From: Clostridia bacterium | GTDB lineage: Bacteria > Bacillota > Clostridia > Oscillospirales > CAG-272 | Direction: 5' to 3' | Assembly (NCBI GenBank): GCA_017387685.1 | Contig: JAFOEU010000055.1 | Span: forward strand, 1-64,000 | Length of the DNA: 64,000 bases | Shown: piece by piece, positions 1-64,000 of the stretch | How the letters are laid out: each line of letters begins with the position of its first letter | Position numbering within the stretch: the first letter of the stretch is position 1 | Notes under the pieces: generated by a model | What the model saw: only the letters and a program-made list of their open reading frames with translations | Told to the model about the DNA's origin: nothing | Database searches by the model: none | Translations under genes and position numbers: made by a program

Positions 1-300
1 GAGGGCAGAGGGCAGAGGTAAGGTTAATTTTCTCGCTGCGCTCGAAAATTTTCAATTTTATTAAGGATAACAGCAGCGAGAAAGTTTTCGTCCACCTTTT
101 TCAAAAGGTGGCGCCGTCAAGGGCGCGGAGCCCTTGTCGACCGCCGCAGCGGTCGAAACACCCCCTTGCGCTTCGGAATGACGGCGCCCCGCCGGCATTC
201 CGGAATGAGTAAACCCTCCCGCTAAAGCGGGAGGGTTTCGCTCATTCACCCCTGATGAATTATATTATCCAACCCAACAAAACCAATATGCACAAACAAA
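1..300 (+). repeat. Modular intergenic repeat, copy a (GAGGGCAGAGG head, R1 tail)
   Basis: The head is a short GAGGGCAGAGG tandem (1-18). The core palindrome AAGGTTAATTTTCTCGC with its mirror arm follows (about 19-53), then an AT spacer, then the R1 tail, a chain of hairpins. The tail holds an AAAAGGTGG stem-loop (about 97-112), a CGACCGCCGCAGCGGTCG hairpin (138-155), and an ACCCTCCCGC/GCGGGAGGGT hairpin (214-237) set between GAGTAA and CGCTC. The same modules recur across the window with different stem sequences. No coding gene is supported here. Confidence 0.75.
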
Positions 301-312
301 ATTATCACCGTA

Positions 313-457
313 GGGACCGACGTCCTCGGCGGTCCGTAACAGCACTAAATTATTTATGTGTTTAAAATCAAGAACACATAATGCTATTTTCTTGATTAAA
401 TGCAAAGCAATAATTTCATTGGGCTCGGACCGCCGAGGACGTCGGTCCCTACGGTTA
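313..457. repeat. R2 inverted-repeat element (about 145 bp, MITE-like), copy 1
   Basis: The ends are inverted repeats (CGTAGGGACCGACGTCCTCG on the left, its reverse complement on the right). Inside are a smaller inverted repeat around TCAAGAA/TTCTTGA and the conserved marks CAGCAC and GCCCAATGAAAT (the latter on the reverse strand). A second copy at 19079-19227 has the same inner layout but different, still self-complementary, arms. No open reading frame of note lies inside, which fits a non-autonomous element. Confidence 0.65.
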
Positions 458-626
458 TAATTTTATAACTACCATTGAATATTATTAATTATATATTTTA
501 GTGCTGTCGCGGGACTGTCTGGATACGCAAGCGTGCCGTCCCCTACGGCTCGCAATAATAATCATATATATAATTCCGATAAACCACCCGTACCTACACT
601 TTATACTAATATTTAAACCATATTCC
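458..626. other. Intergenic region with a partial third-type hairpin
   Basis: An AT-rich stretch follows the R2 element. A GTGCTGTCGCGGGACTG...GTCCCCTACGG unit at about 502-549 also occurs at 19276-19323. I see no gene here. The end runs into the promoter of the first lipoprotein-like gene. Confidence 0.5.
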
Positions 627-655
627 TTGACATCACGCGCAATTTATGCTAAACT
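627..655 (+). promoter_or_regulatory. SigA-type promoter of the first paralog
   Basis: TTGACA at 627-632, a 17-bp spacer, TAAACT at 650-655. An AAGGAG ribosome-binding site at 674-679 precedes the ATG at 687. The same promoter and leader are nearly duplicated at 3441-3500. Confidence 0.7.
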
Positions 656-686
656 ATAACTGAATACACCCGAAAGGAGCCGCGGA

Positions 687-1862
687 ATGAATAAAAAGGA
701 TATCATAACAATAATAATTACCACACTCGTCATCGCCGCGCTGATCGCGGGGTGCATCTTTCTTACAAATCGGAACAGGATGCCTCGGGAAACTCAAAAC
801 AAAGCCGATTGCTACTGCTATCCTAATTTTAGCAACAGTATTTTTTTCTCCGAAAATGGTAAAATATACAAATACGATACCGAAAACCGACAGCTCAAGA
901 TACTTGTGGAATCAGAAATAATCGAAAGTTATGTGAATTATTACTATAACTATTCGGTAGATCAAGTATATAAAGGAAAATTATTTTACCATTATTACAG
1001 CGATTACGCCAGAGTTATGAACTTTGCATACTATAATCTCCTCAACGGTGAAAATCGATTGATCAACAGTGTAAAATGCAACTTGAGAGGCGAGGTCGTC
1101 ATTTACGATGGTTACGTCTACTGTGTCTACTGCGCCGATAACGAGGAAGGATATGAGGTTCTCAGAATCAGCCGTTTCAATATTGAAAGCGGGGACGAAC
1201 AGATCCTTTACGAAAGCAGATCAAGGGATGAATTTTTGGTGGCTGTCATCGACGGAAAGATCATAACACGTCAAGAGTATGATAATCTATTTTCATATAA
1301 TATCGTAAATATGAAAAAAAGCCTGCTCTGGAATGCCAAAAATAATGGATATGATGGATTTTTCTTTTTTTCGAACATTGGTAATAAGCTGTATTTTCTT
1401 GCTCCAACCGACGAATATACCGTCACAACCGATCCCGAAAACTTTTTTGCGTTTTCTGCGTTGATCCCCGACCATTACCTTTTATACCTTGACATAAACA
1501 CGGGGGAATTCCGGCGCGTTCTTGATATTCCGATCAGTACGTATTGCCTGACCGAAAACGCAATATATTATTCCCCTATGGCTGTCAGATCGGTTAATGG
1601 AAAAAAACCATATAATACCCCAAGCGATGAAATATCTTACACTCACGAAACGCTGTTTTCCTGTGACCTTGACGGTCAGAATATATGCGAAGTGTATACG
1701 AACAAGGATACTTATTATTCTAATAATTATAAAATCCTGAACGGTAAGGTTTTCTGTCAACTCGGATTATTCAACCATTCAAACCAAAGTTTTGATTATT
1801 TCGATTATGTAGAAATAGACCTTTCTACAAAAGAGATAGATTTCATTGATATACCAGAATAA
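687..1862 (+). CDS. Membrane-anchored or lipoprotein of unknown function (paralog 1 of 3)
   Basis: A 391-residue protein I do not recognise as a named family. Residues 2-5 are polar and basic, then a hydrophobic segment (about 6-27) contains LIAGC, which fits a lipobox; hydrophobic residues continue after the Cys, so a simple membrane anchor is also possible. The rest is rich in Tyr, Asp and Asn, with recurring short units of the type 'DGYVY', 'DGKI', 'NGKV', each followed by beta-like stretches. That pattern suggests a beta-propeller facing outside, by inference only. ATG has a good AAGGAG 7 nt upstream. Two related genes follow directly, one starting one base after this stop. Confidence 0.75.
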   Translation: MNKKDIITIIITTLVIAALIAGCIFLTNRNRMPRETQNKADCYCYPNFSNSIFFSENGKIYKYDTENRQLKILVESEIIESYVNYYYNYSVDQVYKGKLFYHYYSDYARVMNFAYYNLLNGENRLINSVKCNLRGEVVIYDGYVYCVYCADNEEGYEVLRISRFNIESGDEQILYESRSRDEFLVAVIDGKIITRQEYDNLFSYNIVNMKKSLLWNAKNNGYDGFFFFSNIGNKLYFLAPTDEYTVTTDPENFFAFSALIPDHYLLYLDINTGEFRRVLDIPISTYCLTENAIYYSPMAVRSVNGKKPYNTPSDEISYTHETLFSCDLDGQNICEVYTNKDTYYSNNYKILNGKVFCQLGLFNHSNQSFDYFDYVEIDLSTKEIDFIDIPE

Positions 1863-1863
1863 A

Positions 1864-3033
1864 ATGAAGAAAAAAGACGTAATTTCAATAATAATCACCA
1901 CCCTCGCCGTCGCCGCGCTGATCGTGGGGTGCGTTTATCTTTCAACTATGCCGCGCAGGGCGGGCGGCGGAGAGGTGATACGGTTTTATCCTGCGCATCA
2001 AAATGAGGTGTATATCTATAATAATGCTGTCATTGACACTCAAAACGTCACTATTTCAACCGTTGGTTTCGATCTTTCCGAGTTCGGTATTGAGCCTTCG
2101 GCAAAGATCGGCATCGGAAATATTGATGCCTTAACGCTTTATTTTGCGGCTTATCATCCTTATCAGGAAAATACGCGGTTTTTCGGTATGAATCTGATTA
2201 CGGGAAAGATATCCGAAATAATCTTTGAGAGCGGATTTGATTACTGTGATTACAAGGACAAAAGCTTTTACGTTCATCAGGGATACCTCTACTATTTTGC
2301 TTGGACTGTTACAGGTTTAGAAATTTCAAAGGATACAAACGACAGCTTTTGCCGTGTTCCGCTGACGGGCGGGCGCGGGGAGGTCATTGCGGAATATGAG
2401 AATTTTACGGCAAGCAATTCTCTCTGCTTCGTTGCGGACGGTATTGCCGTGTTCTGTGAGTATAACCGCATTTATGCCTGCAATATTGATACGGGAGTAA
2501 CCGAGAACTTATGGATTCCGAGCTCCGAGGGATACGATATCGTAAATACAAACGTCACGTATTACAACGGACTGATCTATTTTACGGCTTCTGCCGAGGC
2601 TCGAGAAGAACTTGTTCCCGAGGATCCCGATTATTACGCTAATATGACCACGACCAGCTCATATCTCATTTCACTCAATCCGAAAACCAAAAAAGCGACT
2701 CTTATCACCAAAGAGCCGATAAACAGCTATTATATCGAGGACGACCGCATCTACTACATCCCGAAAGCACTCGGAACGATTCAGATCGGGGACAGAATTA
2801 TGCCGCGTTTCAGCGCAAATGAAGTTTATTCCTTTGATCTAAATGGCAGAAATAAAGAAAAAGCCTGCTCTTTTGACGGCATTTTCGAATACGATATACT
2901 TTATATGAACGACAGCATTATCTGCGTTCAGGACTACTATGGCGAAACCTTTTCGACTTCCTACTGTGTTATCGACAGACATACGGGAGAAGTGACGAGA
3001 GTGACGCGTGTTGTTCGCGCGATGCGCGAGTGA
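1864..3033 (+). CDS. Membrane-anchored or lipoprotein of unknown function (paralog 2 of 3)
   Basis: A 389-residue paralog of the preceding gene with the same N-terminus (KKKD, then a hydrophobic segment with LIVGC). The ATG lies one base after the upstream stop, so translation is probably coupled. An upstream in-frame TTG would overlap the first gene and lacks a better ribosome-binding site. The C-terminus (VVRAMRE) is encoded by a CGCGCGATGCGCG palindrome, and the stop codon lies in a TGATG linker of the adjoining repeat. The true 3' end may therefore have been replaced by the repeat. The product is likely extracytoplasmic; function unknown. Confidence 0.75.
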   Translation: MKKKDVISIIITTLAVAALIVGCVYLSTMPRRAGGGEVIRFYPAHQNEVYIYNNAVIDTQNVTISTVGFDLSEFGIEPSAKIGIGNIDALTLYFAAYHPYQENTRFFGMNLITGKISEIIFESGFDYCDYKDKSFYVHQGYLYYFAWTVTGLEISKDTNDSFCRVPLTGGRGEVIAEYENFTASNSLCFVADGIAVFCEYNRIYACNIDTGVTENLWIPSSEGYDIVNTNVTYYNGLIYFTASAEAREELVPEDPDYYANMTTTSSYLISLNPKTKKATLITKEPINSYYIEDDRIYYIPKALGTIQIGDRIMPRFSANEVYSFDLNGRNKEKACSFDGIFEYDILYMNDSIICVQDYYGETFSTSYCVIDRHTGEVTRVTRVVRAMRE

Positions 3034-3340
3034 TGTTTTCTGCTTCGCAGAAAGTTAAGGTTTATTTTATTAAAGACAACAGCGACAGAAAGTTTTGATC
3101 AAACTTTTTCAAAAGTTTGCGGTTTCTTAAGGCGGAGCCTTAAGTCGACCGCCGCAGCGGTCGAAACTCTCTCCGTGCTTCAAAGAGGCGCCGCCCCGGC
3201 GCCGTTTTGGAAGGAGTAAAACCACCCCTTGAGGGTGGTTTTCGCTCCTTCACCCCTGATGTACTAAATTATTTAACCCCACAAAACCAATATGCACAAA
3301 CAAAATTATCAACGTAGGGACCGACGTCCTCGGCGGTCCC
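3031..3340 (+). repeat. Modular intergenic repeat, copy b, with an R2-like half unit
   Basis: The head is a single mini-hairpin (TTTCTGCTTCGCAGAAA) between a TGATG linker and TTAAGG. The core region (TTTATTTTATTAAAGACAAC) and the R1 hairpin tail follow, including an ACCACCCC/GGGTGGT stem that differs from copy a while keeping its pairing. At the end lies CGTAGGGACCGACG...GGTCCCTACG, one arm pair of R2 without its middle. The repeat separates the second and third paralogs. Confidence 0.7.
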
Positions 3341-3440
3341 TACGGTGATAATTTTATAACTACCATTGAATATTATTAATTATATAATTCCGATAAACCA
3401 CCCGTACCTACACTTTATACTAATATTTAAACCATATTCC

Positions 3441-3469
3441 TTGACATCCCGCGAAATTTATGCTAAACT
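3441..3469 (+). promoter_or_regulatory. SigA-type promoter of the third paralog (duplicated)
   Basis: TTGACA at 3441-3446, 17 bp, TAAACT at 3464-3469. The sequence from here through the first codons matches 627-720 almost base for base, so promoter, leader and N-terminus were copied together. Confidence 0.7.
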
Positions 3470-3500
3470 ATAACTGAATACACCCGAAAGGAGCCGCGGA

Positions 3501-4649
3501 ATGAATAAAAAGGATATCATAACAATAATAATCACCACCCTCGCCATCGCGGCGCTAATCGCGGGGTGCCTTTATCTCACATCCCGACGCCACTCGGATG
3601 GACATGAGAAAAAGACATTGGGAATTATAAATTCTCAGTATCAGATATACGGTAAAAATATCTATTTTAGTCACGACCAAATCTTGATGCGATTCGATAC
3701 TGCGACTGACATGCTGACAAAGCTCTGCACAGATACCGAATGCGACGGCGAATGTGTGCTTGAAAACGTGTTGTACACCTCGCGGATATACAAAAACCGC
3801 TTTTATTTCTCGTTTTACGGCAACACAAGAGGCTTTGCATATTACGATATAAAAACCGGAAAAACAGAAATTATCAATACATACGATATACCTGTTTTCA
3901 GCGAGTTTTTCGTTTATGACGGCTGTATCTACCATATGCGCGATAATCTCCCGCTTGAAGAACTTACCGTCTACCGTCTTTCCGTCGACAGCGGGAAAGA
4001 AGAATTAATAATTAATCTCGCCCCCGACGAAAGACTTATAATGGTCGCGGACGGTATGATATTCACAAGTAAAACGGTTGTGGCGGGAAGTAACGAATCT
4101 CCCATCCGTTATTGTACCGTTTACGCCTATGATACCGTAACTCTCGAAAAACGAGAAATATGGAGCACCGATAAAGATAGATACAACAACATTTCATCCC
4201 GCGTTCAGTTTTATGACGGGAAAATGTATTTTCCTATTCTGACTTATGAGGTTAATAAATTCGGCTCGCTTATAAGCTACCTTTGCTGTCTCGACACACA
4301 AAACGGTGAGGCTTCATATATCTCCGACATACCGATAACCGACTTCTATTTAACTTATGAAGGAATTTATCTTGAAACAGAAGAAGTAGTGACAACACTT
4401 CCGAAAGCGAATCAGTTCGGAGATACCGAGAGTATTGCCCACACCGAGCGAAATATCATTTTCTTGGAATATAACAAAAATAATACAAAAACAGTGTATA
4501 AAAACAGTAACGTCATATCATATTTCGGATATATCGCAAACCGAAAATACATAGGCGAGATAACATATTCAGAGAACGATAAAAGAATTAAGCGTTTTGT
4601 TATCATCGACCTTGAATCGGGGGAACTTAAGGATCTCCCAATACCGTAA
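3501..4649 (+). CDS. Membrane-anchored or lipoprotein of unknown function (paralog 3 of 3)
   Basis: 382 residues. The N-terminus MNKKDIITIIITTLAIAALI followed by AGC is nearly identical to paralog 1, while the outer domain has diverged strongly. Units such as 'YGKNIYFSHDQILMRFD', 'YDGCIYHMRDN' and 'DGKMYFP' recur, as in the other two, consistent with a repeated beta-sheet fold (inferred). The ATG has AAAGGAG upstream and its own promoter. The gene ends before a strong hairpin terminator. The substrate or partner is unknown. Confidence 0.75.
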   Translation: MNKKDIITIIITTLAIAALIAGCLYLTSRRHSDGHEKKTLGIINSQYQIYGKNIYFSHDQILMRFDTATDMLTKLCTDTECDGECVLENVLYTSRIYKNRFYFSFYGNTRGFAYYDIKTGKTEIINTYDIPVFSEFFVYDGCIYHMRDNLPLEELTVYRLSVDSGKEELIINLAPDERLIMVADGMIFTSKTVVAGSNESPIRYCTVYAYDTVTLEKREIWSTDKDRYNNISSRVQFYDGKMYFPILTYEVNKFGSLISYLCCLDTQNGEASYISDIPITDFYLTYEGIYLETEEVVTTLPKANQFGDTESIAHTERNIIFLEYNKNNTKTVYKNSNVISYFGYIANRKYIGEITYSENDKRIKRFVIIDLESGELKDLPIP

Positions 4650-4687
4650 TCTGTACCGCATAACCGACAAGCATATATTTTAAATCA

Positions 4688-4718
4688 AAAAATTCCGAGC
4701 CGTGGCTCGGAATTTTTC
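4688..4718. terminator. Bidirectional intrinsic terminator
   Basis: AAATTCCGAGCC and its mirror GGCTCGGAATTT flank a short loop, with A and T runs on either side. It lies between the converging third paralog and the Nudix gene and can serve both strands. Confidence 0.8.
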
Positions 4719-5135
4719 TTACAGATTATTATTTCTTATATACTCTTCAGCCTCGCGGAGGATCGCTTTTGTATTCTCAAAGGTCAGCGCCTCGCAGGCT
4801 TCCTTGAGGGGGAGGAGGTGGTGACAGCGCACCTCAAATCCGGGGTTGTGGGCAGGGGTCTGATCCGAAAATCTCGCGAGAAAATAAACTACCGTCTTTT
4901 TTCTGTTATGACCGAAGGTGTAGCTGACCTCGCGGCGGAAATCTCCCACGATCTCGGCGCGGATCGAGGTTTCCTCCCACGTTTCGCGCAGAGCGGTCTC
5001 CTCTTCACTCTCGCCCGCCTCAACGTGTCCTTTAGGAAAACCGCAATAGCTTCCGTCGCGCGCACGCTCCAAAACGTAATATATTACATTATCTTTGACG
5101 GTATAAAGCACCGTTCCGCAGGATTTTTCTTTCAT
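4719..5135 (-). CDS. Nudix hydrolase (dinucleoside tetraphosphatase-like)
   Basis: A 138-residue protein with a full Nudix box: GHVEAGESEEETALRETWEE matches the GX5EX7REUXEE pattern that binds Mg2+. The N-terminal KEKSCGTVLYT and the lack of a transmembrane segment resemble bis(5'-nucleosyl)-tetraphosphatase (Ap4A hydrolase) relatives, so cleavage of a nucleoside diphosphate linkage in the cytoplasm is expected. The exact substrate cannot be read from sequence. I chose the ATG at 5135 because GGAG lies 6 nt upstream; the in-frame TTG at 5147 overlaps that site. The gene is monocistronic and converges with the lipoprotein paralogs. Confidence 0.85.
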   Translation of the reverse strand: MKEKSCGTVLYTVKDNVIYYVLERARDGSYCGFPKGHVEAGESEEETALRETWEETSIRAEIVGDFRREVSYTFGHNRKKTVVYFLARFSDQTPAHNPGFEVRCHHLLPLKEACEALTFENTKAILREAEEYIRNNNL

Positions 5136-5309
5136 AACGTACTCCAAAGTCTTTTTTTAATTATATACCCAAAATTCGCCTTTGTCAATGATTTTCAAAA
5201 CATTTTTGATAAAAATGGGAAATTTCCGCACTTTCGCGGACAAAATATAATTTATTACGAGGAATTAATTATATTTTACCAAAAAAATATTGCGAGCTGT
5301 CCACTGCGG
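5136..5309. other. Intergenic region upstream of the Nudix gene
   Basis: AT-rich and without a supported gene. A CCGCACTTTCGCGG-type small palindrome lies near 5226. The modular repeat starts at about 5310. Confidence 0.4.
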
Positions 5310-5541
5310 TGATAATTTTGTTTGTGTATATTGGTTTTGATTGGGTTATATAATATAGTTCATCAGGGGTGAATGAGCGAAACCCTCCCGCTTTGGCGGG
5401 AGGGTTTACTCATTCTAATCGGTCGGCAGGGGCGCCGCCCGATTGAAGCGCGAGGGAGTGTTTCGCCGTCTGCGGACGGCGACTTAAGGAACTTTTTGAA
5501 AAAAGTTCCTTAAGAAACTTCAAAAACTTTTAGCTGGATGT
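5310..5541 (-). repeat. Modular intergenic repeat, R1 tail only, downstream of gyrA
   Basis: The reverse-oriented R1 tail directly follows the gyrA stop: AAGGAACTTTTTGAAAAAAGTTCCTT (5485-5510), a GCCGTC/GACGGC hairpin, and an ACCCTCCCGC/GCGGGAGGGT hairpin set in GAGCGAAA...TTTACTC. No tandem head is present. The AAGGAACTTT hairpin could also end gyrA transcription. Confidence 0.65.
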
Positions 5542-5542
5542 T

Positions 5543-8014
5543 TTATTCTTCTTCGGTGGGGGATTCTTCGTCTTCAGCTTTGGGAACTGTTGTGAATCCT
5601 GCGCAGGTCTGTCCGTCGCTGACTCGCATTACGATTACGCCCGCGGCGCTTCTGCCGTAGACGGGGATGCTATCAACTGCGGTTCGGATGATCGTTCCGC
5701 TATCGGTGATTATCATAATATCATCGTCCGCGCCGACTGCGGCAATTCCCGCGACACGTCCGGTTCTGTCGGTGACGTTATGGCACATTACGCCCATACC
5801 GCCGCGGCTCTTCATCAGTCGGAAATCGTCAAACTCGGTTCTCTTACCGTATCCAAGCTCGGTAATGGTAAGGAAGTGCTTGCCTTCCTCTGCCGCAACT
5901 ACGCCGACAACTCGGTCATCTCCGCGAAGCTTGATACCGATAACGCCTCTTGCGGTACGTCCCATCGTTCTCGCGCCTTCCTCGGTGAACTTAACTGCGT
6001 TACCCGAAGCCGATGCGATGATGATATCCTTATGACCGTCGGTGAGAAGCACGCCGATAAGCTCGTCGCCCTCGTCAAGACCGATCGCGATCTTACCGCC
6101 CTTACGCTGATACTCAAACTCGGAGAGCTTGGTTCTCTTAAGGATACCGTTCTTCGTTACCATGGTGAGATATCTCTCATCTGCATTGTCGAATGTGGAT
6201 ACCTCGATGACCGTGGTGATCTTTTCACCCGGCTCGAGCTCGAGGATGTTGACGATATTCGTACCCTTTGCGGTTCTGCCCGCCTCGGGGATCATATACG
6301 CCTTGCGCATATAGACCTTACCGTTCGATGTGAACATCATAAGGTTCGAGTGGCTATGCATAACCATAACCTTCTCAATGAAGTCCTCTTCCTTGGTGGT
6401 CATACCGATGATACCCTTACCGCCGCGGCGCTGTGCGGAATAAGTATCGGCATTCTGACGCTTGATATATCCCGAATGGGAAATGGTGATAACGCAATCG
6501 TGCTTTTCAATGAGGTCCTCAAGCAGGATATCGTCCGACGCCTCAACGATCTCGGTGCGGCGGGGATCCGAATATCTGCGCTTGATTTCAAGAAGCTCGT
6601 CCTTGATGACCTGACGCATCTTCAGGGTGTCGCCGAGGATCGCACGGAGCTCTTCGATAAGCTTGCGGAGCTTTTCAAGCTCGTCGATGATCTTATCACG
6701 CTCGAGACCGGTAAGTCTGCCGAGAGTCATCTCGACGATAGCCTGAGCCTGAACGTCGGTAAGACCGAATCTCTCCGAGAGTCTTGCCTTCGAATCGGGG
6801 ATCGACTTGGAGGTCTTCATAATCTCAACGATCTCATCGATATTGTCGATAGCTACCGTGTAGCCCTCGAGTATATGAGCGCGCGCAAGAGCGCGGTCGA
6901 GCTCGTACTGAGTTCTTCTTGTAACAACGCTCTCCTGATGCGCGATATAGTGGTCGATAATGCTTACAAGAGGAAGGATCTTCGGCACACCGTCAACGAG
7001 CGCGAGCATATTGACCGCGCAGGTATCCTCGAGCTGGCTGTACTTATAAAGCTGCTTTAAGATAATTTCGCCGTTTGCATCGCGGCGGTATTCGACAACG
7101 ATGCGCATTCCCGCACGACCCGATTCATCGCGGACGTCGGTAATGCCCTCGATACGCTTATCCTTAACGAGATTTGCGATCGACTCGCAAAGCAGGCTCT
7201 TATTTACGCCGTAGGGGATCTCGGTGATAATGATGCGGCGCTTATCCTCTTCGACCTCTGCACGCGCGCGGACCATGATCTTACCCTTACCGGTAAGATA
7301 TGCTTCCTTAATTCCGTTTACACCGTAAATGATCGCGGATGTGGGGAAGTCGGGACCCTTGATGAACTCCATCAGCGAGAAAGTGTCGCAATCGGGGTTG
7401 TCCATACGGTAAATGACTGCGTCAACTACCTCACCGAGGTTGTGGGGAGGAATATTGGTCGCCATACCGACGGCAATACCCATCGAGCCGTTTACAAGCA
7501 GGTTCGGGAAACGCGAGGGAAGAACGCTCGGCTCATCGCGGCGGTTATCGAAGTTTTTCGCCATAACGACGACGTTCTTCTCGATATCGCGCATCATTTC
7601 GTCCGAGATCTTTGCAAGTCTTGCCTCGGTGTAACGGTAAGCCGCAGGGGGGTCTCCGTCGACCGAACCGAAGTTACCCGAGCCCTCAACGAGGGGGTAG
7701 CGCAGAGAGAAATCCTGCGCCATTCTTACCATAGTGCCGTATACTGCGGCATCACCGTGAGGATGGTAACGACCAAGAACGTTACCGACGGTAGTTGCCG
7801 ACTTATAGAAAGCACGGTCGGAGGTCAGGTGATCCTCGTACATAGCCCAGAGAATACGTCTCTGACCGGGCTTCATACCGTCGCGAACGTCGGGAAGCGC
7901 ACGCGAGGTGATTACCGACATTGAATATTCGATGAAGGACTTCTTTACCTCGCCCGACATCTCAACGTCGATTATTTTTTGGTTTCTGAATGACAAATCT
8001 TCTTTATGTTCCAC
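5543..8014 (-). CDS. gyrA: DNA gyrase subunit A
   Basis: 823 residues, normal length. GyrA cuts and rejoins DNA while GyrB supplies ATP energy, introducing negative supercoils. The catalytic Tyr is in [10 protein letters not shown] (Y128). The winged-helix region has [18 protein letters not shown]. The C-terminal DNA-wrapping domain carries the GyrA box QRRGGKG, which marks gyrase rather than topoisomerase IV. The ATG has GGAAGG 9 nt upstream and lies inside the end of the sugar-kinase gene, overlapping it by 43 nt, so translational coupling is likely. At the two classic quinolone positions (E. coli Ser83, Asp87) this protein has Ala and Gly. The C-terminus is acidic (DEESPTEEE). Confidence 0.97.
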
Positions 8015-9117
8015 GGTTCTATACCTTCCAATAATGTTTCTTCTATCGGTATCTCTTTATATTCTTCGTTTTTCGGATGAAGTATGCGGTCGATCGCCTC
8101 GTCGATATCGGTCGCCTCGGGAAGCTCGGTGCCCTCAAGCACGACCTTCATCGCGCCCGCCGCAGTTGCGCAGATGAGTGCGTATTCCTCGGTAAATCCT
8201 TTATCAAATCTCGCGGCAATATATCCCGAAAGGAACGTGTCTCCCGCGCCCGAAAATCCGATCAATCGGACCTTCATCGACTCGCGGAAAATCACGTCAC
8301 CCTGTGGATTAACGTGTACCGATCCGTCCGCACCGCGTGTGCAAATGACGGTGGTTTTATATCTTTTTGCCACCTTTACACAGGCTTCTGTTACCTCGCG
8401 CAGACGCTCGTCGGGGTCTGTGGAAAACTTTTCAAAAAGTCCTGTGGATAAGCCAAGGTTCTCGAGCTCATACTCATTTGGCTTGATAATATCAGGGTTT
8501 GCGGTAAGTCCGAGTGCCAAAGCTTCTCCGTCGCAGTCGAGAACCACCGTCTTTCCTGTGGATTTTCCAAACTCGGTAAAGACTTTATACACATCTTTTT
8601 CCACACCCTGTGGAATACTTCCGCACAAGCATATAACGTCGGCATCAGTCGCCATAAAAAGGTCGGTAAGCTCGACGATCTCGCCTGAGAGAAATACTCC
8701 TCCGCGCTCGTTGAGCTCGGTGCAGACGCACTCGGAATCGATCACCTTGGTGTTCATTCTGACACCGCAGACCGTATCGACCGAATGTACCCTGATACCC
8801 TCGCGGGTGAGGAACGAATTTGCCAGATCTCCGAACTCGCCGCCGCCAAAGGTGTAATATTCGACGTCACAGCCAAGGCGGTGGAGCATTATCGCCACGT
8901 TTGCGCCCTTTGAGCCCTGCGTGGTCACGCTTCTCGCCGCGCGGTTCATTGTTCCCGCCGCCATCGGAGCGGGGAGATAAAGTGCGCGGTCGATTCCCGG
9001 ATTGAGAGACAGAACGGCAAATTTCTGCTTTTTGCGAATCTTTGCATCAAAACACTCGTCGGGAAGCTCGGGAATATCCGAAAAATCCTTGATTTTGAGA
9101 TCTCTTTCTCTTCTCAT
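7972..9117 (-). CDS. PfkB-family sugar kinase (1-phosphofructokinase/tagatose-6-P kinase-like)
   Basis: 381 residues, longer than the usual ~310 because of an N-terminal leader of about 30 residues and a C-terminal extension. Family marks are [13 protein letters not shown] near the start, [11 protein letters not shown] (sugar-binding GG/GKG-type motif) and [18 protein letters not shown] with the catalytic Asp. This is closest to the FruK/LacC branch, which phosphorylates fructose-1-P or tagatose-6-P. It lies 3 nt after gyrB and overlaps gyrA by 43 nt, so it is embedded in the gyrase operon. It has no phosphotransferase-system neighbours. Substrate assignment is uncertain. Confidence 0.88.
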
Positions 9118-9120
9118 ACG

Positions 9121-11296
<2,176 letters not shown>

Positions 11297-11335
11297 TATA
11301 TAAATTATATTGATTTCGTTTAATTCAGACTCATT

Positions 11336-11575
11336 AGTCAGCCCGCTTTGCGAGATCCTTCGACTCCGCTACGCTGCGCTCAGGATGACAGCGTAATATA
11401 ATTTTTATTTATAATAAAATTTGCGGCTCGTAAATTTGTTTTAAACAGTAAATGCGAAATGCTTCATTACGAGATACTAAATATAATTTTACTGCCATAC
11501 TACACTACGCTGTCATCCTGAGCGCAGCAGAGCGGAGTCGAAGGATCTCGGCGAAGCCGGGTCAACCTTCAAATC
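11336..11575. repeat. Inverted-repeat element between gyrB and remB (about 230 bp)
   Basis: The left arm carries GAGATCCTTCGACTCCGCT and GCGCTCAGGATGACAGCGTA (about 11351-11395). The right arm is its near reverse complement (about 11508-11562, TGTCATCCTGAGCGCAGCAG and on). The centre is AT-rich and non-coding. The arrangement is that of a small non-autonomous inverted-repeat element. Confidence 0.65.
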
Positions 11576-11615
11576 TGTTGTAAATTATATCAAATAATAC
11601 TTTTTAATCGAAAAT

Positions 11616-11864
11616 TTATTCAAGCCTACCTAAAAGCGATGCCGCCGAAAGTGTTGAGAAACACACCTTGGTTTCAAAACCTCTGCCATAGAGTATGAAG
11701 GATTTCGGTATATCATCGCCCGCGGACTCAACCTCGCCGCGCTTTTGCGCCGCCTTAAGGTATTTTTTCGTTATTTCGGACGAAAGCGTGGCATTATCCA
11801 TATCGAAAATGCCGATTATGTCCTTTGTGCGGATGTTTTTATTATTGCCAACGTGTAAGAACAT
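11616..11864 (-). CDS. remB: RemB-like DUF370 protein (YaaB)
   Basis: 82 residues, beginning MFLHVGNNKNIRTKDIIGIF. This matches the RemA/RemB (DUF370) family by its short length, the opening beta-strand and the TKDIIGIFD segment. In Bacillus subtilis yaaB/remB lies between recF and gyrB, the same place as here. RemA-type proteins regulate matrix or osmoprotectant genes; RemB has a minor role. RNA or DNA targets in this organism are unknown. It is flanked by inserted repeats on both sides, so the operon is physically broken up. Confidence 0.85.
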   Translation of the reverse strand: MFLHVGNNKNIRTKDIIGIFDMDNATLSSEITKKYLKAAQKRGEVESAGDDIPKSFILYGRGFETKVCFSTLSAASLLGRLE

Positions 11865-11885
11865 TTTGGTGCCTTTTATTTTTAA

Positions 11886-11962
11886 AGTTACTAGTTGCTA
11901 GTTACTAGTTGCTAGTTGAAGGTAACTTTTCGGCAAGCCGAAAAGTATTTTTAATAAATTAT
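11886..11962 (+). repeat. Modular repeat, copy d (ACTAGTTGCTAGTT head and core)
   Basis: AGTTACTAGTTGCTAGTTAC repeats are followed by the core AAGGTAACTTTTCGGC / GCCGAAAAGT. This is almost identical to copy c, in the same orientation, on the other side of remB. Confidence 0.7.
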
Positions 11963-11984
11963 ACTATTTTTTATTTACTATAAC

Positions 11985-12000
11985 TGACAGAATTCTGTCA
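11985..12000. promoter_or_regulatory. Perfect 16-bp palindrome in the recF-remB gap
   Basis: TGACAGAATTCTGTCA is a perfect dyad. On the minus strand it overlaps a TTGACA box, so it could be an operator over a promoter for remB. No matching regulator was identified. Confidence 0.35.
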
Positions 12001-12009
12001 ATACAAATA

Positions 12010-12088
12010 TAAATCGAAAATTTCCGAGCGCAGCGAAGGAAATTCACCTAACCTCTGCCCTCTGCCCTCTTACCTCTGCCCTGACGGC
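12010..12088 (-). repeat. Modular repeat, copy e (GAGGGCAGAGG head and core), after recF
   Basis: Read on the minus strand, AGGGCAGAGGTAAGAGGGCA follows the recF stop within a few bases. The core AGGTGAATTTCCTTCGCTGC and its mirror GGAAATTTTCG then follow. The head type is the same as copy a. Confidence 0.65.
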
Positions 12089-12090
12089 AG

Positions 12091-13200
12091 TCAAGAGCAG
12101 TAACTTCCGTTCTCCACCCGAATAACATTAACGTGCTCATTCTGCAAGTCCACATCCGAACAAGCCGTCATTATCACTTGTCCGCGTTTCATTCGCTCGC
12201 AAAGATACGAACGCCGCTCGGCGTCGAGCTCGGAAAAGACGTCGTCAAGGAGAAGCACGGGGCTTTCACCCGTATTTGAAGCCGAAATTGCCGCTTCGGA
12301 GAGCTTGAGTCCGAGTGCCAATGACCGCTGTTGCCCCTGTGAGGCGAAATTTCGGGCGTTTTTGCCGTCAAGACGGATTATCAGGTCATCCTTGTGGATT
12401 CCCCAAAGCGTCGCTCCCGCGTAAATCTCGCGGTCGTGGGACGACATAAGCTGCCCCAAAAAGACTTCTTGCGCCTTTTTCGGATCAATTGCGTCCTCGG
12501 GCTTGATCTTGAACGAAAAATCGTATTCAAGACTCGGAGTCTCACGCCCGCCCGTCATTTCATCAAAGCAGACCTTTAGCTCGCGCTCTGCCGCCTCGAT
12601 ATATCGAAGACGTTGCTTGGTGATATTCGCCGCCTCTGCCGCAAGCTGTGCCGACCAGAATTCGATGGTCGCATCAAAGCTCTTGCGGTCCTTTTCCGCA
12701 TTCTTTATCAGCTTATTTCGCTGCTGCAGAATGTGATTGTACCTTTGAAGCGACCGCAAATAAAGCGGACGGAGCTGGCTTATAGCGACATCGAGATAAA
12801 AACGCCGCATCGAGGGTCCTTCTTTTATGATATTCAGATGCTCGGGGCAGAAGATAACGGCGCGGAAAAGACCGATTATCTCGCTCATTCGCGAGATCTT
12901 CATACCGTTTTGCTCGATATGACGCGCGTGATCCTTTGAAAAATCTATCGTCAGGTTGCGCTCGCGCACTTTATCTTCAAAATCGAGGGACAGCTTTGCC
13001 GTTTTTTTATCAAACGCGATAAATTCCGCGTCCTTCGCGCCGCGGAAAGACTTGCCGAGCGAAAAATAGCAGATCGCTTCGAGCAGATTCGTCTTTCCTT
13101 GCGCGTTTGCGCCGAAAAGGAGATTGATACCGTCCGAGAACGAAACCTCGGCGCGATCAATGTTCCGAAAATCCTCGGCACAAATTTTTGTGACTTTCAT
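12091..13200 (-). CDS. recF: DNA replication and repair protein RecF
   Basis: 369 residues, normal length. This SMC-like ATPase loads RecA at gaps together with RecO and RecR. Walker A is GANAQGKTN (residues 30-38), the ABC signature-like region is ASQGQQRSLALGLKLSEA, and Walker B is PVLLLDDVFSELD. It lies 13 nt after dnaN on the same strand. The S4-domain gene yaaA, found between dnaN and recF in Bacillus, is absent here. Confidence 0.96.
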   Translation of the reverse strand: MKVTKICAEDFRNIDRAEVSFSDGINLLFGANAQGKTNLLEAICYFSLGKSFRGAKDAEFIAFDKKTAKLSLDFEDKVRERNLTIDFSKDHARHIEQNGMKISRMSEIIGLFRAVIFCPEHLNIIKEGPSMRRFYLDVAISQLRPLYLRSLQRYNHILQQRNKLIKNAEKDRKSFDATIEFWSAQLAAEAANITKQRLRYIEAAERELKVCFDEMTGGRETPSLEYDFSFKIKPEDAIDPKKAQEVFLGQLMSSHDREIYAGATLWGIHKDDLIIRLDGKNARNFASQGQQRSLALGLKLSEAAISASNTGESPVLLLDDVFSELDAERRSYLCERMKRGQVIMTACSDVDLQNEHVNVIRVENGSYCS

Positions 13201-13213
13201 TTATTATGAGATT

Positions 13214-14368
13214 TTACTGCTTGGTCTTGATGGGAAGGAGGAAGAATACCTCGTCACTGCCCTCCTCAAGGTCGAGGGGAATGATATTGATACTTGAGAA
13301 TACGCTTGTCATCTCAATGCGCAGACGCTCGCATTCGCAGGAGCGGATCGCGTCGATGAGGTATTTATTATTGAGCGAAACAAGAAGATCGTCGCCCTCG
13401 TGATTGATCTCGATCTCCTCGTAGGACGAGCCTGCGGAGGAATTTGCCATGATCTTGAGCACGTCACCCTCAGCGGAGAAGCGAAGGGGAGTACGGTTGC
13501 TGCCCGCGATCTTTTCCTCGGTAACGACAGCCGCACGCTCAAGCGCACCGAGCAGGCGGTCGCGGTCAACCTCAAGGAATATCTTGTGATTCTTGAGAAT
13601 GATACGGTCGTAATCGATATATTCACCCTCGATCAGGCGGGTATAAAATGTCTTGTTTTCGAAATAGCAAATGAGGTATTTACGGCTCATATGCATCATT
13701 ACTCTGTCGTCCTCGCCGTCGGGGAGCATACGGTAGAGCTCCTGAACGGTCTTTGCGGGAACGATATAGGAATATCTGACCTGGGTATCGTCCGCGGAAC
13801 GGTTTACGATATCAGCCTTGGTGATACATTTAGCCATCTTGAAGCCGTCGCAGGCAACGACCATGAGACTGTCCTTTTCAACTCTGAAATAAGCACCGTT
13901 AAGAATATATCTCTGATCGTTGACGCCCATTGCGAAGCTGACCTTTGCGATCATCTTCTTAAGAAGCGCGCAGGAGATGTCGTAGCGGAGGGACTGGTTA
14001 TTGATCGCGGGGATCGCGGGGAAGCCCTCGGGCTTGAGCGCGGACATTTTCTGAGTAGATCTGCCCGACTGAAGAGTAGTCTCAAGCTTTGCGTTAACGG
14101 TGAGGGTGACTTCGTCGCCTTCCATAACCTTGAGCATCATAAAGAGCTTATTGGCATTGATGGCGTAGGTACCGGTCTCGAGGACGGTAGCCTCGCAGCT
14201 AACGCGCATAGCCTTTTCGAGGTCGAAGGTAGTAAGGACGACCTCGGCGGGATTTTCTGCATTCATATGGATGCATTCAACCTCGGGGAAGGGACCCTTA
14301 TTGGGAACTGCGCAAAGCAGGGGAGCGATACTGTTTATAAGCTTCTGGCGGTCAAAAATAATTTTCAT
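13214..14368 (-). CDS. dnaN: DNA polymerase III sliding clamp (beta subunit)
   Basis: 384 residues of the three-domain beta-clamp fold, which tethers the polymerase to DNA. It begins MKIIFDRQKLINSIAPLLCA, with the typical N-terminal helix that lines the ring. The C-terminus ends DEVFFLLPIKTKQ, resembling the usual 'YLIMPMR' end. The ATG at 14368 has AAAGGAG 9 nt upstream; longer in-frame starts lack a site and run into oriC DNA. It is expected to be co-transcribed with recF. Confidence 0.96.
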   Translation of the reverse strand: MKIIFDRQKLINSIAPLLCAVPNKGPFPEVECIHMNAENPAEVVLTTFDLEKAMRVSCEATVLETGTYAINANKLFMMLKVMEGDEVTLTVNAKLETTLQSGRSTQKMSALKPEGFPAIPAINNQSLRYDISCALLKKMIAKVSFAMGVNDQRYILNGAYFRVEKDSLMVVACDGFKMAKCITKADIVNRSADDTQVRYSYIVPAKTVQELYRMLPDGEDDRVMMHMSRKYLICYFENKTFYTRLIEGEYIDYDRIILKNHKIFLEVDRDRLLGALERAAVVTEEKIAGSNRTPLRFSAEGDVLKIMANSSAGSSYEEIEINHEGDDLLVSLNNKYLIDAIRSCECERLRIEMTSVFSSINIIPLDLEEGSDEVFFLLPIKTKQ

Positions 14369-14399
14369 TTGAATTGACTCCTTTAAAAAATCTGAATTT

Positions 14400-14740
14400 T
14401 GTGGAAAACGCAAGCGACATTTCCACAGCGCGACTTGTCGCTATTACGCTCGCGCGCTTTAAAAAACAAAATAAAACAAATCAAATATATCTAATATATA
14501 TATAATATAATATAGTAATAATAGTATTAGAACCTGTTGAAACTGTGGAAAACTCTGAAAACCGCCGAAAATCGACGTATAGCGCGGTTTTTGAGCGTTT
14601 TTGGTAATTTTTCGGTACTTTTTCGGTGTGGAAAATTTTCGGGAATGTCGTACACTTTTCCACACGGCATTTTTACGCCCGAAAAAGTCTCATAACGACA
14701 TTTTTCGTATTTCCAAACTCTTTCAACAACATTTCCACTA
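14400..14740. other. Chromosomal replication origin oriC (DnaA boxes, DnaA-trio, AT-rich tract)
   Basis: It lies between dnaA and dnaN. Nine-base boxes of the form TTTTCCACA or TGTGGAAAA occur at 14400-14408, 14544-14552, 14627-14635 and 14656-14664, with weaker ATTTCCACA/T at 14419-14427 and 14731-14739. They match the DnaA-box consensus TTWTCCACA. Read on the minus strand, the box at 14552-14544 is followed by a 13-nt spacer and then the trinucleotides CTA ATA CTA TTA TTA CTA (14530-14513), the complement of the DnaA-trio. An AT-only tract (14461-14512) follows. This is the layout of the Bacillus basal unwinding element. Activity is inferred. Confidence 0.85.
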
Positions 14741-14741
14741 T

Positions 14742-14936
14742 AACTTGTTGAAAGTTTTCGTCCACCTTTTTCAAAAGGTGGCAGATTCTTAAGGCGGAGC
14801 CTTAAGTCGCCCGCCGCAGCGGGCGAAACTCCCTCATGCGCTTAGAAATGACGGCGCCCCGCCGGCATTTCTGAAGGAGTAAATTATCCCGCTTGCGGGA
14901 TGATTTCGCTCCTTTGCGCTTCTTTTGCAAAATTTT
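14742..14936 (+). repeat. R1 tail inside the dnaA-dnaN intergenic region
   Basis: AAGTTTTCGTCCACCTTTTT / CAAAAGGTGG, then a TTAAGGC/GCCTTAA hairpin, a GCCCGCCGC/GCGGGC stem, and a TCCCGC/GCGGGA stem set between GGAGTAAAT and TTTCGCTCC. It is plus-oriented and faces a minus-oriented unit at 14938-15200, so two tails converge beside oriC. Confidence 0.65.
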
Positions 14937-14937
14937 G

Positions 14938-15200
14938 TGCTGCATAGGGGGGACTTAATCAATACTTCCCTACATTCGGGAAGTATTGATTAAGTCCAAA
15001 ATCCCGAAGCGGAGCTTCGTGATTTTGAAGCGCGGGAGGCGAGACCTGAAGGTCTCGCATTGAAATGAGGCTCCGCCTCAAACTCCGCGAACTTTTGAAA
15101 AAGTTCGATCAAAACTTTCCGCTATTAATAAAATCGAAAATTTTCGAGCAACGCGAGAAAATTCTCCTTCAACTAATAACTAATAACTAGTAACTAGCAA
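14938..15200 (-). repeat. Modular repeat, copy f (ACTAGTTGCTAGTT head, R3 tail) after dnaA
   Basis: Read on the minus strand it starts at the dnaA stop codon itself (TAAGTTGCTAGTTACTAGTT). The core AAGGAGAATTTTCTCGCG and its mirror follow, then AAAGTTTTGATCGAACTTTT. The tail is the R3 type: a CTTCCCTACATTCGGGAAG hairpin with an extended stem (GACTTAATCAATA/TATTGATTAAGTC) and an AAAATCCCGAAGC hairpin. R3 recurs at 45300-45500 with altered stem bases. Confidence 0.7.
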
Positions 15201-15201
15201 C

Positions 15202-16758
15202 TTATTCCACGCTCTCCCCCGTAATCTCCTTAATCATCTCATTAACATCAAGCGTCAGCATCGCGTCCTTCTTAAGCTTATCCTCGATAATATCGTAAGA
15301 TGACATCACCGTCGTATGATCTCGGTTAAACGTCTTTCCAATATTCGGAAGCGACATCTCCGTGATCTTTCTGATCAGATAGATCGCTACGTGTCTCGCC
15401 TGCGCGATCTCTCTTGAACGGCTCTTTCCGATAAGATCCTCCTTCTTGATGCCGTATTTCTTGTATACCGTCGCAAAGATCTTGTCGACCGTCACGCTGA
15501 CGGGCTCCTCGGCACCGAGAAGGTCCGCCATGCACGCGCGAGCAACCTCGATGGTGATCTCCTGCCCCGATAAGAAATACATCGCTCCGAGCTTTTTCAT
15601 CGCTCCCTCGATCTGTCTTATGTTCGAGCGGATGTTCTCGGCAAGATATGTCAGAACCTTTTCGGGAATCGTGATTCCAACCTGCTCCGCCTTCTTCTTG
15701 ATGATCGCTACACGGAGCTCAAGATCCGGCGGCTGAATATCCGCAAGAAGTCCCCACTCAAATCTCGTCTTGAGTCTGTCCTCAAGCGTCTTCATATCCT
15801 TCGGAGGACGGTCGGAGGTCAGTATGATCTGTTTATGTTCCTCATAGAGAGCATTGAAGGTGTGGAAGAATTCCTCCTGCGTGGAGGTCTTTCCCGCAAT
15901 GAACTGAATATCGTCGATCAGCAGAACGTCGCAGGAGCGGTATTTGTTTCTGAATTCATTGGTCATCTGCGCGGCAAGCGCCTCGATGAACTGATTGGTA
16001 AAATCAACGCCCTTGATGTATATGATCTTCGCCGCGGGCTTCTTGCGCTTGATCTCGTTCGTGATCGCGTAAAGCAGGTGCGTCTTTCCGAGTCCGCTGG
16101 GACCGTAAATGAAAAGGGGATTGTAATTCATCGCCGGATTCGCCGCAACCGCCGTACAAGCCGCGTGAGCGAATTTATTTGAGCTTCCGACTATGAAGTT
16201 GTCGAAGGTGTATTCAAAGTTACAGGGAGGAAGTGTGGAGCCTATAAGAGTATTGTCCCGCTCCTCGTCGCTGATCTCCTTGTTGATTCGGTCAACAAGA
16301 GCTCTCTTGATCCTCTCCTCGCGCTCTGCGGGAGTTTCGTTTGAGATTGCCTTACTCGTTTTGCGGAAAAGCTCAGCCTCGTAATCGTCTGCATCCGCTG
16401 AGGGAATGATCGGGTCGGGGATTATGATCTCCTCGGGCTCATCCTCGTCCTCGTAGTGAAATCCCGTGCCTGCGGGAGAGGTGTCAACTGCCTTATCGGA
16501 TTTTTCCTCACAGGTTATTTCAACCTTTATTCTGAAGCCGAGGCGCTCCTCAAAGCCGTCCTCTATATTTCCGATGAATTTTTTCTTTATGAGATCGTAT
16601 TTGAATGCCGAGTCAACTGAGAACGTGAGAACGTCGTCCTCGAATGAAAGCAATTTCATATTGCCAAACCAAAACTCTGCGGCAGAGCTCTGCATGCTTC
16701 CGAGAAAGCTGTTCCTTACGTCTTCCCAAACGGCATTGAGACCGTCAAGATATGCCAT
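15202..16758 (-). CDS. dnaA: Chromosomal replication initiator DnaA
   Basis: 518 residues, longer than the usual ~450 mainly because the acidic linker (domain II, about residues 85-150) is enlarged. The N-terminal domain has WFGNMKLLSFEDDVLTFSV. The AAA+ core has Walker A GPSGLGKTH and Walker B VLLIDDIQFI. The C-terminal DNA-binding signature is FNRDHTTVMSSYDIIE. It binds the boxes listed for oriC and melts the origin. The ATG has GAAAGGATC about 12 nt upstream. The stop codon merges with a tandem ACTAGTTGCTAGTT repeat. Confidence 0.97.
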   Translation of the reverse strand: MAYLDGLNAVWEDVRNSFLGSMQSSAAEFWFGNMKLLSFEDDVLTFSVDSAFKYDLIKKKFIGNIEDGFEERLGFRIKVEITCEEKSDKAVDTSPAGTGFHYEDEDEPEEIIIPDPIIPSADADDYEAELFRKTSKAISNETPAEREERIKRALVDRINKEISDEERDNTLIGSTLPPCNFEYTFDNFIVGSSNKFAHAACTAVAANPAMNYNPLFIYGPSGLGKTHLLYAITNEIKRKKPAAKIIYIKGVDFTNQFIEALAAQMTNEFRNKYRSCDVLLIDDIQFIAGKTSTQEEFFHTFNALYEEHKQIILTSDRPPKDMKTLEDRLKTRFEWGLLADIQPPDLELRVAIIKKKAEQVGITIPEKVLTYLAENIRSNIRQIEGAMKKLGAMYFLSGQEITIEVARACMADLLGAEEPVSVTVDKIFATVYKKYGIKKEDLIGKSRSREIAQARHVAIYLIRKITEMSLPNIGKTFNRDHTTVMSSYDIIEDKLKKDAMLTLDVNEMIKEITGESVE

Positions 16759-16814
16759 ATTTTTTGGGATCCTTTCGTATATAAAATGTCTTATTTAAAT
16801 TTAATATATATAAT

Positions 16815-16843
16815 ATTATACCATATATAATTACAATATTCAA
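16815..16843 (-). promoter_or_regulatory. dnaA promoter (SigA type)
   Basis: On the minus strand, TTGAAT (16843-16838), 17 bp, TATAAT (16820-16815). It lies within the AT-rich gap upstream of dnaA, after the terminator of the preceding gene. Confidence 0.7.
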
Positions 16844-16905
16844 TTATATTATATTATATTAACGAAAATATTACAGTTTGGTAAAAGTTGAAAAGCGTAA
16901 AAATT

Positions 16906-16936
16906 AAAAACGTTCCGCAAAAGCGAAACGTTTTAA
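16906..16936 (-). terminator. Intrinsic terminator after the DUF2752 gene
   Basis: On the minus strand, AACGTTTCGC, loop, GCGGAACGTT, then TTTTT. It separates the DUF2752 unit from dnaA. Confidence 0.7.
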
Positions 16937-17316
16937 TCGAAAAAGTCAAAGCCGTAAAGACAAACTCTGACGATATATACCGCGCAGATTATGCCGAGGA
17001 GAACGCCTGCAGCGATCTTACGGTGTTTATCGAACCTCGGAGCAAACAGCTTTTCGTGCACCATAAAAAAGATGCAGGGAACGCCAAGAAAAAACGCGGG
17101 ATTGTAATACATCGCTGTGGAAAAGTCAAGCTTCATAGCGGCAAGATGCGCTCGCGTCATTCCGCAAAACGGACAGCAGATCCCGAGAAAACGGTAAGTC
17201 GGACAAATGCTTCCGAAAAATTTTGAAAGAAGATAAAATATCACAACGACAGCCACGCCGCATCCCGCGTGCTTCGCCATTATTATCAGAAATTCACGTT
17301 TGGTGTATTTTTTCAT
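16933..17316 (-). CDS. DUF2752 family membrane protein
   Basis: 127 residues. The motif CPFCGMTRAHLAAM is the CPxCGxTR signature of DUF2752, small bacterial membrane proteins of unknown role. Three hydrophobic stretches are visible: about residues 15-33, near 72-86 and near 101-117. It lies 3 nt downstream of the thioesterase gene, so the two are probably co-transcribed. No strong ribosome-binding site is seen, which fits translational coupling. A terminator overlaps its 3' end. Confidence 0.82.
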   Translation of the reverse strand: MKKYTKREFLIIMAKHAGCGVAVVVIFYLLSKFFGSICPTYRFLGICCPFCGMTRAHLAAMKLDFSTAMYYNPAFFLGVPCIFFMVHEKLFAPRFDKHRKIAAGVLLGIICAVYIVRVCLYGFDFFD

Positions 17317-17319
17317 AAT

Positions 17320-17727
17320 TTATGAAACGATCAGGGACTTCAAAACCGCGTCAAACTCGGGAAATTGCCGTTTGAGTGCTATCGGTCTGCCCTCGGGGGT
17401 GAGGAAGCAATGCGAGGTCTTACCCGTCGCGATTACTTCTCCGTTTGACGAAAAAGTATATCCGATAACGAGTCTGATTCCCTTGAATTCGAGGATTTCG
17501 GGCAGGACTTCAAATTCGTCGCCGAAGCGCAGGGGCTTTTTATATTCGCATTCGACGGTCAGAACGGGCGAGATGATGCCGTCCTCCTCGAGCTTTGCGT
17601 AGCCGTAGCCGATCTGATCGAGAAAGTCCACGCGCGCTTCCTCCATCCATTTTATATAATTCGAATGGTGCGCGACGGACATTTTATCGGTTTCGTGGTA
17701 CTGTACCTTGCGGATGTAGGGTTTCAT
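17320..17727 (-). CDS. Hot-dog fold acyl-CoA thioesterase (YbgC/FcbC type)
   Basis: 135 residues, typical for 4HBT-family thioesterases, which hydrolyse acyl-CoA or acyl-carrier thioesters. The motif YHETDKMSVAHHSNYIKWME matches the family's Y-x-(D/E)-T-D-x-x-G/S-x-x-x-H-x-x-Y pattern with the catalytic Asp. The ATG has AAGGAG 8 nt upstream. It is followed at 3 nt by the DUF2752 gene and preceded at 12 nt by a lipoprotein gene, giving a three-gene run. The substrate cannot be told from sequence. Confidence 0.88.
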   Translation of the reverse strand: MKPYIRKVQYHETDKMSVAHHSNYIKWMEEARVDFLDQIGYGYAKLEEDGIISPVLTVECEYKKPLRFGDEFEVLPEILEFKGIRLVIGYTFSSNGEVIATGKTSHCFLTPEGRPIALKRQFPEFDAVLKSLIVS

Positions 17728-17739
17728 TGGATTTTCTCC

Positions 17740-18843
17740 TTATTTTGACGGAATTTCGACCGAAACGACCTCAATTTTGATCTTCGCGCCGCCCTCGGGC
17801 ATAATAAAAGCAAAGGTGGTGTAATAATAATTTTCGTCGTTTTTGATCAGACTCAGCTCCTCTTCTCCGAGGAACACGCGGTAATATTGCTCTGTTACCG
17901 CCATAAGCGTGAATTTAACACGCTCGCCCGCTCTGTATTTCGCATTTATATCGAAATCTGTCAGCGCGCTTGTGTCGTTGAAAAGGATTGAATATTGCTC
18001 GTCGCTGATCTTTCTTGCGGGAACGCTCAGCCTGAAAATATTTTCATACTGCGTCAGCCAATATGTTTTTCCGTCGGGATTTGTGTTTCGGCTGTCGGTA
18101 TTTTCAAAAAATACGATCACGTATTCGCCCACGGGGAGGTGGTGGAGGCTGTCAAAGTTCGAATGATCCTCAAAATGCTCAAAATTAGTGTCAAACACGC
18201 GCACGCTGCCTATTTTTGAATGTTCGGGCGAGGTTACAGTGATTTTTCCGTCGGCAACGAGTACGGGAAGCTCCGTAAGCTTTGTTTCGGGATCGGAAAA
18301 AATGCCGTAGTAACCCATTCCGTCGGCGCAGATCAAGCTCTCGCCATCTATCGTGTATTCATTCGTATATGAGAGAGTTTCGATTGGCTGAATACCGCTG
18401 CCCCCCGAGCTGACTATGGGCGAGCCGTAGGAATATTTTTCGTTTTTATTCTGCGCCGTGACGAGCAGGAGGGATTTTATATAATCAAGATCAAGCTCGC
18501 CTTTTTTGACGGAATAAAATTCTCCGCCGTAATCAATATGCCCGTCAAAGGTTATATTTAAAGTTTTCACCTTCATTCCCGCGCTATTATAGATAACGAG
18601 TTGGTATTTAAGCTCGGTCATTCCGCCGCGGCGAATTTTTTTGAGAGTCAGAGAATTGAGGTTTTGGCAGAGATACTTTACCTGCTCTGAGTCCCTGACG
18701 GTAACTCTGTTTATTTCGCCCTGCCCCGAAGTTTCGTATTCAGTTATTTCGACCGCGCCCGCAACGGGAAGCTCGAGTCGCTTGCAGCCGACAAGCATAA
18801 CGGCGCACAACGCGAGTAGGATCGGTATCAAAAATTTTTTCAT
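17740..18843 (-). CDS. Putative lipoprotein of unknown function
   Basis: 367 residues. The signal peptide MKKFLIPILLALCAVMLVGC ends in a clear lipobox (LVGC), so it is expected to be lipid-anchored on the outer face of the membrane. The mature part has beta-rich segments and the phrase 'SYTNEYTIDGESLICADGMG' but no family I recognise. I chose the ATG at 18843 because AAAGGAG lies 8 nt upstream. It heads the run lipoprotein-thioesterase-DUF2752. An ECF-like promoter may lie just upstream. Confidence 0.75.
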   Translation of the reverse strand: MKKFLIPILLALCAVMLVGCKRLELPVAGAVEITEYETSGQGEINRVTVRDSEQVKYLCQNLNSLTLKKIRRGGMTELKYQLVIYNSAGMKVKTLNITFDGHIDYGGEFYSVKKGELDLDYIKSLLLVTAQNKNEKYSYGSPIVSSGGSGIQPIETLSYTNEYTIDGESLICADGMGYYGIFSDPETKLTELPVLVADGKITVTSPEHSKIGSVRVFDTNFEHFEDHSNFDSLHHLPVGEYVIVFFENTDSRNTNPDGKTYWLTQYENIFRLSVPARKISDEQYSILFNDTSALTDFDINAKYRAGERVKFTLMAVTEQYYRVFLGEEELSLIKNDENYYYTTFAFIMPEGGAKIKIEVVSVEIPSK

Positions 18844-18865
18844 AATTCCAACTCCTTTCATATAT

Positions 18866-18895
18866 ATATAGACGGGATTTTGGATGAAAAGTTTC
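18866..18895 (-). promoter_or_regulatory. Possible ECF-type promoter of the lipoprotein gene
   Basis: On the minus strand, GAAACT (18895-18890), 16 bp, GTCTATATATATA (-10 from 18873). Spacing and -10 resemble the sites at 27015 and 42363, but the -35 differs (GAAACT rather than GCAACC). Weak evidence. Confidence 0.35.
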
Positions 18896-19004
18896 GGGGT
18901 ACGGGATAATTATATCATAAAAATGTAAATATTTTATGTATGCCTGAAAATTGGTTTTTGATTTTAGGTACTCAAAATTTGCTTAATTAAATTATCACTG
19001 TATG

Positions 19005-19078
19005 GAACGGTACCCCGACGTCCCGGACAGCACGAAATTATATAATTAATAATATTCAATCGTAATTATAAAATTATA
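19005..19078. repeat. Partial R2-like unit
   Basis: CTGTATGGAACGGTACCCCG followed by GTCCCGGACAGCAC and an AT-rich stretch also seen near 465-500. It looks like one arm of an R2-type element whose other arm is lost. Confidence 0.4.
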
Positions 19079-19227
19079 TCTGTAGGGGAGGGCGCCCTCG
19101 ACCTCCCGAGCCCAATGAAATTTTTGCTTTGAACTTAATCAAGGAAATATCATTAAATATTCTTGATTTTAGAAACATATATAATTTTGTGCTGTCGCGG
19201 GAGGTCGAGGACGCCCTCCCCTACAGA
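19079..19227. repeat. R2 inverted-repeat element, copy 2
   Basis: The arms are CTGTAGGGGAGGGCGCCCTC and its near reverse complement at the other end. The inner marks AGCCCAATGAAAT and GTGCTGTCGCGGG and a central AATCAAG/CTTGATT repeat match copy 1 at 313-457. The arm sequences differ between copies but pair within each copy. Confidence 0.65.
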
Positions 19228-19275
19228 TTTTTAATGAAATTATTATTCCTTAACCTAATCAAATTTTGACTTTCG

Positions 19276-19656
19276 TGCTGCCCGGGACTGTCGAGCTACG
19301 CAAGCGTGCCGTCCCCTACGGTGATAATTTTGTTTGTGCATATTTGGTTTGTTGGGATATATAATATAGTACATCAGGGGTGAAGGAGCGAAATCCTCCC
19401 GCTTGCGGGAGGATTTACTCCTTCCAAAACGGCGCCGAGGGCGGCGCCGCTTTGAAGCACGGAGAGTGTTTCGACCGCTGCGGCGGTCGACTTAAGGCTC
19501 CGCCTTAAGAAACCGCAAACTTTTAAAAAAGTTTGATCAAAACTTTCCGCTACTGTTTTTTTAATAAAATCGAAAAAATCCCGCCGGATCCGGCGGGATT
19601 TTAACCTTCAACTATCAACTAGCAACTAGCAACTAGTAACTAGCAACTAATAATTA
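19276..19656 (-). repeat. Modular repeat, copy g (head, core, R1 tail) after the mtlD-like gene
   Basis: On the minus strand the ACTAGTTGCTAGTT-type head follows the mtlD-like stop codon. The core is AAGGTTAAAATCCCGCCGG with mirror CCGGCGGGATTTTTTCG, which also looks like a good terminator. The R1 tail has TCCTCCCGC/GCGGGAGGA between GAGCGAAA and TTTACTCC. A third-type unit (GGGACTGTCGAGCTACGCAA...GTCCCCTACGG) lies at the far end, about 19283-19323. Confidence 0.7.
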
Positions 19657-20871
19657 TTACTCCGCGTACTCATTAAGTGCCGCGATAAGCTCCGCAAAGC
19701 TTGCCTTCGCCGCGAGCATATCGTAAAATCTCTTAATAAGTGCTACGTCTGCCTCGTCGGTGATCTGCGAATACTTTGCAAGTGCTGCTGCTACGCCCTC
19801 GGTCTTTGCGCATGCGCTGACCTCTGCGCCTGCTTCGTCGCCTTCGCAGTCCCAAAGAAGTCCTGCAGCGATGCCGACAGCGAGGTATGCGGGGGTCTTT
19901 CCGCTTTCCTTAACGCAATTGAACGCGCCGACAAGTCTGTCGGAGGGGCTGAGCTTACGCTTGGTATCCTTACCTACGCGAAGGAGGGTATCCTCAAGCA
20001 GAGGATTGTCAAGGCGGGGAATAAGGTTATCAATAAAGGAAAGAAGTCCGTCAAGATCTGCGCCGTGACGCTTTGCAAGACCGCGTGCGGACTCGTCAAG
20101 CGCGCGGAGGAGGATATACTTGATCTCGGGGTCTCTGCCGACCTCGTAGATGTAGCTCAGACCCTTCTGATAGCCGAGGTACGCCATAGTCGCGTGGCCC
20201 ATATTATGAAGCATCAGCTTGCGCTCGATGTAGAAATCAAAGGGAGTAAAGGGAACAAGACCGTTCATATCGGGCGTGGGTGCGCCGACGGGACGGAATG
20301 CGGCGAGGTCTGCGGGAAGCTCGTTATAATAGTCGGTGCAGACCGCGAGGGGATTTTCGTCGGTGAATTTCTTGGGTGTGGGAGGAACGGTGATTCCTAC
20401 ACAGCAGGAAACGAAGCCGATCTGCTCCTCGAAATACTCAACGAGATCCTCGGCAATATAGGGGCGGACGTAGCCGCGAAGGATCTTTTCGGAGCCGATA
20501 AGGTTTTCGCAAATGAGAATATTGAGGGGCTTCGCGCCTGCGGCATAACGCGCGGCGATACCCTTTGCAAGATTTTCGGCAACGTAGGGAAGGACGTTGA
20601 CACCGAGAGAGGTTGCGAGAATGTCGCACTCTGCGATGAGCTTAACGACGCCGTCAACGTCGCGTCCGTTGAAGCCGGTGCAATTGCCGACCCATTCCTT
20701 GACGTATTCGTTGCCGCGGGTAACGTAGACGGGATAACCGCCGTCCTTTTTGAGCTGTTCAACTACAGCCTCGTTGATGTCAACGAATGTCACGTCCCAG
20801 CCCGAAAGGGAAAAACGCTTACCGATAAAACCTCTGCCGATATTGCCGGCACCGTACATTATTGCTTTCAT
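19657..20871 (-). CDS. Mannitol-1-phosphate 5-dehydrogenase-like protein
   Basis: 404 residues. The N-terminal NAD-binding motif is MYGAGNIGRGF; the mannitol dehydrogenase-type C-terminal domain includes ERKLMLHNMGHATMAYLGY, with the catalytic Lys/Asn/His region typical of the MtlD family. The expected reaction is oxidation of mannitol-1-phosphate to fructose-6-phosphate with NAD+. No mannitol PTS genes lie nearby, so another polyol or uronate phosphate is possible. The ATG at 20871 has AAGGAG 7 nt upstream. A promoter TTGCAA-17-TAAAAT lies at 20938-20910 on the minus strand. Confidence 0.85.
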   Translation of the reverse strand: MKAIMYGAGNIGRGFIGKRFSLSGWDVTFVDINEAVVEQLKKDGGYPVYVTRGNEYVKEWVGNCTGFNGRDVDGVVKLIAECDILATSLGVNVLPYVAENLAKGIAARYAAGAKPLNILICENLIGSEKILRGYVRPYIAEDLVEYFEEQIGFVSCCVGITVPPTPKKFTDENPLAVCTDYYNELPADLAAFRPVGAPTPDMNGLVPFTPFDFYIERKLMLHNMGHATMAYLGYQKGLSYIYEVGRDPEIKYILLRALDESARGLAKRHGADLDGLLSFIDNLIPRLDNPLLEDTLLRVGKDTKRKLSPSDRLVGAFNCVKESGKTPAYLAVGIAAGLLWDCEGDEAGAEVSACAKTEGVAAALAKYSQITDEADVALIKRFYDMLAAKASFAELIAALNEYAE

Positions 20872-20909
20872 TTTATATCTCCTTGAAGATTGAATACATA
20901 GATAATTAT

Positions 20910-20938
20910 ATTTTAGCACTTTTTCGGTTGATTTGCAA
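20910..20938 (-). promoter_or_regulatory. Promoter of the mtlD-like gene
   Basis: On the minus strand, TTGCAA (20938-20933), 17 bp, TAAAAT (20915-20910), about 40 bp before the start codon. Confidence 0.55.
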
Positions 20939-20977
20939 TACCTTTTTCAATATTAATCAAAAATTACGATGAAGGTA

Positions 20978-21010
20978 AAAAGTGCTGACCCTTGAAAGTC
21001 AGCACTTTTA
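20978..21010 (-). terminator. Intrinsic terminator of the M23 peptidase gene
   Basis: AAAAGTGCTGAC, loop CCTTGAAA, GTCAGCACTTTT. It follows the minus-strand stop at 21012 directly and ends in a T run. Confidence 0.85.
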
Positions 21011-21011
21011 A

Positions 21012-21839
21012 TTATTCTATTGGTAGTGTTTCTGCGGTTTTGGCAAGGGCTTCAAGCGCGGATTTGGAGAAATATTCGATCGGGTCAACGTCCGCACCGC
21101 CTACCTTCATTTCAAAGTGTAGGTGTGGTTCTTCTGCAAGCTCGAGGATGCCGCCCTCGCCGACTGCACCGATGAGGCACCCTTCGTCAACCTTCGCGCC
21201 GACCTCGATTCCCTCGGCAAGGTCATCCGAGAGTCCGCGATAGATGCTGACGGCGTCGCCCGAATGCTCGATCCACACGCATTTGCCCCAAAGGGGATCA
21301 TCCGAAATCTGACTGATCTCGCCTCCCGCCGCCGCATAAACTGGTGCAGAGACGTTGGTCATAATGTCGATTCCGAGGTGGACTCGCCATTCACCGAGAG
21401 TGTTTGAAAAAACCTGAACGCTCGGATCGTGCTCCTTGCCGAGCTCACCCTCTGCGGGGAGCGAAAAAACGGGAATTTTTGCCGCGACGGATACGTCGGT
21501 ATCGTTGCCCGAGGGACGGGCGGTTTCTGCGGGAGGTGCGGTCTCAACGGGCTTAGGAGAGGCAGTTTCGGGCGCAGGCGATTGTGTGGTTGGCGTTTTT
21601 TGGATGGTTTCTGCATCAGTAACGTCACCCGGCTGTCCCTTTTTTGCTCTGTTTGCCGCAGAGGTCATTGCAACCGCGACAGCGAGAACGATCAAAAGTA
21701 CGGCAACGGTAAGATAGACCGTTCTGTTGACGCGCTCCGCGCTTTCATTTTTTTCGGTGGGGATCTTCTCACCCGCCACCTTGATCCTTGAAGTTTTTGG
21801 AACTTTGATCTTTTTCGATCTTAAGGGATTGAATTTCAT
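21012..21839 (-). CDS. Membrane-anchored M23 (LytM) peptidase-like protein, SpoIIQ-like architecture
   Basis: 275 residues. A basic cytoplasmic N-terminus (about 1-47) is followed by one transmembrane segment (about 48-70), a Pro/Thr/Ala-rich linker and a C-terminal LytM domain. The domain has HLGIDIMTNVSAPVYAAAGG (HxxxD) and HLHFEMKVGG (HxH), so zinc ligands appear intact. M23 enzymes cleave peptidoglycan peptides; the one-TM plus LytM layout recalls SpoIIQ of sporulating Firmicutes, though the match is architectural only. The ATG has AAGGAG 6 nt upstream. It is divergent from the phosphoesterase operon and monocistronic. Confidence 0.85.
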   Translation of the reverse strand: MKFNPLRSKKIKVPKTSRIKVAGEKIPTEKNESAERVNRTVYLTVAVLLIVLAVAVAMTSAANRAKKGQPGDVTDAETIQKTPTTQSPAPETASPKPVETAPPAETARPSGNDTDVSVAAKIPVFSLPAEGELGKEHDPSVQVFSNTLGEWRVHLGIDIMTNVSAPVYAAAGGEISQISDDPLWGKCVWIEHSGDAVSIYRGLSDDLAEGIEVGAKVDEGCLIGAVGEGGILELAEEPHLHFEMKVGGADVDPIEYFSKSALEALAKTAETLPIE

Positions 21840-21915
21840 TTTTTGCTCCTTTTTGTTAGTTACATTACTATTTTTGCCTCGATAGATAAATTTATTCAAA
21901 AATTTAATTTTTCTC

Positions 21916-21944
21916 TTGAAATAATCGAATTTGTGTGTTATTAT
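21916..21944 (+). promoter_or_regulatory. Possible promoter of the phosphoesterase operon
   Basis: TTGAAA (21916-21921), 17 bp, TATTAT (21939-21944), with a TATAAT 3 bp further downstream. It lies about 35 bp before the ATG at 21980. Confidence 0.5.
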
Positions 21945-21979
21945 TATAATGGAAATAATTTTGCAAGGGAGTGATATAA

Positions 21980-22765
21980 ATGGCACTGTTTGCCGTATCG
22001 GATATTCACGGTTATTATGACGAAACAATAAAAGCACTTAGCGAGGCGGGATTTTTTGATTCCGATGAAAATAATCTGATAGTTGTCGGCGACGCGCTCG
22101 ACAGAGGCAGTCAGCCGAACGAAATGATCGATTTTCTGCTCGGACTTCACCACGATGGCAGGCTCATTTATATCTACGGCAACCACGAGGAGCTTTTTTA
22201 TGACTGCCTGCAGGAGATCGCCGCGGGCGGTATCGGAATGATTGCGAGCGGAATGTCGCATCATTATCACAACAGAACCTTTCACACCCTCGTTGCCATC
22301 AGCGGTATGAGCTTGAACGAGGCGCTTCTCTACCCCGAGGAGCTTGTTTCAAGAGTTAAGGAAAGCGATTATTACAAAATACTGCTCCCCGCTACGGTCG
22401 ATTATTATGAAACCGAAAAATATATCTTCTGTCACGGCTGGCTCCCGCTTGATATAGAGATCGAGGATAGAATAGCAAACTTCATCTACCGCCCCGATTG
22501 GCGCGAAGCGGACGAAACCGAATGGCACAAGGCTCGCTGGCGCAACGGAATGGAAATGTGCTGTATGCACGGCGTTCGTGAAGCGGGAAAGACCGTAGTT
22601 TGCGGACATTGGAACTGCTCCTGGGGACACGCGCACGTCGACGGAATTTGCTCCGAGCGCGGCAAGGATGCGATCACTACACCCTTTTATGCCGACGGCA
22701 TCATCGCGATCGACGCCTGCACGGCTCGGTGGGAAAAAGTAAACTGCATTAAAATTGAAATATAA
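21980..22765 (+). CDS. Calcineurin-like metallophosphoesterase (PPP type)
   Basis: 261 residues with the two-metal phosphoesterase motifs in order: SDIHGYYDE near residue 7, VVGDALDRG near 43, YGNHEELF near 70, and a late VCGHWNCSWGHAH that supplies metal-binding His residues. This set is typical of bacterial PPP-family protein phosphatases and diadenosine tetraphosphatases; the natural substrate is unknown. The ATG has GGGAGTG upstream. It is the first of three genes (21980-24807) with tight spacing, in which all products look like hydrolases. Confidence 0.87.
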   Translation: MALFAVSDIHGYYDETIKALSEAGFFDSDENNLIVVGDALDRGSQPNEMIDFLLGLHHDGRLIYIYGNHEELFYDCLQEIAAGGIGMIASGMSHHYHNRTFHTLVAISGMSLNEALLYPEELVSRVKESDYYKILLPATVDYYETEKYIFCHGWLPLDIEIEDRIANFIYRPDWREADETEWHKARWRNGMEMCCMHGVREAGKTVVCGHWNCSWGHAHVDGICSERGKDAITTPFYADGIIAIDACTARWEKVNCIKIEI

Positions 22766-22786
22766 ACTATAAATTAAGGTGAAGCT

Positions 22787-23344
22787 ATGAAAAACACGGT
22801 TTATATAGTTATCAGCCAAACGGGAACAGCACTTTCAAGAGTTTTAAAATTCATAACCGGCGCAAAATATAATCACGCATCGATCAGCCTTGTGCCCGAT
22901 CTTTCAAAGATGTATTCGTTTGGCAGAACGAATCCCTACAATCCCGTTCACGGCGGATTTGTTGTCGAATCGCCTCATTACGGAACCTTCAAGCGTTTTT
23001 CGGGAACGAAGGTCGAGGTGCTTTCGGTCAGCGTTTCGGAGGGGCAGTATATCAATCTCAAGCAGATGCTTGAGGCGATGGAGAAAAATAAAAAGAGGTA
23101 TCATTATAATTATCTCGGACTCTTCCTTGCGGGCGCAAAGATCCATTACAGACGCGCAAACACCTATTATTGCTCGGAATTCGTCAAGGAAATGCTCGTG
23201 AAAAACGGCATCCGAAGTGCACGCGCGCTTAACGATATCATCGAGCCTATGCAATTCCTCACTCTGCCCGACGCAAACCACGTTTACAGCGGCAAATTGA
23301 AGGATTATTCAAACAGCTTTGCAGATAATGGGGGCAAATCATGA
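22787..23344 (+). CDS. Permuted papain-fold (YiiX/NlpC-like) hydrolase
   Basis: 185 residues. The N-terminal AKYNHASISL supplies the candidate catalytic His, and TYYCSEFVKEML the candidate Cys, in the circularly permuted order of the YiiX/YaeF group of NlpC/P60-like enzymes. No signal peptide is evident. Members may act as amidases or lipid thioesterases, with few characterised. Its stop overlaps the next start by 4 nt, so the two are translationally coupled. It sits 21 nt after the phosphoesterase. Confidence 0.75.
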   Translation: MKNTVYIVISQTGTALSRVLKFITGAKYNHASISLVPDLSKMYSFGRTNPYNPVHGGFVVESPHYGTFKRFSGTKVEVLSVSVSEGQYINLKQMLEAMEKNKKRYHYNYLGLFLAGAKIHYRRANTYYCSEFVKEMLVKNGIRSARALNDIIEPMQFLTLPDANHVYSGKLKDYSNSFADNGGKS

Positions 23345-24807
23345 TAAAATGCACACCCGAGGCGGCGGGAATAAGCAGCCGTCACGTTAAAAAATTCTAC
23401 GATTTTCTCGATGCCTGCAATCTCTCAACCCACAGCGTCATAATGTCGCGCGGCGGCAAAATATTCTCGGAATGCTACTATGAGCCCTTCGGCGCGGATT
23501 TTCTGCACAGAATGTACTCGGTCTCAAAGACCTTCGTTTCTATCGCCGTCGGATTTTGTATTCAGGACGGACTTTTATCGCTTGACGACACGATGGATAA
23601 ATTTTTCCCCGAGCATCTTAATAAGGACGGCGCGATAGTCCATAAGACCAAAATCCGCGAGCTTCTTTCGATGCAGACAGATCAAACGGGCACCAATTGG
23701 TTCAAAAAGCACCCCGAGGACAGAAGCGAGGTCTATTTTCACGCTCCCGCAACGAAAAAATCGGGAACGCTGTTTGATTACGACAGCTCGGGCTCGTATA
23801 TGCTCGGCGTCATTGTGGAAAAGCTGACGGGCAAGCCGTTTCTAAAATATCTGCAAGAAAAGGTGCTCGACGATATCGGTTTTTCAAAGGACTCGTACTG
23901 CATAAAGGCACCGGGAGGGTACTCCTTCGGTGATTCGGGAGTTATGTGCACCGCGCGCGACTTGCATCTTTTCGCGCGGTTCGTGCTGAACGGCGGCGTG
24001 TGGAACGGAAAACGGTATTTGAATGAAGAATACATCCGTGCCGCGACCGATATGAAGGTATGCACAAGCGATTACGGCTTTCTCGACCACGGCTCATTCG
24101 GCTACGGATATCTGATCTGGGGCGCGCCCGAGGGATGCTTTGCGATGCTCGGAATGGGCAATCAGATAGCACTTTGCGATCCGAAGCACGATTTTATTTT
24201 CGTTATAAATTCGGATAACCAGGGCAACAGCCGCGGTTACGAGCAGATCTTCACCGCGCTCTACCTCTGCATAATCGATAATCTGGATGATCCTCTGCCC
24301 GAAAACGCGGAAGAATACGCGATTTTAGAGGAATCTATTAATAATAAGAAGTTATTTTACCTCAAGGGTGCAAAATCCTCGCCTTTTGCCGAAAAGATCA
24401 ACGGCGCGACCTTCATTTGCGATAATAATCCGATGAATATCAAGCATTTTCGCCTTGAATTTGACGGTAATGAGGGCATTTTTCACTATGAAAACGCAAC
24501 GGGAGCAAAATCCCTTCGTTTCGGCTTCGGTCACAACGTCTTTATGTCCTTTCCCGAGGAGGGATATTCGGATCTGACCGCAAACGAATACGCGCCCGGC
24601 AATTTCTACGCCTCCGCGATCTCCGCAGATTGGTGCGAAGAGCAAACTCTGCGCATCCGCGTGCAGATAATCGATAAATATTTCGGCAACCTCGCCATAA
24701 TTTTCGGCTTCAAGAACGAAAACGAGGCATCGGTCCGAATGACCAAAACCGCCGAGGACTTTCTCTCCGAATATAGCGGCGTGATGAATGCGGAAAGAAA
24801 AGTATAA
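23341..24807 (+). CDS. Serine hydrolase, beta-lactamase/penicillin-binding family (class C-like)
   Basis: 488 residues. The Ser-Val-Ser-Lys tetrad (residues 60-63) is the catalytic SxxK; a Tyr in FDYDSSGSYMLG corresponds to the YxN-type motif; HGSFGYGYLIWG lies where the third motif region is expected. Residues beyond about 330 form an extra beta-rich domain. No signal peptide is visible, so it may act in the cytoplasm as an esterase or peptidase rather than as an antibiotic-degrading enzyme. It overlaps the upstream gene by 4 nt. Its stop codon lies inside the left terminal repeat of the following inverted-repeat element. Confidence 0.85.
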   Translation: MIKCTPEAAGISSRHVKKFYDFLDACNLSTHSVIMSRGGKIFSECYYEPFGADFLHRMYSVSKTFVSIAVGFCIQDGLLSLDDTMDKFFPEHLNKDGAIVHKTKIRELLSMQTDQTGTNWFKKHPEDRSEVYFHAPATKKSGTLFDYDSSGSYMLGVIVEKLTGKPFLKYLQEKVLDDIGFSKDSYCIKAPGGYSFGDSGVMCTARDLHLFARFVLNGGVWNGKRYLNEEYIRAATDMKVCTSDYGFLDHGSFGYGYLIWGAPEGCFAMLGMGNQIALCDPKHDFIFVINSDNQGNSRGYEQIFTALYLCIIDNLDDPLPENAEEYAILEESINNKKLFYLKGAKSSPFAEKINGATFICDNNPMNIKHFRLEFDGNEGIFHYENATGAKSLRFGFGHNVFMSFPEEGYSDLTANEYAPGNFYASAISADWCEEQTLRIRVQIIDKYFGNLAIIFGFKNENEASVRMTKTAEDFLSEYSGVMNAERKV

Positions 24808-25270
24808 AATGGGGCTGGCTCATTAAGAAAAATTTTACCAAAAGAAAGTGTATAGCTCTTCATTGATATTCACTTGGTGAAATTTGCACTAAACTGAAGT
24901 TGCGCGGGCTCCTTCCACCGCTTCCGCGGTCCCCCTCCCTCCCGGAGGGAGGCTTGGTTTGTGCAAATTCCGTCATTTCTGCGTCGCTCTTTAAACACAT
25001 TTATAACTTTGCATAACAAAAAGGAATATTTTATTTGAATCAATTTGCACTCGTAATAGAGTTTCAGCAAACTTTTTCAATAAAATATTCCTATTTGCTT
25101 TTTATGGATTAAGTTAGAATGGTATTCGTCTGAATTTCCGAAGGAATTTGCAGTAACCCCTAAGCCTCCCTCCGGGAGGGAGGGGGACCACGGCAGTGGT
25201 GGAAGGAGCCCGCGCAACTTCGGGTTAGCTCATATTTTATTTATGTTAAATGAGCCAGCCTCATTTTATA
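24803..25270. repeat. 468-bp inverted-repeat (MITE-like) element
   Basis: The ends are TATAAAATGGGGCTGGCTCA on the left and its near reverse complement (TGAGCCAGCCTCATTTTATA) on the right. Nested inverted repeats follow inward: AAGTTGCGCGGGCTCCTTCC with CCCTCCCGGAGGGAGG on the left (about 24895-24955), mirrored at about 25160-25222, and GGAATATTTTATT/AATAAAATATTCC near the centre (25022-25092). The whole could fold into one long hairpin. No coding gene is supported inside. Confidence 0.75.
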
Positions 25271-25433
25271 TTTTTCGGTGGTCATATTACTACAATACAC
25301 GATAATTATTTAAACTCGTTGTATCGTTGGGTGCGAACATTGAGCTCATTTCAATAAAGATTTTTTAAATGAAAAATTTATTGATTATAATATTATTTTA
25401 GTCAGTACGAAAATTAAATAAAAAATTATTTCA

Positions 25434-26174
25434 TCAAGGATGCTCTCGGATATCAACAACTACCCACTCGCCGTTTTCGTTTTTTTCTACTTGCCAGAGC
25501 GACGGAATGCGCCAGCTGCCGCAAATGCTTTTGCCGTTGTGATCAAAGGTTTCGGACGAATAGTAGACCCATATCCAACCCTCGTTTTCGTCAAGGTGAG
25601 CACTCCAAAGATCGAGTGAATGCTCATTGAACGCCGCATCCTCGTAGCTGTCGGTCGGTGTTGCGTAGCGGGCAAGCAAGCCGTATGCTTCCTCATTTTC
25701 GGCTCTCGTGTGGCGAACGTCATTAAAGGCTTGGTTAGCCAAAAGGAGAACGGATATTACTTCCTCGCGATCGGATGCCGAGCCGATATAAAAAGCCATT
25801 TTCATCTGATCCTCGGTGTAATAATCGTTAAGACTGATCGCGGCGATTCGGTAAACAGGGAAAAAATGAAGCAAAAGGCTAACCGTAATCAAAACGGAGG
25901 CGATAACAGCCGCGATCACGGAACCGACGCGAAGAACCTTTTTTCGAAGTTTTCTTCGTATATTTTTTATTGATTTCAACACCTCGGCTTCAAAATCTGA
26001 CGCCTCGGGGCTGATTTTTTCGACCTTTTTTCCCGTTTTTAATCCTTCAAGCTCTGCGGCACATTCGGGGCATCCCTCAAGGTGCTCATTTATCGCCTCG
26101 GCGGTTTCTTCGCTGACCATATTTTCAAGGTAAAGCGGCAAAATATCGCGGACGACGTTGCATTCGTTTTTCAT
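25434..26174 (-). CDS. Zinc-finger anti-sigma factor (RsiW-like)
   Basis: 246 residues. The N-terminal zf-HC2 anti-sigma domain has the Cys-His-Cys-Cys set in MKNECNVVRDILPLYLENMV and EHLEGCPECAAEL. One transmembrane segment follows at about residues 85-107, then an outer domain of about 140 residues. It should hold the adjacent sigma factor at the membrane until cleaved on an envelope signal. The ATG overlaps the sigma stop by 4 nt (ATGA). The promoter is that of the sigma gene. Confidence 0.87.
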   Translation of the reverse strand: MKNECNVVRDILPLYLENMVSEETAEAINEHLEGCPECAAELEGLKTGKKVEKISPEASDFEAEVLKSIKNIRRKLRKKVLRVGSVIAAVIASVLITVSLLLHFFPVYRIAAISLNDYYTEDQMKMAFYIGSASDREEVISVLLLANQAFNDVRHTRAENEEAYGLLARYATPTDSYEDAAFNEHSLDLWSAHLDENEGWIWVYYSSETFDHNGKSICGSWRIPSLWQVEKNENGEWVVVDIREHP

Positions 26175-26656
26175 TTTCTTTCCTCCAATCGTTTTTGAAT
26201 CATTTTTACTGCCCGGTGGTAGGTAACGCAAGCCCAGTTATCGGTTTTTCCGTACATATCACCGATCTCCTTGAACGACAGCTCACCGAAAACGCGCCAC
26301 ATAAAGACCTCTTTATACGGATCTTGCAGGCTGTGCATAATTTTTCGTATTTTCCGCGCGTCATCTTGGTCGCCGAAATCGATGCTGCCGTCGGGATCCG
26401 AAATATTCTGCAGGTCAGGAGAGTCGATGCTGACTACATTTTTGTGCTTTTTCAAATATGAATAATAGGTATTTTTCGCGATCTGACAAAGCCAAACGCG
26501 AATATCGCAGTCGCCGCGAAAATCCTTGACCGAATTGATCGCCTTGAAAAATGTCTCGCTCGTGATCTCCTCGGCAATATGCTCGTTCCCCGAAAGCTGC
26601 ATTATATAAAGGTAGACAGATTTGAAATACGTTTTGTAAATATCATCAAACTCCAT
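26171..26656 (-). CDS. ECF RNA polymerase sigma factor
   Basis: 161 residues with regions 2 and 4 only. Region 2 includes HIAEEITSETFFKAINSV and FRGDCDIRVWLCQIAKN; region 4 includes EVFMWRVFGELSFKEIGDMY and WACVTYHRAVKMIQKRL. The ATG at 26656 follows AAAGGAGGT at 9 nt; a longer start in frame covers that site. It is paired with the downstream anti-sigma factor. A likely autoregulatory promoter lies 25-55 bp upstream of the start. Confidence 0.92.
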   Translation of the reverse strand: MEFDDIYKTYFKSVYLYIMQLSGNEHIAEEITSETFFKAINSVKDFRGDCDIRVWLCQIAKNTYYSYLKKHKNVVSIDSPDLQNISDPDGSIDFGDQDDARKIRKIMHSLQDPYKEVFMWRVFGELSFKEIGDMYGKTDNWACVTYHRAVKMIQKRLEERK

Positions 26657-26678
26657 TGCGCTCCCACCTCCTTTCACA

Positions 26679-26709
26679 CATAAGACTCCAAAAGGGAGAA
26701 AATCTTACA
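26679..26709 (-). promoter_or_regulatory. Possible ECF autoregulatory promoter of the 26171 sigma operon
   Basis: On the minus strand, TGTAAGA (26709-26703), 16 bp, GTCTTATG (26686-26679). Its spacing matches the ECF sites at 27015 and 54379, but the boxes differ, as expected for a different sigma factor. Confidence 0.45.
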
Positions 26710-26732
26710 AGCTTTTTTGAGATTTTTGTTTT

Positions 26733-26761
26733 ATTATAGCATAAAAATAAGGAATAGTCCA
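26733..26761 (-). promoter_or_regulatory. Housekeeping promoter of the 26171 sigma operon
   Basis: On the minus strand, TGGACT (26761-26756), 17 bp, TATAAT (26738-26733). Confidence 0.5.
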
Positions 26762-26906
26762 CCATAATTGAATTATTTGCGTTATTTAACTGATGTGCAA
26801 TTGTGCGGCGCGATATATTTTGCTTCTCAAAAAGTGATAGAATCGGCTTGATTATGATCAAACTACGTCATTCTTGCCAAATACAATCATTTGTAACACT
26901 TTATTA

Positions 26907-26936
26907 TTGAAATATCTCGGGAAAATATGGTATAAT
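26907..26936 (+). promoter_or_regulatory. Housekeeping promoter upstream of the second ECF gene
   Basis: TTGAAA (26907-26912), 18 bp, TATAAT (26931-26936). It lies about 80 bp upstream of the ECF-type promoter; the stretch between is A-rich and contains GAAAAAAATCAAA, also present in the 42.4-kb leader. Confidence 0.55.
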
Positions 26937-27014
26937 AAAAAATGGCGCGAAAAAATCGGGTTTTTCGTGTTTCAAAAAAACTTTTGAAAAAAATCAAAAA
27001 AATTTCCGAAACCG

Positions 27015-27045
27015 TGCAACCAAACGAAAATTTTGTTGTGTATAT
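27015..27045 (+). promoter_or_regulatory. ECF-type autoregulatory promoter
   Basis: TGCAACC (27015-27021), 16 bp, GTGTATATA (27038-27046), followed by GGTGTAGGG. The same pair with the same spacing occurs on the minus strand at 42363-42333 (GTCTATATA). It most likely responds to the sigma factor encoded directly downstream. Confidence 0.65.
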
Positions 27046-27069
27046 AGGTGTAGGGCAATGGAGGCAAAT

Positions 27070-27624
27070 ATGCAAGACAATAAGATCGTAGATCTGTATT
27101 TCGCCCGCGACGAGCAAGCGATCGCTCAGACGTCGGCTAAATACAATACCTACTGTATGAATATTGCAATGAATATTTTGCACAACCGCGAGGACAGCGA
27201 GGAATGTGTAAACGACACATTGCTTGCGGCTTGGAATTCGATACCGCCGCACCGTCCCGAAAATCTCTCGGCTTTCCTTGGTAAGCTCACGAGAAACTTT
27301 TCGATCAACCGCCACAAGGCAAATCATGCCGAGCGGCGAGGCGGAGGCGAGTTCGCTCTCTCTCTCGAGGAGCTTGACGAGTGTATCGAGGATCCGCGAA
27401 CGCTTGGGGATGACCCCGAGGAGCTCGGACGGATCATAAGCGAATTCCTTTATACTCAACCAAAGGAAATGAGGCAGGTTTTCGTCCGCCGATATTTCCA
27501 CAGCGAGTCGATCTCGGATATCGCAGAATACTTCGACATGACGGAGTCAAAGGTCAAGTCGATACTTCACCGAATGCGCCACTCACTTAAACCCTATCTC
27601 ACCGAACACGGAATACACATCTGA
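27070..27624 (+). CDS. ECF RNA polymerase sigma factor
   Basis: 184 residues. Region 2 has NREDSEECVNDTLLAAWNSI and LSAFLGKLTRNFSINRHK; region 4 has RQVFVRRYFHSESISDIAEY and MTESKVKSILHRMRHSLKPY. An earlier in-frame ATG at 27058 exists, but GGAGG lies 5 nt before the ATG at 27070, which I prefer. The gene is followed by a membrane protein (likely anti-sigma), a lipoprotein and two polymer O-acetylation genes. By analogy with SigV-OatA in Bacillus, a cell-envelope modification response is a reasonable guess. Confidence 0.92.
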   Translation: MQDNKIVDLYFARDEQAIAQTSAKYNTYCMNIAMNILHNREDSEECVNDTLLAAWNSIPPHRPENLSAFLGKLTRNFSINRHKANHAERRGGGEFALSLEELDECIEDPRTLGDDPEELGRIISEFLYTQPKEMRQVFVRRYFHSESISDIAEYFDMTESKVKSILHRMRHSLKPYLTEHGIHI

Positions 27625-27643
27625 CACAGAAAAGGCACTACCA

Positions 27644-28198
27644 ATGAAAAACGAAATTCTGGCGCAAGCTATGACGCACATCGACGATGCGCTGATAGCC
27701 GAAGCAGATGAAAGACGCTCGCGCGGATCAAAGATCACCGCTCGCAGTCTGATGAAAAATGCCTACCGTTGGGGCTCGATCGCCGCTTGTATGATACTCG
27801 CGGTCGTAGTTCTCATCACGGCTACTCTCAGCGGACAGGACGTCCTTCTCTACGGCGAAAGCATTGCCGATTCACCAAGAACCGTCAGCGAATATATGCC
27901 CCTCGCTCTGGCACATATCGTTGAGACCCTCGAGGCTCCGGACGTTCAGATCCCACTCGAGCTCGAATTTAAAAAGGAAACAAAGATAACACTCACGTCG
28001 GGCAGCATGATCGTTCTTGATGAGAACGGCGACACGCTCTGCGACGGCACCGAATATCTCGCATCGGGCAGCGTTTCCCTCATCGTCACCCTCCCCGGAG
28101 ATGCCGAGAAATGCATTATCGAAACCGACAGAGGTTACAATATCGTACTTACGCAGGACGGCGAGTCCCATATCTGGTACGTTAATATAGAAAAATAA
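27644..28198 (+). CDS. Membrane protein, putative anti-sigma factor
   Basis: 184 residues. A cytoplasmic N-terminal part (about 1-45: MKNEILAQAMTHIDDALIAE and on) precedes one transmembrane segment (about 46-64) and an outer beta-rich domain. No zinc-finger Cys/His set is present. Position 19 nt after the ECF gene and the one-TM layout make it the natural cognate anti-sigma factor; this is inference from context. It is followed by a lipoprotein gene after 42 bp. Confidence 0.72.
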   Translation: MKNEILAQAMTHIDDALIAEADERRSRGSKITARSLMKNAYRWGSIAACMILAVVVLITATLSGQDVLLYGESIADSPRTVSEYMPLALAHIVETLEAPDVQIPLELEFKKETKITLTSGSMIVLDENGDTLCDGTEYLASGSVSLIVTLPGDAEKCIIETDRGYNIVLTQDGESHIWYVNIEK

Positions 28199-28240
28199 AA
28201 AAGAGAAAATAATTTTCACACAAAAAGGAGAAAAAACAAA

Positions 28241-28903
28241 ATGAAAAAACTTATTGCACTCACTCTCGCACTTCTTATGCTCACCATGAGCTTTGTTGCT
28301 TGCACCGGTAACTCTGACGAGACCACCGAGGCTCCCGAGACTACCGTAGCTCCCGATACCACCGAAGAAGTAACTGAAGCTCCCGTAGTTCTTCCCTACG
28401 CAAACGCAGCAGAGCTTCTTCAGATCATCTTCGAGAAGTACAACGCAGCACAGGCAACCGACGACACCAAGCTTTGGGTTTGCGGCGGTAACATCAACAA
28501 CTTCGAAACCTGCAATCCCGAGGGTCCCGCAGCATTCGTTGCTCTTGACAACGAGGACTACAACCAGAACCTCGGTATTCCCGCTGCAGAGGCTGACAAG
28601 ATCGCTTCCGCTGCTTCCATGTTCAACATGATGAACGCTAACACCTTCAACTGCTTCACCGTTCAGCTTAACGACGGCGTTGACGCTGACGCTTTCATCT
28701 CCACCCTCAAGGACAACATCCTTGCTCGTCAGTGGATCTGCGGCGCACCCGAGAAGCTCGTTATCGCTAAGGCTCCCGGCAACTGCATCATCGCTGTTTG
28801 GGGCGTAGTTGAGTTCGGCGGTATCGTTGATCCCGTTGCTCAGAGCTTTGCAACCTCCGTTGAGGGCGTAGAGATCGTTGTTGAGCACAACTTCGCAAGA
28901 TAA
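28241..28903 (+). CDS. Lipoprotein of unknown function
   Basis: 220 residues. The signal peptide MKKLIALTLALLMLTMSFVA ends in a lipobox FVAC, followed by a Thr/Glu/Pro linker (DETTEAPETTVAPDTTEEVT) and a domain of about 160 residues with no recognised family. Codon choice is strongly biased to C- and T-ending preferred codons, unlike most neighbours, which suggests high expression. AAAAAGGAG precedes the ATG. It lies between the ECF/anti-sigma pair and the O-acetylation genes. Confidence 0.78.
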   Translation: MKKLIALTLALLMLTMSFVACTGNSDETTEAPETTVAPDTTEEVTEAPVVLPYANAAELLQIIFEKYNAAQATDDTKLWVCGGNINNFETCNPEGPAAFVALDNEDYNQNLGIPAAEADKIASAASMFNMMNANTFNCFTVQLNDGVDADAFISTLKDNILARQWICGAPEKLVIAKAPGNCIIAVWGVVEFGGIVDPVAQSFATSVEGVEIVVEHNFAR

Positions 28904-28918
28904 TTAATACTTACTTTT

Positions 28919-28961
28919 ATAAGGGGATATCTGCCCATTTGGGCAATATCTCCTTTAAAAA
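28919..28961 (+). terminator. Hairpin between the lipoprotein and MBOAT genes
   Basis: AAGGGGATATCTGCCC, loop, GGGCAATATCTCCTTT. The following T run is short, so it may only partly stop transcription and allow lower expression of the two genes downstream. Confidence 0.55.
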
Positions 28962-28991
28962 GACAAAAATTCGCCCAAAGGAGCAAAATTA

Positions 28992-30389
28992 ATGCTTTTT
29001 TCAAGTATTTCATTCTTATTTTACTTCCTTCCCGCGATAATCCTGCTTTACTATATCGTACCCTTTAAGTTTAAAAATACCGTCCTGCTTGCGTTCTCTC
29101 TTTTCTTCTACGCCTGGGGCGGAGTAAAGTACGCGGGACTGATGATCATTGCGATCATCCTCGGATATATCTTCGGACTTCTTATCGAGAAGTTCCGTGA
29201 GCGTAAAATTGCCAAACTGTTCGTCGGACTTGCCGTAGCCTGCATAATTTCCTTTATGCTCTACTTCAAGTATATGGACTTCTTTATAGATAACTTCAAC
29301 AAGGTCCTCGGAACCTCGATCCCGCTTCTTAAGATCGTTCTTCCGATCGGTATCTCCTTCTACACCTTCCAGATCATCTCCTACGTCGTTGACGTATACA
29401 GAGGCGAGCGTGCACAGAAGAACCCCATCAACCTTGCCGCTTACGTTGCAATGTTCCCCCAGCTCATCGCGGGCCCCATCGTCCGTTACCACGACGTTGC
29501 CCTTGAGCTTGAAAACAGAACTCACAGCTTCACAATGTTCAGCGAGGGCGCGCGCCGCTTCGTTATCGGTCTTGCAAAAAAGGTACTCATCGCAAACTCG
29601 ATGTACGACCTCAGCGAGATCATGTACGCAGCTGAGGAAAAGACTGTTCTTATGTACTGGATCTACGCTATCTCAGTAGCCCTCTATATCTACTTCGACT
29701 TCTCCGGTTATTCCGATATGGCTATCGGTCTCGGTAAGGTATTCGGCTTCCACTTCCTCGAAAACTTCAACTATCCCTTCATTTCCAAGAGCGCGACCGA
29801 GTTCTGGAGACGCTGGCATATGTCCCTCGGCTCCTGGTTCCGCGACTATCTCTATATCCCCCTCGGCGGAAACCGCGTATCCAAGGGCAGACACATCATC
29901 AACATCTTTGCCGTTTGGCTCTTCACCGGCTTCTGGCACGGCGCATCCTGGAACTTCATCCTTTGGGGCGTATTCTTCGGAGTTCTCCTTCTTATCGAGA
30001 AGTTCTGGCTGCTTAAGGCACTTAACAAGAGCGTAGTGCTCTCGAGATTCTATATCCTTCTCGCGGCACTTCTCAGCTTTGTGGTCTTCCAGATCCCCAC
30101 TCTCCCCGAGGCATTCTCCTACATCGGCGGTATGTTCGGCGCGGGCGGAATTTCATTTGCGAACGCTGAAACACTCTACTACCTTAAGAGCTTCGCGGTA
30201 CTCCTCATTATGGCGATGGTGGGTGCAACTCCCGTAGTAAAGACCCTCGCGATCAAGTTCTCCGAGTCGAAGAAGCTCTCTAAGATCGCAAACGTGCTCG
30301 AGCCCGTTATGATCGTGGTCCTCTTCTTCGTTGTGACCGCCTTCCTCGTTGACTCGTCCTCGAACCCCTTCCTCTACTTCAGATTCTAA
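28992..30389 (+). CDS. MBOAT-family O-acyltransferase (AlgI-like)
   Basis: 465 residues, about 10-12 transmembrane segments. The hallmark stretch FWRRWHMSLGSWFRDYLYIP is followed by LGGNR and by FWHGASWNFILWG, which carries the conserved catalytic His. Relatives such as AlgI and DltB carry acyl groups across the membrane for transfer to polysaccharides or teichoic acids. The ATG has AAAGGAG at suitable spacing. The AlgJ/AlgX-like gene 14 nt downstream is the expected partner. No alginate genes are nearby, so the acceptor is some other envelope polymer. Confidence 0.93.
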   Translation: MLFSSISFLFYFLPAIILLYYIVPFKFKNTVLLAFSLFFYAWGGVKYAGLMIIAIILGYIFGLLIEKFRERKIAKLFVGLAVACIISFMLYFKYMDFFIDNFNKVLGTSIPLLKIVLPIGISFYTFQIISYVVDVYRGERAQKNPINLAAYVAMFPQLIAGPIVRYHDVALELENRTHSFTMFSEGARRFVIGLAKKVLIANSMYDLSEIMYAAEEKTVLMYWIYAISVALYIYFDFSGYSDMAIGLGKVFGFHFLENFNYPFISKSATEFWRRWHMSLGSWFRDYLYIPLGGNRVSKGRHIINIFAVWLFTGFWHGASWNFILWGVFFGVLLLIEKFWLLKALNKSVVLSRFYILLAALLSFVVFQIPTLPEAFSYIGGMFGAGGISFANAETLYYLKSFAVLLIMAMVGATPVVKTLAIKFSESKKLSKIANVLEPVMIVVLFFVVTAFLVDSSSNPFLYFRF

Positions 30390-30403
30390 GGAGGTAAAGA
30401 TAA

Positions 30404-31528
30404 ATGAATACTAAGATCAAAAATATAGTCAACGTCATTGTTTTCTGTGTTGCCGTCTTCGGATTTGCTCTGCTTTGCCTCATTCTTCCGAAGCCCGAAT
30501 TTCTCGACAGCGAGCGCCGTCCCGCCGCAGCCTTCCCCACTCTCAATATGGAGAGCATTATGAAGGACGGTCTTGAATACGGCGACAGCTTCATGAAGCA
30601 GTTTGACGATAAATACACCCCCGATAACTTCCCCTTCCGCGATTTCTTCCGTAATCTCAAGTCCTTTGTAAACACCTACGTTTTCAATAAGTCCGACAAG
30701 GACGGCGTTTACGTTGTAGACGGTATTGCGGGCGAGATGCAGGAGCAGATCGATGAGGATTCGATCAAGCACGCGGCTGAAAAGCTGACCTTCATCTACG
30801 AGAAATACCTCAAAGATAAGGGAATCAAGCCCTATATGTCGATCATTCCCGACAAGGGCTACTTCCTATCCGAGGCGAACGGCTACCTTTCGATGGACTA
30901 TCAGGAATTCATCAAGCAGATGCTCTCGAACGTTGAATTTATGCAGTATATCGATATCACCGGCAAGCTTTCCGTTGAGGATTTCTACGCAAGTGACACA
31001 CACTGGCGTCAGGAGCAGATCATCGACGTTGCAGAGACCCTTATCAACGGTATGGGCGGTAATTTCAACAGCACCTTCGAAAAGAAGGAGCTTGACGTTG
31101 ACTTCTACGGCGTATACGCAAGCCGCGCACCGAAGCCCCTTGATCCCGAAACCATCTACTACCTCACAAACGGCAACCTTGAAAACGTCAAGGTGACCGA
31201 CTGGGAGAACGGTGGCAAGGAGATCAGCCTCTACGATATGGAAAAGGCGCACGGCAAGGACGCATACGATATGTTCCTCTCGGGCGAGCTTTCGAAGGTA
31301 ACTATCGAGAACCCGAACGCAAAGACAGACCGTGAACTCGTCATCTTCCGTGATTCCTACGGCAGAAGCATCCTTCCCCTTATGGTTGAGGATTATGCGA
31401 AGATCACCGTCATCGATATCCGTTATCAGATCCCGCAGATCCTTCTGATGGGCGTTAACTTTGAGAATGCGGACGTGCTCTTCCTTTACAGCACTCTTAT
31501 TCTTAATAATAGCTCTGAGCTGAAGTAA
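30404..31528 (+). CDS. AlgJ/AlgX-like (DHHW-family) O-acetyltransferase partner
   Basis: 374 residues. One N-terminal transmembrane segment (about 8-28) anchors an extracellular SGNH-like domain. The DTHW motif (residues 198-201) and the FRDSYGRSILPLM segment, which supplies the nucleophile Ser, match the AlgX/AlgJ/DHHW group that takes acetyl from the MBOAT partner and adds it to a polymer. AAGGAGG precedes the ATG. It is the last gene of the run beginning with the ECF gene at 27070. The stop is followed directly by a modular repeat. Confidence 0.88.
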   Translation: MNTKIKNIVNVIVFCVAVFGFALLCLILPKPEFLDSERRPAAAFPTLNMESIMKDGLEYGDSFMKQFDDKYTPDNFPFRDFFRNLKSFVNTYVFNKSDKDGVYVVDGIAGEMQEQIDEDSIKHAAEKLTFIYEKYLKDKGIKPYMSIIPDKGYFLSEANGYLSMDYQEFIKQMLSNVEFMQYIDITGKLSVEDFYASDTHWRQEQIIDVAETLINGMGGNFNSTFEKKELDVDFYGVYASRAPKPLDPETIYYLTNGNLENVKVTDWENGGKEISLYDMEKAHGKDAYDMFLSGELSKVTIENPNAKTDRELVIFRDSYGRSILPLMVEDYAKITVIDIRYQIPQILLMGVNFENADVLFLYSTLILNNSSELK

Positions 31529-31716
31529 GTTATGATCTCGCTTCGCGAGAGTTATAATCCGCCTTTCAGGCGGAGTGATAATGTATTTGCCTTCGGCAAA
31601 TGTCGACTCTGACTTCTCGGCTTATGCCTCCATTTTCCTTCGGAAAACCGTCAGAGCCGCTCGCTTCGGCAAAATAAAGGTGAATTTCCGCCCCTCGGGG
31701 CGGAAATTTTCATTTT
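31529..31716 (+). repeat. Modular repeat, copy h (mini-hairpin head and core)
   Basis: Directly after the stop codon come mini-hairpins CTCGCTTCGCGAG, CCGCCTTTCAGGCGG and ATTTGCCTTCGGCAAAT, joined by AGTTATAAT and AGTGATAATG linkers. After a spacer with further small palindromes the core AAGGTGAATTTCCGCCCC with mirror GGGGCGGAAATTTTC follows (31677-31712). This core is a plausible terminator for the O-acetylation operon. Confidence 0.7.
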
Positions 31717-31740
31717 TATAAAAATATTTTGAAAAAAGGC

Positions 31741-31769
31741 TTGACAAACCGATCGATTTGTGCTATAAT
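31741..31769 (+). promoter_or_regulatory. tRNA-Arg promoter
   Basis: TTGACA (31741-31746), 17 bp, TATAAT (31764-31769): a full consensus match, about 30 bp before the tRNA. Confidence 0.85.
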
Positions 31770-31799
31770 ATTTAAGCGTTATACGAGATATAACGAAAT

Positions 31800-31876
31800 G
31801 CGCCGTTAGCTCAGCCGGATAGAGTGTTTGGCTACGAACCAAAAGGCCGGGGGTTCGAGTCCCTCACGGCGCGCCA
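31800..31876 (+). tRNA. tRNA-Arg (anticodon ACG)
   Basis: 77 nt with the 3' CCA encoded. The acceptor stem GCGCCGT pairs with ACGGCGC. The D stem is GCTC/GAGT, the anticodon stem TTTGG/CCAAA with loop CTACGAA (ACG), and the T arm GGGGG TTCGAGT CCCTC. ACG becomes ICG after deamination and reads CGU, CGC and CGA. It has its own promoter and terminator. Confidence 0.95.
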
Positions 31877-31877
31877 C

Positions 31878-31916
31878 GAAAAAAGCACCGAAGCAAAGCT
31901 TCGGTGCTTTTTTCGT
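31878..31916 (+). terminator. tRNA-Arg terminator
   Basis: GAAAAAAGCACCGAAGC, AAA, GCTTCGGTGCTTTTTTC. A duplicate of this hairpin with flanking bases is at 32083-32112. Confidence 0.9.
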
Positions 31917-32112
31917 GCCACACCGTTCGATAACTCGAACCCCGATGTGTTTTCGCTTGCGAAAACACATCACTGCTCGCGCTACCGCAGCACAAAATTA
32001 TCAAACCCAATAACGCGCGAGCTGGGGGTTCAGAGTCCCGGAGAAAATACCTTGCACCCAAACTTAGTTCGGGCGCTGCACCGAAGCAAAGCTTCGGTGC
32101 TTTTTTCGTGTC
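31917..32112. repeat. Duplicated terminator and tRNA-derived debris
   Basis: GCACCGAAGCAAAGCTTCGG plus CACACCGTTCGATAACTCGA-like flanks (31886-31943) recur at 32083-32134. Between them lie a GATGTGTTTTCGC/GCGAAAACACATC hairpin (about 31950-31972) and a stretch GGGGGTTCAGAGTCCC that resembles a T arm. No intact RNA gene is visible. Confidence 0.5.
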
Positions 32113-32186
32113 CCACCGTTCGATGCTCGAACCATAGACCTTCAGAGTCGGAGTCTGATGCGCTATCCGGCTGTTCCACGGGCAGA
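32113..32186 (-). pseudogene. Degenerate tRNA-Arg (CCG)
   Basis: On the minus strand, GCCCGTGGAACAGCCGGATA and GCGCATCAGACTCCGACTCT resemble the 5' two thirds of a tRNA: acceptor, damaged D arm and a sound anticodon arm (TCAGA CTCCGAC TCTGA, anticodon CCG). The T arm and 3' acceptor do not pair (TATGGTTCGAGCATCGAACG). I call it a pseudogene; a very divergent functional tRNA is unlikely. Confidence 0.5.
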
Positions 32187-32248
32187 AATATTACTTCATT
32201 ATTATACTATATAGATTGGTAAAAGTTAAGCATTTTGGTCGTGTGATA

Positions 32249-32277
32249 TGGACAAAAACTTTGAAATATGTTATAAT
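32249..32277 (+). promoter_or_regulatory. Promoter of the P-loop kinase gene
   Basis: TGGACA (32249-32254), 17 bp, TATAAT (32272-32277), then AAAAAGGAG before the ATG at 32298. Confidence 0.65.
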
Positions 32278-32297
32278 AAAATAAAAAGGAGTAAAAA

Positions 32298-32810
32298 ATG
32301 CCACACGGAATCGCCATTGTCGGGCTCAACGGCAGCGGAAAAACCACTCTCGGGCGTGCGCTTACGGATGCGCTCGGTTATTTCCGCATTGACGTTGAGG
32401 ATTATTACTTTCCCGCGGAGGGAGCATTTAATGAAGCGCGAAGCCGCGACGAGGTCGAGCAGTTGATGCTTGAAGATATTGAAAAGAACGGAAATTTCGT
32501 GCTTTCCTCTGTTTGCGCGGATTTCGCATCAATTGAAAAATATTATTGCCTCATAGTTTATCTTGAAGCACCAAAAGAGATGCGACTTGACCGTATAAGA
32601 AAAAGAAGCATTGATCGCTTTGGCGAACGTGTCCTTCCGGGCGGCGATCTTTACGAAAGCGAGGAGAATTTCTTCGCCTTTGCCGCAAAAAGAACGCCCG
32701 AAAAGATTGAAAATTGGTTGCCGAAATGCACCTGTCCCGTCCTCCGTATTGATTCGACCAAGCCCGTTTCGGAGCTCGTCGGCGCGATCTCAAGGGTTTA
32801 TAAAAAGTAA
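32298..32810 (+). CDS. P-loop kinase-like ATPase (shikimate/adenylate kinase fold)
   Basis: 170 residues. The Walker A loop GLNGSGKTTLGRAL is at residues 9-22. A DVEDYYFP segment, in the position of the acid that contacts the substrate, and RLDRIRKRS resemble the lid of small-molecule kinases. The fold is AAA_18/shikimate kinase-like, but I cannot assign a substrate; it is not a typical shikimate or cytidylate kinase. It stands alone between the tRNA region and a small membrane protein, with its own promoter. Confidence 0.78.
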   Translation: MPHGIAIVGLNGSGKTTLGRALTDALGYFRIDVEDYYFPAEGAFNEARSRDEVEQLMLEDIEKNGNFVLSSVCADFASIEKYYCLIVYLEAPKEMRLDRIRKRSIDRFGERVLPGGDLYESEENFFAFAAKRTPEKIENWLPKCTCPVLRIDSTKPVSELVGAISRVYKK

Positions 32811-32865
32811 GTCGCTCGACATATAAAAATATTAGAAATTCATCAAACAAATTTGCATAAAACAC

Positions 32866-32894
32866 TTGACAAACGGCAAACTACATAGTACAAT
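32866..32894 (+). promoter_or_regulatory. Promoter of the small membrane-protein gene
   Basis: TTGACA (32866-32871), 17 bp, TACAAT (32889-32894), about 80 bp before the ATG at 32978. Confidence 0.7.
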
Positions 32895-32977
32895 ATATAG
32901 TAGATAATTCGACGAAAAAACACCAAATATTCGGTTTTTCGCCTTTACTATAAATTTAGTACACACGGGAGAAAAAA

Positions 32978-33502
32978 ATGTCATATAACAGACGTACACT
33001 CTCTCCCGACTCTCCATTTGCCATCGCGGCGGCGCTCCTTTTCTTTGCCGCAGCGGCTGTCAGGACGGTCGGTTTCGTTCTCTCATACAGCGGAGAATTC
33101 TTGCTTTTTGACCTTTTCATCGAGCTTTTAGTGCCTGCGCTTTGTTGCGTCGTCTTCGGCGCAATGCTCATTACAAGAAAAAAGAGCCTTATCCCGACGG
33201 TTTTCCCCATCGTCGGCGGCTCACTTTATATAATTTTCCGCGCCGTCGGTCTTGAACTCTGGCAGGCGGTGACGGTAACCATCCTTTACGCTATCTTCGC
33301 CATCGTTTATATCCTCACGGTAACCGGAATTCTCAACACCCGCCGCGTGCTGATGTTTTTCTGCATCGGCGTTGCACTTCTTTGTCTTATCGCAAACAGA
33401 GTGGGCGAAAGCGGATCCTTAACGGGCGTGCTTTCGGTAGTATTCGTCCTTGTCGCCGTTTTCTTCGAGGCAATCGGTATGCGCCGCGGAAGGCTTTATT
33501 GA
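32978..33502 (+). CDS. Multi-pass membrane protein of unknown function
   Basis: 174 residues. About five hydrophobic segments are visible (near residues 14-34, 42-62, 70-86, 92-112 and 115-165 in two parts), with few charged residues between. There are no catalytic motifs. GGGAG precedes the ATG. A strong bidirectional terminator follows at 33531-33559, and the next gene converges. Function unknown. Confidence 0.7.
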   Translation: MSYNRRTLSPDSPFAIAAALLFFAAAAVRTVGFVLSYSGEFLLFDLFIELLVPALCCVVFGAMLITRKKSLIPTVFPIVGGSLYIIFRAVGLELWQAVTVTILYAIFAIVYILTVTGILNTRRVLMFFCIGVALLCLIANRVGESGSLTGVLSVVFVLVAVFFEAIGMRRGRLY

Positions 33503-33528
33503 GATAATAGTTAATAATGAATAAGAAG

Positions 33529-33560
33529 AAAAAATCCGCCGATTTCGGCGGATTTTTTCA
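33529..33560. terminator. Bidirectional intrinsic terminator
   Basis: AAAAATCCGCC, GATTTC, GGCGGATTTTTTC. It serves both the membrane-protein gene and the converging EamA gene. Confidence 0.85.
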
Positions 33561-33561
33561 T

Positions 33562-34449
33562 TTAAAGATTGATTATCAAAAGTCCCAAGAACGTAATCGC
33601 GATGCTGATCCCCGACTTGAGTGTCAGCTTTTCCTTGAATAGAAACGCCGACATCAGTGTTCCGATCGCCATCGTTCCGCCCTGACTGAGGGTGTAGAGC
33701 TTGGCGGCGGAGAGGTAGTTTGCGGCTTCTGTCTTGAAATAGGAGTTTGCATAGAGACAAACCGCCATTATCAGCACGAAATACCATGTCTTTTTCAGAA
33801 TCACCGTCGCGCCGTTCTTTTCCTCGGTCTTTTTGCCCGCGGTCATTGCGGTGTAGAGGACGATGAGCGTTACCGCGGCGAATACGTAGGAGCAAAGCTG
33901 GAACTGCGCCGTAGTGGTGTCGAGTCCCGAATAAATGAAGGCTTTCTGCGAAAAGTCGGTCATTCCGTTCGCAAGTCCGCAGAGGATGACCACGGCGAGC
34001 GTCTTCAGCGTCGGCTTGATCTTCGTTCCCGCGTGCATCAGGTACGCGGCGAAAACAAGTACGCAAAATCCGATGACGTCGCGGACGGTTATTTCTTCCT
34101 TATAAATGACGAAGCTCATAAGGATAGTCACGCCGACTCCGAGCATCTGAAAGACCTCGAGCATCATATAACCGCTTGAATTTGCGGCGAAAAGCCACGC
34201 GGCAACGAGAATTGCGGTCGAAATGCCCGAAAAAGCGGCGTAACCGATCAGCTTCGGGGTGATCTCAAGACCGAAAAATCCGCCCGTGACGGCAAGAATG
34301 ATTGCCGAGGTGCCGATGCACATAAGCATTCGGAAGAAGCAGATGAGGAGCGTGTCATTCAGCTTTGCCGAATAACGGCTCATCTGCTTTCCGCAATAGC
34401 CCTTGATATTGTTCGTAAGCAGCGCGATTGATAGGAATATATAACCCAT
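33562..34449 (-). CDS. DMT-superfamily (EamA) transporter
   Basis: 295 residues with about ten hydrophobic helices in two halves of five, as in EamA/RhaT-type transporters. Its start lies 12 nt after argF on the same strand, so it may be carried on the arginine transcript, and export of an amino acid or related metabolite is possible. Substrate specificity cannot be read from the sequence. Confidence 0.8.
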   Translation of the reverse strand: MGYIFLSIALLTNNIKGYCGKQMSRYSAKLNDTLLICFFRMLMCIGTSAIILAVTGGFFGLEITPKLIGYAAFSGISTAILVAAWLFAANSSGYMMLEVFQMLGVGVTILMSFVIYKEEITVRDVIGFCVLVFAAYLMHAGTKIKPTLKTLAVVILCGLANGMTDFSQKAFIYSGLDTTTAQFQLCSYVFAAVTLIVLYTAMTAGKKTEEKNGATVILKKTWYFVLIMAVCLYANSYFKTEAANYLSAAKLYTLSQGGTMAIGTLMSAFLFKEKLTLKSGISIAITFLGLLIINL

Positions 34450-34461
34450 TTTTATGCGTTA

Positions 34462-35364
34462 TTAAGACATCAGCTTGACCATAACAGCCTTCTGCGCGTG
34501 CAGACGGTTCTCTGCTTCCTCAAAGATCTCGGCGGCGTGAGCCTCGAAGACCTCGCTTGTGATCTCCTCCTCGCGGTGTGCGGGGAGACAGTGGAGCACG
34601 AGCGCGTCGGGTTTAGCATAGGTCATAACGGTGGAGTTGATCTGGTATCCCTTGAATGCCTCGCGGCGGATAGCGGCTTCGCCCTCCTGACCCATCGACG
34701 CCCAGACGTCGGTGTAGAGTGCATCTGCGTCCTTTGCGGCTTCCTCGATCGACTCGGTGCAGAGGAAACGTCCGGTAGCTTCTGCCCACTTCATAATTTC
34801 AGCATCGGGCTTATAAGCCGCGGGACAAGCGATCGCAACGCTCATTCCGGCGAGGATACAGCCGACGATGAGGGAGTTTGCCATATTGTTGCCGTCACCG
34901 ATGAAGCAAAGCTTCTTGCCGTGCAGATCGCCGCGGAGCTCGCGGATGGTCTGCAGGTCTGCGAGCACCTGACAGGGGTGAGCGTAGTCGGTAAGACCGT
35001 TTATGATCGGGATCGAGCCGAATTCTGCCATATCCTCGACCTCCTTCTGGTCGAAGGTACGGATCATAATGCCGTCGAGGTAGCGGGAGAGCACGCGGAT
35101 GGTATCTGCGGTCTCCTCGCCTCTGCCGATCTGAAGGTCGTTGGAGGAGAGGAAGAGACCCTTACCGCCGAGCTCGTGGATGCCGACCTCGAAGGAAACG
35201 CGGGTACGGGTGGAGGACTTGCGGAAGATCATACCGAGGGTCTTGCCCGCAAGATAAGGCTTTTTGATGCCCGCCTTGCGCTCGGCTTTGAGCTCGTCAG
35301 CAAGGTCGAGGATGGAGTAAAGTTCTTCCGTTGTAAGATCGGAGAGTTTGAGCAAGTGTTTCAT
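34462..35364 (-). CDS. argF: Ornithine carbamoyltransferase
   Basis: 300 residues. It makes citrulline from ornithine and carbamoyl phosphate. The carbamoyl-phosphate loop SSTRTRVSFEV (S51-T-R-T-R55), the DYAHPCQVLADLQTI segment and the ornithine-binding HCLPAHREEEIT are all present, and the last marks it as ornithine- rather than aspartate-specific. The ATG has AAAGGGA upstream. It lies 22 nt after the LRR gene and is probably co-transcribed with it. Confidence 0.96.
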   Translation of the reverse strand: MKHLLKLSDLTTEELYSILDLADELKAERKAGIKKPYLAGKTLGMIFRKSSTRTRVSFEVGIHELGGKGLFLSSNDLQIGRGEETADTIRVLSRYLDGIMIRTFDQKEVEDMAEFGSIPIINGLTDYAHPCQVLADLQTIRELRGDLHGKKLCFIGDGNNMANSLIVGCILAGMSVAIACPAAYKPDAEIMKWAEATGRFLCTESIEEAAKDADALYTDVWASMGQEGEAAIRREAFKGYQINSTVMTYAKPDALVLHCLPAHREEEITSEVFEAHAAEIFEEAENRLHAQKAVMVKLMS

Positions 35365-35386
35365 TATATTTTTCCCTTTCGGTTTG

Positions 35387-36985
35387 TTACGGTGATGTTT
35401 TTCCGTCCGAGCAGATTATGCTTTTGACGGTATTGTATTCCAGCCAATCCCTACCCTTGACGATCGTTCCCCATTCGGAGGTGGTGCCGCCGTATACGAT
35501 CTCGGATAGCTGATTGCAATGGCTGAACATATATCTGCCGATCTCCGCGAGCGTCGCGGGGAAGTAGGCTTTTTTAAGATTGGGACAATGGAAAAATGTG
35601 TATTCCGCGACACGCGAGACGTTTTTGCCGAGTGTTATTTCAACGAGCGAGGTGCAATTATCAAAAGCTCTTGCACCGATCGTCTTGACTTTGTCCGTAA
35701 TAATGACCTCGGTGAGGTTGCCGTCCATTTTGAACGCTTCCGCTCCGATATCAGTGGCTCCGACGGTAACCTTAACGAGCTCGGTGCATCTTCCGAATGC
35801 TCCGCTCCCGAGAGTTTCGACCGTATCGGGAATGATGACCTCAGTAAGAGATTGACAACTCATAAACGCCGAACCGCCGATCTCGGAAATTGAGTTTCCG
35901 AAGCTCAGTGAGCGCATCTGAGAGCAGTTATAGAATGCCTGACTGCCGATCTTTTTGAGGCTGTTTGGAAAGAGCGCCTCGGTGATCGCTGCATTGTAAA
36001 ATGCCGCTTCTCCGATTACCTCAAGCGAGGGCGAAAATATGACCGTTTCCAAATGCATACAATGCTCAAAAGCACGGTCGGCGATACTTTTGACGTTTTT
36101 GCCGAGAGTCAGAGATGATATTTGAGTGCTTTTGAAAGCGGTGATTCCGATTTCGGATACGCCGTTGCCGATATATACAGAGGTGAGAGGAGTTGAGCTA
36201 AAGGCACTTTCACCGATCACGGTTAATTTTTCCGGTTCATCGGCATCACCGATTACGGCATTTTCAAGAGAGTTGCAGAGATAAAAGGCGCAAAGACCGA
36301 TATTCTTTACCGACGCGGGAATGACAACGCTCTTTATAGTATCGCAGCCTTTGAAAGCCTCAGTGCCGATCGCGGAGACGGGAATTCCGAGGTGTACTGC
36401 GGGAATAACGATATCGGTATCGGTACAAGAGCCGATGCCAACAACGGTGTAGGCACCGTTCGCAAGCTCAAACGCAAGATCGTGGTCTGCCCCCTCGCGC
36501 GAGCCGCACAGAGTGCATATTCCGTCCACAAAGCTGTGGGTATTTGCGATCTCAATCACCTGAGCCTCTTTTTCGACGTAGCCGCAATTTGAGCAGACCG
36601 CCCCCGCGCTCATTCCCTCCGAAATGCAGGTAGAAGAAAGCTCTTCCGTGACCGTGAGCGCGTGTCCGATCGGTGGCAGAGCCTCTTGCTCGAGCGTATG
36701 AATTCCACAGACCGTGCAGAAGGCGCCCTCGGTTGCGCCCGCCTCCGTGCAGGTTGCGGGACGCGCGGGTATTACTTCCTCGCGGTGTGCGGCGGGGGAA
36801 CGCTCGGTTTCAATATTGCCGCAGAGTGTGCATACACGGCAACGGAAGTAGTTTTCCGAGCAAACGGGAGCGTCCGAAACCTCCCATTCTCCGAACTCAT
36901 GGCGGCACTGCGTGTCATCCGAGCAAGAGCAAGCAATAAATATACATAAAACGGTGCTCAAAATGGCCCAAAAGGTCTTTTTCAT
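35387..36985 (-). CDS. BspA-type leucine-rich-repeat lipoprotein
   Basis: 532 residues. The signal peptide ends near FIAC/SCSDD (lipobox-like). Residues about 30-150 hold Cys-pair units (CRVCTLCGNIE, FCTVCGIHT, VCSNCGYVE, ICTLCGS). From about 170 to the end, BspA/LRR_5 repeats of about 23 residues follow (IGTEAFKGCDTIKSVVIPAS, then many of the type 'IGEAAFYN..'). Such proteins are usually surface-exposed and bind host or matrix ligands; here this is inferred. It has its own promoter (TTGAAA-17-TATAAT) and leads into argF. Confidence 0.88.
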   Translation of the reverse strand: MKKTFWAILSTVLCIFIACSCSDDTQCRHEFGEWEVSDAPVCSENYFRCRVCTLCGNIETERSPAAHREEVIPARPATCTEAGATEGAFCTVCGIHTLEQEALPPIGHALTVTEELSSTCISEGMSAGAVCSNCGYVEKEAQVIEIANTHSFVDGICTLCGSREGADHDLAFELANGAYTVVGIGSCTDTDIVIPAVHLGIPVSAIGTEAFKGCDTIKSVVIPASVKNIGLCAFYLCNSLENAVIGDADEPEKLTVIGESAFSSTPLTSVYIGNGVSEIGITAFKSTQISSLTLGKNVKSIADRAFEHCMHLETVIFSPSLEVIGEAAFYNAAITEALFPNSLKKIGSQAFYNCSQMRSLSFGNSISEIGGSAFMSCQSLTEVIIPDTVETLGSGAFGRCTELVKVTVGATDIGAEAFKMDGNLTEVIITDKVKTIGARAFDNCTSLVEITLGKNVSRVAEYTFFHCPNLKKAYFPATLAEIGRYMFSHCNQLSEIVYGGTTSEWGTIVKGRDWLEYNTVKSIICSDGKTSP

Positions 36986-37021
36986 AATATTATCCGTCCT
37001 TTACAAACATTAGTTTATAAT

Positions 37022-37050
37022 ATTATATCATAAAGTACGAATTTTTTCAA
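37022..37050 (-). promoter_or_regulatory. Promoter of the LRR-argF unit
   Basis: On the minus strand, TTGAAA (37050-37045), 17 bp, TATAAT (37027-37022). Confidence 0.7.
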
Positions 37051-37070
37051 TAAGCGAACTGTTTAAGGTT

Positions 37071-38231
37071 TTATTCGGATAAAATGTCCGCGAGAACGGC
37101 GAGTGCTTCGTCGATCTCTTCGTAAGTGATATTGAGGGGAGGCAGGAGGCGAACCTTGTCTTTAGCGGAGAGGAAGAGAACGCCGCGCTCGATGCCCGCC
37201 GCGATGATCTCGGGGGTGGGCTTATCGGCTTTGATACCGATCATGAGTCCGAGACCGCTGACCGACTGCACGCCCTTCATTTCTGAAAGTTTTTTGAATA
37301 TATATTCGCTCTTAGCGCGAATCTCGGTGAGGAAATTTTCGTCAAGACGGCTGATGACGTTGAGCGCGCCCGCCGCGCAAGCGGGATTTCCGCCGAAGGT
37401 CGAGCCGTGCGTGCCCGCGGAGAGCGTGTCCTTGACCTTTTCGCCGAGGATGACGGCACCGATCGGGAGTCCGCCGCCGAGTCCCTTTGCGGTCGATATG
37501 ATGTCGGGCTTGACGCCGAACTGCTCGAAAGCGTAGAGTGTACCTGTTCTGCCGTTTCCGGTCTGAACCTCGTCGGCGATGAGGAGGATATCCTTTTCCT
37601 CGCAAGCCTTCGCGATCGCGGTGACGTAGTCCTTATCAAGCGGATTGACGCCGCCCTCGCCCTGAACGAATTCGAGCATAACGGCGCAGACGTCATCGGT
37701 CAAAGCCGCGAGCATCGCATCGAGATCGTTCGCGGGGACGTGGCAGAATCCCTCGGTAAAGGGCATAAAGGTGGTGTGGAAAACGTCCTGACCCGTAGCC
37801 GCGAGGGTGGTTATGGTTCTTCCGTGGAAGGAGTTGACGAGGGTAACGATCTTGTGTCTGCCTTCGCCGTATTTGTCGAACGAGTACTTGCGCGCCGCCT
37901 TGATCGCGCCCTCGTTCGCCTCTGCGCCCGAGTTGCCGAAGAAAACGCGGCACATACCCGTGCGGTTGCAAAGCATTTCGGCGAGCTTTGCGCAGGGGGA
38001 GGTGTAGTAGAGGTTGGAGGTGTGGGAATAAGCGTTCAGCTGTGCGGTGACAGCCGCAACCCACTCGTCATCGGCATAACCGAAGGTGTTGGTCGCGATG
38101 CCCGAGCCCATGTCAATGTATTTTTTGCCGTTTACGTCGTAAGCGACCGCACCCTTACCCGAAACGATCTCGACGGGGAAACGGCGGTAAGTATTGGCGA
38201 CGTATTTATTATCAAGTTCGAAAGTATTCAT
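37071..38231 (-). CDS. argD: Acetylornithine aminotransferase
   Basis: 386 residues, a class-III aminotransferase. The PLP site is LIADEVQTGNGRTG, with the Lys in ISTAKGLGGGLPIGAV. It converts N-acetylglutamate semialdehyde to N-acetylornithine. Neighbouring argB, argJ and argC make the assignment firm over GABA or ornithine aminotransferase. The ATG has CAGGTG upstream, and a modular repeat head lies only 19 nt from it. Confidence 0.94.
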   Translation of the reverse strand: MNTFELDNKYVANTYRRFPVEIVSGKGAVAYDVNGKKYIDMGSGIATNTFGYADDEWVAAVTAQLNAYSHTSNLYYTSPCAKLAEMLCNRTGMCRVFFGNSGAEANEGAIKAARKYSFDKYGEGRHKIVTLVNSFHGRTITTLAATGQDVFHTTFMPFTEGFCHVPANDLDAMLAALTDDVCAVMLEFVQGEGGVNPLDKDYVTAIAKACEEKDILLIADEVQTGNGRTGTLYAFEQFGVKPDIISTAKGLGGGLPIGAVILGEKVKDTLSAGTHGSTFGGNPACAAGALNVISRLDENFLTEIRAKSEYIFKKLSEMKGVQSVSGLGLMIGIKADKPTPEIIAAGIERGVLFLSAKDKVRLLPPLNITYEEIDEALAVLADILSE

Positions 38232-38250
38232 TTTTGCACCTGATGAAAAA

Positions 38251-38310
38251 GTTGCTAGTTGCTAGTTACTAGTTACTAGTTGAAGGTAGATTTTCTCGCC
38301 CGAAGGCGAG
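38251..38310 (+). repeat. Modular repeat, copy i (left flank of the four-helix-bundle gene)
   Basis: GTTGCTAGTTGCTAGTTACT array, then AAGGTAGATTTTCTCGCC and mirror GGCGAGAAAATC. It is the near-exact inverted copy of 38723-38771. Confidence 0.75.
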
Positions 38311-38314
38311 AAAA

Positions 38315-38683
38315 TCAATTAATTGAAGCTTCAATTCTAGTAATTAAAGATGTAAGCATACGAGCAATCTCTTGTGATAGCTGTTTGATGGGTTTAATAT
38401 TGCTTGATGAAATATAGCCGATGCGCTCGCAAATCAATAGTTGGGTGAACAATTCAGCATTTGAGCCTTTAGCTATACATAAAAATTTGAGAAATTCTTT
38501 TTGACTGTTCCTGGAATGTCCTTCGGCAATATTGGAAGGGATAGAAACTGCAGCTCGACGCATTTGATTTGTGATGCCGTATAATTCTTCTCTGGGAAAG
38601 TGTTTGGTGAGGCTATATATCTCCACAGTAAGATCCATGGCTTTTTGCCAAACGTTAAGCTGTTCATATCCTTTTGCTTCCAT
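38315..38683 (-). CDS. Four-helix-bundle protein (23S rRNA IVS type)
   Basis: 122 residues. It matches the family often encoded in 23S rRNA intervening sequences: LNVWQKAMDLTVEIYSLTKH, FPREELYGITNQMRRAAVSI, PSNIAEGHSR. The family forms pentameric helical bundles of unclear role and is often mobile-element-associated. It interrupts the arginine operon between argB and argD and is flanked by inverted repeats of about 49 bp. It has lower GC than the neighbouring arg genes, which suggests later arrival. No clear ribosome-binding site is seen. Confidence 0.85.
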   Translation of the reverse strand: MEAKGYEQLNVWQKAMDLTVEIYSLTKHFPREELYGITNQMRRAAVSIPSNIAEGHSRNSQKEFLKFLCIAKGSNAELFTQLLICERIGYISSSNIKPIKQLSQEIARMLTSLITRIEASIN

Positions 38684-38700
38684 TATATAACCATTATTTA

Positions 38701-38771
38701 TTAAAAATACTTTTCGAGCAACGCGAGAAAAGTTACCTTCAACTAGTAACTAGTAACTAGCAACTAGCAAC
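38701..38771 (-). repeat. Modular repeat, copy j (right flank of the four-helix-bundle gene)
   Basis: On the minus strand, starting at the argB stop (TAAGTTGCTAGTTGCTAGTT), then the core AAGGTAACTTTTCTCGCG with mirror CGAGAAAAG-type arm. It mirrors copy i with only two differences over about 49 bp. Confidence 0.75.
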
Positions 38772-39629
38772 TTATTCCAGCACCATTGTGCCAAGACCTT
38801 CATCTGTCAAGATCTCAATCAAAATAGAGTGCGGAACTCGTCCGTCGATGATGAAGACGCGCTTTACGCCGCCTCGGACAAGATCCGCGCATCCGTTTAC
38901 CTTCGGGATCATTCCGCCCGAGATCGTTCCGTCCGTGATCATCTTATCTATATCGTCAAGGTGTATCTGCGAGATGAGAGTGGAAGGGTCGTCCTTATTC
39001 GCAAGTATGCCGGGGGTGTCGGTCAGCGAGATGAATGCCTCCGCGCCGAGTGCCGCCGCAATCTCGCCCGCCATTGTGTCGGCGTTGATATTGTAGATCT
39101 CGCCCGTCTTATCGCACGCAACGCTCGAAATTACGGGAATATAGCCCTTATTCAGCACGTCGGTAATAAGTCCAGTATTGACCTTGGTGATCTCGCCGAC
39201 GTATCCGAGTGCGGGATCAAGCTCCTTGACGTGGATCATATTCGCGTCAATTCCCGAAAGTCCCACAGCAAGTCCGCCGACCGAGCCAATCAGTCCGACC
39301 AGACCCTTATTGACCTTTCCCGCGAGGACCATCGTTGCGACCTTTGCGGTCTCTGCATCGGTCACGCGGAGTCCGTTTTCGAATTTGCTCTCGATATTCA
39401 TTCTCTTGAGCGTTTCGGTCAGCGCGGGGCCGCCGCCGTGGACGAGAACTACCTTGACTCCGATGCGGTTAAGCAGTGCAACGTCGCGCATAACGTCCTC
39501 TTTGAGGCTTTCGTCGATCATCGACGAGCCGCCGTATTTGATGACGATTATTTTGTCGGTGTATTTTTTAATATATGGAAGTGCCTCGACCAGCACTTTT
39601 GCGCGGTCTGCGTTTGAAATATTTATCAT
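38772..39629 (-). CDS. argB: Acetylglutamate kinase
   Basis: 285 residues of the amino-acid kinase fold. The N-terminal IVIKYGGSSM binds ATP phosphate, VLVHGGGPALTETLKRM binds acetylglutamate, and ANKDDPSTLISQI lies near the end. It phosphorylates N-acetylglutamate, the second step of arginine synthesis. Its start overlaps the argJ stop by 4 nt (ATGA). The stop codon lies at the start of a tandem repeat. Whether it is feedback-inhibited by arginine cannot be told with confidence. Confidence 0.95.
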   Translation of the reverse strand: MINISNADRAKVLVEALPYIKKYTDKIIVIKYGGSSMIDESLKEDVMRDVALLNRIGVKVVLVHGGGPALTETLKRMNIESKFENGLRVTDAETAKVATMVLAGKVNKGLVGLIGSVGGLAVGLSGIDANMIHVKELDPALGYVGEITKVNTGLITDVLNKGYIPVISSVACDKTGEIYNINADTMAGEIAAALGAEAFISLTDTPGILANKDDPSTLISQIHLDDIDKMITDGTISGGMIPKVNGCADLVRGGVKRVFIIDGRVPHSILIEILTDEGLGTMVLE

Positions 39630-40843
39630 GTTCTGTAATCTCCGTTGATCTTGACGTAATCGTATGTCAGGTCACAGCCCCACGCGGATGCGGATTCCTC
39701 TCCCATGCCGAGGGTGATATTGACCTGAATTTCGTCACAAAGAAGGATCTCCTTTGCCACCTCTTCCGAGAAATCAACGCCTGCGCCGCCGCGGCAGACC
39801 TCGATCTCGCCCGCCTTCGATGCGAAACAAACGCCGATAGTGTTAACGTCCACCTTCGCTCCCGAGTAGCCGATGGCGCAGAGGACTCTGCCCCAGTTTG
39901 CGTCCGCGCCGAACATTGCCGCCTTGAAAAGGCTTGAGCAGATGACGGACTTTGCAACTACGCGCGCGGTGTCCTTGGTGTCCGCGCCGCTTACGTTGCA
40001 CTCGAGTAGCTTGGTCGCGCCCTCGCCGTCAGCCGCGATAGCACGGCAGAGCTTGGAGGTAACTGCGAAGAGTGCTTCCTTGAAGAGGGCGAAATCTGCG
40101 GAATTTTCGTCGATCATATCGTTGCCCGCCATACCGTTAGCCATTACGGAGAGCATATCATTGGTCGAGGTGTCGCCGTCGACCGAGATCATATTGAAGG
40201 AGTTCTTGACGTCCTCCTTGAGTGCGGCGTCGAGTGCCGCGGGGGTGATAGCAACGTCGGAGGTGACGAAAACGAGCATCGTTGCCATATTGGGGTGGAT
40301 CATACCCGAGCCCTTTGCGATACCGCCGATATGGCAGGTCTTGCCGCCGAGCTCAAACTCTACCGCAACGCTCTTGAGCTTGGTGTCGGTGGTCATAATG
40401 CCCCAAGCCGCATCGTCCGAGCCCTCGTAGGAAAGCTCCGAAACGAGCTGATCCATTCCGTTTGAGATGGGGGTAATATCAAGCTTCTGACCGATAACGC
40501 CGGTCGATGCAACGATAACGTCCTTTGCGGGGATGCCGGTCGCCTTATAAACGAGATCGCACATTGCCTCGGCGATCTGAATACCGTCGGCGTTGCAGGT
40601 ATTTGCGTTGCCGCTGTTGCAGATCATAGCTCTTGCGCATCCGTCCGCAAGATTTGCGCGGGTGACCTTGATGGGCGCACCGCATACGAGGTTGGTGGTG
40701 TAAACCGCCGCCGCGGATGCCTTAGTATCGCTGACGATCAGGGAGAGATCCTTTTTGGTCTTATTCTTGCGGATGCCGCAATGAACGCCGGCAGCCTTAA
40801 ATCCTTTAGCGGCGCAAACGCCGCCTTCGATATACTTTATCAT
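39626..40843 (-). CDS. argJ: Glutamate N-acetyltransferase (ArgJ, possibly bifunctional)
   Basis: 405 residues. The self-cleaving Ntn-type site is HPNMATMLVF, in which Thr after MA is the nucleophile of the mature beta chain. It moves acetyl from N-acetylornithine to glutamate, and in bifunctional forms also uses acetyl-CoA, closing the cyclic pathway. No argA or argE is present in the window, which fits that cycle. It overlaps argC and argB by 4 nt each. Confidence 0.95.
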   Translation of the reverse strand: MIKYIEGGVCAAKGFKAAGVHCGIRKNKTKKDLSLIVSDTKASAAAVYTTNLVCGAPIKVTRANLADGCARAMICNSGNANTCNADGIQIAEAMCDLVYKATGIPAKDVIVASTGVIGQKLDITPISNGMDQLVSELSYEGSDDAAWGIMTTDTKLKSVAVEFELGGKTCHIGGIAKGSGMIHPNMATMLVFVTSDVAITPAALDAALKEDVKNSFNMISVDGDTSTNDMLSVMANGMAGNDMIDENSADFALFKEALFAVTSKLCRAIAADGEGATKLLECNVSGADTKDTARVVAKSVICSSLFKAAMFGADANWGRVLCAIGYSGAKVDVNTIGVCFASKAGEIEVCRGGAGVDFSEEVAKEILLCDEIQVNITLGMGEESASAWGCDLTYDYVKINGDYRT

Positions 40844-41784
40844 AATACAAGTCCTTTCACGGGGCAGGCCCCGATTGCTATGTTCATATTCTCGATCGCG
40901 GCGCCCGATGCACCCTTGCCGAGGTTGCAGAATAATGCATAAATATTCATCGTATATTCATTACCCGAAACGATGATCTGCATCGAATCCTTGCCCGAGA
41001 GCGAATTCGAGAAGATCAGCCCGTCGGGCGTGCCCTTTTCACATAGGGGAGCGACCGAGATGATGGGGCTGTTTTTGTAATGCTCGGTGTAAAGCGCGTG
41101 CATTTCGGCGACCGAGAGCTGCTTTTTCGCGAGGCGCATCTGAACGGGTACGCATACGCACATTCCCGAATAAAAATCCGAAACGATCGGATTGAATGCG
41201 GGGGCAAAATCAAGCGAGCAGACCGACTTGATCTCGGGAAGATGCTTATGTGCGGCGGTCAGCGCGTACTGACAGGGAGAATCGAATTTGGTGTCGCGTC
41301 CGTCCGCCTCATAATCGGCGATCATCTTCTTTCCTCCGCCCGAATATCCGGTCAGGCTGTGGATGGCGAAAGGATAGTCGGCATCAAGGATTCCGTGCGC
41401 TACGAGGGGGTAAAGGATCGCTATCGCTCCGCTTGCGTGGCAGCCGGGATTTGCGATGCGCTTCGAGGCTTTGATCTTCGCCTCGTGATCGGGCGAAAGC
41501 TCGGGAAAACCGTATGCCCAATTGGGATTTGTGCGGTGTGCGGTCGAACAGTCTATAATAACGGTGGAGTCACTTTTGCATAATGTCACAGCCTCGCGAG
41601 CCGCATCGTCGGGCAGACAGAGGAAGGTGACGTCCGACTCGGAAATAGCTCGTCCCCGCGCCTCTGCATCCTTGCGAAGCTCCTCGGGAAGAGTGATGAG
41701 CTCAATGTCCTCGCGGGAGGCGAGACGCTCGTGGATGCGCAGTCCCGTGGTGCCCGCGCTACCGTCGATAAATACTTTTTTCAT
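40840..41784 (-). CDS. argC: N-acetyl-gamma-glutamyl-phosphate reductase (short type)
   Basis: 314 residues, about 30 shorter than the common form, fitting the 'argC_other' branch. The NADP-binding start is KVFIDGSAGTTGLRIHERLA, and the active-site Cys is in ANPGCHASGAIAILYP. It reduces the ArgB product to the semialdehyde. The ATG at 41784 is preceded by TTGGAG; a TTG one codon upstream is less likely. First gene of argC-argJ-argB. Promoter TTGACC-17-TATAAT upstream, with ARG-box-like sites beyond it. Confidence 0.94.
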   Translation of the reverse strand: MKKVFIDGSAGTTGLRIHERLASREDIELITLPEELRKDAEARGRAISESDVTFLCLPDDAAREAVTLCKSDSTVIIDCSTAHRTNPNWAYGFPELSPDHEAKIKASKRIANPGCHASGAIAILYPLVAHGILDADYPFAIHSLTGYSGGGKKMIADYEADGRDTKFDSPCQYALTAAHKHLPEIKSVCSLDFAPAFNPIVSDFYSGMCVCVPVQMRLAKKQLSVAEMHALYTEHYKNSPIISVAPLCEKGTPDGLIFSNSLSGKDSMQIIVSGNEYTMNIYALFCNLGKGASGAAIENMNIAIGACPVKGLVL

Positions 41785-41835
41785 CAAAAATTTTCTCCAA
41801 AAAGAAATAATATCTCATTAAAAAATATGTATTAT

Positions 41836-41864
41836 ATTATACTACAAAAAAGGCAAAAGGTCAA
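41836..41864 (-). promoter_or_regulatory. argC promoter
   Basis: On the minus strand, TTGACC (41864-41859), 17 bp, TATAAT (41841-41836), about 50 bp before the argC start. Confidence 0.75.
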
Positions 41865-41894
41865 TAGGTTTGGTGAATATTCTTTCAAAAATGA

Positions 41895-41927
41895 TGAATA
41901 AATAATCATTATTTGCATAAAAATTCG
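41895..41927. promoter_or_regulatory. Two ARG-box-like sites (ArgR/AhrC)
   Basis: TGAATAAATAATCA (41895-41908) and TGCATAAAAATTCG (41914-41927) match the ARG-box core TGAATWWWWATTCA in 13 and 12 of 14 positions. They lie about 30-60 bp upstream of the argC -35, between it and a divergent plus-strand promoter-like sequence. Binding is inferred from the match and location. Confidence 0.5.
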
Positions 41928-41943
41928 TCCCGAAAATTTCCCA

Positions 41944-41972
41944 TTGACAAGAAAGGATAAATATGTTATTAT
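41944..41972 (+). promoter_or_regulatory. Divergent promoter-like sequence facing the 42.06-kb terminator
   Basis: TTGACA (41944-41949), 17 bp, TATTAT (41967-41972) on the plus strand. A transcript would run about 110 nt to the hairpin at 42062-42093. No convincing coding sequence lies in it. Confidence 0.4.
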
Positions 41973-42061
41973 AAAGGTAGAAAAAATCAGAATTTTTTTC
42001 AAAAAGACAGTAGCTGCATCCAAATTAATGAAGCAGTCCCTTCCCTTTTATGACAAAAAAC

Positions 42062-42093
42062 AAACACCCGACCGCGTAATCGGTCGGGTGTTT
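42062..42093. terminator. Intrinsic terminator of the small-gene transcript
   Basis: AAACACCCGACCG, loop CGTAAT, CGGTCGGGTGTTT. On the minus strand it is followed by a T-rich run (TGTTTTTTG), so it fits the transcript of the small gene ending at 42100. Confidence 0.85.
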
Positions 42094-42099
42094 GTTAAT

Positions 42100-42216
42100 T
42101 TATCCGCTCCGAACCCGAAGAAACGCCGGTAACTGCGTCTTACCTTTGTTTTTTTCGGATTCGGTGCGGTGGAGACTGTTGCGCACATTTTCCTTGACGC
42201 TATCAATCACCGACAT
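42100..42216 (-). CDS. Small 38-residue protein, ECF-promoter controlled
   Basis: 38 residues: MSVIDSVKENVRNSLHRTES, then EKNKGKTQLPAFLRVRSG. GGGAGG lies 6 nt before the ATG, and the reading frame is closed by TAA just before the terminator. The product is basic, with a possible amphipathic N-terminal helix (residues 2-16). It has no signal peptide and no family I recognise. It is expressed from an ECF-type promoter and, further up, a housekeeping promoter. A hairpin ends directly at the ribosome-binding site. Function unknown; the gene is too small for most gene callers. Confidence 0.6.
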   Translation of the reverse strand: MSVIDSVKENVRNSLHRTESEKNKGKTQLPAFLRVRSG

Positions 42217-42226
42217 GTCAGACCTC

Positions 42227-42254
42227 CCGGGCGAGTTTGACGCTACTCACCCGG
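42227..42254 (-). promoter_or_regulatory. Leader hairpin abutting the ribosome-binding site
   Basis: On the minus strand, CCGGGTGAGT, loop AGCGTCAA, ACTCGCCCGG (one G-U pair). The 3' arm runs into GGGAGG. The loop sequence TAGCGTCAA recurs in the small gene's codons 5-8. The hairpin may control translation of the small gene; this is inference. Confidence 0.45.
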
Positions 42255-42332
42255 TGTCGCAGCAGTGTTGAAAGAAAACACGCGTTCCGTCATTACCACG
42301 AATTTGTTGGGGTTCAATTTTCCCCTCTACTT

Positions 42333-42363
42333 ATATAGACAACTTTTTTTCAAAAAGGTTGCA
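42333..42363 (-). promoter_or_regulatory. ECF-type promoter of the small gene
   Basis: On the minus strand, TGCAACC (42363-42357), 16 bp, GTCTATATA (from 42340), then AGTAGAGGGG. It is a match in boxes and spacing to 27015-27045 upstream of the ECF sigma gene. Confidence 0.65.
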
Positions 42364-42447
42364 TATTTTTAGAAAAAATTTGATTTTTTTCAGAAAGAAT
42401 TTCTCGCCGAGATTAGACAATCCGACATCATAGAATTCTTTTATGAT

Positions 42448-42476
42448 ATTATACCACTTCTTTGCCCTACTGTCAA
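42448..42476 (-). promoter_or_regulatory. Housekeeping promoter upstream of the small gene
   Basis: On the minus strand, TTGACA (42476-42471), 17 bp, TATAAT (42453-42448): a full consensus match. The leader between it and the ECF promoter contains GAAAAAAATCAAA, also found in front of the ECF gene at about 26985. Confidence 0.75.
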
Positions 42477-42627
42477 GAACTAATTAAGCGATTAGTCATT
42501 TTGACGATAAGTTTGTTTACAATAACTAAAATAAGTGGACTGATAAGTATAAAATACGACAAGTTGCACATACTTCCGCATTTCGTTGCCATTTAATGCT
42601 TTTTTTATAAATCAAGGGTGAATTTCT

Positions 42628-43635
42628 TTAATTTCCGCCCTCTGCAGGAGTATTTACGCTGCCGGTGTTACCGATAACGGGCAGAACGGTATCTGTACCG
42701 CTTACAACGGTATCGGGAAGCTTACCGTCCCAGCCGAGTGCCTCGTAGTACTTGATGAGCGCCTCGGTCAGCGATTCTGCGAGAGCCTTATTAGCCTCTG
42801 CCTCCTTCTCGCCCGCATACTTTTCGGCGTCTGCGGCGAGCTTCTTTGCCTCTGCCTCGGCGGCAGCCTTGATCTTTGCTACCTCTGCGTCAGCTGCAGC
42901 CTGAATTTCCTTGACCTCTGCTTCTGCAGCTGCCTGGATCTTTTCACGCTCTGCAGCCTTTTCCTGCTCCATCGTCTTCTGAGCCTGCTCGGTCTGTGCC
43001 TTCAGGAGAGCCTGCTCTGCAACGACCTTATCCTCAACGCTCATGGTGAAGGCGTCGGAGAAGTCGATATCCTCGACCGCGGTCGAAACTACGACGATGT
43101 TATACGCGCCAAGCTGCTCGATGAGCGCGTCTGTGATCTGTGTCGAAAGTGCCTCACGGCTCTCGATCAGAGCCTCTGCGGTGTACTTCGCGATAACGCT
43201 CTTGACAACCTCCTGAATACGGGGCGCCATAACGGTGTTGTAATAGTCAACGCCGATCTCCTTATAGATCTTCTGCGCGTTTGCCTTTTCGATCTGATAG
43301 TTCATCGAATAGGAAACGAGGACCTCCTGAATGTCGCTCGAGAACGCGGAGAGCTCGAGGTGCGCGACCTGAGTTCTGTTATCCATACAAACGATCTCCT
43401 GGAAGGGAGATTTCATATGCATACCCGCCTCGAGGGTCTTATCCTCAACGCGACCGAAGGTGGTCAGAATACCCGTGTGACCGGTCGGAACGGTTGCAAC
43501 CATACCGCCGAGCGCGACGAGTGCGCCGAAGACGCAAAGAATCTGCTTGGGGCAAAGCTTCCACCCCGATTTTGAAGAGCCTAAAAGAACAAAAAGAACG
43601 ATAACGGCAATTGCCGCTGCAACAACCCAAAACAT
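42628..43635 (-). CDS. SPFH/band-7 (prohibitin/HflC-like) membrane protein
   Basis: 335 residues. Two hydrophobic segments (about 2-18 and 32-48) are followed by the SPFH domain (TGHTGILTTFGRVEDKTLEA, EDIDFSDAFTMSVEDK). A long Ala/Glu/Lys coiled coil (about 210-285, with repeated AAAEAEVKEIQAA-like units) leads to a short tail. SPFH proteins form large rings on membranes and organise lipid domains or protease complexes. No HflK or NfeD partner is adjacent. It has its own promoter and no terminator is obvious downstream. Confidence 0.92.
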   Translation of the reverse strand: MFWVVAAAIAVIVLFVLLGSSKSGWKLCPKQILCVFGALVALGGMVATVPTGHTGILTTFGRVEDKTLEAGMHMKSPFQEIVCMDNRTQVAHLELSAFSSDIQEVLVSYSMNYQIEKANAQKIYKEIGVDYYNTVMAPRIQEVVKSVIAKYTAEALIESREALSTQITDALIEQLGAYNIVVVSTAVEDIDFSDAFTMSVEDKVVAEQALLKAQTEQAQKTMEQEKAAEREKIQAAAEAEVKEIQAAADAEVAKIKAAAEAEAKKLAADAEKYAGEKEAEANKALAESLTEALIKYYEALGWDGKLPDTVVSGTDTVLPVIGNTGSVNTPAEGGN

Positions 43636-43686
43636 AATAAATACCTTCCTTTCATTGAGATGTCCGGGTTTTATTGGACTATTAAT

Positions 43687-43715
43687 ATTATATCACACGG
43701 TCAAGTGATTGTCAA
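43687..43715 (-). promoter_or_regulatory. SPFH gene promoter
   Basis: On the minus strand, TTGACA (43715-43710), 17 bp, TATAAT (43692-43687). Confidence 0.8.
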
Positions 43716-43746
43716 TATGTTTTGAAAAGATTTTTTGCAATTTTTG

Positions 43747-43775
43747 TTGAATTATGTGGGAATTGATGGTATAAT
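43747..43775 (+). promoter_or_regulatory. Promoter of the 43814 gene
   Basis: TTGAAT (43747-43752), 17 bp, TATAAT (43770-43775); AAGGAGG follows before the ATG. It is divergent from the SPFH promoter. Confidence 0.75.
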
Positions 43776-43813
43776 ATATATTGGAACAGTTTAATTTATA
43801 AGGAGGACTCGGC

Positions 43814-45100
43814 ATGATTGCAATCATTTACGATTACAAGACCGAAAGCACCTACACGTCACCGGTTTTTGCGATAAAAGACGGCGCGGAAGTTATTGCA
43901 TTCAATGCCGAGCGTACCGCCGTCCGTCGGATAAAATTATGGCACGTCTGCATCGTTTCGCAGACCGACGGAGAATTTGACAGCAAAAAGGGCAAATGGC
44001 GCGGCTATTCTTGGGTTATCGGTGATGAAAATCTGCTCAAATCTCTCAAATACGGCAAAAGTGCGTCTGTCGAAGCCTTCCCCGAATTCAAGAAGTACAC
44101 GGACGAGATCCTTCTTCCCGAATGGTTCGAGGTAAAAACCGCCGATGACATCGCCGTTCTCGAAAACATCACCAATCTTACCGATGGCGAGCTGCAATAT
44201 TCCCCGCGCGACGGCTCGGATATTTCGGTAAAAGCAGATACCGATCTTGGGTACTATGTAAATATCAGGCTTCTCGGTGTGTATGAGGAATCCCCCGCCG
44301 AATCAATGGATCATCTATCCGGCATCGGCATCGAGCGTTATGACGGCGGTTTCGGCTTCATTCACAGCGACAAGCATATCAAGTGCCGCGGTATTTTGTG
44401 GAACGTCGAAGTTATTACCGTTCACTATCTTCGCGAACACCGTAATTATCCCGACATTTCGGCTCTTTACGAAGATATACGCCTCCAAACCGACCGCGCC
44501 GAGCTGATTGACGGAAAACTGATCATAAACGGCGAGGACAAGATCGAAGCCGAGCTGAAAAACGGCGAATACGTCATTACTGTGGGCGGAAAACGTGAAA
44601 AAGAAAGCGTTGAAGATCAGGATATTTACTATCACCTGCTTGATTACGTTTACGGCGAAAAACTTCCGCCGCCCGTATGGAAGTTTTCACACAGCCGATT
44701 TGTTTCGCTAATGAGCGGCATCAGAACTTCCGCAATTCCCGCCATTTTTGCCCTGCTTGCCCTTGCCGTCGCCGTGACGTCGGAAAGCCGTATGGGACTC
44801 GTCATCGGCGCTTTCTCTTTAGCAATATTTTCATTTATAATTTGTATCATAATATCTATATCTCTGTCAGTAAGAATTGCTTACGAGATAAACGATTCTG
44901 TCTTTATAATACACAAACTCGGCAGCTCCGAGATACTGCCGATTGCCGCAATAAACGAAGTTACGCTCAAACGCTCGCGCATCTTCAAAAAGCGCGGCAC
45001 GGTTAAAATTAAAACCGACGGAAAAAATTATTATTTCCGATTCGTCATCGGTGCGGATGAGGCGTATGAGATAATTCTCGCAAAAATTCAAACAGCATAG
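43814..45100 (+). CDS. Membrane protein with C-terminal PH-like domain, unknown function
   Basis: 428 residues. A soluble N-terminal half of about 300 residues matches no family I recognise. Two transmembrane segments follow at about 305-325 and 330-352. The last ~70 residues (VRIAYEINDSVFIIHKLGSS, EVTLKRSRIFKKRGTVKIKT) resemble bacterial PH-like domains by the beta pattern only. The ATG has AAGGAGG at good spacing. It is monocistronic, between a divergent SPFH gene and a repeat-filled gap. Confidence 0.7.
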   Translation: MIAIIYDYKTESTYTSPVFAIKDGAEVIAFNAERTAVRRIKLWHVCIVSQTDGEFDSKKGKWRGYSWVIGDENLLKSLKYGKSASVEAFPEFKKYTDEILLPEWFEVKTADDIAVLENITNLTDGELQYSPRDGSDISVKADTDLGYYVNIRLLGVYEESPAESMDHLSGIGIERYDGGFGFIHSDKHIKCRGILWNVEVITVHYLREHRNYPDISALYEDIRLQTDRAELIDGKLIINGEDKIEAELKNGEYVITVGGKREKESVEDQDIYYHLLDYVYGEKLPPPVWKFSHSRFVSLMSGIRTSAIPAIFALLALAVAVTSESRMGLVIGAFSLAIFSFIICIIISISLSVRIAYEINDSVFIIHKLGSSEILPIAAINEVTLKRSRIFKKRGTVKIKTDGKNYYFRFVIGADEAYEIILAKIQTA

Positions 45101-45299
45101 ATGAGCAGTACTTGCAATCCTTGTTAAACGACGTTCAGAAAGCTGAACATTGAAGCTTGCGCTTTCTACTCCCCTTCCGGTTTACGGAAGGGGGCGGGGG
45201 TTGGTTCCTATTTGCCGAAACAAGATTATTAGGATATCGTGAATATCAATGTGTAGGCGCAAAATTACTTGTACGCACCCGCAGTATTTATATAATCTC
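45101..45299. other. Intergenic region with a hairpin
   Basis: CCCCTTCCGGTTTACGGAAGGGG (about 45170-45192) could end transcription of the preceding gene. Nothing else is recognised before the modular repeat. Confidence 0.4.
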
Positions 45300-45658
45300 T
45301 ATTTCCCTTCCGCGCCTGCGGGCGCGGGGGTGACAGAGCGCACTACTTCCCTACATTCGGGAAGTAGTGACTCTGTCCAAAATCCCGAAGCAGAGCTTCG
45401 TGATTTTGAAGCGCGGAAGCGCGAGCTGAAGCTCGCGCATTAGTCCGAGGCTCTGCCTCGTGCTCCGCGAACTTTTGAAAAAGTTCGATCAAAACTTTCC
45501 CGCTTTCTTCCTTTTTATAATAATAGAAAATTTTCGAGCGCAGCGAGAAAATTCACCTTCATTTTGCCGAAGGCAAATTATCACTCTCGCGTAAGCGAGA
45601 TTATCACTTCGCCGCAGGCGAATTATCACTCGCGCGAAGCGCGACAAACCAAGGAGTC
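45300..45658 (-). repeat. Modular repeat, copy k (mini-hairpin head, R3 tail)
   Basis: On the minus strand, starting next to the acyltransferase start: hairpins TCGCGCTTCGCGCGA, TCGCCTGCGGCGA, CTCGCTTACGCGAG and TTTGCCTTCGGCAAA, joined by AGTGATAAT linkers. The core AAGGTGAATTTTCTCGCTGC with mirror GAAAATTTTC follows, then AAAGTTTTGATCGAACTTTT. The R3 tail (AAAATCACGAAGCTCTGCTT, CTTCCCGAATGTAGGGAAG) matches 14938-15125, with stem bases changed in pairs. Confidence 0.75.
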
Positions 45659-45661
45659 CCC

Positions 45662-46870
45662 ATGAAAAAGAAACAAAAAAAGATCGGCAAACCCCTCGCC
45701 CTCCTCTACCACCCCGCCTTCCTCCTCGTCTCCCTCTACTACCGCCTCCGCTACCGCGTACATATCGACAATTCCGACCTCGATCCCGAGGCGGGTGCGG
45801 CTATCGTTCTTGCCACGCACACCTCAAACAAGGATCACTTCCTCACCGCGATGGCTCTCTATCCCCGACGCGTGACCTTCGTTATGAGTCAGCATTTCTT
45901 CGAGAAGAAGGCTCTCCGTCCCATCCTCCGTCTGATGTGCGCGATCCCGAAGAAAATGTTTTGTCCCGATGCTTCGTCGGTGCTCTCAATGATCCGCGCC
46001 ATCCGAGAGGGCAACACTCTCGTTCTATTCCCCGAGGGCAGACTGACCTGCAACGGCAAGTCCTGTCCCATCACCCCCGGCACCGCCGACCTCGTTCGCA
46101 GACTCGGAGTTCCTGTCTACACCATAACTGCCGAGGGCGCGGGCAAGACCTTCCCGAAATGGGCAAAAAAGCCGCGTATCGGCAGAATCGACGTCCGTCT
46201 TCGCAAGCTTTTCGCGGGTCCCGAGCTGAAAAATATGGAGCTCCCCGACGTTGAGCAAGCAATAGCAGATGCAATCGCTCACAACGCGTGGGAGTCGCTT
46301 CCGAATGTAAAATTCAGATCGCGCAAGCCCGCCGAGGGACTCGACACCATCCTCTGGCGCTGCCCCCGTTGCGGCGCGGAGCACACTCTCGTCTGCAAAA
46401 AGGACACCGTCACCTGCACCCATTGTCAGCTTGAGGCGCGCGTTGACGCGCACGGACAGATCTCGGGTGTCAAAGGCATCAAGACGGTTTACGACTGGTA
46501 TGAGCACAACGCCCGAACTCTCGATCTTAATTTTCCGCTTGAGTGCGCGTGCAGTGTCAGAATTGCGCCCATCGATCCCAAAAAGAAGCAAGAATTGAGG
46601 GAAAGGCGCAAAAACGGCGCGAAGATCACCAACACGGGCGAGGGCAAGTTCTCGCTTTCGCGCGAAGGCATCGTTTTTGACGGCATCGTAAACGGCATCG
46701 GCGACCATTTTTCGCTCCTCGGCAAGGACGTCCCCGGCGCGCTCCCGATAACCCCCGGCGACCACTTCGACGTCTACTCAGGCAATGTCCTCTACTTCAT
46801 CACCCCCGAGCCCGACTCCCGCGACGCAGTAAAATTCGTCGCATATATGGATAAAATGCACGGAAATTAA
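45662..46870 (+). CDS. PlsC-like acyltransferase with zinc-ribbon C-terminus
   Basis: 402 residues. The acyltransferase motif HTSNKDHF (HX4D) and the later LFPEGRLTCNGKSCPITPG define the PlsC/LPLAT family, which adds acyl chains to lysophosphatidic acid. A zinc ribbon lies near residues 235-260 (CPRCGAEHTLVC, CTHCQ), and an uncharacterised domain follows to the end. This extended form is unusual beside the common ~240-residue PlsC. One hydrophobic stretch (about 12-28) may seat it at the membrane. CAAGGAG precedes the ATG. Confidence 0.85.
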   Translation: MKKKQKKIGKPLALLYHPAFLLVSLYYRLRYRVHIDNSDLDPEAGAAIVLATHTSNKDHFLTAMALYPRRVTFVMSQHFFEKKALRPILRLMCAIPKKMFCPDASSVLSMIRAIREGNTLVLFPEGRLTCNGKSCPITPGTADLVRRLGVPVYTITAEGAGKTFPKWAKKPRIGRIDVRLRKLFAGPELKNMELPDVEQAIADAIAHNAWESLPNVKFRSRKPAEGLDTILWRCPRCGAEHTLVCKKDTVTCTHCQLEARVDAHGQISGVKGIKTVYDWYEHNARTLDLNFPLECACSVRIAPIDPKKKQELRERRKNGAKITNTGEGKFSLSREGIVFDGIVNGIGDHFSLLGKDVPGALPITPGDHFDVYSGNVLYFITPEPDSRDAVKFVAYMDKMHGN

Positions 46871-46884
46871 TTGGGACGGGGCTT

Positions 46885-46988
46885 AGTCGCTTATTTTAGC
46901 GGTTTTGCTCAAATAAAAAGGAAAATTTTCGCCCGGGCGAAAATTCACCTTAACTTATCACTTATCACTTCGCGCCATAGGCGCGACC
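46885..46988 (-). repeat. Modular repeat, copy l (hairpin/GTGATAA head and core)
   Basis: On the minus strand, GTCGCGCCTATGGCGCG, then AAGTGATAAGTGATAAGTTA, then the core AAGGTGAATTTTCGCCC with mirror GGGCGAAAATTTTC. It lies just before the LRR gene start. Confidence 0.65.
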
Positions 46989-47001
46989 AATGGGAGTCGA
47001 C

Positions 47002-49242
47002 ATGAAAAAGACCGTTATCTGCATAATTCTTGCGCTTTTGATAGTGATTTGTACCGTTGCAGCAAGCTTTTTGGCGCGCCCAGACAGAGAACCAAAAACA
47101 AAAAACAAGCTCTTCTCCTATCTTGAAGAAAACATTACCGTTTATCTCGACAACGGACTTTTGCTTGCTCTCTCGGAGGACGGGAAATCCTATAATGTGT
47201 CGGGAATCGGCACCTGCACCGACGAGCACGTCGTAATTCCCGAAAAATACAACGGCAAACCTATAACGCGTATCAATAAGAACGTATTTTCTGAATTCAA
47301 CACACTCAAAACGCTAAGCATTCCCGACTCGATAACGGGCGTGGGATCGGGGTTCCCGCGTGGCTTGAAATACAATGTCTACGGCGACATACGGTATCTC
47401 GGCAACGAGAAAAATCCATATCTCGTTGCGGTAGATGCCGAAGCGCAGAGAATATTTGAGCTTTCGTTCCACCCCGACACGCGAGTTATTGCAGACGAGG
47501 CATTTTCTACGCGTCAGCTTCTGGAATCCGTTGCCCTGCCCTCAAAGCTTGAATATATCGGCGCGTCGGCTTTCTCGGGATGCAGCACCATCTCGGGGAT
47601 AAAGTTTCCGCGTTCGCTCAAGATGATCGGTGAGGGTGCTTTCATGGGATGCAGGTCAATCACCTCGATCGATCTGCCCGAAGGACTCATGGAAGTAAAA
47701 CCGAGCGCATTCCGTACTTGCAGTAACCTGACGTCGGTCACGATCCCTGACAGTATCAGCGTGATCGAACCCGGAGTTTTCGAAACATGTATTGAGCTGA
47801 CAACTATAAAATTCGGTAAAAATGTCGAAAAAATCGAAAAAGATGCTTTTCGCGGCTGTACCTCCCTTTTGAGTCTGACCTTTCCCGATTCGGTGACCTC
47901 GATAGACAGGTATGCATTTGCCGAGTGTCAAAATCTGATGTATGTCACTCTGCCCGAGGGGATTGTATATTTGCACGTGTATGCATTCTATAGATGTAAA
48001 TCGTTGAATTACAACCGCCACGGCACTGCCTCATACCTCGGAACCGCGAATTATCCGTATTACTATCTTATGAACTTTGCCAAGAACTCTCCAAACGCCG
48101 AGCTTGAGCTTCATCCCGATACAGAAGCGATAGCTTATGGACTTTTTGCCGACTCACACACTTACTCGATCAAGACCGATTCACAATCAAAGTATTATTA
48201 CGAGGTTAATAATTGTCTTATCGACAAAAGAGATAATACTCTCGTTTACGGTACCGATCTCTCCGCAATTCCCGACGGAGTGAAAAAGTTCGGCGACTAT
48301 GCTTTTTTTCAGTGCAACTCGGAAGAGCTTGTTATTCCGGATTCGGTCGTCAGTATCGGAGATTACAGCTTTACAATGTGCTATAATCTTGTTTCAGCCG
48401 ACCTTGGCAACGTGACTGAGATCGGAGAGTATGCTTTCGGCAGTTGCGAGAAGCTTCAAACCGTACTTCACGGAAACAGGCTTGAGACGATCGGAGACTT
48501 CGCGTTTACGGACTGCGATTCGCTCGCATCGTTTGATTTTCCCGAGTCGCTGAAGTCGATCGGTGAAAATTCCTTCACTTTTAGCGGGCTGGAGGAGATA
48601 CACATCCCCGCATCCGTCGAAGAGATACCGAGTCACGCCTTTCGCGAGTGTTTTGCCCTTCGAAAGGTTACACTTGACGGGGTGAAATATATCGGATATA
48701 TGGCTTTTTTGCGTTGCGAAAACCTTACCGAGATCGAACTTCCTGACACACTTTTGGTTATCGGAGAAAACGCATTTGGAAATTGCGCGATGTCGGAGGT
48801 TACTCTGCCGCAGAATCTGCTTTGCATCGGGACATACGCTTTTGCAAATACGGTGAATCTTCCCGCAATTTCTCTTCCGAGGTCTCTCGTTTACATCGGT
48901 GAACAAGCTTTCTGTAAAAGCGGTCTGCGCTCGATTACCCTGCCCGACCGTATTGATACTCTTACTGCGAAAATGCTATATTACTGCGAATCGCTCGAAG
49001 AAGTAACTCTTCCCGCTTCGATCAAAAAGATGGATGAGGGTGCGCTCGCAGCCTGCCCGTCGCTGAAGCTCATCAATTTCGCGGGCAGCGGAGCAGATTG
49101 GGAAAATATCAAAAAGCACTCCCTTTGGCGAGCTTCCACCCCCGTCCTCACCGTAATCTGCTCCGACGGAAGTATTTCTCTTCCCGAAAACACGGATAAG
49201 ATATCAGATAAAAATTATATTCCAATATTTCCTTTAGGATGA
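47002..49242 (+). CDS. Large BspA-type leucine-rich-repeat membrane protein
   Basis: 746 residues. A hydrophobic N-terminus (about 2-23) is either a signal peptide or an anchor. From about residue 75 to 720 it is built of LRR_5/BspA repeats (IGEGAFMGCRSITSIDLPEG, IGDYSFTMCYNLVSADLGN, IGTYAFANTVNLPAISLPRS). The closing unit with VICSDGS is shared with the LRR proteins at 35387 and 54982. A surface role is likely. I chose the ATG at 47002 because GGGAG precedes it by 5 nt; another ATG at 46990 is in frame. The gene ends just before a modular repeat. Confidence 0.9.
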   Translation: MKKTVICIILALLIVICTVAASFLARPDREPKTKNKLFSYLEENITVYLDNGLLLALSEDGKSYNVSGIGTCTDEHVVIPEKYNGKPITRINKNVFSEFNTLKTLSIPDSITGVGSGFPRGLKYNVYGDIRYLGNEKNPYLVAVDAEAQRIFELSFHPDTRVIADEAFSTRQLLESVALPSKLEYIGASAFSGCSTISGIKFPRSLKMIGEGAFMGCRSITSIDLPEGLMEVKPSAFRTCSNLTSVTIPDSISVIEPGVFETCIELTTIKFGKNVEKIEKDAFRGCTSLLSLTFPDSVTSIDRYAFAECQNLMYVTLPEGIVYLHVYAFYRCKSLNYNRHGTASYLGTANYPYYYLMNFAKNSPNAELELHPDTEAIAYGLFADSHTYSIKTDSQSKYYYEVNNCLIDKRDNTLVYGTDLSAIPDGVKKFGDYAFFQCNSEELVIPDSVVSIGDYSFTMCYNLVSADLGNVTEIGEYAFGSCEKLQTVLHGNRLETIGDFAFTDCDSLASFDFPESLKSIGENSFTFSGLEEIHIPASVEEIPSHAFRECFALRKVTLDGVKYIGYMAFLRCENLTEIELPDTLLVIGENAFGNCAMSEVTLPQNLLCIGTYAFANTVNLPAISLPRSLVYIGEQAFCKSGLRSITLPDRIDTLTAKMLYYCESLEEVTLPASIKKMDEGALAACPSLKLINFAGSGADWENIKKHSLWRASTPVLTVICSDGSISLPENTDKISDKNYIPIFPLG

Positions 49243-49545
49243 AGGAGCGAAAATCTCCCCCGGGGGAGATTTTACCCCTTCCGAAACGTCGGCGGGACGC
49301 CGCCGTTTCGAAGCACGGGGAGTGTTTCGACCTCTGCGGAGGTCGACTTAAGGAACTTTTTGAGAAAAGTTCCTTAAGAATCCTCAAAAACTTTCCCGCT
49401 ATTGTTTTATAATAAAATCGAAAATTTCCGAGCGCAGCGACGGAAATTCACCTTCAATTTGCCGCAGGCAAATACATTATCACTCTCGCGAAGCGAGATT
49501 ATCACTCTGCCGAAGGCAGATTATCACTCACGCGAAGCGTGACAG
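49243..49545 (-). repeat. Modular repeat, copy m (mini-hairpin head, core, R1 tail)
   Basis: On the minus strand, hairpins TCACGCTTCGCGTGA, CTGCCTTCGGCAG, CTCGCTTCGCGAG and ATTTGCCTGCGGCAAAT, joined by AGTGATAAT. The core AAGGTGAATTTCCGTCGC with mirror GGAAATTTTCG follows. The R1 tail contains AAGGAACTTTTCTCAAAAAG, GACCTCCGCAGAGGTC and ATCTCCCCCGGGGGAGAT stems. The head lies about 25 nt from the rarA start. Confidence 0.75.
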
Positions 49546-49568
49546 AATCATATATTTCGAGGCAAACA

Positions 49569-50801
49569 ATGAAACGAACTCCACTCGCAGAACTCATCCG
49601 ACCGACCTCCTTCGATGACATCGTCGGTCAAGCCCATCTCTTCGGCAAAAACGGCGTAGTCCGCCGCCTTTGCGATTCGGGTCGCATTCCGAATATGATA
49701 TTCTACGGTCCTCCCGGCACGGGCAAGACCACGGCGGCGTCGCTCGTTGCGAAATACGCCGATATGACCTTCGCGCGCCTGAACGCGACTACTGCGTCGC
49801 TTCAGGATGTCAAGGACGTCCTCGCCTCGACCGAAAGCGTCTTCGGTTCGGAGGGAATTCTTCTCTATCTCGACGAGATTCAATATTTCAACCGCAAGCA
49901 GCAGCAATCCCTGCTCGAATACATCGAGGACGGGCGCGTTACGCTGATCGCGTCGACCACCGAAAATCCGCACTTCTACCTCTACGGCGCGCTCATTTCG
50001 CGCTCGACTCTCTTTGAGTTCAAGCCCGTGCCGCCCGCAGAGGTCGTCCGCGCGCTCGGCAGAGGTATGGACTACCTCAACCGCGAAACCAACCGCTCGC
50101 GCACGTTTGATGCGGGAGTTGCCGAGAAGATCGCGTTTGCCTCGGGCGGTGACGTGCGCCGTGCGCTGACTCTTTTTGAAAACGCCTACCTCTCCTCCGA
50201 GGGTGACGCTCTTCTCCTCTCCGACGTCACACCCTTTGAGTCGAATATCACCGAATACTCGGACGATATCCACTTCGACCTCCTCTCCGCTCTGCAAAAG
50301 TCGATCCGAGGCTCCGATCCCGACGCGGCTGTCTTTTATCTCAACAAGCTCCTCGCGGCGGGCGAGCTTCTTGCCGTTTGCCGCCGTATGCAGGTTATCG
50401 CGAGCGAGGATATCGGTCTTGCCTACCCGATGGCACCCGTCATCGTCCGCGCTTGCTGTGAATCTGCGCGCGAGCTCGGTATGCCCGAGGCGAGAATTCC
50501 GCTCTCAAACGCCGCCGTAATGCTTGCGACCGCGCCGAAATCGAACTCCGCCTACCTTGCCGCCGCCGCGGCGAACGAGGATATCGAGGCGGGACGCGGC
50601 AAGATACCGCCGAAGCATATCCAATCCCCCCTCTTCGAGGGCTACGTCTACCCGCACGATTTCCCCAACCACTACACGCGTCAGCAGTACCTCCCCGACG
50701 ATCTGAAAAACCGCGTTTACTACAAATACGCCCCCAACAAAACCGAATCTGCCGCCGCGGCGTATGCAGACTCGATAGGTTCTCGTAAAAAAGGATCGTA
50801 A
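49569..50801 (+). CDS. rarA: Replication-associated recombination protein A (MgsA/RarA)
   Basis: 410 residues, an AAA+ ATPase related to clamp loaders that acts at stalled forks. It begins with TPLAELIRPTSFDDIVGQAH; Walker A is GPPGTGKTTAASLVA; Walker B is LYLDEIQYFNRKQQQ, followed by the family-specific C-terminal region (CRRMQVIASEDIGLAYPMA, KHIQSPLFEGYVYPHDFPNH). The ATG at 49569 has GAGG 6 nt upstream; a longer start in frame would run through the repeat. The stop is followed within 10 nt by a 678-bp inverted-repeat element. Confidence 0.94.
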   Translation: MKRTPLAELIRPTSFDDIVGQAHLFGKNGVVRRLCDSGRIPNMIFYGPPGTGKTTAASLVAKYADMTFARLNATTASLQDVKDVLASTESVFGSEGILLYLDEIQYFNRKQQQSLLEYIEDGRVTLIASTTENPHFYLYGALISRSTLFEFKPVPPAEVVRALGRGMDYLNRETNRSRTFDAGVAEKIAFASGGDVRRALTLFENAYLSSEGDALLLSDVTPFESNITEYSDDIHFDLLSALQKSIRGSDPDAAVFYLNKLLAAGELLAVCRRMQVIASEDIGLAYPMAPVIVRACCESARELGMPEARIPLSNAAVMLATAPKSNSAYLAAAAANEDIEAGRGKIPPKHIQSPLFEGYVYPHDFPNHYTRQQYLPDDLKNRVYYKYAPNKTESAAAAYADSIGSRKKGS

Positions 50802-50810
50802 AATAATTAG

Positions 50811-51488
50811 CGAGTGCGAACCCTCATCATTTGGGTAAAGTGATGAGTTTCTCCTACGGAGAAACGTGATGATTTGGCTTCGCCAAAGTGATGATTGCGC
50901 TTCGCGCAAGTGATGTTTCGTCCTTCGGACGAAGTTAAGGTAATTTTTCGCCGAGGCGAAAAATAATTTATTAAATGACAAGTGCGAACATAGCACACTT
51001 GGTGTCCCCTCATCACCCGCTGCGGCGGGAGCTTCTCCCAGGAGAAGCCTAGGGGGCAAGGCGGATGCCTTGCGTGAAATATTTCGCCTGCGGCGAAATG
51101 TGAAATTTTTGCTTCGCAAAAGTGAAATTCACGCTTCGCGTGAGTGAAATATTCCGCTAAAGCGGAATGTTAAGGAAGAAATTTGCCAAGGCAAATTTCA
51201 AATTTTATAAAATCAATGTAGGCTGAACATAGAATTCGCAGTTCTAAACCTTAGGCTTCTCCTGGGAGAAGCTCCCGCCGCAGCGGGTGATGAGGGGACA
51301 CCAAGAAAGCTATGTTCGCACAAGCAATTTTTATTAAGATTGAAATTTACCTCGGCAAATTTCCACCTTAACTTCGCCCGAAGGGCGAAACATCACTTGC
51401 GCGAAGCGCAATCATCACTTTGGCGAAGCCAAATCATCACTTTTCTCCGCAGGAGAAAAACATCACTGATGATCTGTGTTCGCACTCG
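50811..51488. repeat. 678-bp inverted-repeat element with mini-hairpin arrays (copy n)
   Basis: The outer ends are CGAGTGCGAAC and GTTCGCACTCG. The left arm carries an array of mini-hairpins (GTTTCTCCTACGGAGAAAC, TTTGGCTTCGCCAAA, TTGCGCTTCGCGCAA, TTCGTCCTTCGGACGAA) joined by GTGATGA. The right arm (51370-51475) carries the mirror array. Between them is a paired stretch (GGTGTCCCCTCATCACCCGC on the left, mirrored at about 51283-51303). The centre holds a second array with GTGAAAT linkers (51075-51170). No coding gene is supported. Confidence 0.75.
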
Positions 51489-51529
51489 TTTACTTACTAC
51501 CTTGAACCGAAAAGCATAAAAATCAACCT

Positions 51530-51570
51530 CCCCGAATAATATTTCTTATCAGATATTATTCGGGGTTTTT
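51530..51570 (+). terminator. Intrinsic terminator abutting the P-ATPase start
   Basis: CCCCGAATAATAT, loop, ATATTATTCGGGG, then TTTTTT. The hairpin and T run end one base before the ATG at 51572. It has the shape of a rho-independent terminator but leaves no room for a ribosome-binding site. Confidence 0.75.
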
Positions 51571-51571
51571 T

Positions 51572-54214
51572 ATGCAAACACTTGAAAAGACAACTAAAAT
51601 TGCACCGCGCGAGGGGCTTGACAGCGCATCGGTGCTTGAATCGAGGCAAAAATACGGTGAAAACGTCCTTCCGAAGGCGCGCGGGCGTTCTTTTTTGCGC
51701 GCATTTTTCGCAAATCTCGGCGATCCCGTTATAAAAATATTGCTTGGCGCGCTTGCGATCAATCTGATCTTTCTGTTTAAGTCCTCCGACGTCTGGGAGA
51801 CCGTCGGCATCGCGGTTTCGGTATTTACGGGCACGCTGATCTCGACTCTCTCCGAGCGCGGGAGCGAGCGAGCTTATGAACGGCTTGAAAATGACGTCGG
51901 CGAGGGGCGTTGCCGAGTCCGTAGGCGCGAGGGAGTTTTTGAGCTCCCCTTCTCCGAGGTCTGCGTCGGTGATATTGTCCTGCTCTCCGCGGGCGATGCG
52001 ATACCTGCCGACGGCTTGCTGATCTCGGGCGGCCTCTCGCTCGATATGAGCAGTATGACGGGTGAGGGACGCGAGGTGCAGAAAACCGTCAGCCGTGACA
52101 CCTCTCTTCTCCCTTCTGCGCCCTCTTCTCTGCTTCGAGGATCGCGCGTGACCTCGGGCGAGGGCGAAATGGAGGTCGTGCTCGTCGGTGCGGCGACTAT
52201 GCTCGGCTCGATCTCGCGCGAGATTCAGCTTGAGGTGCGCGAAAGTCCGCTTAAGGTTCGTCTTCGCAAGCTTGCAAAACAGATCAGCCGCCTCGGCTAC
52301 GTCGGTGCCGTGCTCGTTGCCGCGGCGTATCTTTTTAACGCCTTCGTCATAGACAGCGCGTTCCACGCCGACATTATTTTATCAAAAGTCACCGATCTTT
52401 CATACCTCCTTCCCCGCCTGCTCGACGCATTCACCCTCGGTCTGACCGTCGTCGTTGTCGCAGTTCCCGAGGGACTCCCGATGATGATCGCGGTCGTGCT
52501 TTCCTCAAACGTCCGTCGGATGGCACGGCGGGGGGTGCTGGTCAAAAAAGCCGTCGGAATCGAGGCGGCGGGCAGTATGGATCTGCTTTTCACCGACAAA
52601 ACGGGCACTCTGACCGAGGGCGTGATGAAGGTTTCTTCGATCCTTGCGCCCGACGGCGAGCTTTTTGACACAGTCAGCGAATTTTTGCGCGAGCACCCCG
52701 AGGATGGGATGCTCTACACGCTCTGCGCCACGAAAAACACCTCGTCCGAGCTCGGTTTTTCGGGCGGACGGGAGCAGATAATCGGCGGAAACGCCACAGA
52801 CCGAGCACTTCTCTCCTCTGTCAAGGGTCGGAGGATCGACTGCGAGATCATCCGCAAGGTTCCCTTTGACAGCGCACGAAAATTCTCCGCCGCAGAGATC
52901 GTTCTGCGTGGCGAGCGGATCGTGATCTACAAGGGCGCGCCCGAGTATCTTTTGCCCCATATTTCGGGTTCAAAGCAGATTTTTATGAAAAATATGACCT
53001 CCGAAGCTTCGCGCGGTGCGCGCGGACTTGTCGTTGCGGTCAAAAGAGGCGCGAAGTTGACGGAAAGTGCGGGGATAGCGGACGGTCTCACCCTCGTCTG
53101 CGGCGTACTTCTCCGCGATCCGATCAGAAAAAGCGCGTCTGCCGCACTATCGCGGCTTCGCGGAGCGGGTGTTCAGGTAGTGATGGTCACGGGCGACTCG
53201 CGCGCGACCGCCGAGCATATTGCCAACGCTTGTTCATTGGCTACGCCGAGCCGACCGCTGATAATTGAATCATCCGAGCTCGCCCGTATGAGCGACCGCG
53301 AGGTTGCTGACGTATTGCCGCGCCTCTCGGTGGTTGCCAGAGCTCTGCCGAGCGACAAGAGCCGCCTTGTTCGGATCGCACAAGGGGAGGGGCGGGTCAC
53401 GGGTATGACCGGCGACGGCATCAACGACGCTCCCGCCCTCCGCGCCGCCGACGTCGGATTCGCGATGGGATGCGGAAGCGCCGTGGCGAAGGATGCGGGC
53501 GACGTTGTCATCCTCTCAAACGACCTCGACGGCATCGCAAACGCCGTCCTTTTCGGTCGAAATATCTTCAAGAGCATCAGGAAATTCATCTGCCTACAGC
53601 TTACCGTCAACCTCTCCGCCGTCGGCATCTCAATGGCGGGACCCTTTATCGGTATCGACTCGCCCGTGACTGTTGTTCAGATGCTGTGGCTCAACCTCAT
53701 AATGGACACCCTCGGCGGTCTTGCCTTTGCGGGCGAGGCGGCGGAGGAGCGCATAATGCGCGAGCGACCAAAGCGCCGCGACGAGGAGATCCTCTCGCCA
53801 TATATGAAAAGCCGCATCACCTTCCTCGGGCTTTTCAGCCTCGCGATGTCGCTGTGGTTTCTGCTCTCCGACCGCGCCGCGTCGCATTTCATCGAAAGCG
53901 CGGGCGATATTCGTTTTCTGACGGGCTTTTTCGCATTCTTCGTCTTCCTCGGGCTCTTCAACTGCTTTAATTCGCGCTCCGACCGACTGAACATCTTCTC
54001 GGGACTTGGCAAAAACGCCGTTTTCGTCGCGATAATAACCTCGGTCGCGTTTGTGCAGCTGATTTTCACCTACATTGGCGGCGCCGTATTACGGACAGTT
54101 CCGCTGACCTCGAAGGAGCTGTTTTTCTCCCTTTCAGCCGCCCTCGCCGCGATCCCCGCGGGAATTATCCACACCCTCATCCGCCGTCTGCGCGGAAAAA
54201 GCGACGGCTTTTGA
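51572..54214 (+). CDS. Cation-transporting P-type ATPase (Ca2+-ATPase type)
   Basis: 880 residues. Features in order: actuator motif MTGEGREVQK, TM4 motif VAVPEGLPMM with the ion-binding Glu, phosphorylation site FTDKTGTLTEGVM, hinge MTGDGINDAPALRAADVGFA, and a C-terminal four-helix block (NLIMDTLGGLAFAGE region). PEGL and the overall layout fit type IIA/IIB Ca2+ pumps, which export Ca2+ with ATP. The ATG has no ribosome-binding site because a terminator hairpin occupies the upstream 40 nt. The start fits the family's N-terminus, but expression must be unusual or read from a leaderless transcript. Confidence 0.92.
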   Translation: MQTLEKTTKIAPREGLDSASVLESRQKYGENVLPKARGRSFLRAFFANLGDPVIKILLGALAINLIFLFKSSDVWETVGIAVSVFTGTLISTLSERGSERAYERLENDVGEGRCRVRRREGVFELPFSEVCVGDIVLLSAGDAIPADGLLISGGLSLDMSSMTGEGREVQKTVSRDTSLLPSAPSSLLRGSRVTSGEGEMEVVLVGAATMLGSISREIQLEVRESPLKVRLRKLAKQISRLGYVGAVLVAAAYLFNAFVIDSAFHADIILSKVTDLSYLLPRLLDAFTLGLTVVVVAVPEGLPMMIAVVLSSNVRRMARRGVLVKKAVGIEAAGSMDLLFTDKTGTLTEGVMKVSSILAPDGELFDTVSEFLREHPEDGMLYTLCATKNTSSELGFSGGREQIIGGNATDRALLSSVKGRRIDCEIIRKVPFDSARKFSAAEIVLRGERIVIYKGAPEYLLPHISGSKQIFMKNMTSEASRGARGLVVAVKRGAKLTESAGIADGLTLVCGVLLRDPIRKSASAALSRLRGAGVQVVMVTGDSRATAEHIANACSLATPSRPLIIESSELARMSDREVADVLPRLSVVARALPSDKSRLVRIAQGEGRVTGMTGDGINDAPALRAADVGFAMGCGSAVAKDAGDVVILSNDLDGIANAVLFGRNIFKSIRKFICLQLTVNLSAVGISMAGPFIGIDSPVTVVQMLWLNLIMDTLGGLAFAGEAAEERIMRERPKRRDEEILSPYMKSRITFLGLFSLAMSLWFLLSDRAASHFIESAGDIRFLTGFFAFFVFLGLFNCFNSRSDRLNIFSGLGKNAVFVAIITSVAFVQLIFTYIGGAVLRTVPLTSKELFFSLSAALAAIPAGIIHTLIRRLRGKSDGF

Positions 54215-54378
54215 TTTTAATACCGTTCTGCGGGAAAGTTTTCACAGCTTTCCCGCATTTTATTGCTTTTTGCGCGTTTTTGTGATATATTATATAATGT
54301 ACCGCGGTCATCCTGCATAAATTCACATCTTCCTTTTTGTGCAGAGTGACAAAAATAAAAATTATTCAAAAAAATGCG

Positions 54379-54403
54379 TGACTTTTCAAAGTCTTTTCCG
54401 TCA
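54379..54403 (+). promoter_or_regulatory. ECF-type autoregulatory promoter candidate (third sigma factor)
   Basis: TGAC (54379-54382), 16 bp, CGTCA (54399-54403), close upstream of AAAGGAGGT and the ATG at 54428. The -35/-10 pair differs from those of the other two ECF genes. A housekeeping-like TATAAT also occurs at about 54292-54297. Confidence 0.45.
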
Positions 54404-54427
54404 GTGGAAGTGAAAGGAGGTAGAAGC

Positions 54428-54985
54428 ATGACAGACGAACAAATCATTGAATTGCTGTTCCGGCGTGACGAGCGTGCGCTCTCCGAGATCGAATCCAAAT
54501 ACAAGAGCTTGCTCAGATATATCGCCGAAAACTTCCTCTCCGCGCGCGAGGATGTGGAAGAATGCCTCAACGACGTTCTGCTCAGCGTCTGGAACGCCAT
54601 TCCTCCCGAGAAACCCGAAGATCTGCGCGCTTACGTCTCTGCGGCTGTGCGAAACTGCGCGATCGACAAGCTTCGCTCGAATAAAGCCGACAAACGCGGC
54701 GGCGGATTTCGAACGGTCAGCGACGAATTTCTTTTGATGCTTGATGACGGTACCGATCTTGCAAGTGAATTTGAAGCGCGCCGTGCGGGCGAGATCATCA
54801 ACGCCTTTCTCGCACAGCAGAGCGAGGAAAGCCGCGATATCTTCGTAATGCGCCACTACCTCGGAATGAGCTACGCAGAGATATGCGATATTTTCGGCTG
54901 TTCGGAGGGAAAGGTGAAAATGTCACTTTTACGTTCAAGAAAAAAGCTTGCCGCAAAATTAAGAAAGGAAGGTATTTTTGTATGA
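54428..54985 (+). CDS. ECF RNA polymerase sigma factor
   Basis: 185 residues. Region 2 has AREDVEECLNDVLLSVWNAI and LRAYVSAAVRNCAIDKLRSN; region 4 has RDIFVMRHYLGMSYAEICDI and CSEGKVKMSLLRSRKKLAAK. The ATG is preceded by AAAGGAGGT at 6 nt. A longer in-frame start at 54374 lies within the promoter. The next gene overlaps by 4 nt and encodes its probable anti-sigma partner. Confidence 0.92.
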   Translation: MTDEQIIELLFRRDERALSEIESKYKSLLRYIAENFLSAREDVEECLNDVLLSVWNAIPPEKPEDLRAYVSAAVRNCAIDKLRSNKADKRGGGFRTVSDEFLLMLDDGTDLASEFEARRAGEIINAFLAQQSEESRDIFVMRHYLGMSYAEICDIFGCSEGKVKMSLLRSRKKLAAKLRKEGIFV

Positions 54986-56223
54986 GTTACACTGATAAAC
55001 AAGAGGAGCTTCTTCGCTCTCTCGACTACGTCGAACCCGAAATGATCGCAGGCGCGGTCAGAAGAATCGACGAAAAGAAGAGCCTCACAAAGGCGGTCAA
55101 GAAAAATAAAGTCAATCTTTACTTTAAGCTCGCGGCAGCCGCCGTGGCATGTCTGGCGATCATCGCGATAGCCTGGCCGACATCGGTTCTTATAACCGAA
55201 TACTCTGAATACTCCCAAAACTTTTTCGGTGCCGGGAACAGCGGCGCGGATATCGAAAAAATGCCCGAATACGACGGCAGCCGCGGACTGCTTTATGAGA
55301 TAAACGAGGACGGGACCGAGGCAGCATTCATTGGTTACGGAAGCTGTACCGACGAGACCGTTTATATTGCCTCGACCTACGACGGCTTGCCTGTTACGAG
55401 GATGTATAATAAATCTCATTGGGATGCCGAATACCACCCCGCAGACGTTTACTTTGGCAGCTCCTACGTCAAGCATCTTGTGATCTCGGATACTGTCAAA
55501 ACTATAGATAATGAATGTCTCAGAGAGTGCCCGAAGCTTGAAAGCATTTATTTTGGTGCGGGTATTGAAAAGCTTATGCCGCTGTTTCATAATAGAGCAA
55601 ACAAGGAACTGGTGAAAATTGAGGTTTCTCCCGATAACCCGTATTACGCGGTAAAGGGTAACTGTCTTATTGATACGAGAACAAAGACTCTCGTCATCGG
55701 TACTCCCACGAGCGTTATTCCGGATGACGGAAGCGTTGAGATTATCGGAAGCAATGCTTTCACCTGGGCAAGCCTTACTATGAAGTCCATCGTAATTCCC
55801 GAGGGGGTTAAGATCATCGAGAGGGAGGCATTTTTCTATTGCGAGGCACTTGAAAGCATTTCGCTTCCGAACAGTATTGAGGTCATTGACTCCCAAGCGT
55901 TCTACGCTTGTGTGAATTTGGAAAAAGCTGAGATCAATGCGGGCTTAAAAGTATTCAATAATGAAGCGTTCTTTTATCTTTGCGGAATTTTATACGGTAC
56001 AAAAATATACTATAAAGGTACCGTGGAGCAATGGGAGTCCGTTATAAAGACTTTCAGGGATGAGGACGATATTCGATCCTATGCCATCCGATGCTCCGAT
56101 GGCGAATCGCTTTCATCCGCAGGAAGCCTGCGGTGGAAAAATTGGTGGCGCGCTCCCGAATATCAATGGTATTGGGAGAGAAAGTACCCCGGCAGCCCAT
56201 TCCTGGATCAGGGCCCGAATTGA
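54982..56223 (+). CDS. Putative anti-sigma factor with extracellular leucine-rich repeats
   Basis: 413 residues. The cytoplasmic part (about 1-45: MSYTDKQEELLRSLDYVEPE and on) precedes a transmembrane segment (about 47-70). Outside are BspA-type LRRs (IGSNAFTWASLTMKSIVIPE, IIEREAFFYCEALESISLPN, VIDSQAFYACVNLEKAEINA) and a closing YYKGTVEQWESV...CSDG unit. The start overlaps the sigma stop (ATGA), so it is coupled to it. Anti-sigma function is inferred from position and topology; no zinc-finger is present. The last ~40 residues after CSDG are unlike the other LRR proteins. Confidence 0.8.
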   Translation: MSYTDKQEELLRSLDYVEPEMIAGAVRRIDEKKSLTKAVKKNKVNLYFKLAAAAVACLAIIAIAWPTSVLITEYSEYSQNFFGAGNSGADIEKMPEYDGSRGLLYEINEDGTEAAFIGYGSCTDETVYIASTYDGLPVTRMYNKSHWDAEYHPADVYFGSSYVKHLVISDTVKTIDNECLRECPKLESIYFGAGIEKLMPLFHNRANKELVKIEVSPDNPYYAVKGNCLIDTRTKTLVIGTPTSVIPDDGSVEIIGSNAFTWASLTMKSIVIPEGVKIIEREAFFYCEALESISLPNSIEVIDSQAFYACVNLEKAEINAGLKVFNNEAFFYLCGILYGTKIYYKGTVEQWESVIKTFRDEDDIRSYAIRCSDGESLSSAGSLRWKNWWRAPEYQWYWERKYPGSPFLDQGPN

Positions 56224-56253
56224 ACCGGACTTCCCGAAGATCTTGAATAATAC

Positions 56254-56288
56254 ACAAAAACTCCGCCGATCACGGCGGAGTTTTGTTC
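56254..56288 (+). terminator. Terminator of the sigma/LRR anti-sigma operon
   Basis: AAAAACTCCGCCG, ATCA, CGGCGGAGTTTTG. Confidence 0.85.
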
Positions 56289-56298
56289 TGCAAAAATC

Positions 56299-56327
56299 TT
56301 GACTTTTCGCCCATTTTGTGCTATATT
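56299..56327 (+). promoter_or_regulatory. Promoter of the HAD hydrolase gene
   Basis: TTGACT (56299-56304), 17 bp, TATATT (56322-56327), about 36 bp before the ATG at 56364. Confidence 0.7.
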
Positions 56328-56363
56328 ATATAAGGAATATTATTCTTATAAGGAAGAAAAATT

Positions 56364-57110
56364 ATGATACTTACATACCCTTCGCAGATCGACACCTCGA
56401 AGCTGAAGGTCATCGCCTTCGACCTTGACGGTACCCTGACTCAGCATCGCACTCCCCTTGACGATGCTAACCGCGCCGTTCTTGACAAGCTTTCGAAAAA
56501 ATACCGCATCCTGATGGTCGGTGCGGGTATGTGTGCGCGCATCTTCAACCAGATGGGCGGCTACCCGGTCGATATCCTCGGCAACTACGGCTTGCAGTAC
56601 GCTAAATACAATCCCGAAACCAAAACGATCGACGTCATTCGCGACACCGTCCTTCCCTGCGACCGCGAATCGTCCGCAGAAAAGGTCGAGGCGATGCGCC
56701 GCGAGTTCGGACTGACCGAGTACGCGGGCGAGAGCATCGAGTTCCACGCTTCGGGCGCGATCACATTCCCCCTCCTCGGTAAGTCCGCGAAGATCGAGGA
56801 CAAGCTCGCCTTCGACCCCGACCGCGCAAAGCGCCGTCCGATGTACCCGCGCGTCAAGGAGCTTTTCCCCGAATACACCGTTTTCATCGGCGGCTCGTCC
56901 TCCTTTGATATGGTGCCCGCTCCAAACGATAAGTTCTACGCTCTCTCAAAGCTCTGCGCCGAGGAAGGCTACTCACACGACGAGGTCCTCTACGTCGGCG
57001 ACGACTACCTCGAGGGCGGCAACGACCACGCGGTTGCTGTTTCCGACATCGCTTTCGTAACGATTGACGATTACACAAAGCTCTCCGAGCGCCTCGCATT
57101 CCTCCTCTGA
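56364..57110 (+). CDS. HAD-IIB family hydrolase, phosphomannomutase-like
   Basis: 248 residues. Motif I is AFDLDGTLTQ with the nucleophilic Asp; a late Asp/Lys segment has PAPNDKFYALSKLC; motif IV is YVGDDYLEGGNDHAV. The spacing and the GGND close resemble the eukaryotic-type phosphomannomutase and sugar-phosphatase members of HAD class IIB. The reaction could be phosphosugar mutase or phosphatase; the sequence does not decide. It has its own promoter and is followed by a lipase-like gene. Confidence 0.82.
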   Translation: MILTYPSQIDTSKLKVIAFDLDGTLTQHRTPLDDANRAVLDKLSKKYRILMVGAGMCARIFNQMGGYPVDILGNYGLQYAKYNPETKTIDVIRDTVLPCDRESSAEKVEAMRREFGLTEYAGESIEFHASGAITFPLLGKSAKIEDKLAFDPDRAKRRPMYPRVKELFPEYTVFIGGSSSFDMVPAPNDKFYALSKLCAEEGYSHDEVLYVGDDYLEGGNDHAVAVSDIAFVTIDDYTKLSERLAFLL

Positions 57111-57140
57111 TCTCTTTTTCACCCGAAACGAGGTGATACC

Positions 57141-58478
57141 GTGAAAAAGACAGGCATATTTCTTTATGCATTTTACCTTATCATCTGCACCTTTTGCGGA
57201 CTTTCATTTCCGCTTTTGAGGGAAAATATCAATTATTTATACCTCTTTATCCCCGCTTTTATCGTCCTCAACCTCTTCGTCGGCGTTTTTTCGGCTAAAA
57301 TGCCGAGCCTGCGGCTTCGCGTATGCCGTCACGGCGCTCTGTTGCTTGCGGTCTTTCTGCCGAGCGCGTGCGTCGCGGTGATACACCACGTCGTCCTCGC
57401 GTTCAAAATGATCCCCGGCGATTGGAAGAACTGGCTCTGGCACGCACTTTTCGCCTTCGGATTTTATTTCGTGATCTTTTGGAACGGAATAATCTGCGTA
57501 TATCTGACCTCTGCTCAGCTCGGTATCAGACAGCGCGCCATCGGTCTGATCTGCGGACTCATCCCCGTCGCGAACGTCTTCTGTCTTGTTTCGATAATAA
57601 AAACCACGCTCCGCGAGGTCAAATTTGAGGCAGAAAAGGAAGAGATCAACCGTGCACGCGCCGACGAGCGCGTTTGCGCGACGAAATACCCGATCCTGCT
57701 CGTCCACGGCGTCTGCTTCCGCGACAGCAAGATCTTCAACTATTGGGGACGCATCCCGCGCGAGCTCGAGCGCAACGGCGCGCGCGTCTTTTACGGCAAC
57801 CACCACTCCGCTTCCTCTGTCGCCTTCTGCGGCGAGGAGCTTGCCGAGCGCATCCGCGAGATCGTCCGTGAGACGGGCGCGGAAAAGGTCAACATCATAG
57901 CGCACTCCAAGGGCGGCCTTGATTGCCGTTACGCCATTGCAAAATGCGGCGTTGCCGACCTCGTTGCATCGTTAACTACCATAAATTCTCCTCACAAGGG
58001 CTGTCAGTACGCCGACACTCTCCTGACCGTCATCCCGAACCAAGTTCAGGACAAGGTCGCGACCACTTATAACAAGGCTATGCGCCATCTCGGCGATATT
58101 TCCCCCGACTTTCTCACCGCGATGTCGAATCTGACCGCATCCTATTGCGCAGAACTCGCCCTCGAGCTCGACGACGCTGTGGAAAAGCACGGAATATACC
58201 GCCAAAGCATCGGCTCGATCATGGGAAGCGCGAAAAGCGCGGGCTTTCCGCTGAACTACTTTTACCTCATCGTTAAGGATTTTGACGGCCCGAATGACGG
58301 TCTTGTCAGCGATAAGTCATTTGAATTCGGCGAAAAATTCACTCTGCTGACCCCTAAAACCCGTCGCGGAATATCGCATATGGACGTTATTGATATGGTG
58401 AAAATGGACGTTCCCGACTTTGACGTGCGCGAGTTTTACGTTGACCTCGTGCGCGATCTTCGTGAACGCGGACTCTAA
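57141..58478 (+). CDS. Membrane-associated lipase/esterase (alpha/beta hydrolase)
   Basis: 445 residues. Four or so transmembrane segments occupy about 1-155. An alpha/beta-hydrolase domain follows, with the oxyanion strand PILLVHGVCFRD, nucleophile elbow NIIAHSKGGLD (Ser after His), and late Asp and His (PNDGLVSD; GISHMDV). It resembles triacylglycerol lipases of the LipA/EstA type, though fused to a membrane domain. The ATG has a GAGGTG-type site upstream. It starts 30 nt after the HAD gene and is probably co-transcribed. Confidence 0.82.
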   Translation: MKKTGIFLYAFYLIICTFCGLSFPLLRENINYLYLFIPAFIVLNLFVGVFSAKMPSLRLRVCRHGALLLAVFLPSACVAVIHHVVLAFKMIPGDWKNWLWHALFAFGFYFVIFWNGIICVYLTSAQLGIRQRAIGLICGLIPVANVFCLVSIIKTTLREVKFEAEKEEINRARADERVCATKYPILLVHGVCFRDSKIFNYWGRIPRELERNGARVFYGNHHSASSVAFCGEELAERIREIVRETGAEKVNIIAHSKGGLDCRYAIAKCGVADLVASLTTINSPHKGCQYADTLLTVIPNQVQDKVATTYNKAMRHLGDISPDFLTAMSNLTASYCAELALELDDAVEKHGIYRQSIGSIMGSAKSAGFPLNYFYLIVKDFDGPNDGLVSDKSFEFGEKFTLLTPKTRRGISHMDVIDMVKMDVPDFDVREFYVDLVRDLRERGL

Positions 58479-58510
58479 AAAATCGTATATATATTAAATA
58501 GGAAGAAAAA

Positions 58511-60379
58511 ATGAAACTAAAGACAAGTGTTGCCGTCGTCGGAGGCGGTCACGCGGGTGTCGAAGCGGCTCTCGCATGCGCCCGACTCGGCATTGACACA
58601 ACTCTCTTCTCGCTCTCGCTCGATCAGCTCGGCAATATGCCCTGCAATCCCTCGATCGGCGGCACGGCAAAGGGCCATCTCGTATATGAGATCGATGCCC
58701 TCGGCGGTGAGATGGGCAGAGCGGCTGATAAGGTCACTCTCCAATCGCGAACTCTCAACCTCGGCAAGGGTGCGGCGGTTCATTCAAAGCGCGTTCAAGC
58801 CGACCGCCGCAAATATCAGGAGGTAATCAAGCACACGCTTGAGTTGACCGAAAATCTCCGTTTGCTCCAGGCGGAGGTGACCGAGATAATTACCGCTCCT
58901 GACGGTGAAAATCGCCGCGTTGTCGGTCTGCGCACCGCTTTCGGCGAGGAATATGAGTGCGAGAAGATCATAATTGCTACCGGAACCTATCTCGACAGCC
59001 GCATTTTTGTAGGTGATCGAGCGATAGTTGCGGGTCCCGACGGCTCTGTTGCCGCTTGCGCACTTACAAAGTCGCTCGCGGATGCGGGACTTTCGATCCG
59101 CCGCTTCAAAACGGGTACTCCTCCGAGAATTCTGCGCTCGTCGGTCGACTTCTCACAGCTTGAAATTCAGCTTGGCGAGGATGAGATCATCCCCTTCTCC
59201 GCTGACACGGAAGAGCAGTCGATGCAAGCGATCGAGCAGTTCCCTTGCCATATAGTCTATACAAATCTTGATACACATAAGATCATACTGGATAATATTA
59301 CCAAATCGGCAATGTATTCGGGTATGATCAGCGGTGTAGGACCCCGTTATTGCCCCTCGATTGAGGACAAGATCAAGCGTTTCGCCGACAAAGAGCGCCA
59401 TCAGCTCTTCCTCGAGCCGATGGGCGAAAACAATGAGGAGCTTTATCTTCAGGGCTTTTCCACTTCCCTGCCTCCCGATATTCAGGACAAGATGCTCCGC
59501 ACGCTGCCCGGATTCAAGGATGCTGTGATTACGCGCTACGCCTACGCGATCGAATATGATTGCGCCGATCCGACCGATCTCTACCCCACCCTCGAACACA
59601 AACGCGTTTCGGGACTTTACGGTGCGGGACAGTTCAATGGTACTTCGGGCTATGAAGAGGCAGCTTCGCAAGGTTTGATCGCGGGAATCAATGCCGCACT
59701 GTCGCTCAAGGGCGAAGAACCCCTGATTTTGCACCGTTTTGACGGCTATATTGGTACTCTTATCGACGATCTCGTCACAAAAGGCACGAACGAGCCTTAC
59801 AGAATGATGACATCGCGCTCCGAATACCGTCTTCTCCACCGTCAAGATAACGCAGATGCCCGTCTGACTCCTTATGGACGCCGCGTTGGTCTTATTTCCG
59901 ATGAAAGATTCGCGCGTTTTGAAAGCAGACAGCAGCTGATCGCGGATGAAAAGGCGAGAATAGAACAAGTGTTCGCACGCCCTGCGGATGCCACTTCCCT
60001 TCCCGAGGGTGTCGTTATCCCCGCTCACGGCGCGAGCGTGGCTGATCTGCTTCGCAGACCTGAAATATCCTATGATGACACCGCCGCGATTGATAAAAAG
60101 CGCCCCGCTCTTCCCCGCTCTATCACAAGAACGGTTCAATATGACGTCAAATACGCCGGATACCTCCGCAGACAGACCGCTGAGATCAACCGTCAGGCTC
60201 GTCTTGAGGAATTTAAGCTCCCCAACGATATAAATTATGCTGAAATTGGCGGACTTCGTATCGAAGCGGTTCAAAAGCTCTCAAAGATCCGACCCGTAAC
60301 CCTCGGACAAGCGTCGCGAATCAGCGGAGTTTCTCCCGCAGACATTTCGGTTCTTTTGATCCGACTTGGTTTGAAATGA
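58511..60379 (+). CDS. mnmG: tRNA uridine 5-carboxymethylaminomethyl modification enzyme
   Basis: 622 residues. The FAD-binding loop is AVVGGGHAGVEAALACARLG (about 8-27). MPCNPSIGGTAKGHL and GLYGAGQFNGTSGYEEAASQ are family hallmarks, and the C-terminal helical domain is present. With MnmE it modifies U34 of tRNAs reading split codon boxes. mnmE, which often precedes it, is not in this window. GGAAG precedes the ATG. It leads the cluster mnmG-rsmG-parA-parB. Confidence 0.97.
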   Translation: MKLKTSVAVVGGGHAGVEAALACARLGIDTTLFSLSLDQLGNMPCNPSIGGTAKGHLVYEIDALGGEMGRAADKVTLQSRTLNLGKGAAVHSKRVQADRRKYQEVIKHTLELTENLRLLQAEVTEIITAPDGENRRVVGLRTAFGEEYECEKIIIATGTYLDSRIFVGDRAIVAGPDGSVAACALTKSLADAGLSIRRFKTGTPPRILRSSVDFSQLEIQLGEDEIIPFSADTEEQSMQAIEQFPCHIVYTNLDTHKIILDNITKSAMYSGMISGVGPRYCPSIEDKIKRFADKERHQLFLEPMGENNEELYLQGFSTSLPPDIQDKMLRTLPGFKDAVITRYAYAIEYDCADPTDLYPTLEHKRVSGLYGAGQFNGTSGYEEAASQGLIAGINAALSLKGEEPLILHRFDGYIGTLIDDLVTKGTNEPYRMMTSRSEYRLLHRQDNADARLTPYGRRVGLISDERFARFESRQQLIADEKARIEQVFARPADATSLPEGVVIPAHGASVADLLRRPEISYDDTAAIDKKRPALPRSITRTVQYDVKYAGYLRRQTAEINRQARLEEFKLPNDINYAEIGGLRIEAVQKLSKIRPVTLGQASRISGVSPADISVLLIRLGLK

Positions 60380-60388
60380 GGTGACTTT

Positions 60389-61132
60389 ATGACAGAAATT
60401 ATCCACAACGACAATTATGCGGCTTATCTTGCTTCTGTTCTTACTAAAAACGGTCTTTCGGCATACGCTACCGATGATATTTGCATAAAGCTATCTGAAT
60501 TTTGCGATTATTTGCTTGAACAGAATAAATTCTTTAATTTAACGGCTATAAAAACCCCCGAATCTGCGGCTTTACTTCATTTTGCTGATAGCTTAACGTT
60601 ATCAAAGTATATTCCCACGAATGCAAATATCCTTGATATAGGCTCAGGTGCGGGATTCCCGGCGATTCCGCTTGCTATTGCAAGACCTGACATTACTGTA
60701 ACTGCGCTTGATTCCACGCTTAAACGCGTAAATTTCATTAATTCAGCAGCTGAAAAGCTTGGTTTGACTAATATCTCCGCCGTTTGTCACCGTGCAGAAG
60801 ATGTTACGGGTAAGGAATTCAAGGAATCCTTCGACATTGTGACAGCAAGAGCTGTTGCATCTTATCCGGTGCTCTTAGAGCTCGCGATACCTGCTGTAAA
60901 GGTTGGCGGAAGATTCGTTGCAATGAAATCCAAGGATGTTTCACGTGAAACGGATGGCATTGAAAAGATATTGAAGCTGATTTCGATAAGCAAGCCCACT
61001 TTCAATATTTCCGAGATTTCGAACGCTGAAGAAACTTTTGAAAGATGCATAGTCGAAGTTTCAAAGCTTGCATCGACACCGCCGAAATATCCGCGAGTAT
61101 ACACCCAAATTAAGAAGAAATCAATATTCTAA
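60389..61132 (+). CDS. rsmG: 16S rRNA (guanine527-N7)-methyltransferase
   Basis: 247 residues. The SAM-binding motif is ILDIGSGAGFPAIPLAIA, with the preceding NLTAIKTPESAALLHFADSL typical of RsmG/GidB. It methylates G527 of 16S rRNA. It lies 9 nt after mnmG. A parS site lies inside the gene at 60937-60952, within the codons for KDVSRETDG. Confidence 0.95.
   Translation: MTEIIHNDNYAAYLASVLTKNGLSAYATDDICIKLSEFCDYLLEQNKFFNLTAIKTPESAALLHFADSLTLSKYIPTNANILDIGSGAGFPAIPLAIARPDITVTALDSTLKRVNFINSAAEKLGLTNISAVCHRAEDVTGKEFKESFDIVTARAVASYPVLLELAIPAVKVGGRFVAMKSKDVSRETDGIEKILKLISISKPTFNISEISNAEETFERCIVEVSKLASTPPKYPRVYTQIKKKSIF
60937..60952. promoter_or_regulatory. parS site within rsmG
   Basis: TGTTTCACGTGAAACG matches the parS consensus TGTTTCACGTGAAACA at 15 of 16 bases. 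It is the binding site of ParB, which spreads from it to organise and segregate the origin. Confidence 0.9.
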
Positions 61133-61133
61133 T

Positions 61134-61176
61134 ATGAAATCCCGATGTTTCACGTGAAACGTCGGGATTTTCTTGG
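61134..61176. terminator. Hairpin after rsmG built around a parS site
   Basis: AAATCCCGATGTTTCACG and CGTGAAACGTCGGGATTT form a long perfect stem followed by TTCTTGG. It can act both as a terminator and as a parS site (61146-61161). Confidence 0.7.
61146..61161. promoter_or_regulatory. parS site between rsmG and parA (1)
   Basis: TGTTTCACGTGAAACG, 15 of 16 to consensus, within the terminator-like hairpin. Confidence 0.9.
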
Positions 61177-61183
61177 TTCTGCA

Positions 61184-61199
61184 CGTTTCACGTGAAACA
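61184..61199. promoter_or_regulatory. parS site between rsmG and parA (2)
   Basis: CGTTTCACGTGAAACA, 15 of 16 to consensus, 38 bp from the previous one. Confidence 0.9.
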
Positions 61200-61296
61200 T
61201 GATGTAAATATTATGTAATTTACAATATGTTATTGATTTGTAAGGCGAAAGATGATATAATAATATAGAATACATATCATCACGGAGGTGACACAC

Positions 61297-62085
61297 GTGG
61301 GAAAGATAATTTCATTTGCAAATCAGAAGGGAGGAGTCGGAAAAACGACTTCTGCCGTTAATATAGCAGCCTCGCTCGGTCTGCTTGATAAAAAAGTTCT
61401 TATGGTAGACCTTGACCCTCAGGGAAACACCACAAGCGGAGTCGGCGTTCAGAAAAAGGGACTTAAGACCACAATCAGAGAGATTTTGCTTGCATCCGAG
61501 GTCGGAGGAGGAAAGACGCCTTATGAAATGGCGCAAAAAGCTATTGTTAAGACAGAATTTGACAATCTCTCTGTAATTCCGTCCACAATTTCGCTTGCAG
61601 GGGCTGAATTTGATCTATTTTCGATCGAAAACAGCGAATTCATACTCAAAGAGGCACTTACACCCCTCAAGGACGTCTATGATTATATCATTATCGACTG
61701 TCCTCCGTCGCTCGGAATGCTTACAGTAAATGCTCTTGCGGCAAGTGACGGTGTAATTATACCTATGCAGTGTGAATTTTACGCTCTTGAGGGACTTTCT
61801 CAGCTTGTAATAACTATTTCTCGCATAAAGCAGAAGTATAACAAAAATCTTACCGTCACGGGTATTCTTCTCACAATGTATAATGCGAGATTGCTCCTTA
61901 CCACTCAGGTTGTGGCTGAGCTTAAGAAGCATTACTATGAAAAGCTCTTTTCGACCGCAATTTCGCGCGGTGTAAGGCTTTCAGAGGCTCCTTCGTTCGG
62001 TATGCCGGTATATTATCACGATCCTAACTCAAAGGGAAGCCGTGAATACCTTGAAGTAGCGCGAGAGCTGCTCGAAAGAATATAA
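61297..62085 (+). CDS. parA: Chromosome partition ATPase ParA (Soj)
   Basis: 262 residues. The deviant Walker A motif KGGVGKTT is at residues 11-18; DLDPQGNTTSG and DYIIIDCPPSLG follow. It binds DNA as an ATP dimer and works with ParB to separate origins. I chose the GTG at 61297 because GGAGGTG lies just upstream; an earlier GTG at 61288 overlaps that site. It lies 24 nt before parB. Confidence 0.96.
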   Translation: MGKIISFANQKGGVGKTTSAVNIAASLGLLDKKVLMVDLDPQGNTTSGVGVQKKGLKTTIREILLASEVGGGKTPYEMAQKAIVKTEFDNLSVIPSTISLAGAEFDLFSIENSEFILKEALTPLKDVYDYIIIDCPPSLGMLTVNALAASDGVIIPMQCEFYALEGLSQLVITISRIKQKYNKNLTVTGILLTMYNARLLLTTQVVAELKKHYYEKLFSTAISRGVRLSEAPSFGMPVYYHDPNSKGSREYLEVARELLERI

Positions 62086-62108
62086 AATAATAGCAGAAGA
62101 GGAAGAAA

Positions 62109-63011
62109 ATGGCAAAAACAAAGAAAGCAGGTCTCGGACGCGACTTTAATTCGCTCTTCGAAGACAATTTTATAGATACTAAGAAAAACCCCGCTGAGCT
62201 TATCCGCATCAGCGACATTGAACCTAACCCCGATCAGCCTCGTAAAACCTTTGACGAGGCAGAACTTGCGTCTCTTGCGGCTTCGATAGCAGAGCACGGA
62301 CTTCTTCAGCCCATTCTCGTTGCTGAGAGTAGCGTTCTGACAGGAACTTACCGCATTATTGCGGGTGAAAGACGTTGGCGCGCCTCCAGAATGGCGGGGC
62401 TCGATGAAATTCCTTGCGTTATCTTCGACGGTGACGAGCTCGCTGAGGCTCAGGTAGCGCTTGTCGAGAATATTCAGCGAAGCAACCTCAACCCGATCGA
62501 AGAAGCGATGGGTTATAAGGCTCTTATCGAGCGATTCGGTATGACTCAGGAGAATCTTGCGCTTAAAATGGGCAAATCCCGTCCTGCAATCGCAAATTCT
62601 ATGCGACTTCTCGATCTTCCCGAGGAAATTTTACCTCTCGTTGCTGAGGGAAAGCTCAGCGCAGGCCACGCGAGAACTCTGCTCGGACTTGTTTCACGTG
62701 AAAACATTGCAATTCTTGCGGATAGAACCATTAACGAAGGCCTTTCGGTCCGCGCGCTTGAGGCTGAGGTTAAAAAGTATAATAAACCTGCACCCGCCCC
62801 GAAGCCCGCAAAGCCCCAAAAGCCTATTGACGAGCAGACCTCGGTTTATATGGAGCAGCTTGAGCGCCGTGCGGTCGAGCTTTCGGGCAGACGCGTTAAG
62901 ATCAAGGACATGGGCGTAGGGAAGAGAAGAATAGAGATTGATTTCGACGATACCGACGATCTCTCCGAGCTTCTCCTTACCCTCTGCGGCCCCGATATTT
63001 TCAATTTATAA
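62109..63011 (+). CDS. parB: Chromosome partition protein ParB (Spo0J)
   Basis: 300 residues. The N-terminal CTPase/ParB domain has IEPNPDQPRKTFDEAELASL and the GERRWRASR nucleotide motif. The helix-turn-helix region (MTQENLALKMGKSRPAIANS) binds parS, and the C-terminal dimerisation part ends the protein. GAGGAAG precedes the ATG. An imperfect parS-like sequence lies within its own coding region (62690-62705). Confidence 0.96.
   Translation: MAKTKKAGLGRDFNSLFEDNFIDTKKNPAELIRISDIEPNPDQPRKTFDEAELASLAASIAEHGLLQPILVAESSVLTGTYRIIAGERRWRASRMAGLDEIPCVIFDGDELAEAQVALVENIQRSNLNPIEEAMGYKALIERFGMTQENLALKMGKSRPAIANSMRLLDLPEEILPLVAEGKLSAGHARTLLGLVSRENIAILADRTINEGLSVRALEAEVKKYNKPAPAPKPAKPQKPIDEQTSVYMEQLERRAVELSGRRVKIKDMGVGKRRIEIDFDDTDDLSELLLTLCGPDIFNL
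62690..62705. promoter_or_regulatory. Imperfect parS-like site within parB
   Basis: TGTTTCACGTGAAAAC matches the first 14 bases of parS and differs at the last two. It could be a weak site. Confidence 0.5.
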
Positions 63012-63027
63012 TAAACAGGCAGATAAA

Positions 63028-63681
63028 ATGAAGTATTTAGCACTTTATTCGGAAGAAATCAACCTCCGCGAAATACTTGACGAGATATTTTCGCTTGATA
63101 TGGGACAGTACGATAATCTCGGATTTGGAGATTTCGCGTTCGCAAATCTGCGAAACATCATTTTCGGTCTTATTCTCGGCATAATTTTTGCCTCTTATCT
63201 CGTAATCTTCAATAAAAGAGTCTACGGAGAGTTCGTTCGTTCTTTGATTGGTGAGAATTGTTCATCGCCTGAAACGGCAAAAACTCTCGCCCAGCTCGGT
63301 TATATGAAGAACAGCGCGGTGCGATCCGCCATCAAAACCGGCCACGAATACCGCGGAATCGTTCGTTGCCCCGAGGCAGATGAGTATTACGCCGCCCGAG
63401 AGCAGGCGAGAGGCGAGTATGAGGCGCGAGTAGCGGCATCGGGCGAGCGCGCTCCGGCGTTTTCATCTCTTGAGTTCAAATACGACTTCACGACGGCGCG
63501 ATTCTACATCCCGGAGGATAAGCATTTCACGGCAACAGAAAGATTTGAGAAAAAAGGAACAAGTGTTCTTTCCGCGATCGCGATTACCGCAATCTCACTC
63601 GTCCTGTTTTTCCTGATAATCAAATTCCTCCCCGATATTATGCAATTCCTCGATAATTTCGTGGGAATTATTAACAGTTAA
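63028..63681 (+). CDS. Two-TM membrane protein downstream of parB, unknown function
   Basis: 217 residues. One transmembrane segment lies at about 43-63 and another at about 185-207. The part between has a helical region (LIGENCSSPETAKTLAQLGY) and YRGIVRCPEADEYYAAREQA, with no recognised family. I chose the ATG at 63028; the upstream in-frame extension overlaps parB. It starts 16 nt after parB and is followed at 10 nt by another membrane protein gene. Confidence 0.72.
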   Translation: MKYLALYSEEINLREILDEIFSLDMGQYDNLGFGDFAFANLRNIIFGLILGIIFASYLVIFNKRVYGEFVRSLIGENCSSPETAKTLAQLGYMKNSAVRSAIKTGHEYRGIVRCPEADEYYAAREQARGEYEARVAASGERAPAFSSLEFKYDFTTARFYIPEDKHFTATERFEKKGTSVLSAIAITAISLVLFFLIIKFLPDIMQFLDNFVGIINS

Positions 63682-63691
63682 GAGGTAATTT

Positions 63692-64000
63692 ATGGAATAC
63701 AAACAAAAACCATATCGCAATCTCAGGCTCAAGTATCCCTTCCTGACGATCGCGGGTCTGGCGTTGGCGGTATTTTTGCTCGGCATCGGCATCGCGGCGA
63801 TTTTCGGTGCTCGCGACACGAGCCTTACGCTCTCAGACGGCGAAGAGATCAGATTTACCGGTCTTTTTGACAAGGACGGCAAACCGATTTCGGGAACGAT
63901 CTACTACGCCAACGGCCTTTCAGCCGAGATCGACCTCGAGGCGGGCAAGGTGACCTATTCGGACGGCACCGTCTTCTTCGGCGAGCTTGACTCCGATTAC
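63692..64000 (+). CDS. Membrane-anchored protein with MORN-like repeat (cut by window end)
   Basis: The first 103 residues only; the gene runs past the window. A basic start (MEYKQKPYRNLRLKYPFLTI) is followed by a transmembrane segment (about 18-40). The outer part has a MORN-like unit: KVTYSDGTVFFGELDSDY. AGAGG precedes the ATG. It starts 10 nt after the previous gene, so it is probably in the parAB transcript. Confidence 0.75.
   Translation, partial: MEYKQKPYRNLRLKYPFLTIAGLALAVFLLGIGIAAIFGARDTSLTLSDGEEIRFTGLFDKDGKPISGTIYYANGLSAEIDLEAGKVTYSDGTVFFGELDSDY

Follow-up and report, generated by a model that had tools for sequence, protein, structure and literature searches.

A 64,000-nucleotide stretch of a Clostridia genome, analysed here as a whole and called the window, carries on its minus strand a compact unit built around a 38-codon open reading frame. 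A sequence-only reading of this DNA had taken the frame for a small protein from the regulon of an ECF sigma factor encoded in the same window. This raises the question of what the unit produces and which sigma factor drives it. According to our analysis, the feature is real, but its reading as a small protein was mistaken: it almost certainly yields an RNA rather than a peptide, and the RNA family is narrow.

Organization of the Locus

Read along the minus strand, the unit opens with a sigma-A promoter and an ECF-type promoter, continues through a short leader and two hairpins, the first of them long, and closes with a terminator. The earlier reading had listed a promoter, a leader hairpin, the GGGAGG sequence, the 38-codon frame (42100–42216, with the ATG at 42216 and the TAA at 42102–42100; judged here not to be a gene) and a terminator, and every one of these elements was found in the sequence. 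The leader hairpin, which is G+C-rich, lies together with the GGGAGG and the beginning of the frame within one long, nearly invariant hairpin (hairpin 1, 42182–42284). It is preceded by the 5′ leader of the ECF transcript (42292–42331), whose start would be near 42325, and followed by hairpin 2 (42104–42168), in which the stem varies in sequence and is kept by compensatory changes. The intrinsic terminator (42059–42096) consists of a 16-pair stem at 42096–42059 followed by T's. Upstream of the RNA, also on the minus strand, there is an SPFH/Band 7 gene (42628–43635; PF01145, E 3.4e-31), which holds this position in all four genomes that carry the RNA, namely the window's own genome and the relatives G003, G004 and G007.

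The conservation of the locus is uneven. The window, G004 and G007 are 88–93% identical in the ECF promoter region (42324–42363), 50–56% just upstream of it, between the promoters, and 42–58% just downstream, in the poorly conserved leader (42292–42323). Identity rises to 93–98% in hairpin 1 (42175–42290) and is 61–85% in hairpin 2. By sequence and folding prediction, the locus would give a structured non-coding transcript with an intrinsic terminator, as expected of an ECF-dependent small RNA (sRNA).

Predicted Structure of the RNA and Its Conservation

The predicted fold was better than that of shuffled sequences (z −7.7 for the window and −7.4 for G007), and none of 200 shuffles was as good. 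Hairpin 1 is one long hairpin in the predicted folds of both. In the MAFFT alignment of the four sequences, 97.1% of cells pair. Both sides had changed in 16 of the 86 counted pairs, which include five proposed kissing pairs that never vary; the shuffled mean was 9.0 (0 of 500 shuffles reached the observed value) and slid versions of the structure gave 1–4, a control biased towards our structure because the latter was predicted from the same four-sequence alignment that was used for counting. The covariation score was 0.240 against a shuffled mean of 0.129 (0 of 500). One covariation measure, the number of further pair types, was not beyond the shuffles (130 of 500).

Thirteen of the 16 doubly changed pairs belong either to helices 7 and 9 of hairpin 2 or to the terminator. 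In helices 7 and 9, both sides had changed in 9 of 13 pairs, and in the terminator in 4 of the 16 pairs aligned among the four copies. These counts were taken from the MAFFT alignment; when the register of hairpin 2 was instead adjusted manually, sequence by sequence, 41 of 44 cells paired across 11 positions. The inner 5-bp stem of hairpin 2 reads GGUAA/UUACC, GGCAA/UUGCC, GAUCA/UGGUC and GAUCA/UGAUC in the four copies. When the arms of hairpin 2 were swapped between copies and the duplex energies calculated, the native arm was the best in three of four rows; the exception was G007, for which the arm of the window was marginally better (−30.2 versus −29.9, a difference of 0.3 kcal/mol). Judging from the alignment of four copies, apparently of one clade, the RNA structure is preserved through compensatory changes.

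Hairpin 1 is a different case. Of the 39 pairs in its helices 3–5, 33 never vary, and since the hairpin hardly varies, covariation barely probes it. Both of its arms are more conserved (93–98%) than the SPFH gene region (81–84% DNA identity between the window and each relative). As far as can be judged from these sequences, this conservation of both arms exceeds what folding alone requires, and the invariance may reflect a constraint other than folding.

Between the leader and the terminator loop, the base-pair probabilities calculated for the window RNA leave three segments of 4 nt or more unpaired at a probability above 0.7, namely AGCGTCAA at 42244–42237, TAGCGTCA at 42202–42195 and GACGCAG at 42139–42133. 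They hold the motif AGCGUCA twice, in an apical loop (42238–42244, here called socket 1) and in a bulge (42195–42201, socket 2), and the motif GACGCAG in the apical loop of hairpin 2 (42133–42139, the plug). All three motifs lie on the minus strand, are predicted to be unpaired and are invariant in the four copies. The GACGC of the plug is complementary to the GCGUC of both sockets, and a 5-nt complementarity to the loop-1 region arose in 105 of 20,000 shuffled loop pairs. In the predicted structure, GACGC and GCGUC could plausibly form a kissing contact, inside one molecule or joining two; because these pairs never vary, covariation speaks neither for nor against it.

Promoters of the RNA and the ECF Sigma Factor

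The ECF-type promoter TGCAACC-N16-GTCTATATA proposed by the sequence-only reading is present on the minus strand and ends at 42332, one position away from the 42333 given there (42332–42363). The ECF gene is preceded by the matching promoter (27015–27046, plus strand), as that reading had stated; this promoter is identical in G004 and present as a GTGTATATT variant in G007. The exact motif occurs at these two places only in the genome. A search of the 2.58-Mb assembly, which is about 85% complete, set the exact pattern TGCAAC-N16-18-GTSTATA apart (two sites, none in the reversed control), whereas with one mismatch allowed the pattern was at background (17 matches versus 14 in the control). The promoter stands directly upstream of the RNA in the window, G004 and G007. 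G003 has a diverged copy (17/22; 2 of 200 shuffles as good) one gene further upstream, before a lipoprotein-like gene. Taken together, the sequences make an ECF-type promoter at 42332–42363 credible.

The unit, described earlier as ECF-controlled, is not purely of the ECF type. A sigma-A promoter overlooked in that reading, TTGACA-N17-TATAAT with a TG extension, lies on the minus strand at 42448–42476, 84 nt upstream of the ECF-type promoter, and matches the consensus at 12 of 12 positions. All four copies of the locus share the two hexamers, their spacing and the GTGG that precedes TATAAT, and the 29 bases as a whole are 66–79% identical among the window, G004 and G007. An automatic promoter scan with a loose threshold found one promoter against 1.6 expected in shuffles; the weight therefore rests on the perfect match and the conservation.

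The likeliest ECF driver is encoded on the plus strand at 27058–27624 (Pfam sigma-70 regions 2 and 4, Sigma70_ECF). Upstream of its matching promoter there is a sigma-A-like TTGAAA-N18-TATAAT. The adjoining gene (27644–28198, plus strand) has no Pfam or NCBIfam match; its position and a hydrophobic stretch seen by eye suggest a possible membrane anti-sigma factor. To compare promoters, we used the RNA promoter itself as the query and mononucleotide shuffles as controls, and covered the regions ahead of part of the ECF matches, namely 21 of 22 in the own genome, 11 of 29 in G004, 4 of 27 in G007 and 6 of 31 in G003. It turned out that the region of 27058 was the best of the 21 own regions (20/22, the next 17/22), most of which had no clear match. 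The upstream regions of its orthologues, whose proteins are 88–90% identical in G004 and G007, scored 20/22 and 19/22, respectively.

Sigma-A or a different ECF factor might instead be the main driver of the RNA, with the link to 27058 being wrong. The perfect sigma-A promoter with hexamers conserved in all four copies would fit this, as would the abundance of candidate drivers: the 27058 protein has 22 matches in its own genome, 31 in G003, 29 in G004 and 27 in G007, against 0–7 in the nine other genomes of the genus, counts that include some fragments. The co-occurrence of the RNA with many ECF matches may come from shared ancestry. Moreover, the GTC of the RNA promoters corresponds to GTG in the three 27058 promoters; the 20/22 match to the RNA promoter is also reached at the ECF gene C38 in G003 and at an ECF-like gene in G080; and no close orthologue of 27058 was seen in G003, where the best protein is 51% identical and the assembly is about 84% complete. 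Against another driver speak the lead of the 27058 region over the next own region among the 21 compared and the conservation of the ECF promoter in the window, G004 and G007, the very genomes with a 27058 orthologue. We consider a different driver unlikely. The proposed regulon link thus stands as far as the conserved promoter and the best-matching region go, and is loosened by the number of ECF matches, the GTC/GTG difference and the lack of a close orthologue in G003. On the sequence evidence, the ECF link of the RNA is supported, not proven.

Similar promoter-like sequences were seen elsewhere. In the own genome, two further loosely matching promoters precede genes that are lipoprotein-like by eye, in a search that gave eight matches against four in the control. 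A second ECF sigma factor gene in the window (54425–54979, plus strand) has an upstream region scoring 12/22, without a match to the RNA promoter. In G003 (locus L033), a second ECF-promoter-like sequence, TGTAACC ... CATCTATAC, lies on the minus strand at about 2842–2811, just behind the SPFH gene and upstream of the sigma-A/ECF pair. TGTAACC-spacer-GTCTATATAAGTGAAGG-like promoters stand before genes that are ECF-like by eye at L024, L010, L025 and L019, in several genera of the family; they possibly represent a family-wide motif of ECF autoregulation. For comparison, the promoter consensus sequences of the three C. difficile ECF factors are reported to be still unidentified (PMC7438776).

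Distribution and Neighbourhood of the RNA

A DNA search found the element in four of the 13 genomes of the genus, the own included; nine are without the RNA. An exact 33-mer search of genome contigs returned three records, which we took as the relatives already found, G004, G003 and G007, in that order; all three are metagenome-assembled genomes, with goat caecum, goat colon and yak colon as their respective sources. The bacterium's closest relatives are Clostridia for which gut samples of goats and yaks are the only known source. The SPFH proteins are 85–89% identical among the relatives and at most 68% identical in other genus members with a match, which suggests that the four RNA-carrying genomes form one clade. 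No match to the covariance model was found at the SPFH-neighbour loci of other genus members (L039–L044).

Beyond the genus, a DNA search of 395 genomes of the family matched 16 of them and covered the RNA in the same four only. The other 12 gave short promoter-like, A/T-rich or terminator pieces, some of them before genes that are ECF-like by eye; the gene behind one such promoter-like piece, C38 in G003, was confirmed as an ECF match. The covariance model (R1) found four strong and three weak matches (18.7–21.9 bits) in the 395 family genomes, and the own genome plus one weak match (21.6 bits) in 394 genomes of the order, drawn evidently without G003, G004 and G007; these runs used stricter filters, which lose some weak matches. 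Among the weak matches, L128 was rejected, as it lies inside a 345-aa frame, and L129 has only one G+C-rich hairpin in common with the RNA. L127 and L130 were not counted as homologues. An exact 24-mer of the RNA had no match in viral contigs.

At threshold, Rfam matched only tRNA and Gut-1 across the window, both away from the RNA locus. Up to E 5, there were 18 matches in the region 41900–42700, all below the gathering score; we rejected them, and most overlap the terminator stem. A search of titles and the beginnings of abstracts found no description of this RNA, which, given the incomplete coverage, is weak evidence of absence.

Other elements of the window were noted along the way. The Gut-1 RNA lies on the plus strand at 51072–51155 and scores 54.8 bits (gathering score 50). 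A gene for a protein of the 23S rRNA-intervening-sequence type (38315–38683, PF05635) stands between two genes that we take to be argB- and argD-like. It is bordered by the intergenic repeats D4 (38249–38317) and D11 (38711–38779), rich in short CTAGTTA-like repeats, and the segment 38249–38779 could be a small mobile cassette. Dispersed repeats, hairpin-like by eye, occur at 80–165, 3088–3173, 14750–14835, 15035–15120, 45415–45500, 5454–5530 and 49318–49394, and similar repeated matches are also present in contigs of G003 and G004.

The neighbourhood bears on whether the element acts in cis, that is, as a leader or 3′-UTR element that merely protects or terminates a transcript and has no role in trans. 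The SPFH gene keeps its order and strand in all four genomes, and in G003 and G004 a lipoprotein-like gene separates it from the RNA. On the other side, the nearest gene of a recognized family encodes a semialdehyde dehydrogenase in the window (presumably argC-like), a pantothenate kinase in G004 and a ribulose-phosphate epimerase in G007; that side of G003 resembles window positions 31727–32122, the part holding an Rfam-matched tRNA. Since the downstream neighbour differs among these four genomes, with no shared downstream gene found, the RNA probably does not serve as the leader of the gene that follows it. A 3′-UTR role would fit G003, where the stop codon of the lipoprotein-like gene lies a few nucleotides ahead of the RNA and both the sigma-A promoter and the diverged ECF promoter precede that gene, so that in this genome an ECF-controlled mRNA may carry the RNA as its 3′ end. 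The G003 gene has no Pfam or NCBIfam match and was called a lipoprotein by eye; the gene upstream of the promoters in G004 is weakly similar to it (21% identity over 290 residues, E 2e-7). However, the other three copies have promoters of their own with no recognizable gene between promoter and terminator, and the sequence of hairpin 1 is conserved beyond the needs of stability. A purely cis-acting element thus appears rather improbable to us.

The Reading Frame in the Four Copies

A dual-function RNA would regulate and also encode a short peptide, which could start from the conserved GTG of codon 3 (VIDSVKE...). The stretch VIDSVKE(D/N)(A/V)RNS is indeed open from this GTG in all four copies; but it lies within the 3′ arm of hairpin 1, where the nucleotides are nearly invariant anyway, and the C-termini are not alike, two of the four extending through the terminator. 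We regard this as very improbable. The 38-residue ECF-controlled protein starting from the ATG at 42216 is hardly credible after alignment of the four copies, in spite of the invariant SD-like GGGAGG and ATG and a 38-codon frame open in the window and G004, because the frame has 2 codons in G003 and, shifted, 52 codons through the terminator in G007, because 8 of the 10 codons changed between the window and G004 are nonsynonymous and 2 synonymous, so that the synonymous bias expected of a gene is absent, because no Pfam family matches the product even at E 10, and because the frame outside hairpin 1 is just 61–85% identical, as against 93–98% in hairpin 1; we therefore rejected it.

Proposed Role of the RNA

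With moderate confidence, and arguing from sequence features, we propose that the locus encodes a structured non-coding sRNA driven by an ECF factor, most likely 27058, and by sigma-A, and that this RNA probably acts in trans. The ECF-driven RNA would span roughly 270 nt of the minus strand, starting near 42325 and ending near 42052, and the transcript from the sigma-A promoter would span about 390 nt. Sigma-A would provide basal transcription, and the ECF factor would induce the RNA upon its release. The RNA would then form the trans-acting, post-transcriptional arm of the ECF response: the exposed AGCGUCA and GACGCAG motifs may pair with mRNA or bind a partner, and GACGC-GCGUC kissing, inside one RNA or between two, could open or close them.

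An antisense scan covered the starts of 49 non-overlapping window ORFs of at least 100 aa with five segments of the RNA and one shuffled set, and established no target among these starts. Three of the segments (bulge, junction and leader) scored no better than this shuffled set, and the two loops scored somewhat better: in loop 1 only the top site (−13.8) lay below the best shuffled value (−11.4), and in loop 2 the four top sites did (−10.9 to −9.0, against −7.9).

A more far-reaching reading is that the RNA represents a class of ECF-induced switches. One plug would compete for two identical sockets, within a molecule or between molecules, and as the ECF response raises the RNA concentration, the RNA would toggle between closed, open and multimeric states; the motif set free would pair with envelope or sigma-factor mRNAs. 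We consider this improbable at present and mention it as a speculation.

If the sRNA reading is right, a supposed small protein becomes an RNA family that has no Rfam match at threshold and is linked by its promoter to a Clostridia ECF sigma factor. It would offer a candidate for the post-transcriptional side of an ECF response, in a clade whose genomes contain 22–31 ECF matches each.

Comparison with Known Systems

In E. coli, the 3′ end of an mRNA gives rise to the sRNA MicL, an arrangement similar to the layout in G003. The stable hairpin of the RNA described here is much longer than those of MicL and the related sRNAs. E. coli RpoE controls the sRNAs MicA, RybB and MicL (PMC8103513); these are sRNA genes under an ECF sigma factor, as may be the case here, and this sRNA arm of the RpoE response is the nearest functional parallel to the role proposed for our RNA. 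They belong to Proteobacteria, whereas our locus is from Clostridia, has a tandem consensus sigma-A promoter and belongs to no Rfam family at threshold.

Comparative genomics has also yielded structured RNA motifs in Clostridia and in microbiomes; one of them, the raiA motif RNA, or ModT, is likewise a conserved structured non-coding RNA of Clostridia (PMC11706538). It differs in that the RNA found here has no Rfam match at threshold, is present in only four of the searched genomes and has an ECF-type promoter. Finally, our RNA is far shorter than ROOL, GOLLD and OLE and has no Rfam match. These three are ornate RNA-only assemblies reported to form homo-oligomers (PMC12286853). The loop complementarity of our RNA could in principle join molecules in a similar way, although its oligomerization is a speculation.
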